A DNA stretch of 64,000 nt from Sulfitobacter maritimus (GTDB lineage: Bacteria; Pseudomonadota; Alphaproteobacteria; Rhodobacterales; Rhodobacteraceae): positions 653,214 through 717,213 of the forward strand of contig NZ_JABVBB010000038.1 in NCBI RefSeq assembly GCF_013346665.1. The letters run 5' to 3'. The position numbers and the translations under genes were made by a program. Numbering within the stretch: position 1 is the stretch's first letter; the number at the start of each line of letters is the position of its first letter. This document shows, piece by piece, positions 1-64,000 of this stretch. The notes below the pieces were generated by a model. It saw nothing but the letters and a program-made list of their open reading frames with translations. It was not told the origin of the DNA and did no database searches.

Positions 1-840
1 CGTGCCGCGTGCGCCCAACTGGCGCATAACCGGACCGATCAATCCCCCCTGAACCAGCGCCATCTGCACGCCAAACAGCCCCAGCGACAGGCCGATCATC
101 GTCGGTGACCAGCCAAAACGTTCCTGTACGAAATAGGCCCAGACAGCCGGGTAGGCGGCAAAGCCAACGTGATAGATAAAATAAACCCCCAGCAGCCGCC
201 CGATCCCCGGCAAACGGCCAAGCGCCTGCAAAGCCCCCAGCGGATTGGCACGGCGCCAGTCAAAGCGGCGGCGGTGTGCATGTGGCAAGGTCTCGCGCAG
301 CACTCGCCAGCCCAGCAGCGCATTGCCCGCCGCCAGTGCCGCCGCGGCCCAGAAAGGCGCGCGGGTGCCGTATTCGCCCAAGATCCCGCCAATAAGCGGC
401 CCCAGCACGAAACCTGCGCCAAAGGCCGCGCCGATCAGGCCAAAACGTGCCGCGCGGTCTTGGGCGGGCGAGATGTCGGCCATATAGGCCGAGGCCGTGG
501 CATGGGTCGCCGCTGTCACCCCGCCAACCAACCGCCCGATCAGCAGCAGCCAGACGCTTCCCGCCAGCGCCATGACGCTGTAATCCACCGTCATCACCAC
601 CAGCGCCAAGAGCAGCACCGGACGGCGGCCAAAGCGGTCCGACAGCCCGCCCAGCACCGGGCCGAAAAGGAATTGCATCGCGGCAAAGCTGGTGGCCAAG
701 ACCCCGCCCCAAAGTGCGGCTTCGCTAAGATCGCCACCCCGCACCTCGCGGATCAGGTCCGGCATCACTGGCAGGATCAGCCCGACGCCCATCGCGTCGA
801 TCATCACCGTCAGCAGGATAAAGATCAGCGGCAGCGGCAT
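1..840 (-). CDS. MFS drug-resistance-type transporter (C-terminus beyond window)
   Basis: Inner-membrane proton-driven exporter of the TetA/Bcr-like major facilitator group; substrate unknown. The reading frame starts MPLPLIFILLTVMIDAMGVG and runs off the window edge, giving 280 residues and about eight hydrophobic helices. The MFS motif A is seen as GLSDRFGRRPVLL in the loop after helix 2. The start ATG lies 4 nt after the pcaB stop, so it is probably translationally coupled to pcaDB. Export or uptake of an aromatic compound is a reasonable guess from context, but the N-terminus looks like a TetA-type exporter. The end of the gene is not visible. Confidence 0.85.
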   Translation of the reverse strand, partial: MPLPLIFILLTVMIDAMGVGLILPVMPDLIREVRGGDLSEAALWGGVLATSFAAMQFLFGPVLGGLSDRFGRRPVLLLALVVMTVDYSVMALAGSVWLLLIGRLVGGVTAATHATASAYMADISPAQDRAARFGLIGAAFGAGFVLGPLIGGILGEYGTRAPFWAAAALAAGNALLGWRVLRETLPHAHRRRFDWRRANPLGALQALGRLPGIGRLLGVYFIYHVGFAAYPAVWAYFVQERFGWSPTMIGLSLGLFGVQMALVQGGLIGPVMRQLGARGT

Positions 841-844
841 CCGG

Positions 845-2170
845 TCAGAGTTTTTCCGCGCGGGCGGCGAAGGCTGTGGCGGCAGCGGGGGCTTGGCCCA
901 ATTGCGTCTCCGGGCGGAACAGGTCGATGGGCAGATCGGGGTAATCGGCCAGTGCCAAATCCGCCAGCGGCACACGTTTGTCGAGCGCGTCATGTGCAAG
1001 ACCCTTGGCAACGCGCTGCGCCTCCGGGCGGGGCATACGCTCGGCCAGTGCAAAGCTCAGCGCTTCAGCATGGATCAACCCCAGCCCGCCATCAAGGTTG
1101 CGGTGCATTTGCAGCGGATGCGGCGTGATCCCGGCGCTGAGCCTTTTGGCGTGGTGCAAAGCGGAAGCAAGGCCCAGACAGACCTGCGGCAGGACCAACC
1201 ATTCCGCAAACCACGCGCCGCCGTCCCGCTGATGTTGATGCGTTGCCGCCGCTTGCAGGGTGGCGCGCAATCCGCTGTGCGCATGGTTCAAAGCCACAAG
1301 TACAGAGGGCGACACCGGGTTTTGTTTCTGCGGCATGGTCGAGGACCCGCCGGATTGGCTCAGCGCCAGTTCCTGCGTTTCACTGTTGGTCAGCCCCAGC
1401 AGCGACTGCCCCATATGCGCCAGTGCCGCCATCACACGGCCCTGCCAATCGACGATGCGCAGGATCGGGCTGCGGTCGTTGTGCCAACTGCGTTTGGGGT
1501 CATTCAACCCAAGTGCGCGGGCGAGATCGGCGCGGGTCTTTGCGGGGTCGGGACCAAGGACAGATGCCGTGCCCGCCGCGCCTGAAAGCGAGACCCAAAG
1601 CGTGTCTTTGCGCAGATCGGGCAGCGCCGCGACCGCGCCGATCAGCGGCATGCCCCATTCCGCCAGCACTGCGCCAAAGGAGGTCGGCGTGGCGTGTTGG
1701 CCATAGGTGCGCGCGGGCATTGGCAGATGGGCGTGGTCCTTCGCGGCTTTGGCCAGCGCTTTGATCACCTCGCGCAGGTCCGCCTCGGCCAGCAGCAGCG
1801 CTTGGCGCAGGCGCAGCATGAGGGCGGTGTCGATAATGTCTTGCGAGGTCGCGCCCCAGTGGACGTATTGCGCATGTTCCGGCGCCTGCATCTCAGAGCG
1901 GAACTGGTCGAGCAGGGCCGGGACGCTGACGCCGTTCTGACCCGTTGCCTCAGCCAGCGCACCGGGGTCGACGCGGATCTCAAGGCTGGCGCGGTGGATC
2001 GCCGCGGCGCTGAGTTCGGGGATCACGCCTTGGGCGCCTTGCACTTTGGCCAACGCCCCTTCGACCAGCAGCATGGCGCGGACCGCCGCACTGTCAGTGA
2101 AAAGTCGCCCGGCCTCGCCGCAGTCGAACAGGCGCGCGTAAAGAGTGCTATCGAAAACGCTGGCGGCCAT
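845..2170 (-). CDS. pcaB: 3-carboxy-cis,cis-muconate cycloisomerase
   Basis: Cytosolic enzyme of the protocatechuate branch of the beta-ketoadipate pathway; converts 3-carboxy-cis,cis-muconate to 4-carboxymuconolactone. It is a 441-residue member of the fumarase/aspartase superfamily, with the signature GSSTMPQKQNP at about residues 275-285 and HWGATSQDIIDT near 104-115. The start ATG at 2170 lies 2 nt after the pcaD stop, and the frame remains open upstream of it inside pcaD, so coupling rather than ORF length decides the start. The usual partners pcaG, pcaH, pcaC and pcaQ are not in the window. Confidence 0.93.
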   Translation of the reverse strand: MAASVFDSTLYARLFDCGEAGRLFTDSAAVRAMLLVEGALAKVQGAQGVIPELSAAAIHRASLEIRVDPGALAEATGQNGVSVPALLDQFRSEMQAPEHAQYVHWGATSQDIIDTALMLRLRQALLLAEADLREVIKALAKAAKDHAHLPMPARTYGQHATPTSFGAVLAEWGMPLIGAVAALPDLRKDTLWVSLSGAAGTASVLGPDPAKTRADLARALGLNDPKRSWHNDRSPILRIVDWQGRVMAALAHMGQSLLGLTNSETQELALSQSGGSSTMPQKQNPVSPSVLVALNHAHSGLRATLQAAATHQHQRDGGAWFAEWLVLPQVCLGLASALHHAKRLSAGITPHPLQMHRNLDGGLGLIHAEALSFALAERMPRPEAQRVAKGLAHDALDKRVPLADLALADYPDLPIDLFRPETQLGQAPAAATAFAARAEKL

Positions 2171-2172
2171 GG

Positions 2173-2976
2173 TTAGCCCTTCTGCTTGGAAATATGGCCG
2201 ACGCTGGCGAGGAAGTCGTTCAGCGTATCGGCGTATTCTTGGGGTTGTTCGACGCAGGGCAAATGGCCCGCGCGGCGGATTAGTTTGAACTTGGACGCCG
2301 GGATCAGGTCCATCATCTCGCGCACCAGATCGGGCGGGGTGGAGCCGTCCTCGGACCCCGCGATGCCAAGCGCAGGCAGGCGCAGGCCGGATGTCGGGGT
2401 CATGAAATCGCTGTGTGAAATCGCCGCCGAGCATCCCGCATAGCCTGCGTCGGGCTGGCGCACCAGCATGTTGCGCCAGAGCGCCAGTTCGGGCGTGGCG
2501 CGGAAGGCCGGGGAGAACCAGCGCTCCATCACGGCATCGGCAAGGCTTTCGATGCCGCCCTGTTCCACCGCCGCAATCCGCTCGGCCCACATGTCGCGGG
2601 TGCCGATCTTGGTGGCGGTGTTGGACAGCACCAGCGCGCGGATCATGTCGAGCCGTTTGACGGCGAGCCCTTGGGCGATCATGCCGCCGATCGACAGGCC
2701 AACAAAGACGCAATCGCGCACATTGAGGTGATCGAGGAGGCGCTCGGTATCGGTGATGAGCGAGCCCATCGCATAGGGCGCGGGCGGGCAGGACGACAGG
2801 CCGTGACCGCGCTTGTCAAAACGGATGATGCGCAAGCCAGGGGCGAGCAGCGGCATGATCGGGTCCCACAGGCGCAAGTCCGTGCCGAGCGAATTGGCAA
2901 AGACCACCGGGGCGCCGTTTTCGGGGCCATCGACGCGGTAGTGGAGTTGGACGTCACCAGTGTCGAATATCTGCAT
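2173..2976 (-). CDS. pcaD: 3-oxoadipate enol-lactonase
   Basis: Hydrolyses beta-ketoadipate enol-lactone to beta-ketoadipate, the step after decarboxylation of the PcaB product. 267-residue alpha/beta hydrolase with nucleophile Ser95 in GLSIGGM and the catalytic His near residue 238 in RAGHLPC. The start at 2976 is chosen because AAGGAG sits 6 nt upstream, and a longer in-frame extension has no ribosome site. First gene of a pcaD-pcaB-MFS run. About 220 bp of gene-free sequence separates it from the next minus-strand operon. Confidence 0.92.
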   Translation of the reverse strand: MQIFDTGDVQLHYRVDGPENGAPVVFANSLGTDLRLWDPIMPLLAPGLRIIRFDKRGHGLSSCPPAPYAMGSLITDTERLLDHLNVRDCVFVGLSIGGMIAQGLAVKRLDMIRALVLSNTATKIGTRDMWAERIAAVEQGGIESLADAVMERWFSPAFRATPELALWRNMLVRQPDAGYAGCSAAISHSDFMTPTSGLRLPALGIAGSEDGSTPPDLVREMMDLIPASKFKLIRRAGHLPCVEQPQEYADTLNDFLASVGHISKQKG

Positions 2977-3196
2977 GGGTGGTCTCCTTATGGCCCTTTG
3001 CCCGCCAGCATATAGCGCGATGGTCGGAGGGCAAAGGCGCAACCTTTCATAGGTGTCCCGCGCGGCGTTACGCGGGGCAGCATCATGCCAAACGCTTGTC
3101 TTCGGCCTGACCCGCCTACTGGGGCCGCGCGTCGCTTTGCCCCGGGGGTCGACGCTACTCTTCGCTCTGCCCCGTGTGCCCGCGCTACCCTGATCG

Positions 3197-4168
3197 TCAA
3201 CCTAGCGTTTGAAGCGCCCGCGCAAACATATCCGCATCCACGTTCCCCCCAGAGATCGTAACGATCACATCATCCCCCTCAACCTCGTCCCCACGGAACA
3301 GCGCCGCCGCCAGCGCCACAGCGCCACCTGGTTCCGCCACCACCTTCAGCCGGTTAAACGCATGGCCCATCGCTCGCAAAGCCTCGTCATCGCTCACCAC
3401 CAAACCCGGCCCAACCAGCCGCTGCAGGATCGGAAAGGTCAACTCCCCCGGCGCGGGGGTGACGATGGCATCACAGATCGACCCCAAAGCCTGCGCGTTG
3501 CGCTCGATCTTTCCAGACGCCAGCGAACGTTTGGTGTCGTCAAAACCTTCAGGCTCCGCCGGACGCACGCGAAACCCCGGTGCCTCGGCCTCTAACGCCA
3601 GCGCGATGCCAGAGGTCAGACCACCGCCGCCACAGCAAACGATAACCTCAGCCTGACCGATGCCCGCCTCGGCGGCCTGTTGGGCGATCTCCAGCCCGGT
3701 GGTGCCTTGGCCCGCGATCACCTGCGGCTCGTCATAGGGTTTGATCAGCGTGAGCCCGCGCTCTTTGGCAAGTTTCGCGCCGATCTCTTCGCGGCTTTCA
3801 TTCGCGCGGTCATAAAGCACCACCTCGGCGCCATAGGCGCGGGTGTTGGCGATTTTCAGGCGAGGGCTGTCTGACGGCATGACGATCACCGCAGGCACGC
3901 CGTGCATCTTGGCCGCCAGTGCCACCCCCTGCGCGTGGTTGCCGCTGGAATAGGCGATCACGCCGTTCTTGCGCAGATCAGGCTCCAGCGCGGAAAGTGC
4001 CGACCACGCGCCGCGAAACTTAAAGCTGCCCGTGTGTTGCAGACACTCCGGCTTGACCCAGATGCGACGGCCTGCGATCTCGTCGAGGAATGGCGAGTTC
4101 AGCAGCGGCGTGCGACGCACATGCCCCTTCGCGCGGGCAGCAGAGGCGCGGATCATGTCGATGTTCAT
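3197..4168 (-). CDS. Threonine/serine dehydratase-like PLP enzyme
   Basis: Fold type II PLP enzyme of 323 residues, most like catabolic threonine dehydratase or serine racemase. The PLP lysine is Lys50 in GSFKFRGA, and the cofactor phosphate loop is CCGGGGL. There is no C-terminal ACT domain, so feedback inhibition by isoleucine is unlikely and a catabolic or racemase role fits better. The start at 4168 overlaps the upstream hydrolase stop in an ATGA, which is why the 6-residue longer form was not chosen. Last gene of a three-gene operon. The exact substrate cannot be told from sequence. Confidence 0.85.
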   Translation of the reverse strand: MNIDMIRASAARAKGHVRRTPLLNSPFLDEIAGRRIWVKPECLQHTGSFKFRGAWSALSALEPDLRKNGVIAYSSGNHAQGVALAAKMHGVPAVIVMPSDSPRLKIANTRAYGAEVVLYDRANESREEIGAKLAKERGLTLIKPYDEPQVIAGQGTTGLEIAQQAAEAGIGQAEVIVCCGGGGLTSGIALALEAEAPGFRVRPAEPEGFDDTKRSLASGKIERNAQALGSICDAIVTPAPGELTFPILQRLVGPGLVVSDDEALRAMGHAFNRLKVVAEPGGAVALAAALFRGDEVEGDDVIVTISGGNVDADMFARALQTLG

Positions 4169-4989
4169 TGCATTTGTCCTATCCATTCGTGCAGCGCGGC
4201 AAGCGCTCCGGGTTCGTCCAGAAACGGCACATGGCCGCGTCCCGGCACCTCGACAGCAATCATGTCCGGCCGGCGGGCCTGCATTTCCAGTAGTGTTTCG
4301 CGGCTAAGCAGCGTCGAGTTTGCGCCCCGGATTGCCGCCAGTGGCAGACCTTCAAGCGCGTCGAAATCAGGCCAGAGGTCGGGTGGCGCGTGGCCCGAAG
4401 CGGCGGCCACAGCATCGCGCAGATGCGGGTCGTAGGTGATCTTCAACCCAGTCTCAGACTGCGTATAGTGCCGTTTGGCTTCCTCCAGCCAGCGCTCTTC
4501 AGGCACGTCTTCAAATTCGGGGAAGGCGCGGGCCATGGCGGCGGCAGCCTCGTGATGCGTTTTGGCCGATGGATTGCGGCCCAGATAGGCCATGATGAAA
4601 TCGATGCCCTTTGGGTCAAGCTCCGGCCCGACATCGTTCAAGGCCACGCCCAGCAAACGGTCCTTTGCCGCCATGGCGAGTCCCATCGCATTCAGCCCGC
4701 CGCGCGAAGTCCCAAGGATCGCGACCTGCGACAGTCTCAGATGATCCAGCAGTTCAAGCACATCACGACATTCCACCGGCAGGCTGTAGTTTTGCCAATT
4801 GGGATCAAAATCCGAACGGCCACGGCCCCGGTAGTCCATGCGGATCAGCCGATATTCGGCGAGATGCGGGGCGACATAGTCGAAATCCGCACCGGTGCGA
4901 GTCAGCCCCGCAAGGCACAGGATCGGCTGGCCGCTGCCCTCGTCCGTGTAATGCAGCGACAGGCCGTCTGACGTGGTAAATTGCGCCAT
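4165..4989 (-). CDS. Alpha/beta-fold hydrolase
   Basis: A 274-residue alpha/beta hydrolase with nucleophile elbow GTSRGG (Ser95), an HG-like oxyanion segment LAGLTRTG, and a C-terminal GRGHVPFLDEP that supplies the catalytic histidine. No signal peptide, so cytosolic. It sits between a haloacid dehalogenase and a threonine dehydratase-like gene, sharing 1 nt (TGATG) with the first and 4 nt (ATGA) with the second, so all three are surely co-transcribed. The substrate is not known; esters, lactones or C-C hydrolysis are possible. Confidence 0.85.
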   Translation of the reverse strand: MAQFTTSDGLSLHYTDEGSGQPILCLAGLTRTGADFDYVAPHLAEYRLIRMDYRGRGRSDFDPNWQNYSLPVECRDVLELLDHLRLSQVAILGTSRGGLNAMGLAMAAKDRLLGVALNDVGPELDPKGIDFIMAYLGRNPSAKTHHEAAAAMARAFPEFEDVPEERWLEEAKRHYTQSETGLKITYDPHLRDAVAAASGHAPPDLWPDFDALEGLPLAAIRGANSTLLSRETLLEMQARRPDMIAVEVPGRGHVPFLDEPGALAALHEWIGQMQ

Positions 4990-5675
4990 CACAACCCCGC
5001 GAGGGCCGGGATGCCGGTCAGGTCCTGTAGCTGATGTGCCGGTTTCCATGGCAACCGATCCACCGGATCGCCGCCGCGATTGACCCAAGCGGTGGTGAAG
5101 CCGTAACCTGTCGCAGCACCCGCGTCCCAACCGTTGGAAGAGACAAAAAGGACCTCTTCCTTAGCGCAGCCGAAATGCTGGCCCACCAAATCGTAAACCG
5201 ACGAATCGGGTTTAAAGATGCCAACACTTTCGACCGAAAGCGACACGTCCAGCACCTCTCCGATGCCCGCTGATTTCACCGCACCGTTCAACATTTCCGG
5301 CGATCCGTTGGACAGGATTGCGGTGTTCAGCCCACCGTCTTTCAGCGCACGCAGCATGTCCGGCACCTCTGGGTAGGCCTGCAATTCCCAGTAGAGCGCT
5401 AGCAGACGTTTGCGCAGGGCGGGGTCTGCGTCTAGGTCCATCTTCGCCAACGCCCAGTCCAGCCCGTCCTGCGTGACCTGCCAGAAATCGCAGTGCGCCC
5501 CGGTGACGGCACGCAGCCATGAATACTGCAACTGCTTGAGCCGCCAGTGTTCCGCAAGCTGGGGCCAACTGTCGGCAATGGCGGCAAAGGCTGGCTCTGT
5601 CGCCGCTTCGCGCGCGGCTGAAGCCACGTCAAACAGGGTTCCGTAGGCATCGAAAGCGCAAGTGGTGATCGGCAT
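4989..5675 (-). CDS. (S)-2-haloacid dehalogenase, type II
   Basis: HAD-superfamily hydrolase of 228 residues that matches the L-2-haloacid dehalogenase pattern throughout: FDAYGTLFD with nucleophile Asp9, the halide-cradle arginine in YSWLRAVTG, SNGSPEM, the motif III lysine in GIFKPDSSVY, and SSNGWDAGAA. The chemistry expected is replacement of a 2-halogen by hydroxyl with inversion. A promiscuous phosphatase is the alternative, but the arginine and tryptophan positions are those of true dehalogenases. The start ATG at 5675 has a GGGAGAG ribosome site; the frame extends upstream without one. First gene of its operon, divergent from the isomerase gene at 5869. Confidence 0.88.
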   Translation of the reverse strand: MPITTCAFDAYGTLFDVASAAREAATEPAFAAIADSWPQLAEHWRLKQLQYSWLRAVTGAHCDFWQVTQDGLDWALAKMDLDADPALRKRLLALYWELQAYPEVPDMLRALKDGGLNTAILSNGSPEMLNGAVKSAGIGEVLDVSLSVESVGIFKPDSSVYDLVGQHFGCAKEEVLFVSSNGWDAGAATGYGFTTAWVNRGGDPVDRLPWKPAHQLQDLTGIPALAGL

Positions 5676-5868
5676 TTGGCAATCTCTCCCATGTCTCGCG
5701 GGTAGAGTGACACGCGACTGCACCGGCGAAAAGGGGCGAAATCTGTCGTGCACCGCGCGGCGGGGGTTTACTCTCGGACATGCAATCCCCATGTTGCGTG
5801 GGTATTCGGAGCACCCGCGCAGATACGCGGCCTCCCCCCTTTCCCCCCATACAGATTGGAGACACCCG

Positions 5869-6306
5869 ATGGCTGAGGTCAAATCCGGCGACACAGTACA
5901 GATTCACTATACCGGCACGCTGCAAGACGGCACCACTTTTGACAGTTCCGAGGGCCGCGACCCGTTGGAGTTCGTTGTAGGCTCCGGCCAGATCATTCCC
6001 GGCCTCGACAGCGCGCTGCCCGGCATGACGGAAGGCGATAAAAAGGTCGTGCAAGTGGCGAGCGAAGAAGCTTACGGCCCGGTCAACCCCGAGATGCGCC
6101 AAGCCGTACCGCGCGAAGGCATCCCGGCGGACATCCCCCTTGATCCCGGCACGCAGTTGCAGATGCAGACCCCCGAAGGCCAAGCGCTGCCGGTGACCGT
6201 GGTTGAGGTCGATGAGACCACCGTGACCCTCGACGCCAACCACCCGCTGGCGGGCAAAGACCTTCAGTTCGATATCGAACTGGTCAAGATCGCTTCGGCG
6301 GCCTGA
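5869..6306 (+). CDS. FKBP-type peptidyl-prolyl isomerase, SlyD-like
   Basis: Cytosolic proline isomerase and chaperone of 145 residues. An FKBP domain opens with GDTVQIHYTGTLQDGTTFDSS and is interrupted by an insert-in-flap domain that contains the SlyD hallmark DANHPLAGK near residue 124. The histidine-rich metal-binding tail of E. coli SlyD is absent. The start at 5869 is supported by TTGGAGA 7 nt upstream. Monocistronic: a strong hairpin follows the stop and the neighbour upstream is divergent. Confidence 0.92.
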   Translation: MAEVKSGDTVQIHYTGTLQDGTTFDSSEGRDPLEFVVGSGQIIPGLDSALPGMTEGDKKVVQVASEEAYGPVNPEMRQAVPREGIPADIPLDPGTQLQMQTPEGQALPVTVVEVDETTVTLDANHPLAGKDLQFDIELVKIASAA

Positions 6307-6314
6307 GAATAGCG

Positions 6315-6337
6315 GCCGGGGGGACCTCCCCCCCGGC
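6315..6337 (+). terminator. Hairpin terminator after the SlyD-like gene
   Basis: A perfect 9-bp stem GCCGGGGGG/CCCCCCGGC around a 5-nt loop begins 8 nt after the stop codon and is followed by GTGTTTGCT. The T-run is weak, but position and stem strength fit a terminator. Confidence 0.7.
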
Positions 6338-6403
6338 GTGTTTGCTAGACGCTAGGCGTCTTTTCCCCTCGCACCGCAGCACGTTGGGGCTTATGCAGGG
6401 GCC

Positions 6404-7519
6404 ATGGATACCCCAGATACATTTGAGATTTTCCTTGTCTGCCCGCCGGGGCTTGAGGATTTGCTCTGCGCCGAGGCGCAAGAAAAGGGCTTTGCCGAAG
6501 CGCAGGCCCAGCCCGGTGGCGTGACCGTGCATGGCGGCTGGCCCGAGGTTTGGCGTGCGAACCTAGAGTTGCGCGGCGCGGGCCGCGTGTTGGCGCGGAT
6601 CGGGGGGTTTATGGCCTTCCATCTGGCGCAGTTGGACAAACGCTGCCGCAAGTTTCCCTTTGGCAATGTACTGCGCGCCGATGTCCCGGTGAAGGTGCAG
6701 GTGACGACGAAGGCGTCAAAGATTTACCACGCCGGCGCGGCGGCCCAGCGGGTCGAGACGGCCCTGCGCGAGAGCCATGGTATCACGGTCGATGCCGAGG
6801 CTGCGCTGGTGCTGAAGGTCCGGATTGACGACAACGCGGTGATGTTCAGCATCGATACCTCCGGCGAGGCGCTGCACAAGCGCGGCCATAAGGAGGCGGT
6901 CGGTAAGGCGCCGATGCGCGAGAATATGGCGGCGCTGATGCTCCGGTCTTGTGAATATGCGCCGGGTGAGCCCGTGGTTGATCCGATGTGTGGATCGGGG
7001 ACGTTTCTGATCGAGGCGGCGGAGATCGCAGCGGGGTTGAAGCCCGGACGCTCTCGGCGTTTCGCCTTTGAGGATTTGGCGAGCTTTGACGCTGCGGCTT
7101 GGGAAGAGATGCGCAGTGGTGGGGCGGTGGCCGAGCCTTCGGCGCGGTTCTTTGGCTCGGATCGGGACGCAGGTGCGATCCGGATGAGCACGGCCAATGC
7201 CGAGCGGGCCGGGGTCGGTGAGTGGTGCCATTTCGCCTGTCACGGGGCAGGGGAGGTGCAGCCGCCCGAAGGTTCGCCGGGGCTGGTCATTGTGAACCCG
7301 CCCTATGGGGGGCGGATTGGGAATAAGAAACTGCTGTATCCGTTGTATGGAACACTCGGTGAGACGCTGAAGGCACGATTCCGGGGCTGGCGTATTGGGC
7401 TGGTGACGTCAGAGCCGCCGCTTGCGAGAGCGACGGGGCTGCCGTGGAAGCAGCAGGGCCCGGCGATTGCGCATGGGGGGATGAAGGTCTGGCTTTGGCA
7501 GACGGATGCGTTGCGATAG
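6404..7519 (+). CDS. THUMP-domain class I SAM-dependent RNA methyltransferase (RlmL-like)
   Basis: A 371-residue N2-guanine RNA methyltransferase relative. The N-terminal ferredoxin-like and THUMP segment (FEIFLVCPPGLEDLL onward) binds RNA; the Rossmann methyltransferase half has DPMCGSGTFLIEAAEIA as the SAM loop and NPPYGGR as the catalytic motif. It is far shorter than E. coli RlmL and lacks the RlmK half, so it matches the stand-alone form common in alphaproteobacteria. Target probably 23S rRNA, with tRNA as the alternative. Single gene between two terminators. Confidence 0.85.
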   Translation: MDTPDTFEIFLVCPPGLEDLLCAEAQEKGFAEAQAQPGGVTVHGGWPEVWRANLELRGAGRVLARIGGFMAFHLAQLDKRCRKFPFGNVLRADVPVKVQVTTKASKIYHAGAAAQRVETALRESHGITVDAEAALVLKVRIDDNAVMFSIDTSGEALHKRGHKEAVGKAPMRENMAALMLRSCEYAPGEPVVDPMCGSGTFLIEAAEIAAGLKPGRSRRFAFEDLASFDAAAWEEMRSGGAVAEPSARFFGSDRDAGAIRMSTANAERAGVGEWCHFACHGAGEVQPPEGSPGLVIVNPPYGGRIGNKKLLYPLYGTLGETLKARFRGWRIGLVTSEPPLARATGLPWKQQGPAIAHGGMKVWLWQTDALR

Positions 7520-7628
7520 CAGCCGAGGGCGATCGCCTGCCCGTCGGGTGGCGATTCCGACGGTGATCCGTCCCACTTTATGGTGCAGTGGTAACGCACT
7601 CTCGCAAAGGTGCGCCTAGCCTTACCAA

Positions 7629-7658
7629 ATCGCCTCCCCGTGGGGACGGGTAGGCGAT
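7629..7658. terminator. Bidirectional hairpin between convergent genes
   Basis: Arms ATCGCCT and AGGCGAT (7 bp) enclose a second small stem CCCC/GGGG. It lies between the convergent methyltransferase and fabI genes. There is no T-run on either strand, so it is an imperfect terminator at best. A related sequence occurs at 52333-52356. Confidence 0.5.
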
Positions 7659-7701
7659 GGCCCGGCGCCTGCGGTTTGTTTGGGCCGAGGTCGTCAGACC
7701 C

Positions 7702-8493
7702 TTACAGGTTTTCCGCCTGCGGCATCCCCAGCACGTGGAACCCACCGTCGACGCGGATGATCTCCCCCGTCGTGCAGGCCCCCGCATCAGACGCCAGATA
7801 AACCGCCGTGCCACCAACAGCCTCCAACGTCGCATTCGACCGCAACGGCGCATTCTGATCCGTGTGCTTATAGGTCTTGCGCGCGCCGCCGATGGCCGCC
7901 CCTGCGAGGGTCTTCATCGGCCCCGGCGAGATGGCGTTCACCCGGATGCCCTCCGGCCCCAGATCATTCGCCAGATAGCGCGTCGCACTCTCCAGTGCGG
8001 CCTTGGCAACACCCATCACGTTGTAATTCGGCGTGACCCGGTTTGACCCCATGTAGGTCAGCGTCATCAAGGTGCCGCCATTTTCAACCATCAGCGGATG
8101 CGCGCGGCGGGCCACGTCGATGAAGGAATAGGCCGAGATATCCATCGAGTTTTTGAAATTCGCCCGGCTGGTGTTCAGGAACCGCCCCGACAACTCGGAT
8201 TTGTCCGAGAAAGCAATGGCATGCACGACGAAGTCAATCGTCGGCCAGCGCGCGCCCAATTCCTCAAACGCGCGGTCGAGCGAGGCGTCGTCGGTCACGT
8301 CAACGTCAACCATAAAGTCCGAGCCAACGCTCTGCGCCAGCGGCTCAAGACGCTTGCCAAAGGCCTCGCCCTGATAGGTGAAAGCGAGTTCGGCCCCGGC
8401 CTCGGCCATCGCCTTGGCGATGCCCCAAGCGATGGAGCGTTCGTTGGCCACACCCATGATGAGGCCGCGTTTTCCTGCAAGCAATCCTGACAT
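7702..8493 (-). CDS. fabI: Enoyl-[acyl-carrier-protein] reductase (NADH)
   Basis: Final reduction of each fatty-acid elongation cycle; cytosolic, and the triclosan target in most bacteria. 263 residues in the SDR fold with the FabI-type nucleotide segment GLIMGVANERSIAWGIA and the catalytic Tyr-x6-Lys seen as YNVMGVAK. It begins 9 nt after the fabB stop, so the two form an operon. In the Rhodobacterales arrangement I remember, fabA would come first (fabA-fabB-fabI), but here fabA is about 3 kb upstream. Confidence 0.95.
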   Translation of the reverse strand: MSGLLAGKRGLIMGVANERSIAWGIAKAMAEAGAELAFTYQGEAFGKRLEPLAQSVGSDFMVDVDVTDDASLDRAFEELGARWPTIDFVVHAIAFSDKSELSGRFLNTSRANFKNSMDISAYSFIDVARRAHPLMVENGGTLMTLTYMGSNRVTPNYNVMGVAKAALESATRYLANDLGPEGIRVNAISPGPMKTLAGAAIGGARKTYKHTDQNAPLRSNATLEAVGGTAVYLASDAGACTTGEIIRVDGGFHVLGMPQAENL

Positions 8494-8502
8494 AACGCGC
8501 CC

Positions 8503-9732
8503 TCAGCCTTTGTACTTCGACAGGATCATCGACCCGTTGGTGCCGCCGAACCCGAAGGAGTTCGTCATCACTGAGTCGAGACCTGCATTGTCCACACGCT
8601 CCAACGCGATCTCGGAGGGATCGAGCGCGGGGTCGAGATTTTGCACGTTGATCGACTTCGCGATGAAATCGTTGTCGAGCATCAGCAGCGAAAAGATCGC
8701 TTCCAACGCCCCCGCAGCGCCCTGCGCATGGCCGGTCATCGACTTGGTGGAACTGACGGGCGGGGTGCTGCCCTCGCCAAAGACGCGGCGGACCGCTTCG
8801 ATCTCGCCCACGTCGCCCACCGGCGTGGAGGTGCCGTGCGCGTTGATATAGCCGACCTTGCGGCCTTCGGGCAGTGTCTCCAACGCCAGACGCATCGCAC
8901 GCTCACCGCCCTCACCGGAGGGGGCAACCATGTCATGCCCGTCGCTGGTGGCGGCATAGCCGGTCACCTCTGCATAGATCTTCGCACCACGCGCCAGCGC
9001 GTGGTCGAGGTCTTCCAGCACCAGCATCCCACCGCCGCCGGAGATCACGAACCCGTCGCGGTCCGCGTCAAAGGCGCGGCTCGCCGTTTCGGGGGCGTCG
9101 TTGTACTTGGACGACATCGCGCCCATTGCGTCGAAGAGGCAGGACAGTGTCCAATCCAACTCCTCACCACCACCGGCGAACATCACGTCTTGCTTGCCCA
9201 GCATGATCTGCTCAGCCGCGTTGCCGATGCAATGCAGCGATGTAGAACATGCAGAAGTTATCGAATAGTTAATGCCCTTGATCTTGAACGCGGTGGAGAG
9301 GTTCGCACTGACGGTCGAGGACATGCACTTTGGCACCGCGAACGGCCCGATGCGCTTGGTGGCGCCGGTGTCCTTCACGATGTTATGCGCAGCGAACATG
9401 GCCGAGGTCGACGGCCCGCCGGAGCCTGCGACCAGACCGGTGCGCGGATTGCTGATCTGGCTCTCATCCAGCCCGGCATCCTTGATCGCCTGATCCATCG
9501 CAACATAGGCATAGCCCGCGCCCGGCCCCATGAAACGCAGGGTGCGCTTGTCGATATGGTCGGCCAGATTGATCTTGAGCGTCCCGGCCACGCGGCTGCG
9601 GAACCCGTGTTCGGCCATCTCTGGGCTGGCTTCGATCCCGGATGTGCCGTTCTTCAGCGCTTCAAGCACTTCTTCGGCGTTGTTTCCGATGGATGAGACG
9701 ATCCCCAACCCTGTGACGACGACGCGGCGCAT
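8503..9732 (-). CDS. fabB: Beta-ketoacyl-ACP synthase I
   Basis: Condensing enzyme needed with FabA for unsaturated fatty acid synthesis. 409 residues. The catalytic triad is visible as Cys in SACSTSLH and two histidines in [11 protein letters not shown] and [10 protein letters not shown]. The start ATG at 9732 ([10 protein letters not shown]) has AGGAG 8 nt upstream; a GTG nine bases earlier is less likely. It now has its own upstream region next to a divergent aldehyde dehydrogenase gene rather than following fabA, so it must use its own promoter or one inside the inserted segment. Confidence 0.95.
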
Positions 9733-9898
9733 GGGCAGCACTCCTTTGTTTTATCAACCCCCGGTGTATGACAGCACGGCAGGACGGCGCAAGCGGTTTG
9801 CCGCAGATTGACACTGTCGAAGCGCTGCTCAAAGTTCCGTGATGGAACGCCAAAGCTCTGGGCCGTGTTGGGTCTGCAACAGCCATAAGGAGACTTTG

Positions 9899-11278
9899 AT
9901 GCCCGAGATCCAAACAGTGAACCCCGCAACGGAAGAGGTCATCGCGACCTATAACGTGATGTCCGAGGATGATGCGACCCGCGCGGTTGAAGCGACACAT
10001 GAAGCGTTTCTTGAATGGCGCAAACTGACCCATGAAGACCGCGCACCGTACCTGAAAAAGATCGCTGAAAAGTTGCGTGAAAACAAAGACGAACTGGCAG
10101 AGCTCATGACCCGCGAGGTCGGCAAACTCTATCAAGACAGCTTAGATGAGGTCGACCTCTGCGCCGCGATCTTTGACTATACCGCCGATGCCGGCCCAGA
10201 GAAGCTGAAAGACGAGACCCGTGAGTTGATGGACGGCGCGAAGCGCGGTGTGGTGACCTACCAGCCGATCGGGGTGATCTACTCAGTACAGCCGTGGAAC
10301 TTCCCTCTCTACCAGCCCGTACGCGTATTGGCCGCAAACCTGATGACCGGGAACGGCTGCGTGTTGAAGCATGCGCAGATTTGCACCGGCAGCGCCCTGC
10401 GTTTGAAAGAAATCTGTGAGGAGGCTGGCCTGCCGAAGGATCTATTTAACGTCGTCATCATTGATCATGACACCAGCGACAAGCTCATCGCCCATGATTT
10501 GGTACGTGGCGTGACGATGACAGGGTCGGACAAGGCGGGGAGCCATATCGGGTCCTTGGCCGCAAAACATCTCAAGAAATCGGTGCTGGAACTTGGCTCG
10601 AACGATGCCTTCCTCGTTCTGGACGACGCTGATATCGAAACCGCGGTGAAATTTTCCACTGCCGGGCGGATTTATAACAACGGCCAGACCTGTATCTCCG
10701 CCAAACGCTTTATCGTGACGGAGAAGAACTACGACGCTTTCGTTAGCGCTTTTGTTGATCAGATGGGCGCGATTGAGATGGGCGATCCGATGGAGGAGAA
10801 TACCAAGCTCGGTCCGCTTTCCAGTCAGGAACAGTTGGAGGCCGTGCGCGATCAAGTGAAGGAGAGCGTCGACAATGGGGCCAAACTGCTCTGCGGCGGG
10901 GAAGTGCCAGATCGGACCGGCGCGTTCTATCCCTCGACGGTGCTGGGTGACGTGAAACCCGGTATGCCAGCCTATGACGATGAAATTTTTGGCCCGGTGG
11001 CAGCGGTGATCCGGGCAAAGGATGACGAGGACGCGATGCGCATTGCCAACGACAGCCGCTACGGCTTAGGCGGCGGCATTTTCTGCACCGACGAAGACCA
11101 CGCGCTGAAACTGGCCCGCGAACAGTTCGATACTGGCATGGTCCGCATCAATGGCTTTGGTCTGGCAGATCCGAACATGCCATTCGGTGGGGTGAAAAAC
11201 TCCGGCTATGGGCGTGAGCACGGCGGGTTTGGCATGACCGAATTCGTCAACGCCAAGGCTGTTTTCCTGCCCTCGTAA
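9899..11278 (+). CDS. NAD(P)-dependent aldehyde dehydrogenase, succinate-semialdehyde type
   Basis: Oxidises an aldehyde to the acid; 459 residues, closest in pattern to succinate-semialdehyde dehydrogenases of the gabD/sad type. The catalytic cysteine lies in NNGQTCISAKRF, the general-base glutamate in LELGSND (where the family more often has ELGG), and the cofactor fold is in VTMTGSDKAGSHIG. The start at 9899 has AAGGAGA 7 nt upstream. It is the first gene of a plus-strand segment that separates fabB from fabA. Its own hairpin follows. The substrate is an inference. Confidence 0.88.
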   Translation: MPEIQTVNPATEEVIATYNVMSEDDATRAVEATHEAFLEWRKLTHEDRAPYLKKIAEKLRENKDELAELMTREVGKLYQDSLDEVDLCAAIFDYTADAGPEKLKDETRELMDGAKRGVVTYQPIGVIYSVQPWNFPLYQPVRVLAANLMTGNGCVLKHAQICTGSALRLKEICEEAGLPKDLFNVVIIDHDTSDKLIAHDLVRGVTMTGSDKAGSHIGSLAAKHLKKSVLELGSNDAFLVLDDADIETAVKFSTAGRIYNNGQTCISAKRFIVTEKNYDAFVSAFVDQMGAIEMGDPMEENTKLGPLSSQEQLEAVRDQVKESVDNGAKLLCGGEVPDRTGAFYPSTVLGDVKPGMPAYDDEIFGPVAAVIRAKDDEDAMRIANDSRYGLGGGIFCTDEDHALKLAREQFDTGMVRINGFGLADPNMPFGGVKNSGYGREHGGFGMTEFVNAKAVFLPS

Positions 11279-11288
11279 GCGCTCAAGG

Positions 11289-11314
11289 CAGACGGGCCAA
11301 TGACGGTCCGTCTG
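11289..11314 (+). terminator. Hairpin after the aldehyde dehydrogenase gene
   Basis: Arms CAGACGG and CCGTCTG (7 bp) with a 12-nt loop, followed by CACTTTTAT. It ends about 30 nt before the next start codon, so read-through is possible. Confidence 0.55.
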
Positions 11315-11344
11315 CACTTTTATCCAGTTTCACGGAGGTTATTT

Positions 11345-11947
11345 ATGACAATCAAAGTCCTCGTGGCAGGTGCCACTGGTAAAACAGGTCGCTTGCTCGT
11401 CAGCGAATTGAAAGACCGGGGCGCGATCCCGATCGCTTTGGTACGGAAGGGGTCCGACACCTCGGTTTTGCCTGAGGGAACCGAACAGCGTACTGGCGAT
11501 CTGACGCGGTTGCACAGCGGCGTTTGCGATGGTGTCGATGCAGTGGTTTTCGCCGCGGGGTCCGGCGGCAGCACAGGTCCAGAGATGACGGATAAGGTCG
11601 ACCGCGAAGGCGCGCAGCGCTTGGTAGATCTTGCGAAGGAAGCCGGGGTAGAGCGGTTTGTCATGCTCAGTTCGGTCGGCGCAGACAACCCGCCAGAAGA
11701 TCATGAGATGACGCATTACTTAAAGGCCAAACAAGCGGCGGATGAACACTTGCAGGCCTCAGGATTGACCTATTCCATCCTACGCCCTGTTGCGCTGACC
11801 GATGATCCGAAAACCGATGCTGTGATATTGGGCGAAGGCGTGGACCAGCAGGCCAAAGCGCACCGTGCTGATGTGGCTGCCGTTCTGGCCGAGGCCGCTG
11901 TTACCGACCGTCATGCTGGTAAGGTACAGGAAATGCAGACGGCATAG
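11345..11947 (+). CDS. NAD(P)H-binding atypical SDR protein
   Basis: A 200-residue Rossmann protein of the NmrA/YwnB-like group. The nucleotide loop is VLVAGATGKTGRLL at residues 5-18, and a conserved VERFVMLSSVGAD strand follows. It is short and has no Tyr-x3-Lys pair in the usual place, so an enzymatic role (for example flavin or quinone reduction) is unproven. The start at 11345 has CGGAGG 7 nt upstream. It follows the aldehyde dehydrogenase on the same strand and belongs to the segment between fabB and fabA. Confidence 0.8.
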   Translation: MTIKVLVAGATGKTGRLLVSELKDRGAIPIALVRKGSDTSVLPEGTEQRTGDLTRLHSGVCDGVDAVVFAAGSGGSTGPEMTDKVDREGAQRLVDLAKEAGVERFVMLSSVGADNPPEDHEMTHYLKAKQAADEHLQASGLTYSILRPVALTDDPKTDAVILGEGVDQQAKAHRADVAAVLAEAAVTDRHAGKVQEMQTA

Positions 11948-12244
11948 GTCAGCCGGTACAAATAAACGGGGCCGCGTGGCCAGCGCTTTGCGTCGGGTGG
12001 AGCAGGATTAAGGTCAAATCGCTTCCAGGGGTGAAGGCACATGTGCATCACGCTGTCGAAGAAATATTCGGGGGGCAAAACGTCCATGTGGTTTCGTTTT
12101 CACCACTGATCTGGCTTCGGAGTAGATCCGCGATCGTTCTCGAAGCGCTTTGCAATCCATTTGTCTGAACGCGAGCCAACCGCCGGGATTTCGCCCAACT
12201 CAAGCAGGATGCGCGGCCCGTCGGCATGGTCCAGCAGCCCGCCT
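11948..12244. other. Gene-poor stretch with a possible decayed coding remnant
   Basis: About 300 bp without a convincing gene. On the minus strand, one frame reads openly from just inside the lprI 3' end to a TGA at 12100-12102 with protein-like composition (for example ILLELGEIPAVGSRSDKWIA) but without a start codon. It may be the tail of a broken gene. A second minus-strand fragment around 12090-11980 (MDVLPPEYFFDSVMHM) also looks protein-like but is short. I recognise neither. Confidence 0.35.
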
Positions 12245-12601
12245 TCAGCGCAGCATGGCGCGGAACTCGGCATTTCTTTGACGAGTCATCTCCTCCATGC
12301 AGCCGTAGTAGATTGCTTGGTCGAGGCTACCACCATGACCCAGCTCCTGCTTACATTCTGCATCGCGCCGCTTTATCCATTGGCGCTGCTGGGCCAACAG
12401 AGCAGAGCCGGTGCCATTCGCATCGGCCCGGGGTTTGAGTCGGCCCCACAGTTGATTTAGTTCAGCATCGGCACGCTGCCATCGCTCGAATCCGCAGTTA
12501 GCTGCGTCCATCGAAGTCGTGCCTTTGCAGGAGGCCTGAGCTGACCCAGGTTCAGGCACAGTGGACAAAAGAACGGCAGCAAAGAGGAGTAAAATACGCA
12601 T
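12245..12601 (-). CDS. LprI-like secreted protein (DUF1311)
   Basis: A 118-residue protein with a signal peptide (MRILLLFAAVLLSTVPEPGSAQ) followed by a short cysteine-bearing domain of the LprI/DUF1311 type: ASCKGTTSMDAANCGFERW, then a helical segment with YYGCMEEMTRQRNAEF near the C-terminus. Members are periplasmic and some are described as lysozyme inhibitors; that role here is only inference. The start was placed at the signal peptide methionine at 12601. It lies alone between the NAD(P)-binding gene and fabA, oriented like the fab genes. Confidence 0.75.
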   Translation of the reverse strand: MRILLLFAAVLLSTVPEPGSAQASCKGTTSMDAANCGFERWQRADAELNQLWGRLKPRADANGTGSALLAQQRQWIKRRDAECKQELGHGGSLDQAIYYGCMEEMTRQRNAEFRAMLR

Positions 12602-12768
12602 GGTAAAAACTCCTCCGCGAGACTTTGCACTATACCACAAAAACTTCGCATTGAGGATAGGTGCCTCGGCGCACCGATCTAAGGCGCGCCAAGGTCACCG
12701 AAAATGTGCATCACCAGATGCAGAGAGCTGGGTCACGTGGCCCTCTGTTGCATGCTGGCTACGGCAGC

Positions 12769-13278
12769 TTAGCTCTCGCTCAGCGCCACTTTCATGTCTT
12801 TTACCTGATAGATCACTTCGCCATCTGCCTCGACAATACCATCGGCCACGCCCATGGTTAGGCGGCGGGTCTGGATCGCCTTAGTGAAGTCAATTTTATA
12901 AGTCAGCATCTTGCGGTCAGGGCGCACCATGCCGGTCAGTTTTACTTCGCCCACGCCAAGCGCATAGCCGCGCCCCTGCCAGCCGCGCCAGCCAAGGTTG
13001 AAGCCGGTCAACTGCCACAGACCGTCGAGGCCAAGACAGCCGGGCATGATTGGGTTGCCGGGGAAGTGACATTCGAAAAACCAAAGATCCGGCGTGATGT
13101 CGAATTCGGCGGTGATATGGCCTTTACCATGCGCGCCGCCATCCGCTGAAACATCGGTGATCCGGTCCATCATGAGCATCGGTGGGGCAGGAAGCTGCGC
13201 GTTGCCGGGGCCGAAAAGCTCGCCACGGGCGCATTTCAGCAGATCTTCCTTGTCGAAACTCGTGGGGTAGTCGGCCAT
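12769..13278 (-). CDS. fabA: 3-hydroxyacyl-ACP dehydratase/isomerase
   Basis: Dehydrates beta-hydroxyacyl-ACP and isomerises trans-2- to cis-3-decenoyl-ACP, the branch point to unsaturated fatty acids. 169 residues, the usual length, in the hot-dog fold. The active-site histidine is in [18 protein letters not shown], which also carries the conserved aspartate. Divergent from irr across a 162-bp spacer. fabB and fabI lie on the same strand but 3 kb away, with opposite-strand genes between. Confidence 0.95.
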
Positions 13279-13388
13279 GCTGCGGCTCTCCTGATGGTAA
13301 ATTGTGTGCCGCCTCGTCTAACACCCCGGCAATGCAGCCTGCAAGAGCCGCAGGACGCAGGCTGTGAGGCGCTTGGGGCGGTTTTTGT

Positions 13389-13418
13389 TTGAAAATTGGT
13401 GATTTCCTCCTTTATATG
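13389..13418 (+). promoter_or_regulatory. Candidate sigma-70 promoter of irr
   Basis: TTGAAA (13389-13394) and TTATAT (13412-13417) are 17 bp apart and end 23 nt before the irr start. No iron-control-element type palindrome was recognised in the fabA-irr spacer. Confidence 0.45.
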
Positions 13419-13440
13419 ACTGTGGAAAGGCGGGAACGTG

Positions 13441-13860
13441 ATGTCCGAACAGGAACATGAAGTTGGAACACGCTGGCTGGCACAGGCCGGGCTGCGTCCG
13501 ACCCGGCAGCGGGTAACGCTGGCGCGTTTGCTGGTGGGCGACGGGCAAGATCGTCATGTCACCGCCGAAAGCCTTTTTGAAGCGGCCAAGGGTCAGGGCG
13601 ATGCGGTGTCATTGGCCACGGTCTACAACACGCTGCGCGCTTTTTGTGATGCGGGCCTGTTGCAGGAAGTGACCGTTGACGGATCGAAAAGCTATTTCGA
13701 CACCAACACCCATGACCACCCGCATTTCTTTTGGGAAGACGAGGACCGGTTGACCGATGCGCCCTCAGACCAACTGGTGATCGCGCAACTGCCCAATGCC
13801 CCCGAGGGGGCCGAGATCGCGTCTGTTGATGTGGTCATTCGACTGCGCCGCAAGACCTGA
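13441..13860 (+). CDS. irr: Irr-type Fur-family iron regulator
   Basis: Fur-superfamily transcription factor of 139 residues. The winged helix includes LRPTRQRVTLARLL and SLATVYNTLRAFCDAGLL; the dimer and metal domain includes THDHPHFFWEDEDRLTDAP, which is the Irr rather than the Fur pattern. There is no heme-regulatory Cys-Pro motif near the N-terminus. In alphaproteobacteria Irr represses iron-using and activates iron-sparing genes when heme is scarce. Start: GTG at 13438 and ATG at 13441 are adjacent; ATG is preferred. Faces fabA. Confidence 0.9.
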   Translation: MSEQEHEVGTRWLAQAGLRPTRQRVTLARLLVGDGQDRHVTAESLFEAAKGQGDAVSLATVYNTLRAFCDAGLLQEVTVDGSKSYFDTNTHDHPHFFWEDEDRLTDAPSDQLVIAQLPNAPEGAEIASVDVVIRLRRKT

Positions 13861-13914
13861 CAGCGGAACGCTCGCTCGCGACGTTCAAAAAGGGCCGCCG
13901 CGTGACGGTTGCCT

Positions 13915-14532
13915 TTAGCCGCGTTTGCGCAGGACCAGAAAGGTCATCATCCCCATCGGCGGCAGGGCGCGTTCATCTTCGACGTGAAGTGCGTCTTGCT
14001 GCAAGACCCGGTCCATTTCGAAATCGGAGTGCCAGCCCAGCGTATTGGCAAAGGGCGCGGAGACCTTTTCAATAAAGGCCAATACGCCAGTGGTGCGCAT
14101 GAAGTGATTGGCAATGACCACTTGGCCACCGGGTTTGAGCACGCGGGCGATCTCTGCCATCACCCGCTCTGGTTCCGGCACAACAGACAGCACATGCAGG
14201 GCGGCGATGGTGTCGAAACTGGCGTCAGGAAAGTCGAGGTCGCGGGCGTCCATCTGGCGCAGATCGGCCACATGCGTGACCCCCTCCTGCGCCACCCGTT
14301 CGCGGGCTTTGGCGAGCATGTCGGCGCTGAAATCGATCCCGGTGACAGACAGATGCGGCGCGTAATGGGGCAGGGACAGTCCGGTGCCGACGCCAACTTC
14401 CAGCACCGACCCGGCTCCTTTGTTGATATGGGCAACGACATGGCGGCGTCCGCCACTGGTTAATGCGCCAAAGGTTTTGTCATAGATCGGCGCCCAGCGG
14501 GCATAGGAAGATTCGACCGCATTGATGTCCAT
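13915..14532 (-). CDS. pmtA: Phosphatidylethanolamine N-methyltransferase, Rhodobacter type
   Basis: Makes phosphatidylcholine by three SAM-dependent methylations of phosphatidylethanolamine at the membrane surface. 205 residues, matching the short Rhodobacter sphaeroides PmtA rather than the Sinorhizobium form. The SAM-binding motif I is VLEVGVGTGLSLP, with GIDFSADML as motif post I. It begins 2 nt after the pssA stop, so psd, pssA and pmtA encode consecutive steps of one pathway in one operon. The neighbours turn a general methyltransferase call into this specific one. Confidence 0.88.
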   Translation of the reverse strand: MDINAVESSYARWAPIYDKTFGALTSGGRRHVVAHINKGAGSVLEVGVGTGLSLPHYAPHLSVTGIDFSADMLAKARERVAQEGVTHVADLRQMDARDLDFPDASFDTIAALHVLSVVPEPERVMAEIARVLKPGGQVVIANHFMRTTGVLAFIEKVSAPFANTLGWHSDFEMDRVLQQDALHVEDERALPPMGMMTFLVLRKRG

Positions 14533-14533
14533 C

Positions 14534-15313
14534 TTAAACCTCTTTCTTGTCTTTCGGTTTGCGCCCCCGCAACAGCCCCCAGATCACCATGCCAATATAG
14601 GCGACACAAAGCGCCACAAGCGTGGTCCACGCATAGGTGGCCAAGGCTGCCGCAAAGATCGCCACGCCGACCAACAGGTATTTCACATGCCGACGTGAGA
14701 CTTTGGTCGTCTTGAAGGACCACGTGGGGATACGGCTGATCATCAGAAAGCCAATCAGCACCATATGCAGGCAGATCAGCCAATCCGGCACGATAGGCCG
14801 GTTGTGAAAGGCGAAGGATAAGGTCATCGGCAAAAGCACCAAGAGCGCCCCGGCGGGGGAGGGGATGCCGGTAAAGAATGAGCCGGATTCACCCACCGCA
14901 TCGCCGTTCTTGGCCCGCTCGGCCTCCGCCCGGTCGTTCACATTGAACCGCGCCAGCCGCACCACGCAGCAGACTGCATAGATCAGAACCGAAATCCATG
15001 CAGCACTGCGCATGTCCTGCAGCGCCCAGAAATAGAGGATCAGCGGCGGGGCCACGCCAAAGTTCAGGAAATCCGCCAGTGAATCCAGTTCAGCGCCCAT
15101 CGGGCTGGAGGACCGCAAGAGCCGCGCCAGCCGCCCGTCCAACCCATCCAGCACACAGGCCAGCAGGATCAGTTGCACCGCCAGCACATAGTTGCCCTGC
15201 ACGCCAAAGCGGATCGCCGACAGGCCCGCACAGATCGCGGTGATCGTCAGCGCATTGGGCAGAAGCTGGATAAGCGCAAGGTCCGCGCCGGTCTTTTCAG
15301 AAGGGGGGCGCAT
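14534..15313 (-). CDS. pssA: CDP-diacylglycerol-serine O-phosphatidyltransferase
   Basis: Integral membrane enzyme that makes phosphatidylserine from CDP-diacylglycerol and serine. 259 residues with about seven to eight hydrophobic helices. The CDP-alcohol phosphotransferase motif D-G-x2-A-R-x8-G-x3-D-x3-D is complete between about residues 59 and 81 (DGRLAR, then GAELDSLAD). Middle gene of psd-pssA-pmtA; starts 9 nt after psd. Confidence 0.93.
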   Translation of the reverse strand: MRPPSEKTGADLALIQLLPNALTITAICAGLSAIRFGVQGNYVLAVQLILLACVLDGLDGRLARLLRSSSPMGAELDSLADFLNFGVAPPLILYFWALQDMRSAAWISVLIYAVCCVVRLARFNVNDRAEAERAKNGDAVGESGSFFTGIPSPAGALLVLLPMTLSFAFHNRPIVPDWLICLHMVLIGFLMISRIPTWSFKTTKVSRRHVKYLLVGVAIFAAALATYAWTTLVALCVAYIGMVIWGLLRGRKPKDKKEV

Positions 15314-15322
15314 GCGGATATC

Positions 15323-16015
15323 CTAGACTGGGGTGGTTGCTGCCACCGGCGGTTTCAACTCGGCCAGCACGGTTTCCCCGGCGACCATGGTTTGCCCGAT
15401 GCGGACCATAGGGTCGACGCCTTCGGGCAGGTAAACATCTAGCCGCGAGCCGAAGCGGATCAAGCCGAAGCGTTCGCCTGTCTCCAGCCCCTCGCCGGGT
15501 TTGACGAAACAGACGATGCGCCGCGCCACGAGGCCCGCGATCTGCACCACAGCCAAATCGCGCCCGTCGTCCATGCGGATGCACAGGCTGTTGCGCTCGT
15601 TGTCGGCGCTGGCTTTGTCGAGCGAAGCGTTGAAGAATTTGCCCGGACGGTAGGCCACGGCCTGCACCTTGCCTGCGACGGGGGCGCGGTTGATGTGGCA
15701 ATTGAACACGCTCATGAACACACTGACACGGGTCAGCGGCACATCGGGCATCCCCAGTTCGGCGGGGGGCACGGCAGGTTCGATCAGTGAGACGATGCCG
15801 TCGGCGGGGCTGACGATCAGGTCGGGCCTATCCGGAGTGACACGCTCAGGATCGCGGAAAAAGTAGTAGCACCAGACGGTCAGACCAACGCCGATCCAGC
15901 CCAGCACGTCTGCGATGGCAAATAGCACCAATGTGACCGCAGCAAAGATCGCCACGAATTTAACGCCCTCGCGGTGCATTGGTTTGATGAATGTGTCGAG
16001 CATGTTGACGGACAT
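15323..16015 (-). CDS. psd: Phosphatidylserine decarboxylase proenzyme
   Basis: Converts phosphatidylserine to phosphatidylethanolamine. The 230-residue proenzyme is the short type; it self-cleaves before a serine that becomes the pyruvoyl group, here Ser190 in [11 protein letters not shown] (FGS in place of the LGST of long forms). A hydrophobic segment at residues 18-52 anchors it to the membrane. First gene of psd-pssA-pmtA. The 276-bp region upstream of it holds a long hairpin. Confidence 0.93.
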
Positions 16016-16132
16016 CGGACCCTCCGGTGGTGGCTATCATCCGTCATAGGAGTAAAGCGCGTGAGTGCAAGGAGGTTTTGGGAACGGCGGCGGTTTGCGC
16101 GGGGCCGTGCAGTCTCGGCGGTAAGGGCAGCG

Positions 16133-16241
16133 CCCTCCCTAGGGGGGTGATCTTCTATCCGCGTTGTTCGCGATCATGCTGCTGAGAACGCTAAGGTAGC
16201 AGTTGATCGAAACGTTGCTAAATCACCCTCCGGGGGGAGGG
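16133..16241. ncRNA. Long imperfect hairpin in the psd upstream region, possible structured RNA or palindromic element
   Basis: Left arm 16133-16151 and right arm 16222-16241 pair over about 17 bp (CCCTCCC/GGGAGGG and GGGGGGTGAT/ATCACCCTCC) with a small internal loop. Inside, CGATCA (16171-16176) pairs TGATCG (16204-16209) and CTGC (16179-16182) pairs GCAG (16199-16202), closing on a 16-nt loop. No protein frame explains it. It could be an sRNA, a leader structure of psd, a terminator of the gene at 16292, or a MITE-like palindrome. Confidence 0.45.
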
Positions 16242-16291
16242 AGACAATGCCCGGTGTGCCACCAGGCGGGACAGTTGCTATCGGAGCGTTT

Positions 16292-17161
16292 CTAAAACCA
16301 CTGTCCGGGTTCCATCAGGCCCAAATCCAGCAACTGCCGAGAGTGCCACTCAAAGGGTTCGGAGTTGTGCCACTGGAAGGTGGAAATGTCATAGCGGCTG
16401 CCGGGGTTGCTCTTGAGCGCCTTGGCTGTGCGGAAGGAGCAGACCGCGACCGTGATATTGTGGTGCCACGGGCAGGCATAGGTGTTGTATTCTTCGTCGT
16501 TAAACGTGTGATCAGACCGCAGTTCCAGCCCCGGCTTGGCTCGGAAAAGCGGTATCCGGTCGATCTTGCGGCTCTCTGGCGGCACATGCTCCTCAAACCG
16601 CCAGCGCAGCCCGCCGAAGAAATCCAACTGCCGCTCCTTTGGATGCCCATGTTTGGCGGGATCGCTGCGCCCCAAGGCATAGTAGCCAGAGCGGTCAAGA
16701 TGTGCCTGGTCGAGCGACACCGCACGGGGGTTGGCGTCTAGGTCCAGCGCGTAGAGGTCAACCACATAGGCGAGCATCGCATCGCGGCGTTCTTCGCTGT
16801 GAAAGGCCAGGAGTTCGACAATATTGCGCGTTTCGCAAAAGGGGTGGAACAGATATTCGGCGTTGTAGCAGTAATAGACCCACTGCCCATGCACCGCCGG
16901 GATCAACCGATTTACCGCCTGCATCAGCGCCGCTTCGCCGGAGGTGTCATAGTCCACCCGCAAAACCGTTTCTTGCAAGTCGCGCGGTAGATCAAAGCTC
17001 GGCGGCATCAGAGCCACGATCGATTTGAACCCGGCCTGCTGATGGTGGCGCAGGGTGGTGTCGACCTCAACATCATCTTCGACCAGCACCATGGCAATGG
17101 GGCCAGCATTCAGCGCCGCTCGCGCTTCTTTGATAAGATGATCAAGGTCGCGATATCGCAT
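16292..17161 (-). CDS. Conserved hypothetical protein
   Basis: A 289-residue cytosolic protein that I cannot assign. The N-terminal third (residues 1-60, with MVLVEDDVEVDTTLRHHQQA) resembles the start of a GT-A or family 2 glycosyltransferase-like fold, with an acidic EDD. The remainder is rich in aromatic and histidine residues (WVYYCYNAEYLFHPF, CPWHHNITVAV). The start at 17161 is favoured because GGGGA lies 4 nt upstream; another ATG 12 nt earlier is possible. Divergent from miaB. Confidence 0.7.
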   Translation of the reverse strand: MRYRDLDHLIKEARAALNAGPIAMVLVEDDVEVDTTLRHHQQAGFKSIVALMPPSFDLPRDLQETVLRVDYDTSGEAALMQAVNRLIPAVHGQWVYYCYNAEYLFHPFCETRNIVELLAFHSEERRDAMLAYVVDLYALDLDANPRAVSLDQAHLDRSGYYALGRSDPAKHGHPKERQLDFFGGLRWRFEEHVPPESRKIDRIPLFRAKPGLELRSDHTFNDEEYNTYACPWHHNITVAVCSFRTAKALKSNPGSRYDISTFQWHNSEPFEWHSRQLLDLGLMEPGQWF

Positions 17162-17285
17162 ATGTCCCCGCATGGTCGCTCAATAGGGCAAGGTCGGTTA
17201 ATTCCGGGTGCATTGCAAGATGCGCCCGTCGCTGCTATGCGGCGCCATCTGCCCAAAATCTGCCCGAACATGATGGATGCCCGCC

Positions 17286-18590
17286 ATGACCCAACCGAAA
17301 AAGCTGTTCATCAAGACCTATGGTTGCCAGATGAACGTCTACGACAGCGAACGTATGGCCGAGAGCTTGGGCGGTCAGGGCTATGTCACGACCGACAAGG
17401 CCGACGACGCGGATATGATCCTGCTTAACACCTGTCACATCCGCGAAAAGGCGGCAGAGAAGGTCTATTCCGAACTGGGTCGCCTGAAGCCTCTGAAAGA
17501 CGCGCGGCCTGATCTTAAGATCGGCGTGGCGGGCTGTGTGGCACAGGCCGAGGGCGAAGAGATCATGCGCCGCCAGCCTGCCGTTGATCTGGTGGTTGGC
17601 CCGCAAAGCTATCACCGTCTGCCCGAGATGGAGGCCAAGGTGCGCAGCGGTCAGAGCGCGCTCGACACGGATTTCCCTGCGGAGGATAAGTTCAACCATC
17701 TCAAAAGCCGTCCAAAGGCGAAACGCGCCCCGGCGGCATTTTTGACGGTGCAAGAAGGCTGCGACAAGTTCTGCGCCTTCTGCGTGGTGCCCTATACCCG
17801 CGGTGCCGAAGTCTCGCGCCCCGCCGAAAAGGTGCTCGAAGAGGCCCGCGATCTGGTTGAGCGCGGCGTGCGTGAGGTGACGTTGCTGGGCCAGAACGTG
17901 AACGCCTATCACGGCGGTATGACACTGGCCGGATTGATCCGCGCGCTGGCCAAGATCGATGGGTTAGAGCGTATCCGCTACACCACCAGCCACCCCAACG
18001 ACATGGGCGATGACCTGATCGCGGCGCATGGCGAGGTGCCGGAACTGATGCCTTACCTGCATCTGCCCGTGCAGTCGGGGTCGGATCACATTCTGAAACG
18101 GATGAACCGCAGCCACACAGCTGAGAGCTATCTGAAACTGCTCGAACGCATCCGCGCGGCGCGTCCTGACATCGTGCTGTCGGGTGATTTTATCGTCGGC
18201 TTCCCCGAGGAGACCGAGGCCGATTTTGAGGCCACAATGGAACTCGTCCGGCAGGTGCGCTACGGCTATGCCTATTCCTTCAAATACTCCACCCGCCCCG
18301 GCACACCTGCGGCCGAACGCCCGCTGGTCGATCCTGCAGTGGCCGATGAGCGTCTGCAGCGTCTGCAAGGGCTGATCACCTCGCATCAGCAAGAGATTCA
18401 GCAATCCATGGTTGGGCGCGAAGTTTCTGTATTGGTAGAGAAAAAGGGCCGCTTGCCGGGCCAGATGCTGGGCAAATCGGAATACCTGCATGCGGTGCAT
18501 ATTGAGGATTGCACAGCCGAGGTCGGGGACATCCAGCGTGTCCGCGTAACCGAGGCGAAAACCAACTCTCTGGCTGCCGTTCTCGTCTGA
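17286..18590 (+). CDS. miaB: tRNA-2-methylthio-N6-dimethylallyladenosine synthase
   Basis: Radical-SAM methylthiotransferase that modifies A37 of tRNAs reading UNN codons. About 434 residues: N-terminal UPF0004 domain with cluster cysteines in [20 protein letters not shown] and GVAGCVAQ; radical SAM motif CDKFCAFC near residue 159; C-terminal TRAM domain. Start uncertain: ATG at 17286 gives the family-typical [14 protein letters not shown], while ATG at 17277 adds three residues; neither has a clear ribosome site. A strong hairpin follows. Confidence 0.94.
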
Positions 18591-18592
18591 AA

Positions 18593-18614
18593 GGGTGCGC
18601 GTTGCCGCGCACCC
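18593..18614. terminator. Hairpin between miaB and the convergent secreted-protein gene
   Basis: A perfect 9-bp stem GGGTGCGCG/CGCGCACCC with loop TTGC starts 2 nt after the miaB stop. It lacks a T-run but sits between convergent genes and can act in both directions. Confidence 0.65.
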
Positions 18615-18622
18615 AAGCGGTA

Positions 18623-18967
18623 TCAGTAGTTGTGCTTCCGGTGCGAGGCCGCATCCGCAAAGATACGCTCCATATGCGCTTTCAGCCCCGCCGGGTTGCC
18701 CACCAGACGGTCATCGCGGCAGACGCGTTCTGCGATGGCATGGGCGGTAGGGAAGTCATAGCCAACAGCCACAAGGCTATCGATAAAGACGCTGTTGGGG
18801 CGGTCCCAAATCACGTCACGCCACGGGCCACGGTAGCAGCTGACGTGGATTACATTGCCGGTTGGTACGGCGACCCCTTGGTTATGGTAGGCGTATTTCA
18901 CGCCCCCGGCAAAAGCGGGCAGGGCAAGCAGCCCGGCCACGGCGGTTGCGAGCATCGTCTTCATCAT
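18623..18967 (-). CDS. Small secreted protein, conserved hypothetical
   Basis: A 114-residue exported protein. The signal peptide MMKTMLATAVAGLLALPAFA is followed by a domain with two cysteines (VSCYRGPWRDVIWD and ERVCRDDRLVG). No family recognised. The start was placed at 18967 because GGGGGA lies 7 nt upstream; an in-frame extension to 19096 has no signal-like N-terminus. The 3' end meets miaB head to head across a shared hairpin. Confidence 0.7.
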   Translation of the reverse strand: MMKTMLATAVAGLLALPAFAGGVKYAYHNQGVAVPTGNVIHVSCYRGPWRDVIWDRPNSVFIDSLVAVGYDFPTAHAIAERVCRDDRLVGNPAGLKAHMERIFADAASHRKHNY

Positions 18968-19395
18968 CACATAGTCCCCCATTAAGAGTGCAGCAGTTGT
19001 CGGCTTTGGCAGAGCCGCGCGAAAGTCCCACCCTCGCGCTCCGATGCATAGAGGGATAGGCGTAGCGGTTTGTATTTCAAGAAAAATCGGCGCCACTGTT
19101 GCTCAGGGATGGACAGTCTCGCCGGGGGGGGCTTTGATTGTCGATGGAGGCGGGTCAATGGCGCGTTTTGCCTGCATCATTACCCGCGAAGGGATCGGAA
19201 TGGGGCAGCAAGGACCGTGCCCTCAAAAAAGCAACAATTCTGAGAAATCGTTGTGACTGCCGCCAATTGAGCCACAAAATGTTGATAACACTGCTTCACA
19301 GGCGGCGGATTTTTGCCTAACCTAATGGAATATTGCCATGATGCGGCTCCGGCAAGGGGCCGAATTTGCCAAAGATTAACATAAGGACGAATGCT
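18968..19395. other. Non-coding region upstream of the OmpA-like gene
   Basis: About 430 bp between divergent genes with no supported ORF. Just before the OmpA-like gene, TTCACA (from 19296) and TAACCT are about 17 bp apart and could form a weak promoter. The region from about 19210 to 19400 is clearly more AT-rich than its surroundings. No tRNA or riboswitch was recognised. Confidence 0.4.
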
Positions 19396-19971
19396 GTGGG
19401 AAACTATATTTCCAATGCGATGCGCGCGGTGGCCAGTCTGGCGCTCGCGGCGGCGCTGGCCGTGGCCGGCACGACAGCCGATGCCCAGACCCCGTCACAA
19501 CAGGGCCGTGACAAAGGCGTCTATACGCCGACCATCTGGGTTGATCCCGATGGCTGCGAACACTGGGTGATGGATGATGGCGCCGAAGGCTATATGACGC
19601 CTCATGTCACCCGCCAAGGCATCCCAGTGTGCCGCCGGGGCAATGTTTGCGGTGTGATGGAGACGGATCAGTTCTTTGCCACCGACAAATACAACATTTC
19701 GCGGGCTGGTCAGGCGCGTTTGGCGAATTTCTTTAAGACGACGGGGGCCGTGTCCTACATCATCACCGGTCACACCGACAGCCGCGCGTCGGATGCCTAT
19801 AACATGCGTCTGTCCTACAACCGCGCCAATGCCGTAGCGCGTATCGCCAATCAGGTTGGCGCAAAGATCGCGGATGTGCGCGGCTATGGCGAACGGATGC
19901 CCGCCGCCCCGAACAATTCCGCTGCAAACATGGCCAAAAACCGCCGTGTTGAAATTATCTGCATTCGCTGA
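19396..19971 (+). CDS. OmpA-family periplasmic protein with an N-terminal WVDPxGC module
   Basis: A 191-residue exported protein: signal peptide (to about ADAQ), a 33-residue module beginning IWVDPDGCEHW and ending PVC (19534-19632), then an OmpA C-terminal peptidoglycan-binding domain (TGHTDSRASDAYNMRLSYNR, NRRVEIICIR). GTG at 19396 is chosen as start because AAGGA lies 8 nt upstream and no in-frame ATG precedes the signal sequence. Twelve nt downstream is a lipoprotein gene that carries the same module, so the two are an operon and probably work together at the cell wall. Confidence 0.82.
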   Translation: MGNYISNAMRAVASLALAAALAVAGTTADAQTPSQQGRDKGVYTPTIWVDPDGCEHWVMDDGAEGYMTPHVTRQGIPVCRRGNVCGVMETDQFFATDKYNISRAGQARLANFFKTTGAVSYIITGHTDSRASDAYNMRLSYNRANAVARIANQVGAKIADVRGYGERMPAAPNNSAANMAKNRRVEIICIR

Positions 19972-19983
19972 AGGGACAGACAA

Positions 19984-20307
19984 GTGATTAAGACAAAACT
20001 TCTCATGGTCACCGCCTGTGCCGTCGGCCTGTCGGCCTGCACCGACTACGAAGGCGGGTTGGGCCGGGGCTATCCCTCGGACAAGACCTTTGACCGGGGC
20101 ATCGACAAGAAGCACCTGAGCCAGCTTCAGGCGGGCATCTGGGTTGATCCAAACGGCTGTGACCACTGGATCATCGATGACGGTGTTGAAGGCTACCTCT
20201 CAGCGCGTCTCGACAAATTCGGCAAGCCGGTCTGTTCCGGTGTGGCACCGCCCACGCATACTGCTGGTCACTTCAAAGGTGGTTCGCGCATCAAGGACCC
20301 GAACTGA
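19984..20307 (+). CDS. Small lipoprotein sharing the WVDPxGC module
   Basis: A 107-residue lipoprotein starting with GTG. The lipobox LSAC puts the lipidated cysteine at about residue 19. After a short linker comes a module of the same 33-residue length as in the upstream OmpA-like protein (20137-20235, IWVDPNGCDHW to PVC), identical at 19 positions. The N-terminus would be anchored in a membrane while the partner binds peptidoglycan. A strong terminator follows. The function of the module is unknown to me. Confidence 0.78.
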   Translation: MIKTKLLMVTACAVGLSACTDYEGGLGRGYPSDKTFDRGIDKKHLSQLQAGIWVDPNGCDHWIIDDGVEGYLSARLDKFGKPVCSGVAPPTHTAGHFKGGSRIKDPN

Positions 20308-20334
20308 CCTTGGCGGTGAATACCAAACACACCG

Positions 20335-20365
20335 GGCCGGAGCGCAATGCGCTTCGGCCTTTTTT
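20335..20365 (+). terminator. Rho-independent terminator after the lipoprotein gene
   Basis: An 11-bp stem GGCCGGAGCGC/GCGCTTCGGCC with loop AAT is followed directly by six T residues. This is the clearest terminator in the window, and it argues against the frame that would extend phoH upstream through it. Confidence 0.92.
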
Positions 20366-20436
20366 GTCTCTATGGGTTGGTAATTCGACCCATTCTGCCT
20401 ATTTCAACCCCTAGTGCTTCACAAAGGATATGCGCA

Positions 20437-21444
20437 TTGCCTTCAACTGATCTGATGAGCCCAGACACCGCGGCCGAACGGGTGGTGGAATTTCCGGACA
20501 ACCGCCTGTTGATCGACCTCTGCGGCGCTTATGACGCGCATCTGGCGGCCATCGAGAAGTCGCTTGAGGTGCAGATCATTCGGCGCGGCAATCACTTGCA
20601 ACTTTTGGGCGATGGCGACGCCATCGAGAAAGCCGAGACGATGTTGAACGCGCTCTACGCGCGGCTCGAAGGGGGGCGCTCGGTCGAGGCAGGCGATGTC
20701 GATGGCATGTTGCGGATGGGCAATTCCGATGCTGATACCGGCGTGCGCCAAGGGGATCAGTTGGAAATGCCGATGGGCGAGGCGATTGAGATTCAGACCC
20801 GCAAAAAACGGGTTGAGCCGCGCACCGACGCGCAGAAAGCCTATGTGCAGGCGCTCTTTGACAATGAACTGGCCTTTGGCATCGGCCCTGCGGGGACGGG
20901 CAAGACCTATCTCGCGGTGGCGGTGGGCGTGTCGATGTTCATTGGTGGCCATGTGGACCGGATCATCCTGTCGCGCCCTGCGGTCGAGGCGGGCGAAAAG
21001 CTCGGCTATCTGCCCGGCGACATGAAGGATAAGGTCGACCCCTATATGCAGCCGCTTTATGACGCGCTGAATGACTTCCTGCCGGGCAAGCAATTGGCCA
21101 AGCTGCTCGAAGAAAAGCGCATCGAGATCGCGCCCTTGGCGTTTATGCGGGGGCGGACCCTGTCCAATGCCTTTGTCGTCTTGGACGAGGCGCAGAATGC
21201 CACGTCGATGCAAATGAAGATGTTTCTGACCCGGCTTGGGCAGGGCTCGCGTATGGTCGTGACTGGGGACCGTACGCAGATCGATTTGCCGCGCGGGGTG
21301 CAATCGGGGCTGCAAGATGCGGAGCGTCTGCTTAAGACCATCCCGAGCATCAGCTTCAACTACTTCACCTCCAAGGATGTTGTGCGTCATCCGCTGGTTG
21401 CCGCCATTATCGAAGCCTATGAGGCGGATTCGGGTGCCGCGTGA
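20437..21444 (+). CDS. PhoH-like ATPase
   Basis: Cytosolic P-loop ATPase of 335 residues in the PhoH family, linked to RNA metabolism together with YbeY. The Walker A motif is GPAGTGKT at about residues 150-157 and Walker B is FVVLDEAQN; a KH-like N-terminal segment precedes them. Start: TTG at 20437 is preferred because AAAGGA lies 8 nt upstream and the frame further up crosses a terminator; the first ATG in the conserved region, at 20455, has no ribosome site. First gene of phoH-ybeY-corC-lnt. Confidence 0.88.
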   Translation: MPSTDLMSPDTAAERVVEFPDNRLLIDLCGAYDAHLAAIEKSLEVQIIRRGNHLQLLGDGDAIEKAETMLNALYARLEGGRSVEAGDVDGMLRMGNSDADTGVRQGDQLEMPMGEAIEIQTRKKRVEPRTDAQKAYVQALFDNELAFGIGPAGTGKTYLAVAVGVSMFIGGHVDRIILSRPAVEAGEKLGYLPGDMKDKVDPYMQPLYDALNDFLPGKQLAKLLEEKRIEIAPLAFMRGRTLSNAFVVLDEAQNATSMQMKMFLTRLGQGSRMVVTGDRTQIDLPRGVQSGLQDAERLLKTIPSISFNYFTSKDVVRHPLVAAIIEAYEADSGAA

Positions 21445-21448
21445 CGTG

Positions 21449-21973
21449 ATGGAGGATTTCGACGTTCTGATTGAGGACGACCGTTGGGATACGGTCGACC
21501 TTGAGCCACTGGCACATCGGGCGGCGGCGGCCACCTTGGGTCATCTGGGCCTTGCGCCTGCCACGGCGGAACTGACCTTGCTCGCCTGCGATGACAAACG
21601 CATCGCCGCACTGAACGAGGACTTTCGTGGCAAACCGCGCGCGACCAATGTGCTGAGCTGGCCCGCGGAAGAACGCGGCGCAGCAGCACCGGGCGGCGAT
21701 CCGCTGCCTGTATCGCCGGGCGTTGACGGGATGCTTGAACTGGGCGACATCGCGCTGGCATATGAGACCTGCGCGGCAGAGGCCAAGGCGGGAGACAAAC
21801 CGCTTGCCGATCACGTGACCCATCTTATTGTTCACGGACTCCTGCATCTTTTGGGCTATGATCATGAAAATGACCCTGACGCCCTGTTGATGGAAGGGCT
21901 GGAACGGGAAATACTTGGCAAAATGGGTCTGGATGACCCATATAAGGAAAGCGAGCCTCAAGGGCTCAGTTAA
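21449..21973 (+). CDS. ybeY: Endoribonuclease YbeY, rRNA maturation factor
   Basis: Zinc-dependent single-strand endoribonuclease needed for 16S rRNA 3' maturation and ribosome quality control. 174 residues. The zinc motif H-x3-H-x5-H is complete in HLIVHGLLHLLGYDH. The start ATG at 21449 lies 4 nt after the phoH stop. The order phoH-ybeY-corC-lnt is common in proteobacteria and supports every member of the run. Confidence 0.94.
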   Translation: MEDFDVLIEDDRWDTVDLEPLAHRAAAATLGHLGLAPATAELTLLACDDKRIAALNEDFRGKPRATNVLSWPAEERGAAAPGGDPLPVSPGVDGMLELGDIALAYETCAAEAKAGDKPLADHVTHLIVHGLLHLLGYDHENDPDALLMEGLEREILGKMGLDDPYKESEPQGLS

Positions 21974-21988
21974 CACAGACAGGACTCA

Positions 21989-22891
21989 ATGGGCGATACA
22001 GACGGATCATCTGACGCGGCGCAGAGCGCGCTGCTGGATGAAGACAGCCAGAACCAACCGGACGACACAGCGCTGCGCACCGGTAATTTCTTCTCTCGCG
22101 TGTTTGAGGCGCTCAGCCCGTCAGACAGTGAGGACGACAGCCCCGAGGCCTCGGCACAGACCGAGCGGCCCAGCAGCCATGGCATGATCAACCTGCGCCG
22201 GATGCGGGTAGATGACGTGGCCGTGCCCAAGGCGGATATCATCGCGGTCCCGGCCAGCGCGACCTTAGAAGAACTGGTCGCCGTTTTTAAGGAAAGCGGC
22301 ATGACGCGTCTGCCGGTCTATGACGGCACGCTCGACACGCCTGTGGGCATGGTTCACCTCAAAGATCTGGCGCTGAACCACGGCTTTAACGGCAAAACCA
22401 CCACGTTTGATATAAACGGGCTGTTGCGCCCGTTGGTCTATGTGCCACCGTCGATGACAATCGGCGTCTTGCTGACCAAGATGCAGGCCGAACGCCGCCA
22501 TATGGCGCTGGTAATTGACGAATACGGCGGGGTGGACGGGCTGGTGACCATCGAAGACCTTATCGAACAGGTCATTGGTGAGATCGAAGACGAACATGAC
22601 GTCGACGAGGGCACCTATTGGACGGTGGAGAAACCCGGCACCTATCTGGCACTGGCCAAGACGCCTTTGGGTGATTTTGAGGCTGAGATCGGCCATTCGC
22701 TGACTGACCATGACACCGTGGACGAGGAAGAGATCGACACGCTCGGCGGGTTGGTCACGATGCTGTCGGGCCGGGTGCCCGCGCGGGGCGAGGTTGTCTT
22801 GCACCCCGACGGGCCTGAGTTCGAAGTGATCGACGCCGATCCCCGCCGCATCAAACGCCTGCGGGTGCGCACCCAAGGGGCCGGGGGATGA
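21989..22891 (+). CDS. corC: Hemolysin/CorC-family CBS-domain protein
   Basis: A 300-residue soluble protein with an acidic disordered N-terminus (residues 1-60), two CBS domains (about 75-200; DVAVPKADIIAV, RLPVYDG, ALVIDEYGGVDGLVTIEDL) and a C-terminal CorC/HlyC transporter-associated domain. It has no DUF21 membrane domain. The role is uncertain; E. coli CorC (YbeX) has been tied to magnesium/cobalt efflux and ribosome function. Overlaps lnt by 4 nt (ATGA). Confidence 0.88.
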   Translation: MGDTDGSSDAAQSALLDEDSQNQPDDTALRTGNFFSRVFEALSPSDSEDDSPEASAQTERPSSHGMINLRRMRVDDVAVPKADIIAVPASATLEELVAVFKESGMTRLPVYDGTLDTPVGMVHLKDLALNHGFNGKTTTFDINGLLRPLVYVPPSMTIGVLLTKMQAERRHMALVIDEYGGVDGLVTIEDLIEQVIGEIEDEHDVDEGTYWTVEKPGTYLALAKTPLGDFEAEIGHSLTDHDTVDEEEIDTLGGLVTMLSGRVPARGEVVLHPDGPEFEVIDADPRRIKRLRVRTQGAGG

Positions 22892-24384
22892 TCCAAGGAC
22901 TGGCGCGGCGGGGCCGGTTTCTGCTGGCCCCTCTTGCCGGGGCCATCGCAGCGGTTGGGCAGGCGCCCTATGATCTGCCGCTCCTGCTTTTTGCAGGGCT
23001 CATCGCGGCATTCTGGCTTTACCGTGCGCAGTCCGGCAGGCCTTGGCGGGCGGCACTGCTGGGGTGGGGCTTTGGTTTTGGCTACTTCCTCCATGCGCTG
23101 CAATGGATTGTCTCGCCCTTCATGGTCGATGTGGCACGACACGGTTGGATGGCGCCCTTTGCGCTGATCTTGCTGGCTGCTGGCATCGCGTTGTTCTGGG
23201 GGCTGGCATTCGGTGCCGCACGCTGGCTGGCACCGCGCCGGGTCTGGGTTCTGGCGGTCACTTGGGCTGCCGTGGAACTGCTCAGAGCCTATATCTTTAC
23301 CGGCTTTCCTTGGGCCATGCCTGCCCAGGCTCTTGTGGGAGTTATGGCTGGGCAGGGCATGGCGTGGGTTGGTCCCTATGCGCTGAACCTCTGGCTTTTT
23401 TTCACTGCTGCTTTGTTGGTGATGCGCGGGGCTTTGACGGTGCGGCTGGGGCAGGGCGCTTTGGCGCTGTCAATGGCGCTGCTGCTGGTGCTGCCACCGC
23501 AAGCGCCGCCGGCACCGCTCACCGACAATGTGGTACGCCTTGTCCAGCCCAACGCCGCGCAGCGCGATAAATGGAACCCCGACACCTTTGAATTCTACTT
23601 CAAACGCCAACTCGACTATACCGCCGCCGCGCCCCAGAGCGCGGGTGCCGCGCCCGATCTGGTGATCTGGCCCGAAACCGCGATCCCCTGGGCGCTGGAC
23701 ATGGCCGGCAGCGCTTTGGCGGAAATTGGTGCTGCATCTGAGGTGCCGGTGGTGCTGGGCGTGCAGCGGCGTCAAAACATGCGCTATTACAATTCGCTGG
23801 TGGTGCTGGATGCCAATGGCGCGGTCGATCAACTCTACGACAAACACCACCTCGTGCCCTTCGGAGAATACATGCCCATGGGCGACCTCATGGCGCGGTT
23901 CGGCATCCATGGTCTCGCCGCGCAGGAGGGGAACGGCTACTCCAGCGGACCGGGCGCACAACTGGTGGACCTTGGTGCGCTCGGGACCGGGCTGCCGTTG
24001 ATCTGCTATGAGGCGGTTTTTGCCCATGATGTGAACGCGGCACCAGAGCGGCCCAGCTTTCTGATGCAGGTGACCAATGACGCGTGGTTCGGCAAAGCGG
24101 CAGGGCCAAAGCAGCATCTGGCGCAGGCACGGATGCGGGCGATTGAGCAGGGGCTGCCGATGGCGCGCGCCGCGAACACCGGCATTTCCGCGATGATCGA
24201 TCCCTGGGGTCGGGTAACCGCGTCACTGGCGCTCAACACCGAAGGTTTCGTTGATGCGCCGCTGCCCAAACCGCTGCCGCCGACCCTCTACAGCCGCAGT
24301 GGGGACCTGCCGCTTGCGTTGCTTTTCGCTCTCCTGCTCGCCGGGCTGGTCATGCGGCGCCGACGCGCCGGGAATGCTGATTGA
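22888..24384 (+). CDS. lnt: Apolipoprotein N-acyltransferase
   Basis: Inner-membrane enzyme that N-acylates the lipidated cysteine of lipoproteins, the last maturation step. 498 residues: an N-terminal block of about seven helices, a periplasmic nitrilase-like domain and a C-terminal anchor helix. The catalytic triad is visible as Glu263 (WPETAIPW), Lys319 (YDKHHLVPFGEYMP) and Cys373 (ICYEAVF). Its stop lies at the edge of the presumed metK promoter, so it is the last gene of the phoH operon. Confidence 0.95.
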   Translation: MIQGLARRGRFLLAPLAGAIAAVGQAPYDLPLLLFAGLIAAFWLYRAQSGRPWRAALLGWGFGFGYFLHALQWIVSPFMVDVARHGWMAPFALILLAAGIALFWGLAFGAARWLAPRRVWVLAVTWAAVELLRAYIFTGFPWAMPAQALVGVMAGQGMAWVGPYALNLWLFFTAALLVMRGALTVRLGQGALALSMALLLVLPPQAPPAPLTDNVVRLVQPNAAQRDKWNPDTFEFYFKRQLDYTAAAPQSAGAAPDLVIWPETAIPWALDMAGSALAEIGAASEVPVVLGVQRRQNMRYYNSLVVLDANGAVDQLYDKHHLVPFGEYMPMGDLMARFGIHGLAAQEGNGYSSGPGAQLVDLGALGTGLPLICYEAVFAHDVNAAPERPSFLMQVTNDAWFGKAAGPKQHLAQARMRAIEQGLPMARAANTGISAMIDPWGRVTASLALNTEGFVDAPLPKPLPPTLYSRSGDLPLALLFALLLAGLVMRRRRAGNAD

Positions 24385-24418
24385 CCATCCACCAGCGGTT
24401 CTCTAAGCCTTTGACCGA

Positions 24419-24465
24419 GCATCACAACGGCTTCCTGACGTGATGCGTTATTTCATACTGGAGCA
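24419..24465 (+). promoter_or_regulatory. SAM/SAH riboswitch controlling metK
   Basis: Stem P1 is GCATCAC (24419-24425) with GTGATGC (24440-24446). Its loop contains AACGGCTTCCTGAC, whose pyrimidine-rich GCTTCC can pair as a pseudoknot with GGAGC at 24460-24464, the metK ribosome site. This fits the SAM/SAH riboswitch, a small class found upstream of metK in Rhodobacterales. Ligand binding would hide the ribosome site and lower MetK synthesis when SAM is plentiful. TTGACC at 24381-24386 could be the -35 element of the promoter. Confidence 0.9.
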
Positions 24466-24469
24466 CGAC

Positions 24470-25651
24470 ATGTCCCGTCAGAACTACACTTTCACTTCGG
24501 AATCCGTTTCCGAGGGCCATCCGGATAAGGTCTGCGACCGGATTTCCGATGCGATCCTCGACGCTTTCATCAGCGAGGAACCCGAAGCGCGGGTCGCTGC
24601 TGAAACCTTTGCCACCACCAACCGGGTCGTGATCGGTGGCGAAGTGGGGCTGGCCGATAAAGCCAAGCTTGATGAATATCTGGCTGGTGTCGAAGACATC
24701 GCCCGCGCCTGCATCAAAGACATTGGCTATGAGCAGGACGAGTTCCACCACGCGACATGCGAGATTACCAATCTGCTGCACCCGCAGTCCGCGCATATCG
24801 CTCAGGGCGTTGATGCGGCGGAGGGCAAGGAAGAGGGTGCCGGCGATCAGGGCATCATGTTCGGTTTCGCCACCGATGAGACGCCAGAGTTAATGCCCGC
24901 GCCGATCCACTATGCCCACGCGATCCTGCGCCGCTTGGCTGAGGTGCGCAAAGACGGCACCGAGCCGACCCTGCGGCCGGATGCGAAAAGCCAGCTTTCG
25001 GTGCGCTATGAGAACGGCAAACCGGTGGGCGTCAGTTCCATCGTCTTGTCCACCCAGCACGAGAGCGAAAAACAAACCAGCGCCGACATCCGCGATATTG
25101 TGGAACCCTACATTCGCGAAGTGCTCCCTGATGGCTGGATCGACGCGGACACCGCTTGGCATGTGAACCCGACGGGGGTTTTTGTCATCGGCGGACCGGA
25201 TGGGGATGCCGGGCTGACCGGACGCAAGATCATCGTCGACACCTACGGCGGCGCGGCCCCTCATGGCGGCGGCGCGTTTTCGGGCAAGGACCCGACCAAG
25301 GTCGACCGTTCGGCGGCCTATGTCGCCCGCTATCTGGCAAAAAATGTCGTGGCTGCCGGGCTGGCAAATAAATGCGCTATCCAGTTGAGCTATGCCATCG
25401 GGGTCAGTCAGCCTCTGTCGATCTATTGCGACACCTATGGCACCGGCGATGTCCATGACGCTGCCATCGAAAAGGCGATCCGTCAGATCATTGACCTCAC
25501 GCCGCGTGGCATTCGCGAGCATCTGCAGCTGAACAAGCCGATCTATCAGCGCACCGCGGCCTATGGCCACTTTGGCCGGGCGCCGGATGCGGATGGCGGG
25601 TTCAGTTGGGAACGTCGCGACCTCGTCGACCAGTTGAAGGCTGCCGTGTAA
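24470..25651 (+). CDS. metK: S-adenosylmethionine synthetase
   Basis: Makes S-adenosylmethionine from methionine and ATP; soluble tetramer. 393 residues with the family signatures [30 protein letters not shown] and [19 protein letters not shown]. The start at 24470 is 6 nt after GGAG, the element trapped by the riboswitch; ATGs at 24440 and 24443 lie inside the riboswitch and are rejected. The SAM made here feeds many methyltransferases in the window, including pmtA, trmB, miaB and the autoinducer synthase. A strong terminator and a minisatellite follow. Confidence 0.97.
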
Positions 25652-25670
25652 ACCGCCATGACAGCAGATA

Positions 25671-25704
25671 AAAAGGCCGCCGCGGCATCGCCGGGCGGCC
25701 TTTT
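25671..25704. terminator. Bidirectional terminator between metK and cmk
   Basis: Arms AAAAGGCCGCC (25671-25681) and GGCGGCCTTTT (25694-25704) form an 11-bp stem, and the loop folds into a further CGGC/GCCG stem. With T-runs on both strands it can end metK and also cmk transcripts that cross the minisatellite. Confidence 0.88.
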
Positions 25705-25708
25705 ACAT

Positions 25709-25875
25709 GCCTGCAGGTCGGCTCAGCCTCGCGCCTGCGGGTCGGCTCAGCCCTGCGCCTGCGGGTCGGCTCAGCCTCGCGCCTGCGGGTCGGCTCAACC
25801 CGGCACCTGCGGGTCGGCTCTGCCTCGCGCCTGCGGGTCGGCTCGCCCCGCGCCTCCGGGTCTGCTTAGCTTCGC
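25709..25875. repeat. 24-bp tandem repeat, seven units
   Basis: Seven head-to-tail copies, all 24 bp except unit six (23 bp), of a unit beginning GCCTGCGGGTCGGCTCAGCC. Boundaries fall at 25709, 25733, 25757, 25781, 25805, 25829 and 25852. Central units are nearly identical and the outermost ones diverge. Each unit carries the near-palindrome GGCTnAGCC or a variant. The last unit runs over the cmk stop codon into its final codons. An open frame across the array gives an 8-residue PAGRLSLA-type repeat but has no start signal or support as a gene. Confidence 0.93.
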
Positions 25876-26501
25876 GCCTGCCGCGTGGCCTCTACCATCG
25901 CCACGGCGGCGGCAATCGCATCATTAATCGCCATCTCTGTCGTGTCGATCTGTTTGGCATCCTCGGCGGGTTTCAGCGGCGCTTGATCGCGGCTCATGTC
26001 GCGCAAATCGCGCTGCCGCACATCTTCAAGCACGTCGTCATAAGTCGTCTCGATCCCCTTGCCTGTGAGTTCGGCAAAGCGCCGCTCTGCACGGACTTCG
26101 GGGCTGGCGGTGATGAACAGTTTGACCGGCGCGTCGGGGCAGATCACCGTGCCAATGTCGCGCCCGTCCAGCACTGCGCCGCCCGCGCGGGCCGCGAAGC
26201 TGCGTTGAAACCGCACGAGCGCGGCGCGCACCGCCGGGATCACCGCGACCTTGCTGGCCTCCTGCGCCACATCCGGATTGCGCAGGCTGGGGTCTTCCAG
26301 ATCAAAAGGGGCGAGTGTCTGCGCCGCTTCTTCAGGTGCCATCCCTGCCAACGTCTTGGCCGCAACGGCGCGGTACAGCAGTCCGGTATCTAGATGCGCA
26401 AAGCCAAAATGTGCTGCGACCGCTTTGGCCACCGTGCCTTTGCCCGCTGCCGCTGGCCCGTCGATGGCCACGGTCAGACCGCCAAATGTCTCGCCTGTCA
26501 T
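25866..26501 (-). CDS. cmk: Cytidylate kinase
   Basis: Phosphorylates CMP and dCMP. 211 residues, P-loop GPAAAGKGT at residues 15-23, [13 protein letters not shown] as the conserved substrate segment, and [11 protein letters not shown] as the lid. The start overlaps the upstream gene by 4 nt (ATGA), with AAGGA 8 nt before it. The last five codons lie within the 24-bp repeat array, so the C-terminus (RQARS) is partly repeat-derived. In E. coli and many proteobacteria cmk lies directly upstream of rpsA; here it is on the opposite strand 4 kb away. Confidence 0.93.
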
Positions 26502-26995
26502 TGCGTTGTCCTTTCTTTGCGGGTCCAAAGGAGCAGCGCCGCCCCTAGACAGATTGCCACTATGGCCCATTTCGCCTGAGTGAACAGGCTTGCAGTGGCG
26601 ACCGATTGGCGCGTGATCGCCTCCGGTCCCAACTCCAGCAATCGTCCGATTAACATGTTCTCCATGTAATCCGCCGCCAGATAGAGCGCGACCGCGAGCG
26701 TCAACGCCAGCCGAAGTCCGCCACGCGTCCTGCGCCGGAACCACAGCAGTAACAATAGCGATAGCAGCGCGGGGAAGGCCGTATCTCCGAGCCGGAACTG
26801 GGTCTTATAGAGAACCGTTTGCTCAGCGGTGAGCGCCGCCAGATAGGCCCGCGCCTCGTCCAGCCCATAGCCCAACACCCGCGCATCAAAGACGCCCATC
26901 CCGTCGGCGCGTAGCCGAAGCTCGGCAAAACCTGCCAGAGTGGCAAAGGCCACCACCGTCAGAAGCGCCAACAAGGACAGTCCGCGTCTTGTCAC
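26498..26995 (-). CDS. Membrane protein of unknown function
   Basis: A 165-residue integral membrane protein with four likely helices: residues 5-25, 75-87, 95-112 and 138-158. Between helices 1 and 2 is an extracytoplasmic loop with [22 protein letters not shown]. No family recognised. GTG at 26995 overlaps the aroA stop (GTGA) and its own stop overlaps cmk (ATGA), so aroA, this gene and cmk are translated as a coupled set. Its place between aroA and cmk is reminiscent of ycaL in E. coli, but the proteins do not look related. Confidence 0.72.
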
Positions 26996-28344
26996 GCCGA
27001 CAGACGCGTCACCTGCGCGCCCAGCTTGCTCATCAGCGGCTCAAAGATCGGGAAGGACGTGGCGATCGGCCCGCCATCATCTACCTGCACTGGCTTTTGC
27101 GTGACCATGCCGAGAATCAGAAAAGACATGGCGATCCGGTGGTCTAGGTGGCTTTGGCAGGTCGCACCGCCCGCGATATTGCCGTGGCCGCGCCCTTGGA
27201 CAATCCACCAATCTGGCCCGTCTTCAACCTCGACACCATTGGCGCGCAGACCGCTGGCCATGGCGTCGATCCTGTCGCTTTCCTTGACCCGCAGTTCCTT
27301 GACGCCGCGCATCACAGTTTCGCCCGTGGCGCAGGCTGCGACGACCGACAGGACGGGATATTCGTCGATCATACTGGCCGCACGCGCGGGGGGAACTTCG
27401 ATGCCATGCAAGTCGGGCGAGAAACGGGCGCGCAGGTCTGCTACTGGCTCGCCGCCTTCAAGCCGCTCGTTTTCATAGGTCAAATCCGCGCCCATCTCAC
27501 GCAATGTAGTAAAAAGCCCGGCGCGGGTGGGGTTCAATCCGATGCCCGGCACCAGCACATCCGAGCCCGGCACAATCAGCGCCGCACAGACCGGGAAGGC
27601 CGCCGATGAAGGGTCGCGGGGCACTTCGATATGCTGCGGCTTAAGCTCGGGCTGGCCGGTCAGCGTGATCACACGACCCGCATCTGTATCCTCGACCGTG
27701 ATCTCGGCGCCAAAACCGGCCAGCATTCGTTCGGTATGGTCCCGCGTGGCCTCGGCCTCGATCACCACTGTCTTGCCCGGCGCGTTCAGCCCCGCCAAGA
27801 GCACGGCTGATTTCACCTGTGCAGAGGGCATGGGCACCTCATAGCGCACCGGCACAGGCTCAGCCGCGCCCACCAAGGTCATCGGCAAACGCCCTCCCGC
27901 GCGGCCCACGGCCTGCGTGCCAAAGAGCGCCAGCGGATCGGTGACCCGCGCCATAGGGCGGCTGTTAAGGCTCGCGTCCCCAGTGAAGGTCACGCTGATC
28001 GGAGAGGTCGCCATCGCCCCCATAAGCAAGCGCACCCCGGTGCCGGAATTGCCGCAATCGATCACATTGTCGGGCTCGGCAAAACCGCCAACGCCGACAC
28101 CGTGGACCGAGTAGGAACCGCCGCCGTGGTCAATCACTTCCGCACCGAACGCCCGCATGGCCTTCGCGGTATCGAGCACGTCTTGGCCTTCGAGCAGCCC
28201 GGTGATGGTGGTCTCGCCCACGGCCATTGCGCCCAGGATCAGGCTGCGGTGGGAGATGGATTTATCCCCCGGCACTTCGGCAGTGCCGTTAAGCGGCCCG
28301 CAGGCGCGGGATGACATCGGAATGGGGCTGCCGTGACTGGACAT
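26992..28344 (-). CDS. aroA: 3-phosphoshikimate 1-carboxyvinyltransferase (EPSP synthase), class II-like
   Basis: Sixth step of the shikimate pathway. 450 residues. [13 protein letters not shown] near residue 26 and [10 protein letters not shown] resemble the class II enzymes of the Agrobacterium CP4 type. At the position equivalent to Ala100 of CP4, which gives glyphosate tolerance, this protein has glycine (Gly101 in CGNSGTGVR). First gene of the aroA-membrane protein-cmk set. In many proteobacteria this operon continues into rpsA, which is not the case here. Confidence 0.93.
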
Positions 28345-28458
28345 GAGGTACCTCTGATCTGCTCAAGGCCCCTATTATCGCAGGCGGGCGGCAGCGTCCA
28401 TCACCACCGGCCAGCCGTGATCGGAAACAACTCACACCGGAGGGCGATCTATTTCGTC

Positions 28459-29160
28459 TCAGCGTTTGCGGAAGGTCAGATAGTGTGGCGTCCGCCCTTC
28501 GCGCAGGGCTTTTTGCTCATAGCGGGTAGAGAGCCAATCGTCCCAAGGCTGCCGCCAATCCTCCGGCCCTTCGGCCAACCAATCGAACCCATGCTGCGGC
28601 ACCTGTTCCAAGGTTTGCCGCACATAGTCCTCAATATCTGTCGCTACCCGAAAGATCGCACCGGGTTTGAGCACGCGGGCCAGAGGCTCCAAATGCTCAG
28701 GCGTGACAAACCGCCGCCGGTGGTGGCGAGTCTTGGGCCAAGGGTCGGGGTAGAGCAGAAACGCCCGGTCGATCGAGGCTTCGGGCAGCACGTCAAACAT
28801 ATCGCGCACGTCGCCGGGGTGGATCGCGAGGTTATCGACCCCAGCACGCCGGATTTTGCCCAGCAGCATTGCCACACCGTTGATGTAAGGCTCACAACCG
28901 ATGATGCCGACATCGGGGTTGTTGCCCGCCTGATGCACCAGATGCTCACCGCCGCCAAAGCCGATCTCAAGCCAAACCTTGCGCCCGCCAAACAGACCTT
29001 CAAGGTCCAGCGGTGTGCGGTCGGGGTTGGCGTCCCAATCGACAGCACCCGGCGACAAGGGCGCGAGGTCCTCGTCAATATAGGTCTTTTGCGATTTCTT
29101 CAGGGACTTGCCTTTAAGGCGACCATAGAAATTGCGGCGGGGGCGTGTTGTATCACTCAT
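28459..29160 (-). CDS. trmB: tRNA (guanosine(46)-N7)-methyltransferase
   Basis: SAM-dependent enzyme that makes m7G46 in the tRNA variable loop. 233 residues with an N-terminal basic segment, motif I WLEIGFGGGEHL, and the TrmB-specific FLLYPDPWPKTRHHRRRFV. Starts with ATG at 29160, divergent from a response regulator. I recall trmB directly after metK in many Rhodobacteraceae; here aroA, cmk and the minisatellite lie between them in inverted orientation. Confidence 0.94.
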   Translation of the reverse strand: MSDTTRPRRNFYGRLKGKSLKKSQKTYIDEDLAPLSPGAVDWDANPDRTPLDLEGLFGGRKVWLEIGFGGGEHLVHQAGNNPDVGIIGCEPYINGVAMLLGKIRRAGVDNLAIHPGDVRDMFDVLPEASIDRAFLLYPDPWPKTRHHRRRFVTPEHLEPLARVLKPGAIFRVATDIEDYVRQTLEQVPQHGFDWLAEGPEDWRQPWDDWLSTRYEQKALREGRTPHYLTFRKR

Positions 29161-29303
29161 GCGCGCTGATGTAGCGGCACTGCAACGCTACCGCAACGGT
29201 CTAGTGCAAAACCGCTTTAGCTGGGCAATTCTATCAGCCGTTAACGCTTTGTTAGCCTCCCCATCTCTAGCATGAGGTTAGGGATTGGAAAAAGGATCGA
29301 CAT

Positions 29304-30119
29304 ATGACGGTGGCCAGCCAAGAGACCTCTGCGGGCAGGCAGGCTGCGATACAGGCCGGGGCGCGGGCCGAAGCGATGTCTGGCCCTGCGGCGCGGATAC
29401 TGATCGTTGACGATCACAAGTTTGACCGAATGCGCTTGAAACGGCTTTGCGGCGGGTTGGATTTCGCCACCCGTTTGGCCGAGGCTGACAGTCTGGCGGC
29501 CATGGCCCGGGCCTTGGACGAAGGGCGGTATGATCTGATCCTGCTGGATTACAATCTGCCCGACGGCACCGGGCTTCAGGGGATGGATATAATCCGCGCA
29601 CATGGCAAGAATGCCGGGGCCGCCACGGTGATGATCACCGGCACGGACCAGACCGAGGTCGCGATTGCAGCACTGCGCGGTGGGTTTTGCGATTACATCG
29701 ACAAAGATGAATTGTCCCCCGCCACTCTGCGCCGTTCAGTGATCAACGCCCTTCAGAAAAGCACATTGCAACTGGGGCTTGAGACGCAGGAATTTCAACG
29801 CAGTCAAGTTGAGGAGCTGTTGCAAAAGTTTTCCGGCGAAGGCGCGGAGGAAATCAAACCAATCGTGAGCCTTATGTTAGGCCAGATACGCGACCTGCGC
29901 GGGCAGGGTCCAACAGAGGCCGTGGCCATCGCTGACGGGCTGGCAGATATGGAACGTTCCTGCTTGCGCCTGTGGGAGTTTCTTGAGGATCTTAGCAGCT
30001 ATGAAGCTGACAATCTGACCAAGGAAGCGCTTGCTGACCTGCAATGCGTGCGCGGGCTTGGGGCAGGGCGGCGCAAGCCGGGTGGTAAGCCGCCTTCTCC
30101 GTTTCGGGCAGGCCGCTGA
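29304..30119 (+). CDS. Response regulator with receiver domain and helical C-terminus
   Basis: A 271-residue protein: an N-terminal receiver domain (about residues 31-155) with acidic pocket DD at 36-37, phospho-acceptor Asp82 in LILLDYNLPDG, ITGTD and the conserved lysine in YIDKDEL. The C-terminal 115 residues are mostly helical (EFQRSQVEELLQKFSGEG) and not a recognised DNA-binding or enzymatic output, so it may act by protein contact. The start has AAGGAT 6 nt upstream. No kinase gene adjoins it; the nearest is at 39818. Confidence 0.85.
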   Translation: MTVASQETSAGRQAAIQAGARAEAMSGPAARILIVDDHKFDRMRLKRLCGGLDFATRLAEADSLAAMARALDEGRYDLILLDYNLPDGTGLQGMDIIRAHGKNAGAATVMITGTDQTEVAIAALRGGFCDYIDKDELSPATLRRSVINALQKSTLQLGLETQEFQRSQVEELLQKFSGEGAEEIKPIVSLMLGQIRDLRGQGPTEAVAIADGLADMERSCLRLWEFLEDLSSYEADNLTKEALADLQCVRGLGAGRRKPGGKPPSPFRAGR

Positions 30120-30192
30120 CGGGGCTGGTGGGGAGGGTAGTCGGGTTCATAGCGGGTTAGATTGGGTCATCTGAGCGGCCCGGACGATCTGC

Positions 30193-30219
30193 AGCGCAGG
30201 TTTCGCAAACCTGCGCTTT
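30193..30219 (+). terminator. Terminator after the response regulator gene
   Basis: An 11-bp stem AGCGCAGGTTT/AAACCTGCGCT with loop CGC, followed by TTCTTCG. Located 74 nt after the stop codon, and isolates rpsA from the response regulator. Confidence 0.75.
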
Positions 30220-30252
30220 CTTCGCGCAAGACCGCCGTTCTACGCTTGGCCC

Positions 30253-30281
30253 TTGCGAGAGCGGCGATTATCCCCTATACG
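30253..30281 (+). promoter_or_regulatory. Candidate rpsA promoter
   Basis: TTGCGA (30253-30258) and TATACG (30276-30281) are 17 bp apart. Transcription would begin near 30288, leaving a leader of about 240 nt before rpsA that contains a terminator-like hairpin at 30329-30355. Confidence 0.5.
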
Positions 30282-30328
30282 CGCCTTGTCTAAGGGGCGG
30301 TTACAGCTTCGGACGCGATATAACGGGC

Positions 30329-30355
30329 AGGGTCGGTTTCAACCGGCCCTATTTT
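30329..30355 (+). promoter_or_regulatory. Terminator-like hairpin in the rpsA leader
   Basis: Arms AGGGTCGGTT and AACCGGCCCT (one G-U pair) close on a tiny loop and are followed by ATTTTGTTTG. It lies about 40 nt after the predicted transcription start and 170 nt before rpsA. It could attenuate rpsA transcription or end a separate short RNA. Confidence 0.6.
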
Positions 30356-30527
30356 GTTTGCGTCTGACTGCGGCGCCACGCTTGCTCGCGTGGACCACCG
30401 CTGTGCCTTTTCGCCGGTCTTTGTCCGGTGCGATCTGCACGGTGCCACCACAACGACCAATTGCAACTCCAGACCGGCGGAGACAACCGCGCGGCCAGAA
30501 ACATTTGATAAGGATACGAAAAGCTAC

Positions 30528-32204
30528 ATGACTAAAGCAATGGACGAATTCGAAGCGCTTCTGAACGAAAGCTTTGAAATGGACACGCCCCAAGAGGGCA
30601 CAGTCGTCAAAGGCAAGGTGATCGCTGTCGAAGCGGGCCAAGCCATCATCGACGTCGGCTACAAAATGGAAGGCCGCGTTGAGCTGAAAGAATTTGCTGA
30701 TCCCGGCGAATCCCCCAAAATCGAAGTTGGCGACGAAGTCGAAGTTTTCCTTCGCCAAGTCGAAAACGCGCGTGGCGAAGCTGTTATCAGCCGCGAAATG
30801 GCGCGCCGTGAGGAAGCCTGGGATCGTCTGGAAAAAGCCTATGCCGCAGAAGAGCGTGTCGAAGGCGCGATCTTTGGCCGTGTCAAAGGTGGCTTCACCG
30901 TCGACCTCGGCGGCGCAGTTGCGTTCCTGCCTGGCTCCCAAGTCGACGTCCGCCCCGTGCGCGACGCAGGCCCGCTCATGGGTCTCAAGCAGCCGTTCCA
31001 GATCCTCAAGATGGACCGCCGTCGTGGCAACATCGTGGTTTCGCGCCGTGCGATCCTCGAAGAGTCCCGCGCCGAACAGCGTGCCGAAGTCATTGGCAAC
31101 CTGACCGAAGGTCAGACCGTCGATGGTGTGGTCAAGAACATCACCGAATACGGTGCGTTTGTTGACCTTGGCGGCGTTGACGGCCTGCTGCACGTCACCG
31201 ACATGGCATGGCGTCGCGTGAACCACCCGTCCGAGATCCTGTCGATCGGCGAGACCATCAAGGTTCAGGTCATCAAGATCAACAAAGAGACGCACCGCAT
31301 CAGCCTTGGCATGAAGCAGTTGCAAGAAGATCCGTGGGATCTGGTTGGTGCCAAGTACCCGCTGGAATCCGTCCACACTGGCCGCGTGACCAACATCACC
31401 GACTACGGCGCATTCGTCGAGCTGGAGCCGGGTGTCGAAGGTCTCGTTCACGTGTCCGAAATGTCTTGGACCAAAAAGAACGTGCATCCCGGCAAGATCG
31501 TGTCCACCAGCCAAGAAGTCGAAGTCATGGTTCTGGAAATCGACAGCGCCAAGCGCCGCGTTTCCCTTGGTCTCAAGCAGACCATGCGCAACCCATGGGA
31601 AGTCTTTGCTGAGACCCACCCCGAGGGCACCGAAGTCGAAGGCGAAGTCAAGAACATCACCGAATTCGGTCTGTTCGTTGGTCTGCCCGGCGACATCGAC
31701 GGCATGGTTCACCTGTCGGACCTCAGCTGGGACCAGCGCGGCGAAGAAGCGATCCAAGACTACCGCAAAGGTGACGTGGTTCAGGCAGTCGTCTCCGAAG
31801 TGGACGTCGAGAAAGAGCGCATCTCGCTGTCGATCAAGAACGTCGGTGGTGACAAGTTCGCTGAAGCCGTTGGTGGCGTGAAGCGCGGCTCCATCGTGAC
31901 CGTCACTGTGACCTCCATCGAAGAAGGTGGCATCGAAGTCGAATACGAAGGTATGAAGAGCTTCATCCGTCGTTCCGACCTCAGCCGTGACCGTGCCGAA
32001 CAGCGCCCTGAGCGTTTCTCGGTCGGTGACAAGGTTGACGTGCGCATCACCAACGTCGATGCCAAGGCACACCGTCTGGGCGTCTCCATCAAGGCGCGCG
32101 AGATCGCAGAAGAGAAAGAGGCGGTACAGCAGTACGGTTCCTCCGACTCCGGCGCGAGCTTGGGCGACATCCTTGGTGCGGCGCTGAAAGGCGACGACGA
32201 GTAA
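30528..32204 (+). CDS. rpsA: 30S ribosomal protein S1
   Basis: 558-residue mRNA-binding ribosomal protein with six S1 (OB-fold) domains spread over about residues 20-525; the repeats centre on GKVIAVEAGQAIIDVG, GAIFGRVKGGFTVDLGG, GVVKNITEYGAFVDLGG, GRVTNITDYGAFVELEPG, GEVKNITEFGLFVGLPG and the last, more divergent, GSIVTVTVTSIEEGGIEVEY. The start was placed at ATG 30528, 12 nt after AAGGAT; ATG 30540 is possible. The frame is open upstream but crosses the leader hairpin region. The strong codon bias fits high expression. cmk, its usual upstream neighbour, is missing here. Confidence 0.97.
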   Translation: MTKAMDEFEALLNESFEMDTPQEGTVVKGKVIAVEAGQAIIDVGYKMEGRVELKEFADPGESPKIEVGDEVEVFLRQVENARGEAVISREMARREEAWDRLEKAYAAEERVEGAIFGRVKGGFTVDLGGAVAFLPGSQVDVRPVRDAGPLMGLKQPFQILKMDRRRGNIVVSRRAILEESRAEQRAEVIGNLTEGQTVDGVVKNITEYGAFVDLGGVDGLLHVTDMAWRRVNHPSEILSIGETIKVQVIKINKETHRISLGMKQLQEDPWDLVGAKYPLESVHTGRVTNITDYGAFVELEPGVEGLVHVSEMSWTKKNVHPGKIVSTSQEVEVMVLEIDSAKRRVSLGLKQTMRNPWEVFAETHPEGTEVEGEVKNITEFGLFVGLPGDIDGMVHLSDLSWDQRGEEAIQDYRKGDVVQAVVSEVDVEKERISLSIKNVGGDKFAEAVGGVKRGSIVTVTVTSIEEGGIEVEYEGMKSFIRRSDLSRDRAEQRPERFSVGDKVDVRITNVDAKAHRLGVSIKAREIAEEKEAVQQYGSSDSGASLGDILGAALKGDDE

Positions 32205-32234
32205 AGATTTTTCACCTTTCGGTGAAAGAACGAA

Positions 32235-32264
32235 GGCTCCGCATGGTAACATGCGGGGCCTTTT
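32235..32264 (+). terminator. Terminator after rpsA
   Basis: An 11-bp stem GGCTCCGCATG/CATGCGGGGCC with tetraloop GTAA and a TTTT tail starts about 30 nt after the stop codon. A smaller hairpin TTCACC/GGTGAA precedes it. Confidence 0.9.
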
Positions 32265-32420
32265 GCCTTTTAAGCCTACATTCGAATCGCGCGATGAGCG
32301 GGGCGCCCTGTTGCACCCCGGCTGTCTGCTGACGGGAGGTGAGCCTTTGATGAGGCGGAAAAGAGCCGAAATAACAGGGTCTTCGCCGCGAAAAAACAAT
32401 AAAGCATGTCGCGGAACACC

Positions 32421-32449
32421 TTCCCGACTGATGCGTTATTTCCTATAGT
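32421..32449 (+). promoter_or_regulatory. Candidate ihfB promoter
   Basis: TTCCCG (32421-32426) and TATAGT (32444-32449) are 17 bp apart and end 34 nt before the ihfB start. The preceding rpsA terminator makes a separate promoter necessary. Confidence 0.45.
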
Positions 32450-32483
32450 CTTAAAACAAATCCATAATCTCGGGGGACGTGCC

Positions 32484-32768
32484 ATGATCCGGTCGGAACT
32501 GATCCAGAAGATCGCTGACGACAATCCACATCTTTATCAACGTGATGTAGAGCGGATCGTGAACACTGTTTTTGACGAGATCACGAGCGCCATGTCACGT
32601 GGTGATCGTGTCGAACTGCGTGGCTTTGGCGCGTTTTCGGTCAAGAAACGGGATGCCCGCGTGGGCCGCAATCCCCGGACGGGCGAGACGGTCAATGTCG
32701 AGGAAAAGCATGTGCCCTTTTTCAAGACAGGCAAGCTCCTGCGTGACCGGCTGAACGGAAAAGATTAA
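32484..32768 (+). CDS. ihfB: Integration host factor subunit beta
   Basis: DNA-bending nucleoid protein that pairs with IhfA. 94 residues, HU/IHF fold, with the signature [20 protein letters not shown] and the IHF-beta N-terminus [14 protein letters not shown]. The start at 32484 has GGGGGA 6 nt upstream. Its stop overlaps the lapA start by 1 nt. The order rpsA-ihfB-lapA is widespread in proteobacteria. Confidence 0.96.
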
Positions 32769-33118
32769 TGCGCTACATTCGTTATGCCTGCATCGCGCTT
32801 TTTGCGCTGGCCCTTGTCTCTGTCGCTCTGGCGAACCGCAACATCGTCACGCTACAGGTCTTGCCGACAGAGATTTCCGGCTGGTTTGCCGTAAACCCAA
32901 GCGTGGAACTTCCGCTGTTTATCGTAATCTTGGGTAGCATCATTGTTGGCCTGTTGGTTGGCTTCGTTTGGGAATGGATTCGCGAGCACGGTCATCGGGC
33001 AGAGCTTGCACGGCAGGCCCGCGAACGGCGGCGGCTGGAGCGTGAAGTGATCCGCCTGAAAGAAGAAAAGCATCAGGGCAAGGACGAGGTTCTCGCGCTT
33101 TTGGATGAAGCGGGCTGA
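32768..33118 (+). CDS. LapA-domain inner-membrane protein
   Basis: A 116-residue protein with two transmembrane helices (about 6-23 and 48-68) and a charged C-terminal coiled coil ([20 protein letters not shown]). This is the LapA/DUF1049 layout; in E. coli LapA works with LapB in controlling LpxC turnover and LPS synthesis. No lapB gene is adjacent. Overlaps ihfB by 1 nt and precedes trpF by 8 nt, so the three are an operon. Confidence 0.85.
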
Positions 33119-33126
33119 TCGGTCCA

Positions 33127-33774
33127 ATGCCTAAGAATGTGAATGTTAAAATCTGCGGTTTGACCGATCCCGCTGATGTGCCTGCGGCGTTGCTTGCCGG
33201 GGCGCGGACGCTCGGATTTGTCTTTTTCGAAAGATCCCCCAGACATCTGTCGCTAGAGGCGGCGGCCCATATGACGGAAGCGGTGCCGGACGGCATTTGC
33301 AAAGTGGCACTTACTGTTAATGCCGACGATGCGGCGCTGGATGCGCTGCTTGCCGCAGTGCCGTTCCTCGATATGTTACAATTGCATGGCCGCGAAAGCC
33401 CTGCGCGAGTTGCTGAGGTAAAGGCGCGTTACGGCCTGCCGGTGATGAAGGCCATCGGCGTTGCAGACCGCAGTGATTTGGCTGCGCTGAACGATTACGT
33501 AAGTGTGGCCGATCAACTTCTGATCGATGCCAAACCGCCCAAAGACGCGGAATTGCCGGGCGGCAACGGGCTGGCGTTTGACTGGCGTTTGATCGCTGGG
33601 CGGCGTTGGCCGAAGCCGTGGATGCTCGCGGGCGGCCTGACAGCTGAGAATGTGGCCGAGGCGATCTCGCTCACTGGGGCACGTCAGGTCGATGTGTCTT
33701 CGGGCGTGGAAAGTGCGCCGGGGGTGAAGAACCCTGAGCGCATCAGAGCGTTCTGTGCCGCGGCCTTGAAGTAG
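33127..33774 (+). CDS. trpF: Phosphoribosylanthranilate isomerase
   Basis: Third step of tryptophan synthesis from anthranilate. 215-residue TIM barrel with [11 protein letters not shown] (catalytic Cys) at the N-terminus, [12 protein letters not shown], and [20 protein letters not shown] at the phosphate-binding end with the catalytic Asp. Last gene of ihfB-lapA-trpF. trpB, which I remember as the usual next gene in Rhodobacteraceae, is replaced here by a terminator and a convergent gene. Confidence 0.94.
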
Positions 33775-33775
33775 A

Positions 33776-33800
33776 AACGCCCGCGACCGGCGCGGGCGTT
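33776..33800. terminator. Hairpin after trpF
   Basis: A perfect 10-bp stem AACGCCCGCG/CGCGGGCGTT with loop ACCGG, 1 nt after the trpF stop codon. The T-run is missing, but the site between convergent genes fits termination in both directions. Confidence 0.7.
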
Positions 33801-33852
33801 GGGGGCATTTGACCCCGCCTCTCAGTGATACATTAGCGCTTATAGAGGGCGA

Positions 33853-35349
33853 TCAGATCGACTGATCGTAGTCCCCCACGCCCGGCTCGCTGCGAATTAC
33901 CGCGTCAATATCGGCGAAGATGGCCCGCATTTCCGCCTCAGATTCTGGGCTTTCACAAACCACGACAAGGTTGGGCGTGTTGGACGATGCCCGCACCAAT
34001 CCCCAGCCGCCATTGTCCAGCATGACCCGCGCGCCATTAACGGTAATGACGTCGGAGATCGCGCGACCACCGATTTTGCCGCCTTCGTCGGCCATAGCGA
34101 CGAGTTTCGCCACGATCCGGTCAAGGATGTCGTATTTCTCGGTATCTGATGCATAGGGCGACATGGTGGGCGTGCCCCATGTTTGGGGCAGGGCGCGGCG
34201 CAGGTCGGACATGGACATATCCGGGTTGCGGTCCATCAGCTTGCAGATTTCCACAGCCACGCGCATGCCGCAGTCGTAGCCGCGGCCAATCGGTTCCGCG
34301 AGGAAGTAGTGGCCGGATTTCTCAAAGCCTGCCAGTGCGCCCAGTTCCTTGACGCGGCGTTTCATGTGGCTGTGGCCGGTTTTCCAATAGTCCGCTTTGG
34401 CACCGTGTTTTTTCAGCTCTGGGTCAGAGGCGAAAAGCCCGGTCGATTTTACATCCGCGACAAAGGTACTGTTCGGGTACAGTTTGGCCAGATCGCGGGC
34501 CATGATGACGCCGACTTTATCCGCAAAGATCTCTTCGCCCTCGTCGTCCACCACGCCGCAGCGGTCGCCATCGCCGTCAAAGCCAAGCGCGAGGTCAGCG
34601 CCGGACGCTTTGACGCTCGCGGCCATGTCATGCAGCATTTCCATGGCTTCGGGGTTCGGGTTGTAGTGCGGGAAAGTGTAGTCGAGCGTGTTGTGGCTAT
34701 CGACCACTTCGACGCCAAGGCGGCGGAACAATTCTGGTGCGAAGGCTGACGCGGTGCCATTGCCCGTGGCGCAGACGACCTTGAGTTTGCGGGTCATTTT
34801 GAAGTCACCGACAAGATCATCGAGATAGGCTTCGCGGACCCCTTCGACAAATTCATAGGCCCCGCCCGGACGCGGCTGGCCGCGACCTTCGAGGACGATG
34901 TCGCGCAGTTCGGCCATCTCGTCGGGGCCGTGGGTGAGGGGGCGTTCAAAGCCCATTTTCACACCGGTCCAGCCGTTGGGGTTGTGGCTGGCAGTAACCA
35001 TCGCCACGGCGGGCGCATTCAAGTGGAACTGGGCAAAATAGGCCATGGGCGACAGGGCTGGGCCGATGTCCTTGACCGTGATCCCCGCTTGCATAAGGCC
35101 CAAGATCAGCGCGTTTTTGATCGCCAGGGAGTAGTCGCGGTAGTCATTGCCCACGGCGATGACAGGCTCGATCCCACGCGCGTGCATCTGGGTGCCGAGG
35201 CCGAGGCCAAGCGCTGTGATACCGGGTAGGTTAATGTCGTCCGGGTACTTCCAGCGCGCGTCATATTCGCGGAACCCGGTGGGCGTGATCATTGGATCGC
35301 GCAGAAATTCCCATGTGTTCGGGGTCACGGTGGAGGCCGGTTTAGTCAC
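33853..35349 (-). CDS. Phosphomannomutase/phosphoglucomutase
   Basis: Interconverts hexose 1- and 6-phosphates for sugar-nucleotide synthesis; AlgC/ManB-like, 498 residues. The active-site phosphoserine lies in TASHNPNGW, the metal loop is GFDGDGDRCG, and the sugar-binding GEKSGH loop is present as FEKSGH. GTG at 35349 gives a start 26 nt after kdsA with only a weak ribosome site; ATG at residue 20 is the alternative. Last gene of kpsT-kpsE-kdsA-pmm, so its product probably feeds polysaccharide or LPS synthesis. Confidence 0.9.
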   Translation of the reverse strand: MTKPASTVTPNTWEFLRDPMITPTGFREYDARWKYPDDINLPGITALGLGLGTQMHARGIEPVIAVGNDYRDYSLAIKNALILGLMQAGITVKDIGPALSPMAYFAQFHLNAPAVAMVTASHNPNGWTGVKMGFERPLTHGPDEMAELRDIVLEGRGQPRPGGAYEFVEGVREAYLDDLVGDFKMTRKLKVVCATGNGTASAFAPELFRRLGVEVVDSHNTLDYTFPHYNPNPEAMEMLHDMAASVKASGADLALGFDGDGDRCGVVDDEGEEIFADKVGVIMARDLAKLYPNSTFVADVKSTGLFASDPELKKHGAKADYWKTGHSHMKRRVKELGALAGFEKSGHYFLAEPIGRGYDCGMRVAVEICKLMDRNPDMSMSDLRRALPQTWGTPTMSPYASDTEKYDILDRIVAKLVAMADEGGKIGGRAISDVITVNGARVMLDNGGWGLVRASSNTPNLVVVCESPESEAEMRAIFADIDAVIRSEPGVGDYDQSI

Positions 35350-35375
35350 GTTTAATACTCACTTTGTCGAAAAAT

Positions 35376-36209
35376 TTAGAAGCTAAGGGGGTTGTTCTTC
35401 GCCAAGGCGTCAAAGTCCATCAGCAGCTTGATAAGCCCCGGCATCTGATCAAGGTAGATCATATTCGGGCCGTCGCTTGGGGCGCGGTCCGGGTCTTGGT
35501 GGGTCTCCATAAAGATCGCCGCCACGCCGATCGCCGCCGCAGCGCGGGCCATGACGGGCGCAAACTCGCGCTGGCCGCCGGAGGAGCCGCCTTTGCCGCC
35601 GGGTTGCGCGACGGAGTGGGTGGCATCCATTACCACCGGATAGCCAGTCTGGGCCATCTGCGGCAGGCTGCGCATGTCGGCGACCAGCGTGTTGTAGCCA
35701 AAGGTCGTGCCGCGCTCGGTCAACAGGATGTTTTTGTTTCCTGTGCTTTCTATCTTATCGACGATGTTTTGCATTTCCCACGGCGCAAGGAACTGGCCTT
35801 TCTTGACGTTCACCGCCTTACCCGTCTCGCCCGCAGCGAGCAGGATGTCGGTCTGCCGGCTGAGGAAGGCGGGGATTTGCAGCACGTCCACCACTTCACC
35901 CGCCTGAGCGCATTGGGCTTCGTTATGCACATCGGTCAGCACTGGCACGTCATTGGCCCGCGCCACGGATTGCAGAACCTGTAGCCCTTTTTCGATGCCC
36001 AAGCCGCGCTTGCCCGAGAGGGAGGTACGGTTGGCCTTGTCGTAGCTGGCCTTGAAGATGAACTGCGCACCAGCCGCGTCACAGGCTTCTTTCAGCACGC
36101 CCGCGATCATTTGCGCGTGGTCTTCGCTTTCCAACTGGCAGGGACCCGCGATCACGGTGAGGGGGCGGTCATTGCCGACGGTCAGATTTCCGATGCGCAG
36201 TTGGGTCAT
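35376..36209 (-). CDS. kdsA: 3-deoxy-8-phosphooctulonate synthase
   Basis: Condenses phosphoenolpyruvate and arabinose 5-phosphate to Kdo-8-phosphate. 277-residue TIM barrel with IAGPCQLESEDHA, FKASYDKANRTS and DVHNEAQC as family signatures. Kdo is needed for lipid A core and for the lipid linker of ABC-exported capsules, so its place in one operon with KpsE/KpsT-like genes is meaningful. It overlaps the KpsE-like gene by 4 nt. Confidence 0.95.
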   Translation of the reverse strand: MTQLRIGNLTVGNDRPLTVIAGPCQLESEDHAQMIAGVLKEACDAAGAQFIFKASYDKANRTSLSGKRGLGIEKGLQVLQSVARANDVPVLTDVHNEAQCAQAGEVVDVLQIPAFLSRQTDILLAAGETGKAVNVKKGQFLAPWEMQNIVDKIESTGNKNILLTERGTTFGYNTLVADMRSLPQMAQTGYPVVMDATHSVAQPGGKGGSSGGQREFAPVMARAAAAIGVAAIFMETHQDPDRAPSDGPNMIYLDQMPGLIKLLMDFDALAKNNPLSF

Positions 36210-37960
36210 GAGGTTACCTGTTCTCTAAGGATGGATGCTGTCAGGGACAACATCAGGTAGATGCCTGCAAAGATAAGAAAAGCCAATATCGTGTTTTCGA
36301 ACTTGCGCGGGTAGGTGGCCTCATCCGGCGCGACCGGGTTCACCGCTACCGTGAGGTAGCGAACCTGTCGACCAGCTTCTGTACGGGCTTGTTCTAATGC
36401 TGTTTGCGCGCTTTGCAGGACCATATCTGCGGCCGCCAAATCGGCCTGTGCAAGCTGTGCTGCGACCGCCTGTTGGGCCAGCGAATTTTCGCCTTCGGTG
36501 GCGGTGGTCATGCGCTCGCGCAATTTGGTGAGCTGTTCGCGCAGCCGGCGGACATCCCCGCGCGCACCATCGACCTTGGCCTTGTTAGGACGCTGGTTGT
36601 CCAAAAGAGCGGCCAGTTCAAGTTCCTTTTCGATCAACAAGGTCTCGTAATTGGTGATCTGTGTGCGGATAGAGGCGATCATCGCCTCTGGGTCGACGTT
36701 GTTTTCGACCTGTAGTTTGATCAGCGCCTCTTGCGCGGCACGGCGGTTCGCCTGTGCGGTTTCGAACCCTTGCAGCGCATCGGCCATGCCATCGTCGCGT
36801 TTTTGTTTGCTCAGATTGTTAACCCGCTCTTCGGCATAGGTCAGCAGGCGTTCTGAAAACTCCTCCGAGACCTCCGGATCGGCGGCGATCACTTCCATCC
36901 GGATCACCCCCTCGGTCGGGTCGTATCCGATTTTAACGTTCTTTTTGTACGCCTTGTAGGCTTCCTCATTGGTCGGACTTTCGCTCAGGCGCTGGATCGG
37001 GTCGATTGCAGGGTCCGAGTAATGCGCCCGAAAATCGGCATCCTCGTCAAGGCGAAGCATCGCGTCTTTGGATTGCAAATAGGCCTGCGTGGCGATGCTG
37101 TCGGCGCTATTGGCAAATTGCGTGGGCAGCAGCCCTCCGAATGGGCTCGCCCCACCGCCGCCTTCGTTCTGGATGATTAGAAACTGGCTTTCGGTCGCAT
37201 ACATCGGGGTAGCGATTTTGTAGAAATAATAGCCCGCCATAAAGGTTGGCAGCAGGACAAAGAAAGCCAACCGGACCAAAAGGAGCGCACCTTTCTTGCG
37301 GCGGCGGCGGGTAATGTCGCGCTGAATGTCAGAGATCTCGCGCTGGCGGCGCTCGGCAGGGCTGACGTCAGTTGAGGGAACATCGCGTCCACCTGCTGGC
37401 GTCGTCTGCGGCAGTTGAATCCGTGCGCCGCCGGGGCGGGATTTCGTAGCAGGCAGATTGGATTGCCCTGCACCTGGACCGCCGTCTTGCGGAACGACCA
37501 GTTCAAGCATGTTGGACCGTTGAAAGGGGTCGATCCCTCTGGCGCGCAGGAGCCGCACGGCGTCGAAATCCGAGGTCGGGGCCAATCCATGTTTCTGCGC
37601 CACGCGCCGGGCCATGCGCAGTTGGCGTCCGGTAAGACCCTCGCGGCGGATCGAGTCGATGTCTTGCTCGTCCGAGACTTCATTGGCTGAGGACACTTCG
37701 CCCGCACGCGATTGGTCGCCGTCAGCCTGAGGGGGGACGGTTGTGCGCGGTTCGTCTTGCGGGGGCAGGTCGCGTTTGGACGCGCTCGCGCCCGCAGGGC
37801 TGCCCGCCACCGAACGAAGGTTTCTGTCCGGCTTAGATGGCGCAGTGTCCTTGGCATCGGGTGTTTCGGCACGCTGCGCCGTTGCCGCACTGCCAGTGCT
37901 GGCCGAGGGAAGCGGGGCTTTCCGAATGCGGAATTTCCTAGCCTTGGGTTTCGTAGTCAT
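36206..37960 (-). CDS. KpsE-like capsule export inner-membrane protein
   Basis: Polysaccharide co-polymerase of the KpsE/Wzz group that links an ABC exporter to the outer membrane. 584 residues: a disordered, proline- and charge-rich cytoplasmic N-terminus (1-100), a conserved helical block (DSIRREGLTGRQLRMARRVA, about 102-150), transmembrane helix 1 at about 224-247, a long periplasmic coiled coil (380-520) and helix 2 near 560-578. The N-terminal extension is much longer than in E. coli KpsE. Overlaps kpsT by 23 nt and kdsA by 4 nt. No KpsM-like permease is seen here. Confidence 0.87.
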   Translation of the reverse strand: MTTKPKARKFRIRKAPLPSASTGSAATAQRAETPDAKDTAPSKPDRNLRSVAGSPAGASASKRDLPPQDEPRTTVPPQADGDQSRAGEVSSANEVSDEQDIDSIRREGLTGRQLRMARRVAQKHGLAPTSDFDAVRLLRARGIDPFQRSNMLELVVPQDGGPGAGQSNLPATKSRPGGARIQLPQTTPAGGRDVPSTDVSPAERRQREISDIQRDITRRRRKKGALLLVRLAFFVLLPTFMAGYYFYKIATPMYATESQFLIIQNEGGGGASPFGGLLPTQFANSADSIATQAYLQSKDAMLRLDEDADFRAHYSDPAIDPIQRLSESPTNEEAYKAYKKNVKIGYDPTEGVIRMEVIAADPEVSEEFSERLLTYAEERVNNLSKQKRDDGMADALQGFETAQANRRAAQEALIKLQVENNVDPEAMIASIRTQITNYETLLIEKELELAALLDNQRPNKAKVDGARGDVRRLREQLTKLRERMTTATEGENSLAQQAVAAQLAQADLAAADMVLQSAQTALEQARTEAGRQVRYLTVAVNPVAPDEATYPRKFENTILAFLIFAGIYLMLSLTASILREQVTS

Positions 37961-38597
37961 AGAGCTGTTTCGCTTCTTCCAAGGTGTCGAACATATGCAG
38001 TTTTCCGTTCACCAAAACACCGGCGGAACGGGCAAATTTTTCAAGCGTCTGCGCCTGATGCGAGACAATGATGATCGTAGTAGTGCGCAGCCGTTCTTGC
38101 AGGATATCGCCTGCTTTGCGATTAAATTCGACATCCGTTGTGCCGGGCATGCCTTCGTCAATGAGGTAAATGTCAAAATCAAGCGCGAGCATCAGGGCGA
38201 ATGAAAACCGCGCGCGCATGCCTGCCGAATAGGTCCCAAGTGGTTGGTCGAAATATTCACCAAGTCCGCAAAGCCAACGGCAAAAACTCTCTACGTAGTC
38301 AGGGTCGAGCCCATAAAGCCGGGCAATGTAGCGGGCATTTTCCATGGCGGAGACCTTGGTCACCACGCCGCCCATGAAGCCAAGCGGGAATGAGATGTTG
38401 CATCCCCGCCTGATCTCACCTTCATCCGGTTTTTCGAGCCCGGCCATCATGTTGATCAGGGTCGTCTTGCCGGTGCCATTGGGTGCGAGGATGCCCAGCG
38501 AATGTCCCAGTTCCACACGAAAAGACACCCGATCAAGAATGACCTTGTGCTGGGAGCCTGTCCAAAACGACTTGGACACATTTTCAAATTCCAGCAT
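37938..38597 (-). CDS. KpsT-like capsule/polysaccharide ABC transporter ATPase
   Basis: A 219-residue ATPase of the KpsT/Wzt-short type. Walker A is APNGTGKTT, the signature motif is YSAGMRARFSFAL and Walker B is FDIYLIDEGMPGTTD; this M-R-A-R signature is characteristic of polysaccharide export ATPases. It needs a KpsM-type permease, which is not in the window. TTGTCA and GTTAAC 17 bp apart upstream (38655-38683, minus) may be a weak promoter. First gene of the kpsT-kpsE-kdsA-pmm operon. Confidence 0.88.
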   Translation of the reverse strand: MLEFENVSKSFWTGSQHKVILDRVSFRVELGHSLGILAPNGTGKTTLINMMAGLEKPDEGEIRRGCNISFPLGFMGGVVTKVSAMENARYIARLYGLDPDYVESFCRWLCGLGEYFDQPLGTYSAGMRARFSFALMLALDFDIYLIDEGMPGTTDVEFNRKAGDILQERLRTTTIIIVSHQAQTLEKFARSAGVLVNGKLHMFDTLEEAKQLYDYETQG

Positions 38598-38797
38598 TCC
38601 CTGCTCCGGTTGGTGCTGTCGTGGCCCTTTGGCGCCTCCTTGTACCAGAGGTATGTTAACGACCTATCCACCGATTTTGACAAGAATATGTCGAAATGTC
38701 CCTGAAAGCCACAGGGCCGGCTTAATCACCCGCTGATCTATCGCCGTTTTGGCCGAGATCAGCAGGAGGCCGGAATTTTTCAGGTTTGGAGGAAGCC

Positions 38798-39604
38798 TTA
38801 GTGCAGCTTGGCCAAACCTTTGCCTGGAGCGTGGTCGTGGATATAGGTGACATTCATCAAGGCGGCCTGTGTGCGGTCGCCGTCGATATTCTGCACAGGG
38901 CCCACAGGAACGGCGCTCATCAAGCGCAGGCGGGTCATCCAACGGCTAAAGGCGGCAGGGACGATGCCGAGCACATGGCTCGCGCCCATCGAATAGGCCA
39001 CGCTGGCCATTTGGTTCATCAACATGCGCTGCACGGCGATGCGGCGATGGGCTGGCACCGCGGCAGTCAGGAAAAGCCGTGTGGCTTCCCAGATGTCGTC
39101 TCGCACCGGGGCTTTGAAAAACAACACATCTTGCGGAATGTCGGGCAGCATCCCTAGTTGTGCATCGCGCAGCATATAGCTGTAATGCGCACAGGTTGAA
39201 GTTGTGGGCATCAGCCGCACACCGCCCAGTACCTCGCCATATTCATGCAGAACGATCCAGCGGGCGCGGGGAGTGTCGTATTGGTCGAACTCCATGCCAT
39301 CCACATGGGGCAAGTCCCAGCCTTTGGCGTCGATAAATATCTCGCGACGTGCCCGTAAAAAATTAACGAACAATTCACCATGCTCGTGCATGTTCAGGAA
39401 CGACAGCGTCGTGGCTCGAATATAGGGATTTTGCCGGGCTAGAGCTTCGGGGCTGAAGGGGTCTTGTGCAGGATCTTGTGCAGTAGCAGCCTTGCGCAGA
39501 ATGCGTTTGTCCTGCTTTTCCAATGCGCTGGCGTCTTGTGGGGTCAGTTCCGGTAGAACGTCTTGCCATGATCTGCCGCGAAATGTCCTGTCTTGTAAAC
39601 TCAT
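38798..39604 (-). CDS. LuxI-family autoinducer synthase with N-terminal extension
   Basis: Probable acyl-homoserine lactone (or related) synthase, 268 residues. All LuxI invariant positions are present with family spacing: Arg86, Phe90, Trp96, Asp107, Asp110, Arg130 (GGVRLMPT), Glu173 and Arg176 (IWEATRLF). The first three match EsaI/LuxI residues 24, 28 and 34, so about 62 residues are added at the N-terminus. Between Arg130 and Glu173 it is about 14 residues longer than LuxI. No luxR lies beside it; instead a membrane histidine kinase is divergent and capsule export genes follow. The signal produced is not known. Confidence 0.8.
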   Translation of the reverse strand: MSLQDRTFRGRSWQDVLPELTPQDASALEKQDKRILRKAATAQDPAQDPFSPEALARQNPYIRATTLSFLNMHEHGELFVNFLRARREIFIDAKGWDLPHVDGMEFDQYDTPRARWIVLHEYGEVLGGVRLMPTTSTCAHYSYMLRDAQLGMLPDIPQDVLFFKAPVRDDIWEATRLFLTAAVPAHRRIAVQRMLMNQMASVAYSMGASHVLGIVPAAFSRWMTRLRLMSAVPVGPVQNIDGDRTQAALMNVTYIHDHAPGKGLAKLH

Positions 39605-39684
39605 GCTCCTGCCTCGGATCTTGTGATTATTTCCGCCTCTGTGGCGAGGCTAACTTCTAGTTGCATTAAATAGCCATAGTTCTG

Positions 39685-39700
39685 TCTCATTTACGTGAGA
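39685..39700. promoter_or_regulatory. Small inverted repeat between the autoinducer synthase and kinase genes
   Basis: TCTCA (39685-39689) and TGAGA (39696-39700) flank TTTACG in the 213-bp divergent spacer. The position suits a shared operator, but short repeats like this occur by chance. Confidence 0.25.
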
Positions 39701-39817
39701 AGATGGGTCAAGAAACGCGTCTCTGACGGGCTTAGATGCTGAAATGTCACATCTTTCGGGCGCATCCGTTGGCAGAATGCCATCTACGAGCAGACGATCG
39801 AGGAATACGAGAGCGCA

Positions 39818-41293
39818 ATGTCGCAAGAGCAAATGACCTACGGACCCTCTCACGCCCCCGCCTTGGCCGATGCCACCAAGGTCAAGCAGATGCGCGATTA
39901 TTCGCAGGTCGGCGTGAACCTCTTCTGGCAGCGTCAAATGATCTTTGCGGCGGCGATTTGCTTGTCCGCATTTTACTACGAATTGTGGTTGGCAGTTTCG
40001 ACGCTCGTTCTGATCGCGATCTCAGAAACCTATGATTACATTCTATTTTTGAACATCACCCGTTGGCGGGGGCGCAGCCCGCGTCTGGCCAAGATGTTCA
40101 TGCGAAGGGTCTATATCAGCACGGTGCTCAGCGCCGGTACGATCAGCTATTTCGCCCTTGGCATTGCCTTGCAACAAGGGGCGACGACGCATTTCTTGCC
40201 CTTGTTCTTCCTGTTCACCGCTGCGCTTTTTGCGTCGATGAACAACCATCACGTGTTGCCTGTGCTGATGCTGCGGTTGGCGATCTATGGGGCGACATTC
40301 CTGTTCATCCCGATTTGGGACATCGTGCGCACGGGTGCTAAGATCGAATCGGAACTTTGGACCCAGCTCTTTACGGTCGTATTTGTTCTCTATTTCATCA
40401 TCGATTGTTCGCGAATCTTCCTCAAGATGTACCGCACGAACATGCGCCAGCTTGAAGAGCTTAAGGCCGAGCATGAAAAGACCAAAATCGCCTTTAAGGC
40501 GAAGACGGAGTTCGTCTCGACCATCAGCCATGAGCTGCGCACGCCGATGACCTCGATCAAAGGCTCGCTGGACATGGCCTGTGCGGGTGTTTTGGGTGAG
40601 ATGACGCCTCAGATGGAAAAAGTGTTAAAGATCGCGCAGCGCAACTCGGCGCGGCTGACATCTATCATTAACGAAATTCTCGACCTGCAAAAGTTCGAGG
40701 CTGGCAAGATCAGTTTCGAGATTGAGCCTTTGGAAGTGCAGACTGTAATCGAAGATGCGATTGAATTGAACCAATCCTTCGCCAGCAACCTCAACGTAAC
40801 ACTGCGTTATGCAAAACCTTCGGAAAGTGCCGGGATTGCGACCGATGAAAAGCGGTTACAACAGGTAATGTCGAACCTTCTGTCGAATGCGGCCAAGTTT
40901 TCCCCGGCAGGGTCGACGGTTAAAGTCACCTCGCAGGTACAGGATGGCATGATGCGGATCAGCGTGATCGACGAAGGCATCGGTCTTGCTGAATCCGAGC
41001 GAGAGAAGGTCTTTGATGAGTTTTCGCAGATCGACTCGTCGGACCAGCGTGCTGTGGGCGGCACCGGGTTGGGGATGAATATCTCCAAGCGGATCATTGA
41101 GGCGCTTGGCGGGCAGATTGACTATTTCAAGAACGAAGGCGCGGGCACCACATTCTATATCGACCTGCCGTTGAACGACGGCAAAGGCAGCGAATTGGCC
41201 CAAGAAATCGCTGTGCGCGAAATTGTCAGCGGCAAAAGCGCGCTAGACGAAGCCTCAGATCAGGGGCGCATTACCGCGAAATCTGCGGCCTGA
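39818..41293 (+). CDS. Membrane sensor histidine kinase
   Basis: A 491-residue kinase: six or so transmembrane helices in residues 40-200, without a recognisable periplasmic sensor domain, then a coiled linker, a HisKA domain with His238 in TISHELRTPM, and an HATPase domain with the N box (VMSNLLSNAAKFSP), G1 (DEGIGLAE) and G2 (GGTGLGMNISK). There is no receiver domain. The start has GAGGAA 13 nt upstream. Divergent from the autoinducer synthase, so a role in sensing a hydrophobic signal is an attractive but unproven idea. The cognate regulator is not adjacent. Confidence 0.9.
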   Translation: MSQEQMTYGPSHAPALADATKVKQMRDYSQVGVNLFWQRQMIFAAAICLSAFYYELWLAVSTLVLIAISETYDYILFLNITRWRGRSPRLAKMFMRRVYISTVLSAGTISYFALGIALQQGATTHFLPLFFLFTAALFASMNNHHVLPVLMLRLAIYGATFLFIPIWDIVRTGAKIESELWTQLFTVVFVLYFIIDCSRIFLKMYRTNMRQLEELKAEHEKTKIAFKAKTEFVSTISHELRTPMTSIKGSLDMACAGVLGEMTPQMEKVLKIAQRNSARLTSIINEILDLQKFEAGKISFEIEPLEVQTVIEDAIELNQSFASNLNVTLRYAKPSESAGIATDEKRLQQVMSNLLSNAAKFSPAGSTVKVTSQVQDGMMRISVIDEGIGLAESEREKVFDEFSQIDSSDQRAVGGTGLGMNISKRIIEALGGQIDYFKNEGAGTTFYIDLPLNDGKGSELAQEIAVREIVSGKSALDEASDQGRITAKSAA

Positions 41294-41335
41294 ATATAGG
41301 GCCGGGGGCCAAAGCGCCCCCGGCTGCCCTGTGGA

Positions 41336-42367
41336 TCAGGCTACCGCCTGCCAAGCCATACCCGCCAGCAACGCACCGATAAGAGCGAAGCCGAGATAGG
41401 CCGCAAAGACACGGGGTTTGACCAAGGCCCAGACCGCAATGGCTGCCGGGATACAGCTGACCCCGCCCGCAATGACAAAGGACATGGCGGCCCCTTGTGT
41501 CATGCCTTGAGCAAGCAAAGCGTCGATTAGCGGCACAGCTGCATGGCCGTTGAGATAGGCCGGAGCGCCCACCAAAGCCGCCAAGAGGATCGGCATGAAG
41601 CCATCGCCGCCCAATACGCCTGCGATCCATTCGGCGGGCACATAGGTCAGCATCAGAGCTTCGACCACATAGGCAAGTGTTAACCATTTGAACAGGAAGA
41701 GCGCATTGCTCAGGGCTGTTTCGTTAAAGCTCGCGCGGCGGTCGGGCTGCTGCCAGAAGGCCCAAACCGGCGCGCCGGAAAACGGTTTTGCCGCAGAGCA
41801 GCAACCGCCTTTTGCGGGTTGCGTACGCAGCGGGTCGTTAAAGAGCGGAGTTCGCGCGAGCGCCATGACAGTAAAGCCACCCAGCAGACCGACCCCGAGT
41901 GCGGCGAGGGTTTTCGCAAGGGCAAAGTCAAGGCCCAAGGTGCCTGATGTGATCGCGAACATGGCGGGGTCCATCAGCGGAGACGCCAGCCAGAACGCCA
42001 TCACCGCGCCCAGCGGTGCCCCAACTGCGAGTAGGGCGGCAATGAAGGGAATCACTTCGCAACTGCAAAAGGGAGACAACCCGCCCAGCAAAGCGGCCAT
42101 AACCACCATACGCGCCGGGTTTCCTTCAAACGCGCGGGCGAGCAAACTCTCGGCGCCGCTGGCCTTGAGGTAAGCCACCGCCAAGACAGCAAATGCGATG
42201 AACGGTGCGGTGCCGAAAAGCGCTTGAGCGGTAAAGGTAAGGGTGGGGACAAACTGTGGCGGATCGAGCAGTGCCACCAGTGCGAGCATTGCTGCTGTGG
42301 ACCCCCATGCGCCTTTGAGGAAGAAAGCCCGGCGCCGAGGGGGGAGGGCATGTGTGGTCTCAGCCAT
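41336..42367 (-). CDS. Permease of the DUF318 (ArsP/YraQ-like) family
   Basis: A 343-residue inner-membrane protein with eight to ten helices. The family hallmark GGLSPFCSCEVIPF lies at about residue 94, and a cytosolic loop carries a CC pair (KGGCCSAA). ArsP members export trivalent organoarsenicals and use conserved cysteines; other members have unknown substrates. It starts 8 nt inside the ArsR-family gene, with AAGGAGG as ribosome site, so the pair is coupled. The neighbour and cysteines point to metalloid or thiol-reactive substrates. Direction and substrate are inferred. Confidence 0.82.
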   Translation of the reverse strand: MAETTHALPPRRRAFFLKGAWGSTAAMLALVALLDPPQFVPTLTFTAQALFGTAPFIAFAVLAVAYLKASGAESLLARAFEGNPARMVVMAALLGGLSPFCSCEVIPFIAALLAVGAPLGAVMAFWLASPLMDPAMFAITSGTLGLDFALAKTLAALGVGLLGGFTVMALARTPLFNDPLRTQPAKGGCCSAAKPFSGAPVWAFWQQPDRRASFNETALSNALFLFKWLTLAYVVEALMLTYVPAEWIAGVLGGDGFMPILLAALVGAPAYLNGHAAVPLIDALLAQGMTQGAAMSFVIAGGVSCIPAAIAVWALVKPRVFAAYLGFALIGALLAGMAWQAVA

Positions 42368-42701
42368 GGTCTGCCTCCTTACAGTCGGTAACCGCGTCAG
42401 CGCAACATTCGGTCAGCAAAAAGTTCGCCAACGCCTGTACTTCTTCATAGGCGACCGCTGCGCAGATCGTGCTGCGGCCCTGTTTTTCTTGTTTTACCAA
42501 GCCCGCAGAAGCCAAGAGTTTGAGGTGATGGGTCAATGTTGAGCCGGTAACGCCGGTGCGCTCGCCCAATGTGCCGATGCTCAAGCCGGCTGATCCGGCG
42601 CGGACCAAGGTACGCAGGACCATCAGGCGTTGTTCTGATCCAAGTGCGGCAAAGCTGCTCGCGGCGAGGGTGAGGGCGGGGGGTGAGGTTTCGTGTTTCA
42701 T
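42360..42701 (-). CDS. ArsR/SmtB-family repressor
   Basis: A 113-residue winged-helix repressor (recognition region GVTGSTLTHHLKLLASAGLV). There is no ELCVC motif in the DNA-binding helix; instead a cluster ECCADAVTDC sits at the C-terminus, recalling C-terminal-cysteine arsenite or methylarsenite sensors, although the spacing is not identical to those I remember. The start was placed at 42701 (MKHETSPP); the longer frame runs through the operators. It shares 8 nt with the permease it presumably represses. Confidence 0.85.
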   Translation of the reverse strand: MKHETSPPALTLAASSFAALGSEQRLMVLRTLVRAGSAGLSIGTLGERTGVTGSTLTHHLKLLASAGLVKQEKQGRSTICAAVAYEEVQALANFLLTECCADAVTDCKEADHG

Positions 42702-42764
42702 ATTTCTAGAATTATCGAAACGACTGCTTTGCGCAAGTTGTATTTCGATATTTCTCGAAATATC
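42702..42764. promoter_or_regulatory. Two ArsR-type palindromic operators
   Basis: GATATTTC (42747-42754) and GAAATATC (42757-42764) form a perfect palindrome with a 2-bp centre. A second, imperfect copy abuts the start codon (ATTTCTAGAAT, 42702-42712, with CGAAA following). The two are about 50 bp apart in the spacer between the repressor and the uracil-DNA-glycosylase-family gene, so the repressor could control both directions. Confidence 0.65.
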
Positions 42765-42824
42765 CGCAAAGCGGACCACTGCACGATCCCTTTTTTATTG
42801 CCGCCGTCCCCCTATCTATGCGCC

Positions 42825-43424
42825 ATGAAAGACATCCGAGATGACCTGCACGCTTGCCGCCTATGTGCCGAGCGTTTCGCTGTTACGGCGACCCAGCACC
42901 GCCCCCGGCCGATCGTTTGGTTCAAACCCGGTGCGCGGCTGCTGATAGCCAGCCAAGCCCCCGGCAAACGCGTGCATGAGGCGGGCAAACCCTTTTGGGA
43001 CAAATCCGGCACCCGTCTGCGCGAGTGGCTGGGGCTGGATGAGCCGACATTCTATGACCGCAATCGCGTGGCCATTGTGCCGATGGGATTTTGCTTTCCG
43101 GGCTATGACGCGAAGGGCAGCGATCTGCCGCCGCCGCGCATCTGTGCGCAGACATGGCGCAAGCCAGTGCTTGAAATGTTGCCGGACCTGCGGCTTACCG
43201 TGCTGATCGGGGGCTATGCGATGAAATATCACCTGCCCGATTTCCGCAATGTGACCGAGGCCGTGGCGGGGTGGCGCGACCATCCGCCGGGGGTCTTTGC
43301 CTTGCCTCATCCGTCTTGGCGCAATACCGGATGGTTGAACAAGAATCCCTGGTTCGCGGAAGAGGTCCTGCCCCGTCTGCGCGCCGCCGTGTCCGAGGTG
43401 ATGAATGACCGAAAAGAAACTTGA
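42825..43424 (+). CDS. Uracil-DNA glycosylase family protein
   Basis: A 199-residue protein of the uracil-DNA glycosylase superfamily, small prokaryotic subgroup. N-terminal cysteines (HACRLCAERF) could be cluster ligands; motif 1 is SQAPGKRVHEAGKPFWDKSG and the late motif is ALPHPSWRNTGWLNKNPWF, close to the HPSxRN loop that grips uracil. Activity cannot be assumed because several groups with this pattern lack it. The start at 42825 avoids a frame extending into the operators. Overlaps the SseB gene by 20 nt. Confidence 0.8.
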   Translation: MKDIRDDLHACRLCAERFAVTATQHRPRPIVWFKPGARLLIASQAPGKRVHEAGKPFWDKSGTRLREWLGLDEPTFYDRNRVAIVPMGFCFPGYDAKGSDLPPPRICAQTWRKPVLEMLPDLRLTVLIGGYAMKYHLPDFRNVTEAVAGWRDHPPGVFALPHPSWRNTGWLNKNPWFAEEVLPRLRAAVSEVMNDRKET

Positions 43425-44199
43425 CGCCACACCGTTGGACGACGCCCATGCTGCGATGATGGCCGCGCCCGAGGATGACGCCGCCCGTCTGCGCTTTTAC
43501 GAACGTATCGCGGATGTGGAGTTGTTCATGTTGCTTAAGGATGAGCCGCAGGGCGACCAGATCAGCCCGGTGTTGCTCGACGACAGTTATGTGATCGTCT
43601 TTGACCGCGCCGCGCGACTGTCGGCCTATGTGGGGGCGGCGTCGCCCTATGTGGCGCTTTCGGGGCGGGCGATTGCCGCGATGTTAGAGGGTCAGCCCTT
43701 GGGCATGGCGGTGAACATCGGCGTGGCACCCTCGGAGATTCTGTTGTCTGCCGAAGCGATGGACTGGCTGCGCGATACGCTGGCCCATGCGCCGGGAGAG
43801 GTCGAGGCCGGGATCGACCGTGTCTTTCCGCCGCAAGGTCTGCCGGAAACATTAATCGCGGCGATTGACGCCAAGCTGGCCACGGCCACAGGCATGGCGG
43901 CTGGGGCTTTCCTTGTGGGGGTCGACTACAGCGGCGGCGGGCGCGGGCATTTGCTGGCTTTCGTGGGCGCAATCCCACGCGCACAGGATGCGCTGGTGCG
44001 GGCAGCCTCGGAAGCGCTGACCTTTTCGGGGATTGAGGCGGGCGCGATGGATGTGGGCTTCTTTGGCCTCAATGACGCGGTGGTAGAGAAACTGGCCCGC
44101 GTGGGGCTGCGCTTTGATCTGCCGCAGATAGAGCCTTTGCAGAACACGCCGCGCATGGCGCCCGGCAGCGATCCGGCGAAGCCGCCGAAACTGCGCTGA
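43405..44199 (+). CDS. SseB-family protein
   Basis: 264 residues with an SseB N-terminal-like domain (ELFMLLKDEPQGDQISPVLL, VALSGRAIAAML) and a C-terminal SseB domain. The family is named after an E. coli serine sensitivity gene and has no established biochemical role. It starts within the upstream uracil-glycosylase-family gene, so the two are co-translated. A strong hairpin follows the stop codon. Confidence 0.8.
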   Translation: MTEKKLDATPLDDAHAAMMAAPEDDAARLRFYERIADVELFMLLKDEPQGDQISPVLLDDSYVIVFDRAARLSAYVGAASPYVALSGRAIAAMLEGQPLGMAVNIGVAPSEILLSAEAMDWLRDTLAHAPGEVEAGIDRVFPPQGLPETLIAAIDAKLATATGMAAGAFLVGVDYSGGGRGHLLAFVGAIPRAQDALVRAASEALTFSGIEAGAMDVGFFGLNDAVVEKLARVGLRFDLPQIEPLQNTPRMAPGSDPAKPPKLR

Positions 44200-44220
44200 C
44201 CCTACCTTAGGGCAAAGAAA

Positions 44221-44253
44221 AAGGCGGGCGAGGCGCTTCCGCCCGCCCGCCTT
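44221..44253. terminator. Bidirectional terminator between sseB and gcrA
   Basis: Arms AAGGCGGGCG (44221-44230) and CGCCCGCCTT (44244-44253) form a 10-bp stem; AAAAA precedes it, giving a T-run on the minus strand for gcrA. Confidence 0.85.
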
Positions 44254-44275
44254 GTCTCATTTTCCGGAGCCGATC

Positions 44276-44884
44276 TTAGCGGCGACGGTCGCGGCGCGCG
44301 CTCATCGGTTGGAAGGCGACGCCGACATGGGCTTCGCAATAGGGTTTTCCCTGTTGCACGGGTAGGCCGCAGAACCAGAAATCATCGGTCGCGGGGTCGC
44401 CCACGGGCCATTTGCAGGTACGTTCCGTGAGTTCCATCAAGCCGATTTTCTTGGCCTTCTTTTCGACTTCGCTGACCTTGGCCAAGGCCTCCGGGCTGAT
44501 CTCATTGGCCGAGGGCTGCGGCGGCAGGGGCTGGCCTGCGGGGATAATCTGCTTGCGGGCAGGCAGCTTGGGTGCCGGGGCTGCGGCGGGCTCTTCGGCT
44601 TCGGGCTCGGGCGCGGCTTCGACCTCTGGCTCAGAGGCGGCCTTCGCGGCGGGCTTTGGCTTGGCCTCAGCCTTGGGCGCTGCGGGTTTCGCTTTGGCCT
44701 CCGGCTTAGCGGTGGCGGCAGCAGCGGGCGCGCCTGCGGTGCGGTTGGACAGGCCCAAACGGTGCACCTTGCCAATCACGGCGTTGCGCGTCACCCCGCC
44801 CAGTTCTTTTGCGATCTGGCTGGCGGACTGGCCTTCGCCCCACATCTTTTTCAGTGTCTCTACGCGCTCATCAGTCCAGGACAT
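44276..44884 (-). CDS. gcrA: Cell cycle regulator GcrA
   Basis: Alphaproteobacterial transcription factor that works with sigma-70 at CcrM-methylated promoters. 202 residues: N-terminal DNA-binding domain (SWTDERVETLKKMWGEGQSA, RNAVIGKVHRLGLSNR), a long alanine/proline/lysine-rich linker (about 48-130) and a C-terminal sigma-binding domain with CKWPVGDP, FWFCG and YCEAH. The linker is longer than in Caulobacter. The leader contains a terminator hairpin and a GGGGAACCCC palindrome over the ribosome site. No GANTC methylation site was seen in its promoter region. Confidence 0.94.
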   Translation of the reverse strand: MSWTDERVETLKKMWGEGQSASQIAKELGGVTRNAVIGKVHRLGLSNRTAGAPAAAATAKPEAKAKPAAPKAEAKPKPAAKAASEPEVEAAPEPEAEEPAAAPAPKLPARKQIIPAGQPLPPQPSANEISPEALAKVSEVEKKAKKIGLMELTERTCKWPVGDPATDDFWFCGLPVQQGKPYCEAHVGVAFQPMSARRDRRR

Positions 44885-44900
44885 ATGGGGTTCCCCAGTT

Positions 44901-44930
44901 AAAAAGCGGTCCCCTAGCCCGGACCGCTTT
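44901..44930 (-). promoter_or_regulatory. Attenuator-like hairpin in the gcrA leader
   Basis: On the minus strand AAAGCGGTCC pairs with GGACCGCTTT across an 8-nt loop and is followed by a T-run, the layout of an intrinsic terminator. It ends 17 nt before the gcrA start codon. A second palindrome GGGGAACCCC covers the ribosome site. No gene upstream on this strand needs termination. Confidence 0.7.
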
Positions 44931-44948
44931 GTCAGTGTATCGGCCCCC

Positions 44949-44976
44949 ATTTTATCTTCTGGGGCCGCAGGTGCAA
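44949..44976 (-). promoter_or_regulatory. Candidate gcrA promoter
   Basis: TTGCAC (44976-44971, minus) and TAAAAT (44954-44949) are 16 bp apart. Transcription would begin near 44942, about 12 nt before the attenuator-like hairpin, leaving a leader under 60 nt. Confidence 0.5.
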
Positions 44977-45233
44977 GCGCCGATCCCTTTGGGATGCGGC
45001 ACGGTGCGATTGGGGCTTTACGTGGGGGATCAAGCGCGGCTATGCAAGCCCTATGATCAATTGCGCCACATATCCTATCCGACGACGCACCGTCCGATAA
45101 CTGCGCGGCCCCCTGTGGCCTGATCCGCAGCATGCGTGCTGCACCCTTTCAAAAACCACCAAATCCCATTGACCCTGCGCCGACCCCATGCCCTTTTACC
45201 GGCGTGACATGGCCCTCTTTCAAGGACAACAAG

Positions 45234-46409
45234 ATGATCGCTTCCGTTCTGCCGACCTACAACCGTGCCCCAATGAGCTTTGTAAAAGGCGAAGGCACAT
45301 GGCTGATCGAAGCGGATGGGCGACGTTTTCTCGACCTTGGCGCGGGGATCGCGGTCAACGCGCTTGGCCATGCGCATCCGGCACTGGTCAAAGCGCTCAC
45401 TGATCAGGCGCAGGCGCTGTGGCATACCTCGAACCTCTACCATATCCCGCAGCAAGAGGCGCTGGCAGACCGGCTGGTGGCCGAAACCTTTGCCGACACC
45501 GTGTTCTTTTGCAATTCCGGCACCGAGGCCTGCGAATTGGCCGTGAAAATGGCGCGCAAGCATTTCTACGACAAGGACCAGCCTGAGCGCGTTGAGATCA
45601 TTACCTTTTCTGGCTCTTTCCACGGGCGTTCCTCTGCCGGGATCGCGGCTGCGGGGTCTGAGAAGATGACCAAAGGTTTCGGCCCGCTGCTGCCAGGGTT
45701 TGTGCACCTCGACCTCGGCGACAGCGAGGCGCTGAAGGCTGCAATTTCCGATAAGACCGCCGCCATCATGGTGGAGCCGGTGCAGGGCGAGGGGGGCATC
45801 CGCGCCATTCCTGACGCTGAGTTGCAAGAGATGCGCAGGCTTTGTGACGAACACGGGCTGCTGCTGATCTTGGATGAGGTGCAATGCGGCGTGGGTCGGA
45901 CGGGGCGGCTCTTTGCCCATGAATGGGCGGGGGTGACGCCTGACATCATGATGGTTGCCAAGGGCATCGGCGGGGGCTTCCCGCTGGGCGCGGTGTTGGC
46001 GACGGAAAAGGCCGCCGCAGCGATGACGGCGGGCTCGCATGGCTCGACCTATGGCGGCAACCCGCTGGGCTGCGCGGTGGGCTCGGCGGTGCTGGATATC
46101 GTGGCCGAAGAGGGTTTTCTGGCCGAAGTGAACCGCAAAGCAAGCCTGATGCGCCAGCGTCTTGAGGGGCTGGTCGCGGAACATCCGACCGTCTTTGAAG
46201 AGGTGCGCGGCGTGGGGCTGATGCTGGGCCTGAAATGCAAGGTCACCAACGCAGATGTCGTGGCGGCAGGCTATGACGCGGCGCTGATCACCGTCCCCGC
46301 CGCCGATAATGTGATCCGTCTGCTGCCGCCGCTGACCATCAGCGACGACGAGATTTCAGAGGCGCTGCACCGTCTTGATGCCGTCGCCCGTAGCCTCACC
46401 CCCGCATAA
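45234..46409 (+). CDS. argD: Acetylornithine aminotransferase
   Basis: PLP enzyme of arginine synthesis, possibly also succinyldiaminopimelate aminotransferase. 391 residues; [42 protein letters not shown] and the PLP lysine in [14 protein letters not shown]. Start at 45234 ([14 protein letters not shown]), 7 nt after AAGGA; an in-frame ATG at 45132 is not supported. The 349-bp gap to gcrA holds the gcrA leader and promoter on one side and nothing recognised on the argD side. argF follows. Confidence 0.94.
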
Positions 46410-46416
46410 TTCTCAA

Positions 46417-46445
46417 CCCAGACATTCCTTGGGTCTGGGGCCTTT
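46417..46445 (+). terminator. Intercistronic hairpin between argD and argF
   Basis: Arms CCCAGAC (46417-46423) and GTCTGGG (46433-46439) are followed by GCCTTTT. A leaky terminator between two genes of one pathway would lower argF relative to argD; alternatively argF has its own promoter. Confidence 0.6.
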
Positions 46446-46477
46446 TGGCTCGGCACCCGCAAGACAGAGACATCCTT

Positions 46478-47383
46478 ATGAACGATTTCCTCGACATCCA
46501 CGAAACCGACCCGGCCGCGCTGCGGCAGATTATCGACAGCGCCATCGCGATGAAATCCGCCCGCCAAGGTCGCCCCAAAGGTGCGCCGGATGATGAGCAG
46601 CCGCTGAAAAACCATATGGTCGCGCTGATCTTTGAAAAGCCCTCGACCCGGACCCGCGTGTCTTTCGACGTCGGCGTGCGCCAGATGGGCGGGCAAACCA
46701 TGGTGCTCTCGGGCGCGGATATGCAGTTGGGGCACGGTGAGACAATTGCCGACACCGCCCGCGTGCTGTCGCGCTATGTAGATATGATCATGATCCGCAC
46801 CTTTGAGGAGGCCACGCTTTTGGAGATGGCCGAACATGCCACCGTGCCGGTGATTAACGGGCTGACCAACCGGACGCACCCCTGCCAAATCATGGCGGAT
46901 ATCCAGACCTTTGAGGAACATCGCGGCCCGATCAAGGGGCGCAAGGTGGTCTGGTCAGGCGACGGCAACAACGTCTTTGCCAGCTTCGCTCATGCCGCCA
47001 AACAGTTCGACTTTGATCTGACCTTCACCGGCCCCCAGCCGCTTGACCCGGAACCAGCGCTTGATGGTCTTTATACCATTGAACGCGACCCGCTAAAGGC
47101 GGTGGAGGGTGCTGATCTGGTGGTGACGGACACATGGGTCAGCATGCATGACCCCCAATCCGCCCGCGAACGCCGCCATAACCAATTGCGCGGCTATCAG
47201 GTGAACGACGCGCTGATGGGCCGCGCCAAGCCGGATGCGCTGTTCATGCATTGCCTGCCTGCCCACCGGGACGACGAGGCGACCTCCAGCGTCATGGATG
47301 GCCCCCATTCGGTGATCTTTGATGAGGCTGAGAACCGGCTGCACGCGCAAAAGGCGGTTATGCGCTGGTGTCTCGGGACGTGA
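46478..47383 (+). CDS. argF: Ornithine carbamoyltransferase
   Basis: Forms citrulline from ornithine and carbamoyl phosphate. 301 residues with the carbamoyl-phosphate loop KPSTRTR, HPCQ near the middle and FMHCLPAHR as the ornithine-side loop. The start at 46478 (MNDFLDIHE) replaces a longer frame that runs into the hairpin tail. Overlaps the next gene by 4 nt (GTGA). Confidence 0.95.
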
Positions 47384-48402
47384 GTGATGGCCCCCGCATC
47401 GTTGTCGCGGGCGCGGGGGCCGCGGGCTGTTTTATCGGTGGGCTCTTGGCAGCCGGCGGGCGGCGCGTGACCCTGCTGGCCCGCCCGCGCATTCAGGCCG
47501 AGATCCGCACCCATGGGCTGACCCTGACCGACTTTCGCGGCATGGCCGCCTATCTGCCATCAGATGAGCTTACGCTTGCGGGCGATCCGGCCTGCCTGCG
47601 CCATGCTGATATTGTGTTGGTGACCGTCAAATCGCGCAGTACGGCGGCTGTGGCCGCCCAGATTGCGCAGCATGCGGAGCCGGGAACCCAGGTGGTCAGC
47701 TTGCAAAATGGCGTGCACAACCTTGCCGTGCTGGCAGATGCCCTGCCGGGGTTTGACCTGCGGGCTGGTTTGGTCCCCTTCGATGTCGTGGCTTTGGGGC
47801 AGGGGGGCTATCACCGCGCCAGCGGGGGCGATCTGGTGATTGCGCCGGGGCCGATCGATCTGACCGGGGCGCTCACCGTTCCGGGGCTGGCTGCGCAGGC
47901 GCGTCAGGATATTGAGGCGCTGCAATGGGGCAAGTTCCTGTTCAATCAGTTCGACGCGCTGAATGCGCTCAGCGGCTTGCCCCTGCACAAGCAATTGCAT
48001 GACCGGGACTGGCGCCGCCTGATGGCCGCTCAATGGGCCGAGGCCCATGCGGTGCTGCGCGCTCAGGACATCGTGGCCAAGCTGACTTCCACGGTGCCAC
48101 CGCGCCTCATGCCCGCGCTGCTGCGTTTGCCGACGCCGCTGTTCACGCAGGTAGCGGCGAAAATGCTGGAATTCGATCCGCAGGCGCGCACGTCAATGGC
48201 CCAAGACCTCGCCGCCCGCCGCCCGACCGAGATCGGCGCTCTGCAGGGCGAGGTGCAGCGGATGGGTCAGGCCTTGGGGCGGGCCACGCCGGTCACGGAT
48301 ATGGTGTTGCGGGTCATGGGCTGGGCCGAGCTTGCGGGTGAAGGTCTGCCACATTTGCCCGCCACCGCCCTGCGTGCAGAGATTACAGCAGGGTCGCGCT
48401 AG
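47380..48402 (+). CDS. Ketopantoate reductase (ApbA/PanE) family protein
   Basis: A 340-residue NADP-dependent dehydrogenase with the Rossmann motif [16 protein letters not shown], the mid-region SLQNGVHN and a C-terminal helical domain with [16 protein letters not shown] in place of the usual W-x-K-x3-N-x3-N pattern. It may reduce 2-dehydropantoate, but several family members act on other 2-oxo acids. GTG at 47380 overlaps the argF stop; GTG at 47368 is another option. A bidirectional terminator follows. Confidence 0.8.
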
Positions 48403-48411
48403 GCAAAAGAA

Positions 48412-48430
48412 AAGGCGCCAAAAGCGCCTT
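48412..48430. terminator. Bidirectional terminator
   Basis: Stem AAGGCGC/GCGCCTT (7 bp) around CAAAA lies between the convergent reductase and phosphate transporter genes; A-rich sequence on the left supplies a T-run for the minus strand. Confidence 0.75.
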
Positions 48431-48433
48431 CCC

Positions 48434-49915
48434 TCAGTTAACAAGCGTGTTGAGCAGCCAGAACACGATGCCCGACAGCAGCGCAGCGGCTGGCACGGTG
48501 ATGACCCAAGCCGCCACGATGGTCATGAAATGCGAGCGGCGCACCAGCTTGCGGCGGCGGCGTTCCTCAACCGCGATGCGTTTGACCTCGCCCGCCTTGC
48601 CACCGATCTGACGCAGACGACGCTCCATATGCCATTCGCGGTAAAAGCCTACGCCGAAGACCCCTCCCACGGCGATATGGGTCGACGACACAGGCAGGCC
48701 CAGCCAAGAGGCGACAATCACGGTGATCGCTGCCGAAAGCGCCACGCAATAGGCGCGCATGGGGTTCAGCTTGGTGATCTGGCTGCCGACCATGCGGATC
48801 AGCTTCGGGCCAAAGAGGAACAGGCCAAAAGAGATGCCAAAGGCGCCGATGATCATCACCCAAGTCGGGATATTGACCTTATCTTCAAAGCCACCAAATT
48901 CACTGGCATGGACAATCGCGGCCAGCGGGCCAACCGCATTGGCCACGTCATTCGCCCCATGCGCAAAGCTCAGCAGCGCCGCAGAGAGCACCAGTGGCAG
49001 GCCGAAGAGGATTTTGACCGAGCGGTTGCGGTTCTCCATGCCCTCAGACTTCTGGCGGATCAGCGGGGCAGAGATGGCATAGGTCACCAGACCCACGACA
49101 AGACCAATGACCAGCGCCAAAGGCATGTCGATGGCGATGATCTTTTTCAGACCCTTAAGCGCCAAATAGGCGGCAAAGACCCCGGCCATGATGCCCACCA
49201 GCACCGGCACCCAAGTGCGTGCGGCTGCGATCTTGTCGTCTTGATAGATGATGCGCGCTTTGATGAAGGCGAGAAACATCGCCGCGACGGCCCCGCCCAG
49301 GACGGGCGAAATCACCCAGCTTGCGGCGATCATACCCATCGAGCTCCAGTTCACCACGCCAAAGCCAGCGGCAGCGATGCCCGCCCCCATGACGCCGCCC
49401 ACGACGGAGTGTGTGGTCGAGACCGGCGCGCCGACCCAAGTGGCAAGGTTCACCCACAGCGCCGAGGAGATCAGCGCGGCCATCATGGCCCAGATGAAGA
49501 TGCGGTTGTCTGCCACACTGGCCGGATCAATGATGCCCTTGGAAATGGTCGAAACCACATCGCCCCCCGCGAGCAACGCGCCTGCGGATTCGCACAGCGC
49601 CGCGATCACGATGGCACCGCCCATGGTCAGCGCATTGGCGCCCACTGCCGGACCCATGTTATTGGCCACGTCATTCGCGCCGATATTCACCGCCATATAG
49701 GCGCCAAACACTGCCGCTGCGATAACGACATAGCTGGAAGGCTGCTGCCCAAAGAACATCGCCGCGACCGCCCCGGCCACCACGATAAAGGCCAGCGCAA
49801 TGCCCGGCCCAACGAGGGGGCGGGCAACATAGGTGGCGGCCAGTTCGACCTGTGAAATTCGGTTAAGGTCTTTGTCCAGTGTCTTCCACTGGCTGCCTTG
49901 CGGTTCATTCGCCAT
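48434..49915 (-). CDS. PiT-family inorganic phosphate transporter
   Basis: Low-affinity metal-phosphate/proton symporter of the inner membrane, 493 residues, about ten to twelve helices. Both halves carry the PiT signature: IGANDVANNMGPAVG and AHGANDVANAVGPLA, and each has a VSTTHS- or VSSTHI-type loop. A basic cytosolic segment (RRRRKLVRRSH) lies near the C-terminus. The start at 49915 (MANEPQG) is 9 nt after AGGGAT. No PhoU-like partner (DUF47) is seen nearby, although the two are often paired. Confidence 0.93.
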   Translation of the reverse strand: MANEPQGSQWKTLDKDLNRISQVELAATYVARPLVGPGIALAFIVVAGAVAAMFFGQQPSSYVVIAAAVFGAYMAVNIGANDVANNMGPAVGANALTMGGAIVIAALCESAGALLAGGDVVSTISKGIIDPASVADNRIFIWAMMAALISSALWVNLATWVGAPVSTTHSVVGGVMGAGIAAAGFGVVNWSSMGMIAASWVISPVLGGAVAAMFLAFIKARIIYQDDKIAAARTWVPVLVGIMAGVFAAYLALKGLKKIIAIDMPLALVIGLVVGLVTYAISAPLIRQKSEGMENRNRSVKILFGLPLVLSAALLSFAHGANDVANAVGPLAAIVHASEFGGFEDKVNIPTWVMIIGAFGISFGLFLFGPKLIRMVGSQITKLNPMRAYCVALSAAITVIVASWLGLPVSSTHIAVGGVFGVGFYREWHMERRLRQIGGKAGEVKRIAVEERRRRKLVRRSHFMTIVAAWVITVPAAALLSGIVFWLLNTLVN

Positions 49916-50092
49916 GCTGTCGTGATCCCTCAAAAGGTCGCTTTGTACCGACTTGAGGTGGCATAACGATGCCTTTGGCGCAAGCCGTTCTGTCGCGAAA
50001 CGGTCATTGCGACCTTGGGTTGTTCAGAGGTTGGGAGGGCTATTGCCGTGTTATATACGGCGGGCCAAAGTGCCACGGCCCGCAGTGCTGTC

Positions 50093-50554
50093 TTAGCCAA
50101 AGGCGTTGAGAATGGCTTTAAGGTCAGGCTCATCCACCAGTTCAGCGGCCTCCTGTGGCGTGAACCAAGCGCGCTTGCGCATGCTTGCATCAGGGTAATC
50201 TTCGCTCAGGTCACGCACGCGGGTCAGATAGACCTGTGTCGTCACCGGCACTGTTAGCCCTTCGCCCAGACCTTTGTCATATTCAAAGATTCCCATCGGC
50301 TCGGTCTCAATATCGGCCTTGGTCACCCCGGCCTCTTCCCAAGCCTCTTGCAAAGCGGCACCCGCACCATCAAGACCGTCAATCGGCCAGCCCTTGGGCA
50401 TGATCCAGCGACCGGTATCACGGCTGGTAATCAGCAGAACCTTTTTGCCTTCCTCTGTGTCGCGGTAGCACAGGGCCGCCACTTGCACCCGCTTGGGGCG
50501 TTTGAAGATCGGCAGAACCATGTCCTGCCATGCGCGTTTAAAAACATGATTCAT
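50093..50554 (-). CDS. NUDIX hydrolase
   Basis: A 153-residue Nudix protein. The box spans Gly55-Val77 (GWPIDGLDG, then LQEAWEEAGV); two canonical positions differ (Leu61 for Glu, Gln69 for Arg), but the core metal ligands EAWEE remain. PKGWP plus a C-terminal MRKRAWFTPQEAAELV suggests the diphosphoinositol-polyphosphate/Ap4A-type subgroup. Single gene; about 140 bp divergent from gnd. The substrate is uncertain. Confidence 0.88.
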   Translation of the reverse strand: MNHVFKRAWQDMVLPIFKRPKRVQVAALCYRDTEEGKKVLLITSRDTGRWIMPKGWPIDGLDGAGAALQEAWEEAGVTKADIETEPMGIFEYDKGLGEGLTVPVTTQVYLTRVRDLSEDYPDASMRKRAWFTPQEAAELVDEPDLKAILNAFG

Positions 50555-50691
50555 GAACTAACTAAGCCTCGGTCGGGTGTTTTTCTTGTTATGCTTGCAT
50601 TATATAGTATTTCCCGACGCAAATCAAACTGTTGCGCTGCACGTCCGAAGCGGTGACGGTGTGACCCGGCAAGAGATGAGGCATTGTTAAT

Positions 50692-52140
50692 ATGGCACAT
50701 GGCACGCAGGCGAAAAACCAGACAGCACCGCGCGGTGGCGCAGATATTGGGGTTTATGGTCTGGGGACCATGGGCTCGGCGCTCGCGCTTAACCTTGCCG
50801 ACAGCGGGTTTAACGTTGCGGTCAGCAACCGCGAGGCCGACTGGATTGCGCCATTTCTTGCCGAAGCCGGGCCGCTTGCCGAGCGATTGACGGGGGCCGA
50901 GCGGCTTAAGGATTTTGTCGCCGCGATCAAAGCACCGCGCAGTATCTTGTTCATGATCCCTTCCGGCGCGCCGGTGGATGCGATGATTGAGGCGATCAAA
51001 CCGCTGCTAGAGCCGGGCGATACGCTGATCGACGGCGGCAACGCCGATTTCCACGACACCCGCCGCCGAAGTGCCGAGTTGGATGGCACAGGGCTGCATT
51101 TCGTCGGCATGGGCGTATCTGGCGGGGAGGCAGGCGCGCGGTTTGGACCGTCGATGATGGTGGGCGGCAGCGACCACTCATGGCAGCAGTTCCGCCCGAT
51201 GGCCGAGGCGATTGCCGCGCGGTTCGACGGCACACCCTGCGTGGCGCATCTAGGCCCTGATGGGGCGGGGCATTTCGTCAAAACGGTGCACAACGGCATT
51301 GAATACGCCGACATGCAGATGATTGCAGAGGTTTACGGTCTATTGCGGGATGCCGGGGGGCAGGGGGCGGTTGAGATCGGGAATCTCTTTGCTGAGTGGC
51401 AGAAAGGCCCGCTTAGTTCCTATTTGATCGAAGTGTCCGCTGCGGCCTTGCTGTCGGTGGATAAACAGACCGGCGCACCGATGGTGGATGTGATCCGTGA
51501 CCAAGCGGGTCAAAAAGGCACGGGCCGTTGGACCTTGATCGAAGCGCTGAAGATGGGGCAATCGGCCAATACCATCGAAGCGGCTGTCGGCGCACGCGGC
51601 TGGTCGAGCGAAAAGGCCGTGCGCGAGATGGCCGAGCCTCTCTTGCCCGAAGCGGTACAAGATGCGCCGCTGCCAGAGACGGATGATCTGGAGCAGGCCT
51701 TGCTGGCCGGACGGATCATTGGCCATGCGCAGGGCTTCCGTATCCTCACGGCGGCTTCCGAAGAGTTTGACTGGCAACTGGACCTTGCGCGTATTTCCGA
51801 GATTTGGCGGGCGGGCTGTATCATCCGCTCGGCATTGCTGGATGAATTTGCCGACGCCTTTCGCGGAGAGCTACCGGGTGGACACTTGATCCTTGCCCCC
51901 GCCATGCGCAAGCGGTTGGAGCACAGCATCCCCGCCCTGCGCCGTGTGGTGGCAGCAGGGGCGCTGCTGGGCGTGGCACTGCCTGCGCTGTCGGCGGCGC
52001 TGGCGTGGTACGACAGTATGCGCCGGGCGCGGGGGACGGCGAATATGATCCAAGCGCAACGCGATTTCTTTGGCGCACATGGGTTTGAGCGGGACGGCGA
52101 AGAGGGCAAGTTTCACGGCACGTGGAATCCGCTGCCGTAA
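50692..52140 (+). CDS. gnd: 6-phosphogluconate dehydrogenase, decarboxylating
   Basis: Oxidative pentose phosphate step giving ribulose 5-phosphate, CO2 and NADPH. 482 residues with GVYGLGTMGSALALNL as nucleotide fold, VGMGVSGGEAGARFGPS and HFVKTVHNGIEYADMQMI as substrate loop, and the C-terminal all-helical dimerisation domain. The hydrophilic first 17 residues are an extension over the usual start. It lies alone between a divergent NUDIX gene and convergent truA. Confidence 0.95.
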   Translation: MAHGTQAKNQTAPRGGADIGVYGLGTMGSALALNLADSGFNVAVSNREADWIAPFLAEAGPLAERLTGAERLKDFVAAIKAPRSILFMIPSGAPVDAMIEAIKPLLEPGDTLIDGGNADFHDTRRRSAELDGTGLHFVGMGVSGGEAGARFGPSMMVGGSDHSWQQFRPMAEAIAARFDGTPCVAHLGPDGAGHFVKTVHNGIEYADMQMIAEVYGLLRDAGGQGAVEIGNLFAEWQKGPLSSYLIEVSAAALLSVDKQTGAPMVDVIRDQAGQKGTGRWTLIEALKMGQSANTIEAAVGARGWSSEKAVREMAEPLLPEAVQDAPLPETDDLEQALLAGRIIGHAQGFRILTAASEEFDWQLDLARISEIWRAGCIIRSALLDEFADAFRGELPGGHLILAPAMRKRLEHSIPALRRVVAAGALLGVALPALSAALAWYDSMRRARGTANMIQAQRDFFGAHGFERDGEEGKFHGTWNPLP

Positions 52141-52272
52141 GAGCGCTGACAGGCCCGGGATTAAGCTAAAGACACCGGGCCATTGCTTGCCCGTCCGGTC
52201 AGGCCAGAGGCGCACCTTTTCTTTTCAATAGGCGTACCTTTGTTGCGGCGGGAGGCAATTTTGCTATGGGCG

Positions 52273-52301
52273 AGATGTCTCAAATTAGTCGTGAGACATC
52301 T
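52273..52301. other. Hairpin of unknown role in the gnd-truA interval
   Basis: A perfect 9-bp inverted repeat AGATGTCTC (52273-52281) and GAGACATCT (52293-52301) around an 11-nt AT-rich loop. No T-run follows on either strand, so it is not a classic terminator. A GGCCCGG/CCGGGCC repeat at 52152-52181 lies closer to gnd. Confidence 0.5.
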
Positions 52302-52332
52302 GCATCATAAACTTGCAAGAACCAACCGTAGG

Positions 52333-52356
52333 ATCGCTACCTCGCGGGGAGGCGAT
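52333..52356. terminator. Hairpin downstream of truA, related to that at 7629
   Basis: Arms ATCGC and GCGAT flank a GC-rich centre. The reverse complement begins ATCGCCTCCCCG, the same 12 bases as the left side of the hairpin at 7629-7658. Both lie at the ends of convergent genes. Confidence 0.4.
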
Positions 52357-52364
52357 GGGCCTCG

Positions 52365-53138
52365 TTATGCCTTAGCAAACGGGTCCACCGGGTAACTCAC
52401 ATGGACCAGATAAAGCCCCTCCGGCGGGCAAACTGGCCCGCAGGCGGCCCGGTCCCGCGCTGCAAGCGCCGCTGCCATATCCGCCACGCTCCAAGACCCC
52501 GCCCCGACACGCTCTAGCGAGCCGACAAAACTGCGCACCTGATTGTGCAGGAATGACCGCGCGCGCACGTCGAAGTGATACTCCGTCCCGCCCGGTGTCT
52601 CGACCTGTGACACCTGCAACCGATCCAGCGTTTTCACCGGGCTTTCCGCCTGACAAACGGTCGAGCGGAAGGTGGTGAAGTCGTGCTTGCCCACCAGCAA
52701 ATCTGCCGCCGCCTGCATTGCATCGACATCGAGCGGATGTTTGATCTGCCAGACCAACCCGGCCTGATGTACCGCAGGGGCGCGGCGGCTGAGAATGCGG
52801 AAGTGATAGCGCCGCTCCAGCGCCGAGAACCGCGCGTGGAAATCATCGGGTGCCAAGACGCAATCGGTGATTGCGATGGGCTGGGGTTTCAGGTGGTAGT
52901 TCAACGCCTCGCCCAACCGAAAGGGCGACCAGTCGCGCGCCAAGTCGCAATGGGCGACCTGAGCCAGCCCATGCACGCCTGTATCGGTGCGTCCCGCAGC
53001 GGCAATCGTGTGCTCGCCCGGTTCTAATCGGGCCAAGGCGGCCTCGATGGATCCTTGGACGGTGGGCAGGTCAACCTGTCGCTGCCACCCCTTAAACGGC
53101 GCGCCGTGGTATTCGATTTTCAGAGCATATCTGGGCAT
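52365..53138 (-). CDS. truA: tRNA pseudouridine(38-40) synthase
   Basis: Isomerises uridines 38-40 in the anticodon stem. 257 residues; the catalytic aspartate is in [15 protein letters not shown], with FKGWQRQ upstream and [13 protein letters not shown] downstream as family signatures. The start at 53138 ([12 protein letters not shown]) is chosen over an ATG 36 nt earlier because it matches the family N-terminus. Divergent from ycjX. Confidence 0.95.
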
Positions 53139-53227
53139 GAACCGGGCCTTAGCGCGGGTGGGCGCTTCTGGCAATCCCCGCTTGCCAGCCCTATGTTAAC
53201 GCCAAAGACAAAGGGACGGGCGCAGCT

Positions 53228-54655
53228 TTGGGTATTACGGGCATTGCCGACGGCATTTGGCGGCAGTTTGAGAATGTCACCGACACGGTGGGCGAGACGT
53301 TTTTCGAACCGGTCATTCGGCTGGGCGTCACTGGGCTTGCGCGTTCGGGCAAGACGGTTTTCATCACCTCACTTGTGGCGAACCTTCTGGACCGGGGCCG
53401 GATGCCGGGGCTTCTCGCGGCCTCAGAAGGGCGGATCGAAGCGGCGTTTTTGCAGCCGCAACCTGACGATACCGTGCCGCGCTTTGATTATGAGAACCAC
53501 CTCGCCGCGCTGACTGGCAAAACGCCGCATTGGCCGGAAAGCACGCGGGCGATTTCGGAACTGCGGCTGTCGCTTAGGGTGCGGCCCAATGGGCTGCTGG
53601 CTGGGCTTCAGGGGCCGCGCACTTTGCACCTTGATATCGTGGACTACCCCGGCGAATGGCTGCTTGATCTGGCGCTGATGGATGTCTCCTATGCCGAATG
53701 GTCCGCGCAGGTATTGCAGCGGATTGCAAACCGCGAAGAAGCGGCGGGCTACCGCGCCTTGGCGGAACAGACCGACCCTCATGCCGAGTTGGACGAGACC
53801 ACCGCCCGCAGGCTTGCCGACAGCTTTGCCGACTACCTGCAAACCGCCCGCAAGAATGGCTATTCCGACTGCACGCCGGGGCGGTTCTTGCTGCCCGGAG
53901 ACCTTGCAGGCTCGCCGGTGCTGACCTTCGCACCGCTGCCCGGCTCGGACGGAGCGCCGCGCAAGTCGCTGATCCGCGAAATGGCGCGACGGTTTGAGGC
54001 CTATAAGAAACAGGTCGTGCAGCCCTTTTTTCGCGATCACTTCTCAAGGATTGACCGGCAAGTGGTGCTGGTCGACGCGCTTGGCGCGATCCACCAAGGG
54101 CCGCGTGCGGTGGAAGACCTGCGCGGCGCGATGGCCGATATTTTGGGCGCGTTTCGCCCCGGAACGAATAATTTCCTCACCACTCTGCTGCGCGGCAAAC
54201 GGGTGGAGAAAATCCTCTTTGCCGCCACCAAATCCGACCATTTGCATCACAGCCAGCACCCCCGCCTGAGCGGTATCATGCAAGCGTTGATCCGAGAGGC
54301 ACGGGACCGGGCTCAATACGCGGGCGCCGGCACGCGGGCCATGGCGATTGCCAGTTTGCGGGCCACGACCGAAGATGTGATGACCCATGGGGGCGAGCAG
54401 CTCGATGTGGTGCGCGGCACCTTGCTCAATGATGATGAAACGCGCGGGCGGCAGGCGGCCTTCTATCCCGGCGAGTTGCCCGAAGACCCGGCACATTTGC
54501 TAACGCCTGCGCGGCAGGGCGCGCAAGATTGGTTGGGCGCAGACTACCAGATCATGCGCTTTGCCCCGGCGGTGCTCGACCTGCGCGCCGGCGACGGGCC
54601 GCCGCACATCCGGCTCGACCGCGCGGCGGAATTTCTGATTGGGGATCGGCTATGA
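53228..54655 (+). CDS. YcjX-family GTPase (DUF463)
   Basis: A 475-residue P-loop NTPase of the YcjX group. Walker A is GLARSGKTVFITSL near residues 36-49, and a Walker B-like IVDYPGEW follows at about 138. Proteobacterial YcjX is stress-inducible and usually encoded with the membrane protein YcjF, as here. Its role is not established. TTG at 53228 is the first usable start, about 10 nt after AAGGGA. Overlaps the acetyltransferase gene by 4 nt. Confidence 0.85.
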   Translation: MGITGIADGIWRQFENVTDTVGETFFEPVIRLGVTGLARSGKTVFITSLVANLLDRGRMPGLLAASEGRIEAAFLQPQPDDTVPRFDYENHLAALTGKTPHWPESTRAISELRLSLRVRPNGLLAGLQGPRTLHLDIVDYPGEWLLDLALMDVSYAEWSAQVLQRIANREEAAGYRALAEQTDPHAELDETTARRLADSFADYLQTARKNGYSDCTPGRFLLPGDLAGSPVLTFAPLPGSDGAPRKSLIREMARRFEAYKKQVVQPFFRDHFSRIDRQVVLVDALGAIHQGPRAVEDLRGAMADILGAFRPGTNNFLTTLLRGKRVEKILFAATKSDHLHHSQHPRLSGIMQALIREARDRAQYAGAGTRAMAIASLRATTEDVMTHGGEQLDVVRGTLLNDDETRGRQAAFYPGELPEDPAHLLTPARQGAQDWLGADYQIMRFAPAVLDLRAGDGPPHIRLDRAAEFLIGDRL

Positions 54656-55116
54656 GCGCGGTGTTGACACGGGCCGCCACCTTACGTCCGGCGCAGCCTT
54701 TAGACGCTGGCACAGTCGGAGAGATCATGACCGACTTTGCCCGCAACGCGGGCTGGTTGCCACGTATCCACACGGCGGCAGAAGACATCGCTCACGCGGA
54801 TGCGATGATCGCGCGAGGCTGGGTGACAGTGGCCGAACAAGACGGGCGCATTGCAGGTTTTGCAGCCTGCGAAGGGGCTGAGTTGGACGCGCTTTATGTG
54901 GCGAAATGCGCAAGGGGGCAGGGGGTTGGCTCTGCGCTTTTAGACCGGCTCAAGGCCACCCGCCCGGCGCTGACCTGCTGGACCTTTCAAGCCAATACCC
55001 CGGCCATCGCTTTCTACAAACGGCACGGATTTTCAAAGACGGCGCAGAGCGATGGCAGCGGCAATGACGAAGGCTTGCCAGACCTGACATTGCATTGGCA
55101 AAGGGAGGCCGCGTAA
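54652..55116 (+). CDS. GNAT-family N-acetyltransferase
   Basis: A 154-residue acetyltransferase. The acetyl-CoA loop is ARGQGVGSALLDRL (motif A, residues 85-98), and FYKRHGFSKT is the C-terminal signature. The substrate is unknown. It is wedged between ycjX and ycjF with overlaps of 4 nt and 1 nt, so it must be translated with them; the usual pair lies without this gene in E. coli. Confidence 0.85.
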   Translation: MSAVLTRAATLRPAQPLDAGTVGEIMTDFARNAGWLPRIHTAAEDIAHADAMIARGWVTVAEQDGRIAGFAACEGAELDALYVAKCARGQGVGSALLDRLKATRPALTCWTFQANTPAIAFYKRHGFSKTAQSDGSGNDEGLPDLTLHWQREAA

Positions 55117-56120
55117 TGGCCCGAGGACCGATCCTGTTTGACCTTGAAGGCGACAGCAAGCCGCAGCCTTCGGTGGCCGAGGCCCAGCCTGTGCCGGATG
55201 TAGAGTTCGAAGCGCCACCGCCCAAGGGCCAAGCGATGCAGATCGCGGCGCAATTGGCGGCACGCAAACCGTCCAAACTGCTGCGGCTGTTTTGGGCGCT
55301 GGCGGGGGCGCTGATCACGGCGTTGGTATCTATCGCGGCATGGACATTCGTCACCGATCTGATGGCTCGCTATCCGCTGCTTGGCTGGGCGATGACCCTG
55401 TTGCTGGGGGCGTTCTTGCTGGTGCTGGCGCTGCTTTCTTTGCGCGAACTCGCCGCGTTTGGCCGCTTGGCGCGGTTGGATGGGCTGCGCCATGACGCGG
55501 GTGAGGCGTTGGCCCAAGCGGATCTGGCGGCCGCCCGCAGCGTAACGGACCGGCTAGAGGCGCTTTACAAACATCGCGAGGATACCCGCTGGGGCCGCGA
55601 CCGGCTGGCCGAGTTGCGCGGCGATCAGTTCGATGCAGAAGCCCTGATCGGATTGGCCGAACGCGAGGTCTTGGCCCCCTTGGACCGCGCCGCCATCCGC
55701 GAGGTTGAGGCTGCAGCCCGCCAAGTGGCCGCCGTAACAGCGCTCGTGCCTTTGGCCTTAGCCGATGTCGCCGCCGCTTTGAGCAGCAACCTGCGCATGA
55801 TCCGGCGGATTGCGGAGATTTACGGCGGGCGGTCGGGTTTTTTCGGCTCGTGGCGGCTGACCCGCGCGGTGCTGTCCCATCTGGTGGCAACAGGTGCCGT
55901 GGCGGTGGGGGACGACCTGATTGAGCCGCTTTTGGGCGGATCGCTCGTGGCCAAATTGAGCCGTCGTTTTGGCGAAGGTCTGGTGAACGGTGCGCTGACT
56001 GCCCGCGTGGGCGTCGCAGCGATTGAGGTCTGCCGCCCCTTGCCCTTTGCCCGCGAAAAGCGCCCCGGCGTGCGCGGGATCATCAAACGGGCTTTGACCG
56101 GGGTTTTCGGGAAAGAGTGA
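55116..56120 (+). CDS. YcjF-family membrane protein (DUF697)
   Basis: A 334-residue inner-membrane protein with two strong helices at about residues 58-105, a charged helical region, and a DUF697-like domain (RLTRAVLSHLVATGAVAVGD, GEGLVNGALTARVG). AGGGAGG precedes the start by 7 nt. Partner of the YcjX GTPase in the same operon; the pair is of unknown function, with ties to envelope stress in enterobacteria. Confidence 0.85.
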   Translation: MARGPILFDLEGDSKPQPSVAEAQPVPDVEFEAPPPKGQAMQIAAQLAARKPSKLLRLFWALAGALITALVSIAAWTFVTDLMARYPLLGWAMTLLLGAFLLVLALLSLRELAAFGRLARLDGLRHDAGEALAQADLAAARSVTDRLEALYKHREDTRWGRDRLAELRGDQFDAEALIGLAEREVLAPLDRAAIREVEAAARQVAAVTALVPLALADVAAALSSNLRMIRRIAEIYGGRSGFFGSWRLTRAVLSHLVATGAVAVGDDLIEPLLGGSLVAKLSRRFGEGLVNGALTARVGVAAIEVCRPLPFAREKRPGVRGIIKRALTGVFGKE

Positions 56121-56124
56121 ACGG

Positions 56125-56904
56125 CTAGGCAGCAGCCGCCTCGCGAACTGCCCGGAGGGGGTGCTGAACCAGCCCCTTCCACGGCGCTACCTTCAGCCCC
56201 GGCAAATAACCCCATTCCTGCGCCATTGCCGCCTGCGCCTCGGTCATGGGCGGAGCGCCGTGATAGGGCAGGTTGCCGTCCGCTATCGCTTCGGCAGGTG
56301 CAGCACCGCGCAGGTCGAGAAAGGCTGCAATGCGGCGCAGGGCGTGCGAGGGGTCCGCGATGATGTCTTCGTAGCGAAGGATCATCACCGCATGAAGATA
56401 GGGCAGGTCTTGCACCAATTGCGCCTGTGCCGCCAACCAGTGATCGATCAAGGCGGGCGCAGGGGCATCGACCCAAGAGGCAACAGAAGCCGCGACCGCT
56501 TCGGGGTGGCGCAGAACCACGATAAACTGCGCCATAGGAAAGAGTTGCTGCATCAGCCGCATGCGCGTCAGATTAACCGGGGATTTTTCGACCCGCCATT
56601 TCAGATCAGGCGCGAACCACGGCGCCCAATCATGCTCCAGCCTTTGCCGTGTTTCCAAGCTGTTTAGCGGGTGCGTTTCGGTCAGATGTTCCGCCGGGTT
56701 GGTTGCAAAATGCATGGGCCGTCCCGATTGGGCCGTATGTGCGATGGCCCCTTGCAGATAGACACCTTCATTCTCAGGCGCGGCAGAACCGGTGATGCCG
56801 CCCGCACCGGGCAGCGCATTGGCCAGGCGGTTGACCAAAGAGGTGCCAGAACGATGCAGCCCGCCAATAAACAAATAGCGCGGCGGCATCTTCACAGGTG
56901 TCAT
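56125..56904 (-). CDS. Sulfotransferase family protein
   Basis: A 259-residue PAPS-dependent sulfotransferase. The 5'-phosphosulfate loop is FIGGLHRSGTSLV near residues 12-24, and the 3'-phosphate site is VVLRHPEAVAASVASW with RYEDI after it. The acceptor is unknown. It converges with ycjF, with only 4 bp between the stops, and is divergent from the four-gene glycosyltransferase operon across 147 bp, so sulfation of the operon's saccharide product is plausible but unproven. Confidence 0.85.
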   Translation of the reverse strand: MTPVKMPPRYLFIGGLHRSGTSLVNRLANALPGAGGITGSAAPENEGVYLQGAIAHTAQSGRPMHFATNPAEHLTETHPLNSLETRQRLEHDWAPWFAPDLKWRVEKSPVNLTRMRLMQQLFPMAQFIVVLRHPEAVAASVASWVDAPAPALIDHWLAAQAQLVQDLPYLHAVMILRYEDIIADPSHALRRIAAFLDLRGAAPAEAIADGNLPYHGAPPMTEAQAAMAQEWGYLPGLKVAPWKGLVQHPLRAVREAAAA

Positions 56905-57051
56905 GCAGGCAAAACTTCGCTGTTCTCAGGGCAGGGATGACAAGGGAGATAGCGTGGTTTGGCGTGGCTTCCACAGGCAATCGAGTTAACATTTGTTATC
57001 GGAACGTAACTGGCCTGAACGGGGCTTCCCCACCGTAAGGAGGCCCGTTTC

Positions 57052-59100
57052 ATGTTCATTTGCCACATCGCTCTGGGGGGCTGTTTGACAGCTCCGAATG
57101 TCAACTATGGCGTTACGGAAGACACCGGCGGCCATATTGCCTATATCCTTGGTGCAGCCCGCGCACAGGCGGCGCGCAGTGATGTGAAAAAGGTCCAGAT
57201 CGTGACCCGCGCCTTTGAGGATCCGTCCTTGGGGGCGGTCTACGCACAGACCGATCAGCAAGTGGGGCGGGGGCTGTCGATCCGTAGGCTTTGGACGGCT
57301 GAGCGTGGTTATTTGAGCAAGGAGAACCTTGCAGCTGAAATCCCGGCATTGACCGAGGCCTTTCTGGACGATCTTGCAGCGGCAGAGCGTAAACCCGATG
57401 TGATCCATGCACATTTCTCGGATGCGGCAGAATTGGCCTTGGCCGCGCGCGAGCGGTTTGGCATCCCGGTGATCTACACGCCCCATTCCTTGGCGTTGAG
57501 CAAATCCTGCGCGGTTGTCGATGAGCAGCGCGTCGTGGCGGAGCGCCGGGCGCTGACGCAGGCAGATGCGGTGGTGCTGTCCTCCCGCGATGAGGCAGAG
57601 CACCAAGTTGCGGCCTACGGTGATGATGCGCAGGCGCGGGTGCATCGGGTCTCGCCCGGAGTGTCCCTGCGGCGTCCGGCTGCACAGGGCGCGGGCCGTG
57701 CGTTGCTTGCCGATACGCTGAGCGATCTTGACCGTCCGTTGCTGCTCGCCGTGGCCCGTCCGGTGGCGCGCAAGAACCTGTCGACCTTGGCGCGGGTCTA
57801 TGCCAACAGCCCGGAGCTTCAGGCGCGGGCGAACCTTGTGATCCTCGCGGGGCAGCACGGCGATCCGCTGCAAGCGAATTCTGAAGCGCGACAGGAATTG
57901 GACCAGTTGCGCAGTCTGTTAGCGCGAGAAGATCTGCGCGGCAAAGTAGCGCTCCCGCCGCAGCACACGCAGACAGATGTGGCGGCACTTTACGAAGGCG
58001 CAGCGCAAAGCCGGGGGATTTTCGTCAATCTTGCCCTGCATGAACCCTTTGGCCTGACCATGTTAGAGGCGGCGTCACATGGGCTGCCAGTGGTGGCCAC
58101 GCAGGAGGGTGGCCCTGCGGATATCGTAGCCGACCTTGGTCATGGCATCTGCGTGCCACCACGTGACGAAGCCGCCATCGAAGACGCGCTGCTGCGGTTG
58201 CTGGACGACCCCGCGCAATGGGACGCAGCCGCACAGGCGGGCAGGGCGCATGTGTCGCGCTACGATTGGGCCGAATGGGCGGCGCAGGTCCATTTGATTT
58301 GTCAGGACATCCAGCGCCCTCAAACGATCCGCCGTGCGCCGGTAATGCTGGCGAGCGATATCGACAATACCTTGACGGGCTGTGTCCCTTCGGCTGGGTT
58401 GTTCCGCGGCTGGATCACGCGGGACGCACCGCTTTTTGCGGTAGCGACAGGGCGATCCTTGCCCGAAGCACGGCGGGTCCTGCGCGATTGGGAGCTTCCG
58501 ATGCCGCAGGTTTTTATCACCTCCGTCGGGACTGAAATCTATCTGCCGGATGCGCAGGGGCGGTTGTGCCTCGATACGGTTTTTGCCCGCAAGCTCGATG
58601 CTTCGTGGCGCCGGGCGCAAGTGCTGCGGGCCTTGCAGGACTTCGGCTTTGACTGGCAGCCCGAGATTGAACAGCGGCGATGGAAGCTCAGCGGCTTTGG
58701 CAATGCGCGGACCGCACGGCGGCTTGAGCGGCATCTGTGCCGTCGGGGCGTCGAAGCCCAAGTCGTTGCCTCACATGGCCGGATGATCGACGTCCTGCCT
58801 GTGGCTGCGGGCAAGGGGCCTGCGGTCTGCGCTGTGGCGAAACGCTTGGGCGTGCCGATGGATCAGGTTGTCGTTGCGGGCGACAGCGGCAATGACTTCG
58901 ATATGTTGCAAGCGGTCGAGACCGGACCGGGGCGTGGTATCTTGGTGGGTAACGCGATGGACGGGATGCGCGAGCGGCTCCGGGGGGCGCGGCTTTATCA
59001 TGCGCGGGCGTCCCATGCGGCGGGTGTGTTGGAGGGGTTGGAGACCTTTGGCTTCGCGCAGAACGCCATCGACGCGGATAGCAAGTTGGTGGCGCAATGA
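57052..59100 (+). CDS. Sucrose-phosphate synthase/phosphatase-like fusion protein
   Basis: A 682-residue two-domain enzyme. Residues 1-425 are a GT-B glycosyltransferase of family 4 similar to sucrose-phosphate synthase (DTGGHIAYILGAARAQ, YTPHSLALSK, E-x7-E in EPFGLTMLEA). Residues 432-682 are a HAD type IIB phosphatase of the sucrose-phosphatase kind with Asp436/Asp438 in SDIDNTLTG and GDSGNDFDML. All phosphatase motifs look intact, so one chain could make free sucrose or a close relative. AAGGAGG precedes the start. Sugar donor and acceptor are inferred. Confidence 0.85.
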   Translation: MFICHIALGGCLTAPNVNYGVTEDTGGHIAYILGAARAQAARSDVKKVQIVTRAFEDPSLGAVYAQTDQQVGRGLSIRRLWTAERGYLSKENLAAEIPALTEAFLDDLAAAERKPDVIHAHFSDAAELALAARERFGIPVIYTPHSLALSKSCAVVDEQRVVAERRALTQADAVVLSSRDEAEHQVAAYGDDAQARVHRVSPGVSLRRPAAQGAGRALLADTLSDLDRPLLLAVARPVARKNLSTLARVYANSPELQARANLVILAGQHGDPLQANSEARQELDQLRSLLAREDLRGKVALPPQHTQTDVAALYEGAAQSRGIFVNLALHEPFGLTMLEAASHGLPVVATQEGGPADIVADLGHGICVPPRDEAAIEDALLRLLDDPAQWDAAAQAGRAHVSRYDWAEWAAQVHLICQDIQRPQTIRRAPVMLASDIDNTLTGCVPSAGLFRGWITRDAPLFAVATGRSLPEARRVLRDWELPMPQVFITSVGTEIYLPDAQGRLCLDTVFARKLDASWRRAQVLRALQDFGFDWQPEIEQRRWKLSGFGNARTARRLERHLCRRGVEAQVVASHGRMIDVLPVAAGKGPAVCAVAKRLGVPMDQVVVAGDSGNDFDMLQAVETGPGRGILVGNAMDGMRERLRGARLYHARASHAAGVLEGLETFGFAQNAIDADSKLVAQ

Positions 59101-60254
59101 CACGACCTATCGGTTATTTCGTGCATCATCAGGGGCGCGGCCATGCGGAGCGTTGTGCGGCAGTGGTCAACGCCCTGCCAGCGGCGCAGCCGGTGACGGT
59201 GTTTTGCGCACGCCCCGACATCTTCCCAAACTTTACACGCCCGGTTGAGGTGGTGGCCTTGCCCTCGCTTTTCGAAGCATCGGGAGAGGAGGATATCAGC
59301 GATTTCACCTCGGCCCCCGATACCGTGCATTGTGCGCCGCTTGGTTGGCCCGGCATTCGCCGTGCGATGGCCACGTTGGCCAGCTGGTTTGACAGCGCTA
59401 ACCCGGTGTTGATGATGAGTGATGTCTCGGCAGAGGTGGCGCAACTGGCGCGGCTGTGTTCGGTGCCGCATGTGAAAGTGTTGCAACATGGTCTGCGGGA
59501 TGATCCGGGGCATCAGGCGGCCTATGACGGGGCGGTGGGGCTGCTTTGCCCGGCGGCACGGGCCTTGGCCCAGCCGGACTGGCCGGAGCGGCATTTGGCG
59601 AAAACCCATTTTGCAGGCGGATTGGGCGTCGAGGTCCAGCGCCCAGACAGCGCGCGGCGGGCAGCGGCGCGTGCGGCGCTTGGGGTGGCCCCCGAGCAGC
59701 GGTTGGTTGTTGTGATGTCAGGCGGGGGCGGCACTGGCTTTGCGTCGGCCCCCTTTGGGATCGCGGCGCGTGCGATGCCTGAGACCGCTTTTATCACCAT
59801 CGGGCAGATGGCGCGGGACTGGCATGCGACCGAACCGGCCAATCTGCAACATCACGGCTGGGTGAAAAACGCGCCAGACTATCTGGCTGCTGCTGACTTG
59901 GTTGTGGCCTCCACAGGTAATACCACCTGTCATCAGATACTTGCCGCCGAAACGCCTTGGCTTGCCGTTCCAGAATGGCGTTATTTCGATGAACAGGTGG
60001 AGAAGGCCCGTGCGCTCGACCGCGCCGGCGCCGCGCATCACTTGCCGAGTTTTCCTGCGTCGGCCGGACAATGGCGTGCCGCGTTGCAGCAAGCCCTTGC
60101 CCGCCATGACCTCCAAGTGCAACGCGCGTTGGTCGATGAGAATGCCGCAGCGGGAACCGCGCGCTGGCTGGGGGAATTGACCCAGCGACTGCTTTCTAAA
60201 ACAGCTATTGAGACAGGAGACATAAATGACGTCGTTCACCCCATCCGCGCCTGA
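59097..60254 (+). CDS. GT-B glycosyltransferase, MurG/GT28-like
   Basis: A 385-residue glycosyltransferase with an N-terminal YFVHHQGRGHAERCAAV (glycine-rich acceptor loop) and a C-terminal donor site with MSGGGGTGFASAP and VVASTGNTTCHQILAAETP. This is the GT28/UDP-glycosyltransferase layout. There is no membrane segment. It overlaps the upstream gene by 4 nt and the next gene by 29 nt. Probably the second sugar-adding enzyme of the operon; the substrate cannot be told. Confidence 0.8.
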   Translation: MTRPIGYFVHHQGRGHAERCAAVVNALPAAQPVTVFCARPDIFPNFTRPVEVVALPSLFEASGEEDISDFTSAPDTVHCAPLGWPGIRRAMATLASWFDSANPVLMMSDVSAEVAQLARLCSVPHVKVLQHGLRDDPGHQAAYDGAVGLLCPAARALAQPDWPERHLAKTHFAGGLGVEVQRPDSARRAAARAALGVAPEQRLVVVMSGGGGTGFASAPFGIAARAMPETAFITIGQMARDWHATEPANLQHHGWVKNAPDYLAAADLVVASTGNTTCHQILAAETPWLAVPEWRYFDEQVEKARALDRAGAAHHLPSFPASAGQWRAALQQALARHDLQVQRALVDENAAAGTARWLGELTQRLLSKTAIETGDINDVVHPIRA

Positions 60255-61170
60255 GACGACCAAGGTCAGCGCCCTCACGCTTGCCCGCGGGCGGGACGCA
60301 CATCTGCGCAATGTTATCATCGGGCTGACCCGTCAGACCCGGCAGCCGGATGAACTCGTCATCGCGGTTATGCAAGATGAGCTTTACGGCGATCTACCGC
60401 AAACCGATTTCCCGATCCATCAGGTGAAAGTCACAGGGCGAGAACTGCCGCTCTCGCGCGCGCGCAACACGGTCGCGAAGACCGCCAAAGGCGATTGTCT
60501 GGTATTTTTGGACGTGGACTGCATCCCCGCACCGGAATTGATTGCGGATTATATGGCCTACGCCATTCCCGGAAACGGGCTGATTATGGGTGAGGTAAAT
60601 TACCTTCCTGCCGGCACCGCATTAGAAGGCTGGTCCTATCACAAACTGGAGGCCGTCGCGGTGCGCCATTCTGACCGGCAAGGGCCGCCTGCGGAAGGGC
60701 TGAAGCGCTGTAAGGATTATCGTTGTTTTTGGTCGCTCAATTTTGCCATTCATCGCGAAGATTGGAACCGCTCCGGCGGCTTTGATGAGCGCTTCACAGG
60801 CTATGGCGGCGAAGATACCGATTTTGGGCGGGAGTTGGACGAGCGCGGCGTGCCGATCTATTGGGCCAAGGGCGCCAAAGTGTTTCACCAGCATCATCCC
60901 CATTGTATGCCGCCGATCCATCACATCCCCTCTATCCTACGCAATACCGAGATTTTCGCCGAAAAATGGGGCCACCGCACTATGAACCATTGGCTGACCG
61001 CATTCCGTTTGATGGGGTTGGTTGGCACCGATGGCGACACACTGGTCCAACTGCGCGCGCCGGATGCGGAGGATTTCGCGCTCTGTGAGCAGCAGTCCGA
61101 TCAGCCCTATGCCAATACGGCGCGGGTGCTGCGCTATCTGCGGGGCGAAGAACGGATCGCGGCGGAATGA
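60226..61170 (+). CDS. Family 2/galactosyltransferase-like glycosyltransferase
   Basis: A 314-residue GT-A enzyme. The DxD metal motif is FLDVDCIPAPELI, and a C-terminal GGFDERFTGYGGEDTDFG matches the galactosyltransferase (GT7-like) acceptor segment. AGGAGA lies 6 nt upstream of its start although the start is inside the previous gene, so it has its own ribosome site. It overlaps the next gene by 4 nt. Confidence 0.83.
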   Translation: MTSFTPSAPETTKVSALTLARGRDAHLRNVIIGLTRQTRQPDELVIAVMQDELYGDLPQTDFPIHQVKVTGRELPLSRARNTVAKTAKGDCLVFLDVDCIPAPELIADYMAYAIPGNGLIMGEVNYLPAGTALEGWSYHKLEAVAVRHSDRQGPPAEGLKRCKDYRCFWSLNFAIHREDWNRSGGFDERFTGYGGEDTDFGRELDERGVPIYWAKGAKVFHQHHPHCMPPIHHIPSILRNTEIFAEKWGHRTMNHWLTAFRLMGLVGTDGDTLVQLRAPDAEDFALCEQQSDQPYANTARVLRYLRGEERIAAE

Positions 61171-62324
61171 CCCTGCGCATCGCTATTGTTGGCCATATCC
61201 GCCATCCCATCGCACCGCCCTTCAAAGGCGGGATGGAGGCATTTACCCATGCGTTGGCGCAGATGCTGGTTGGGCGGGGGCATGATGTGACCCTGCTGGC
61301 CAGCGGCGATAGCGCGGCGGGGCTGCCCACGGGGGTCAAGCTGCTACCGCTTTGCGAAGCGCATTACGATGCGCGTTACCCTTGGCATGAGTATCACGGC
61401 ACAGAGGCGTTAAACGATCACCTTGATGAGTGCTATGCCCGCGCAGCACGGCTGCTGCTTGAGGGTCAGTTTGACGTCGTGCACAACAACACCTTGCACC
61501 GTTTCTTGCCAAGATTGTCTCGTGCCGAGCGGGTGCCGATGGTGACCTCACTGCATATCCCTCCGTTCAAGGTTCTGCGCCAAGCGGTGACGGACGGTGC
61601 CGCACCTTGGCATCTAACCACCGTTGTGTCGGAGCGACAGCGCGGCATCTGGCATCCCGAAGGAGCACCTGCGACGGCGCATGTCGTCCACAATGGCATT
61701 GACCTTAGCCATTGGCGACAGGGTGGGGCCGGGGATGGCAGCGCCGTTTGGGCGGGTCGCATTACCCCGACTAAAGGCACAGATTTGGCCGCGCAGGCGG
61801 CGCAGCTGGCGGGCGTGCCACTGCGCATCTATGGGGCGATCGAACATCGCGATTACTTTGAGCAGACCGTCAAACCGCATCTATATGGACATGTCGAATA
61901 CGCCGGTCATCTGGACACCGCTGCTTTGGCCGAGGCCTATGGCCGCGCCTCAGTCGCGCTTTTTACTCCGCAGTGGGAGGAGCCCTTTGGCCTTGCCGCT
62001 GTTGAGGCAATGGCGACAGGCTTGCCCGTTGCCGCAACGCCCCACGGTGCGGTCGATGAGGTGATCGGAGAGGCCGGGGTGATTGCGTCTGATGATACGG
62101 CCGCCGCTCTCGCAATGGCGCTCAAGCAAGCGCTAGACATCCCGCCAGCGCGCCCGCGCGTCCGCGTCGAGCGTTTGTTTGACGCACAACATATGGTGGC
62201 GAAATTTGAAGCGCTCTATCACAGATCGGTTTCAGAACGTCATGCCGATCTGGCCCAGAGAACCTATCCCGATTTCGCGCTGCGCGTCGAAGACCATCCT
62301 CAACTGGCTGTTGCGGCAGGTTAG
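61167..62324 (+). CDS. Family 4 glycosyltransferase
   Basis: A 385-residue GT-B enzyme. N-terminal GHIRHPIAPPFKGGMEAFTH, middle VVHNGIDLSHW, donor-site AVWAGRITPTKGTDLAAQAA and the E-x7-E motif EEPFGLAAVEAMATGLP. Last gene of the four-gene operon; its 3' end overlaps the convergent Crp/Fnr gene by 4 bp, with no room for a separate terminator. Acceptor unknown. Confidence 0.85.
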   Translation: MTLRIAIVGHIRHPIAPPFKGGMEAFTHALAQMLVGRGHDVTLLASGDSAAGLPTGVKLLPLCEAHYDARYPWHEYHGTEALNDHLDECYARAARLLLEGQFDVVHNNTLHRFLPRLSRAERVPMVTSLHIPPFKVLRQAVTDGAAPWHLTTVVSERQRGIWHPEGAPATAHVVHNGIDLSHWRQGGAGDGSAVWAGRITPTKGTDLAAQAAQLAGVPLRIYGAIEHRDYFEQTVKPHLYGHVEYAGHLDTAALAEAYGRASVALFTPQWEEPFGLAAVEAMATGLPVAATPHGAVDEVIGEAGVIASDDTAAALAMALKQALDIPPARPRVRVERLFDAQHMVAKFEALYHRSVSERHADLAQRTYPDFALRVEDHPQLAVAAG

Positions 62325-63064
62325 CGGGCCGTGTCGGGCATATAGAGATAGGCGGCGTCGAAGTTGCCGATCTTGAACAAGCCTTTGCGGTCGTGGATGG
62401 TTAGCTTGCCGCCCGCCACCGTGCAGCAGCCATGTTCGCGCAGGTCGCGCAGGGTACGGCTGACATGGACCGATGTCAGACCAGTCGCATCGGCGATGTC
62501 GGCCTGTTTGAGCGTGAAGGGCAGAATGTCGCGCTCCGCTGCGAAAGCGGCCGTCATTCGAGCGTCATATTCACAGAAAAAATTCGCCACCCGCGCCAGA
62601 GCCCGCATGGCACTGTTGCGCATCACCCAGTGCCGATGGATCGACGCATCGACCAAAGTCATCAGCCAAAGTTTTCGTGCAAGCTCGACATTGCCATTCA
62701 GCAAATCTTGCAACGCGTTATGGCAAATTTTGGCGACGCGCGTCGCGGTGAGTGATACCACGTCATGGTCCAACTGCTTGAGCGGAAAGGCATGAAGATC
62801 GACAAACTCACCGGGAAATTGCAACGCCACCACAGTGCTGCGCATCCCCCGTCCATGCGGCACGCTGCGGGCCACCAGACCATCAAGCAGCAAAAGGCTA
62901 TGGTCTAGCAGATCACCACGGTGGCTGATGACATCGCCCGCCGCATACTCGACCTGCACCGACAGCAGCGGCACGAGCATTTCCCACTGTGCAGAACTGA
63001 GGTGATCGACCATGCCAGCAGGCTTAACGGTCAGACTAGGAGGGGAGCATTGATTGAATGTCAC
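62321..63064 (-). CDS. Crp/Fnr-family transcription regulator
   Basis: A 247-residue regulator: cyclic-nucleotide-type beta barrel (VISHRGDLLDHSLLLLDGLV, FPGEFVDLHAFPL) and a C-terminal winged helix with recognition segment TGLTSVHVSRTLRDLREHG. There are no four N-terminal cysteines as in Fnr, so oxygen sensing by an iron-sulfur cluster is unlikely. GTG at 63064 is preferred (AAGG 7 nt upstream); ATG at 63013 and a longer frame from 63175 are alternatives. It converges with the glycosyltransferase operon. Confidence 0.82.
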   Translation of the reverse strand: MTFNQCSPPSLTVKPAGMVDHLSSAQWEMLVPLLSVQVEYAAGDVISHRGDLLDHSLLLLDGLVARSVPHGRGMRSTVVALQFPGEFVDLHAFPLKQLDHDVVSLTATRVAKICHNALQDLLNGNVELARKLWLMTLVDASIHRHWVMRNSAMRALARVANFFCEYDARMTAAFAAERDILPFTLKQADIADATGLTSVHVSRTLRDLREHGCCTVAGGKLTIHDRKGLFKIGNFDAAYLYMPDTAR

Positions 63065-63147
63065 GTGCAGGCCTTTCCACCCTTCAATATAGACGCGATT
63101 TCCATAAATTCGGGGGCCACGCGCGTATTCTTTGATTAATGGCGCGT

Positions 63148-63175
63148 ATGGTACTGTTTTTGCCGGGTATTTCAA
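63148..63175 (-). promoter_or_regulatory. Candidate promoter of the Crp/Fnr gene
   Basis: TTGAAA (63175-63170, minus) and TACCAT (63153-63148) are 16 bp apart, about 84 nt before the chosen start. It lies inside the longest open frame, which argues against that longer start. Confidence 0.4.
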
Positions 63176-63361
63176 GGTCGGGGGACGGGCGCTTATAAAA
63201 TGTTAAGCGCAGTCTAAGCTGGATCACGAGCAGAAAGCGGGGATTTGCGCTGTCAGTTGGGCCGGGCATGGCGCGGTTTCGGGGGGCTTGTCGGGGCAGG
63301 GGGGGCTGTTTATAAGCGGGCCTATGACACGCCTCACCGCGATCATTATTCGAATTATATC

Positions 63362-63391
63362 CCCGGCGCTCTGACCAATTGAGACGCCGGG
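63362..63391 (-). other. tRNA D-arm-like hairpin upstream of ileS
   Basis: On the minus strand CCCGGCG pairs with CGCCGGG, and inside it CTC/GAG closes the loop AATTGGTCA. CTCAATTGGTCAGAGCGCC is what a tRNA D-arm and its flank look like, and TTCGAAT, a T-loop sequence, follows 34 nt from the end of the D-loop. No matching anticodon or acceptor stem can be drawn, so it is a relic or a chance hairpin. The rest of the 397-bp gap holds the regulator's promoter and nothing else recognised. Confidence 0.35.
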
Positions 63392-63461
63392 CCGAGGTGT
63401 TTGAGCCGCTCGCACCGAACCAGATTGAATATCCCCCCAAAATGCCTAAAGGACGCCCCCC

Positions 63462-64000
63462 ATGTGCGCCGAGACCCCCGACTATAAAGCCACGTTGAAC
63501 CTGCCCAAAACCGATTTCCCCATGCGCGCCGGATTGCCCAAGCGCGAGCCCGGCTGGTTGGAGCGGTGGGAAAAGATCGGCGTCTATGACCGCCTGCGCG
63601 AGAAAGAGGGCCGCACGCCCTTCACCCTGCACGATGGTCCGCCCTATGCCAACGGGCATCTGCACATCGGTCACGCGCTGAACAAGACGATCAAGGACAT
63701 GATCGTGCGCTCCCATCAGATGATGGGCTATGACGCGCGCTATATCCCCGGCTGGGATTGCCACGGCTTGCCGATCGAATGGAAGATCGAAGAGCAGTAC
63801 CGCAAGAAGGGCCGCGATAAGGATCAGGTGCCGATCAACGAATTCCGCGCTGAGTGCCGGGATTTTGCGGCCAAATGGGTCGACGTGCAGCGTGAAGAGT
63901 TCAAGCGTCTGGGCATCACGGGCAATTGGGAAAACCCCTATCTGACGATGGATTTCCACGCCGAGCGGGTGATCGCCGAGGAATTCATGAAGTTCCTGAT
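63462..64000 (+). CDS. ileS: Isoleucyl-tRNA synthetase (N-terminal part)
   Basis: Charges tRNA-Ile. The visible 179 residues run from [20 protein letters not shown] to the window edge and include the class I HIGH motif at residues 68-71 in [18 protein letters not shown] and the IleS-specific [16 protein letters not shown]. The start at 63462 follows AAAGGACGCCCCCC. The editing domain and KMSKS loop lie beyond the window. Confidence 0.96.

Follow-up and report, generated by a model that had tools for sequence, protein, structure and literature searches.

The window, by which we mean the whole stretch of 64,000 nucleotides analysed here from Sulfitobacter maritimus, contains a luxI gene and a membrane histidine kinase gene side by side, and the two most likely encode an N-acyl-homoserine lactone (AHL) synthase and its membrane receptor kinase. 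We regard the proposal as a whole, namely quorum sensing through a membrane receptor from a kinase family that accepts different synthase modules, as moderately probable, and we infer this function from the comparisons given below. LuxI signals are conventionally taught to be read inside the cell by LuxR and, if real, a LuxI-linked membrane kinase would represent a second way to read LuxI-type chemistry. The luxI/kinase arrangement itself is already known; what is new is its alternation with LuxR, the kinase copies linked to FeeM (Pfam PF21926, N-acyl amino acid synthase) and the repeated origin of the FeeM arrangement. The features of the pair are the following:

38798–39604, minus strand: LuxI-family N-acyl-homoserine lactone synthase, 268 aa, kinase-linked clade (PF00765, conserved catalytic residues, phmmer against the PDB)
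39422–39604, minus strand: N-terminal extension of the synthase, residues 1–61 (alignment, codon changes)
39605–39817, no strand: intergenic region common to the divergent pair (conserved blocks in alignment with L002–L005)
39818–41293, plus strand: membrane sensor histidine kinase, 491 aa, proposed receptor (HisKA and HATPase_c; whole-protein homologue at 73/80 luxI loci)
39878–40438, plus strand: six-helix membrane sensor domain, residues 21–207 (AlphaFold2 helices, invariant residues)
40499–40705, plus strand: HisKA dimerisation/phosphoacceptor domain, residues 228–296 (PF00512, E 5.3e-17)
40841–41176, plus strand: HATPase_c catalytic domain, residues 342–453 (PF02518, E 2e-28)

Both open reading frames (ORFs) named by an earlier, sequence-only reading of this DNA were recovered at the same positions and on the same strands, and its observation that luxI is accompanied by a divergent membrane kinase instead of luxR is correct: no luxR adjoins luxI among the surrounding ORFs, and the four LuxR-type proteins of the genome (PF03472 matches) are all encoded away from the pair. 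The synthase (minus strand) and kinase (plus strand) genes are separated by 213 bp (39605–39817), where a block near luxI is conserved in close relatives and the window copy has an inverted-repeat-like AACTAGAAGTT core. Polysaccharide export genes (36206–38597, minus strand; BexC/CtrB/KpsE-like and ABC ATPase) adjoin the luxI gene.

The product of 38798–39604 scores 42.6 bits against PF00765 (Pfam cut-off 24), is the sole match to this profile in a search of its own genome, and has RpaI, BurkI, LasI and BjaI as PDB neighbours, a set obtained both by phmmer and from the family profile. The sequence-only reading held that the LuxI residues are kept and, in fact, R86, F90, W96, D107, D110, R130, E173 and R176, which we take to be the LuxI catalytic positions, show no variation across 98 kinase-linked and 45 nearer LuxR-linked homologues. 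At the position after the MLRD motif, where Phe is presumably the usual residue in the LuxI family, the synthase has Gln149, as do all kinase-linked and nearer LuxR-linked homologues counted; Phe at this position is no absolute requirement for LuxI membership. The approximately 62 extra N-terminal residues noticed before correspond to an extension of about 61 residues, in which the codons differ from those of L002–L004 at the third position in 33–36 of 61 cases and at the first and second positions in 5–15, a pattern that marks the extension as coding; it evolves faster than the core. No Pfam domain was found above cut-off in the extension, and a PAS/LOV-like N-terminal domain was discarded, the matches (PDB, E 0.02–0.08; Pfam PAS_4, 0.07) not being significant. 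In the alignment, LuxR-linked sister synthases mostly begin at residue 62 of the window synthase, i.e., without the extension; as a strict mark of kinase pairing the extension was nevertheless rejected, since it is absent from several kinase-linked members (e.g., L107 and L127). The insertion before the Glu/Arg pair, to which the earlier reading also drew attention, is present but not special, because the LuxR-paired sister clade carries the same insertion, and it was likewise rejected as a mark of kinase pairing.

These features bear on whether the synthase now makes another N-acyl product instead of AHL, a change that would be marked by the extension, found in most kinase-linked members, and by Gln149. 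We consider this quite improbable, since all eight catalytic residues are retained and since Gln149 and the insertion are common to the LuxR-paired sisters, which, judging from their neighbourhood, would be SsbI, PgaI and LuxI2, for which AHL production is proven (topology B of Cude and Buchan, 2013; PMC3824088). At these sister loci, we read rpoA, rplQ and a RarA-like gene from the ORFs.

The synthase group is likely the published orphan luxI group I-delta. Cude and Buchan (2013; PMC3824088), working with 38 genomes, reported that orphan luxI genes of this group have kinase genes next to them in roseobacters such as Sulfitobacter and Ruegeria, and suggested LuxN-like signalling; the available portion of that article contains no experiment on the I-delta luxI/kinase genes. 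The window fits the arrangement of its topologies H, I and J, in which an orphan luxI, with no luxR adjoining, has an adjoining kinase gene, and differs from the canonical roseobacter LuxI/LuxR of topology B, where the sister synthases have a LuxR partner and mostly no N-terminal extension. Strains TW15 (L057) and GAI101 (L006) are among our homologous loci, as compared by strain name and not by locus tag, and the article lists GAI101 under Q1, not under H–J. Beyond that article, we find that the kinases form one six-helix family, which has a regulator and a P450 as companions, that kinase and LuxR alternate strictly, and that there are versions with FeeM and methyltransferase. Among 17 luxI solos, the accessible part of Zan 2014 (PMC3907830) names no kinase partner. 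Among the matches listed from the open-access literature, subscription journals lying outside it, we found no experimental study of a luxI/kinase pair, and nothing that connects FeeM with a methyltransferase and the kinase in this bacterial family. The kinase-linked acyl-signal circuit proposed by the sequence-only reading is the best-supported reading, by adjacency and by the FeeM links; as to its novelty, the pairing had been published in 2013 (PMC3824088), and the insertion is not diagnostic.

In the kinase, no Pfam domain other than HisKA and HATPase_c scores above cut-off and there is no C-terminal receiver domain. The AlphaFold2 model (70 sequences, mean pLDDT 83, pTM 0.62) predicts helices of transmembrane length at residues 36–53, 56–82, 88–120, 126–142, 147–172 and at the start of 179–255, ahead of the kinase core, in line with the multi-helix membrane domain without obvious ligand domain that had been described from the sequence. 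R39, D73, R153, Y157, D168 and W181 are among the membrane-domain residues invariant across LuxI-linked, FeeM-linked and unlinked copies, and the domain has one match in its own genome. The top 50 Foldseek matches listed for the kinase model are to the kinase core and none is to the membrane domain; therefore, the ligand claim has no known receptor fold behind it.

Several known systems resemble the pair. In LuxM/LuxN and AinS/AinR of Vibrio, an AHL synthase adjoins a membrane histidine kinase receptor, whereas the window synthase is of LuxI type (PF00765) and the window kinase has no receiver domain. LuxN/CqsS-type kinases are hybrids with a C-terminal receiver domain, which was not found by Pfam in the window kinase (HisKA and HATPase_c only), although a multi-helix membrane sensor joined to a histidine kinase is, by the model, common to both. 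In CqsA/CqsS and LqsA/LqsS, a six-helix membrane kinase adjoins a small-molecule synthase; to our knowledge, CqsA and LqsA are not N-acyltransferases, while the window pair combines a synthase of an N-acyltransferase family with a kinase devoid of receiver domain. The identity of LuxN to the kinases is at most 26% according to PMC3824088.

The sequence-only reading had the pairing from position only. This no longer holds, since adjacency is conserved across Rhodobacteraceae: a scan gave 198 synthase relatives and, at 73 of the best 80 of these 198 (thus not a random sample), a homologue of the kinase over its entire length, including the membrane domain, lies within the 6-kb flanks, the copy of L077 being cut by the contig end. 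The other window neighbours are retained far less (ABC 9/80, KpsE-like 4/80, permease 3/80, KdsA-like 4/80), and a capsule-gene operon was rejected as functional context, its genes not being conserved across the 80 loci. This confirms that the pairing exceeds chance, even though the membrane domain itself occurs in no more than 39 of the 295 family genomes searched. By profile, it occurs in 50 of 394 family genomes, and class-wide two of 385 genomes match, both within the same family. A neighbourhood due to chance or to hitch-hiking of unrelated genes would suit the window clade, where the pair is otherwise surrounded by polysaccharide export genes and a permease, none of them linked to signalling; nevertheless, the contrast between the kinase and these neighbours over the 80 loci leaves it a practically negligible probability. 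The arrangement was compared at 76 loci that have long flanks and a full-length kinase: it is upstream, divergent and adjacent in 27, upstream, tandem and adjacent in 14, and other in 35, with a luxI–kinase gap of 216 bp in the median and 4758 bp at the maximum; therefore, the synthase–kinase link has survived rearrangement. Distances of synthase and membrane domain are correlated (r = 0.84, 78 loci), and the partial correlation with the synthase is 0.50 for the membrane domain given the kinase core and 0.29 in the converse case, although the correlation of synthase and membrane domain can stem from vertical descent alone.

A larger set of 170 luxI-homologue loci adds 29 short loci and 60 regions hand-picked from the lower-scoring family matches listed. 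The kinase is present at 98 of these loci, LuxR at 62, both at none, only the regulator family described below at five, and none of these at the remaining five. Because 60 loci were hand-picked, the 98:62 ratio is no frequency, and the result is the zero overlap: over the 170 loci the synthase has a kinase or a LuxR, never both.

The LuxR-linked sister synthases (44–54% identity) have the insertion and the catalytic residues in common with the kinase-linked ones. The careful synthase tree comprises 80 rows (58 kinase-linked, 20 LuxR-linked and 2 regulator-only), seven long or odd rows and rows at least 72% identical to a kept row being omitted. In this tree, the nearer LuxR-linked clade (99/88) is nested among kinase-linked synthases (17-row clade, 100/100; 36-row clade containing the window, 97/92), and two partner changes are needed, compared with three in a larger quick tree, from which rows at least 80% identical were omitted. 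When rooted with the distant LuxR-linked synthases, this topology points to an early origin of kinase pairing in the group and a later acquisition of LuxR by one lineage, although the direction is uncertain because of the long outgroup branch. A one-way swap from LuxR to kinase was rejected, since the nearer LuxR-linked clade nests inside the kinase-linked ones, though here too the direction hangs on the long outgroup branch. SscI of KLH11 was excluded from the group because its approximately 80% identity to SsbI, given in PMC3907830, marks a recent duplicate.

Two further genes accompany the pair. A regulator with a receiver and a C-terminal GGDEF-like domain is present at 60 of 98 kinase-linked and 0 of 62 LuxR-linked loci, and a cytochrome P450 at 22 of 98 and 0 of 62, respectively; since the flanks are short, these counts are lower bounds. 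The GGDEF-like assignment rests on Foldseek, the first 15 matches of the model (pLDDT 78) being WspR, PleD and DgcR; Pfam matches GGDEF in only 2 of 27 members (best E 0.02), so the GGDEF signature is degenerate. The P450 of kinase/LuxI clusters (e.g., L056:7942-9309) could oxidise the acyl chain. At L203:3784-6751 and L222:340-1772, an Hpt gene comes after the regulator in the vicinity of the kinase, which hints at a phosphorelay. In strain TW15 (L057, topology J), a receiver-only regulator lies upstream of and opposite to luxI, and the membrane kinase 3.2 kb downstream. In the window clade, neither regulator nor P450 adjoins the pair. No response regulator adjoins it in the window, which counts against the proposed circuit, and the nearest candidate (C32:267915-268886) is approximately 424 kb away. 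The genome encodes four paralogues of the luxI-linked regulator family; this candidate groups with a luxI-linked regulator (SH-aLRT 97), but another CheY-like gene adjoins it.

In 394 family genomes, we counted 53 kinase copies, whose linkage was judged by coordinates against the synthase search and the fetched regions: 34 are LuxI-linked, seven FeeM-linked (G006, G050, G128, G135, G235, G272 and G751) and 12 lie beside neither synthase, three of the latter on short or cut contigs (G159, G212 and G770:C79). The 12 unlinked copies count against the proposed circuit, among them in particular the copy of G288 (L201:2177-5045), which the regulator and two LuxR-profile ORFs, one of them confirmed by Pfam, adjoin with no LuxI nearby. 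The four LuxR-type proteins of the S. maritimus genome, which could read the AHL, count against it as well. These LuxR-type proteins and the G288 copy would agree with a kinase that acts upstream, sensing another membrane or environmental cue and timing the production of an acyl signal that is read by LuxR-type proteins elsewhere, and the divergent promoters suit such local regulation. We consider this rather unlikely: kinase and LuxR never occur together at the luxI-homologue loci, as expected of alternative receptors, the membrane-domain distances follow the synthase slightly better than the kinase-core distances do, and the kinase accompanies FeeM synthases too, for which we know of no LuxR partner.

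FeeM matches of some kind occur in 208 of 295 genomes, 111 of them above cut-off, and only seven reach E ≤ 1e-33, the next being at 1e-10; six of these seven adjoin the kinase, G010 being the exception. The S. maritimus genome has no strong FeeM match (best 26.4 bits, under the cut-off of 27). A methyltransferase is present at all seven FeeM-linked kinase loci of the 394-genome sample, either soluble and SAM-type (G050, G135, G235 and G272, in the last forming a single reading frame with FeeM) or an ICMT/PEMT-like membrane protein (G006, G128 and G751). The FeeM and methyltransferase profiles gave no match at the 170 luxI-homologue loci (0/98 kinase-linked, 0/62 LuxR-linked). Nine rows of the careful kinase tree are FeeM-linked, and they fall into two clades, both at 100/100 and nested among LuxI-linked kinases: the clade with membrane methyltransferase lies within a LuxI-linked group of Ruegeria and Roseovarius (11 rows, 100/100), and that with soluble methyltransferase pairs with the LuxI-linked L012 and L023 (98/88). 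All FeeM-linked and most unlinked rows were kept in the kinase trees and the LuxI-linked rows were thinned, the careful tree omitting the long row L220 and also L194, L197 and L219. A single clade of FeeM-linked kinases is rejected (AU p = 2.3e-5), this grouping having been named before the careful kinase tree, yet after the quick one. On this test, the FeeM arrangement arose at least twice, with two methyltransferase families, which is new here.

Kinase relatives beside another enzyme set, from which chemically similar signals are expected, point to a receptor family whose signal-making partner was exchanged in evolution. The kinase family would be the receptor module, and the synthase module either LuxI, whose product, an acyl-homoserine lactone, is an internal ester, or FeeM with a methyltransferase, whose predicted product is an N-acyl amino acid methyl ester (NAME), provided that, as we infer, the methyltransferases have the carboxylate of this FeeM product as their target. 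Since the AHL and the predicted FeeM/methyltransferase product are both N-acylated amino-acid esters, this ester is most plausibly what the membrane domain reads. In the proposed mechanism, the LuxI-family enzyme makes an AHL, a step well supported by homology, probably with a long chain; the AHL would partition into the inner membrane, where the six-helix domain of the kinase would recognise the N-acyl amino-acid ester motif; and the bound state would alter autophosphorylation, the phosphate passing to an unlinked response regulator. The acceptor would most likely belong to the family with receiver and degenerate GGDEF-like domain, whose members are found with the pair in most other species.

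NAMEs are known from Roseovarius and Loktanella, and LuxR receptors were not activated by them (PMC6296433). A study of 2024 (PMC11580390) states that previous studies gave no candidate NAME synthase genes, and favours an antibiotic role; the genome note of Roseovarius tolerans EL-164 (LGVV00000000), a proven producer of NAMEs, reports two LuxI/LuxR pairs (PMC4582587). In the strains compared here, FeeM-type enzymes (PF21926) adjoin the same kinase family, together with methyltransferases, and these operons are candidates, from their gene content, for the NAME pathway of roseobacters; the tie between the kinase family and FeeM–methyltransferase operons provides concrete candidate genes for NAME synthesis and a candidate NAME receptor. 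A joint reading, which we hold tentatively and at somewhat less than even confidence, is that the six-helix kinases may be a Rhodobacteraceae-specific modular receptor for N-acyl amino-acid esters, that the FeeM–methyltransferase–kinase operons may be the missing genes of NAME synthesis and sensing, and that kinase-paired synthases may have been the ancestors of the LuxR-paired ones in topology B.

Plasmid records provide further examples: 12 have the kinase domain, ten a FeeM-like protein and five both (three of Sulfitobacter and two of Loktanella salsilacus), and the remaining FeeM-like records (four of Rhizobium and one of Shinella, 28–30% identity) have no kinase match. L. salsilacus plas2 carries regulator, Hpt, kinase, membrane methyltransferase and FeeM and, being almost identical to the locus of G006, was counted with it as one; a plasmid region of S. 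pontiacus DSM 110277 carries LuxI, kinase and P450, and one of S. faviae OXR-9 methyltransferase, FeeM and kinase. In S. pontiacus, the luxI/kinase pair has an efflux operon at its border and, in L. salsilacus, a further efflux operon comes after FeeM, as would be expected if the kinase were a membrane-stress or self-protection sensor of amphiphilic N-acyl amino acid esters and not a density sensor; the antibiotic role of NAMEs favoured in PMC11580390 points the same way. Such a role seems to us improbable, given that efflux genes were noted at these two plasmid loci only, of four inspected, and that a pure stress sensor need not follow the synthase so closely. The FeeM-type protein of L. salsilacus (L222:8135-8674) is annotated as acyl-homoserine-lactone synthase, a probable misannotation, and, on a plasmid of Sulfitobacter sp. 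OXR-159 (L223:7378-9539), an IS256 transposase interrupts the methyltransferase gene.
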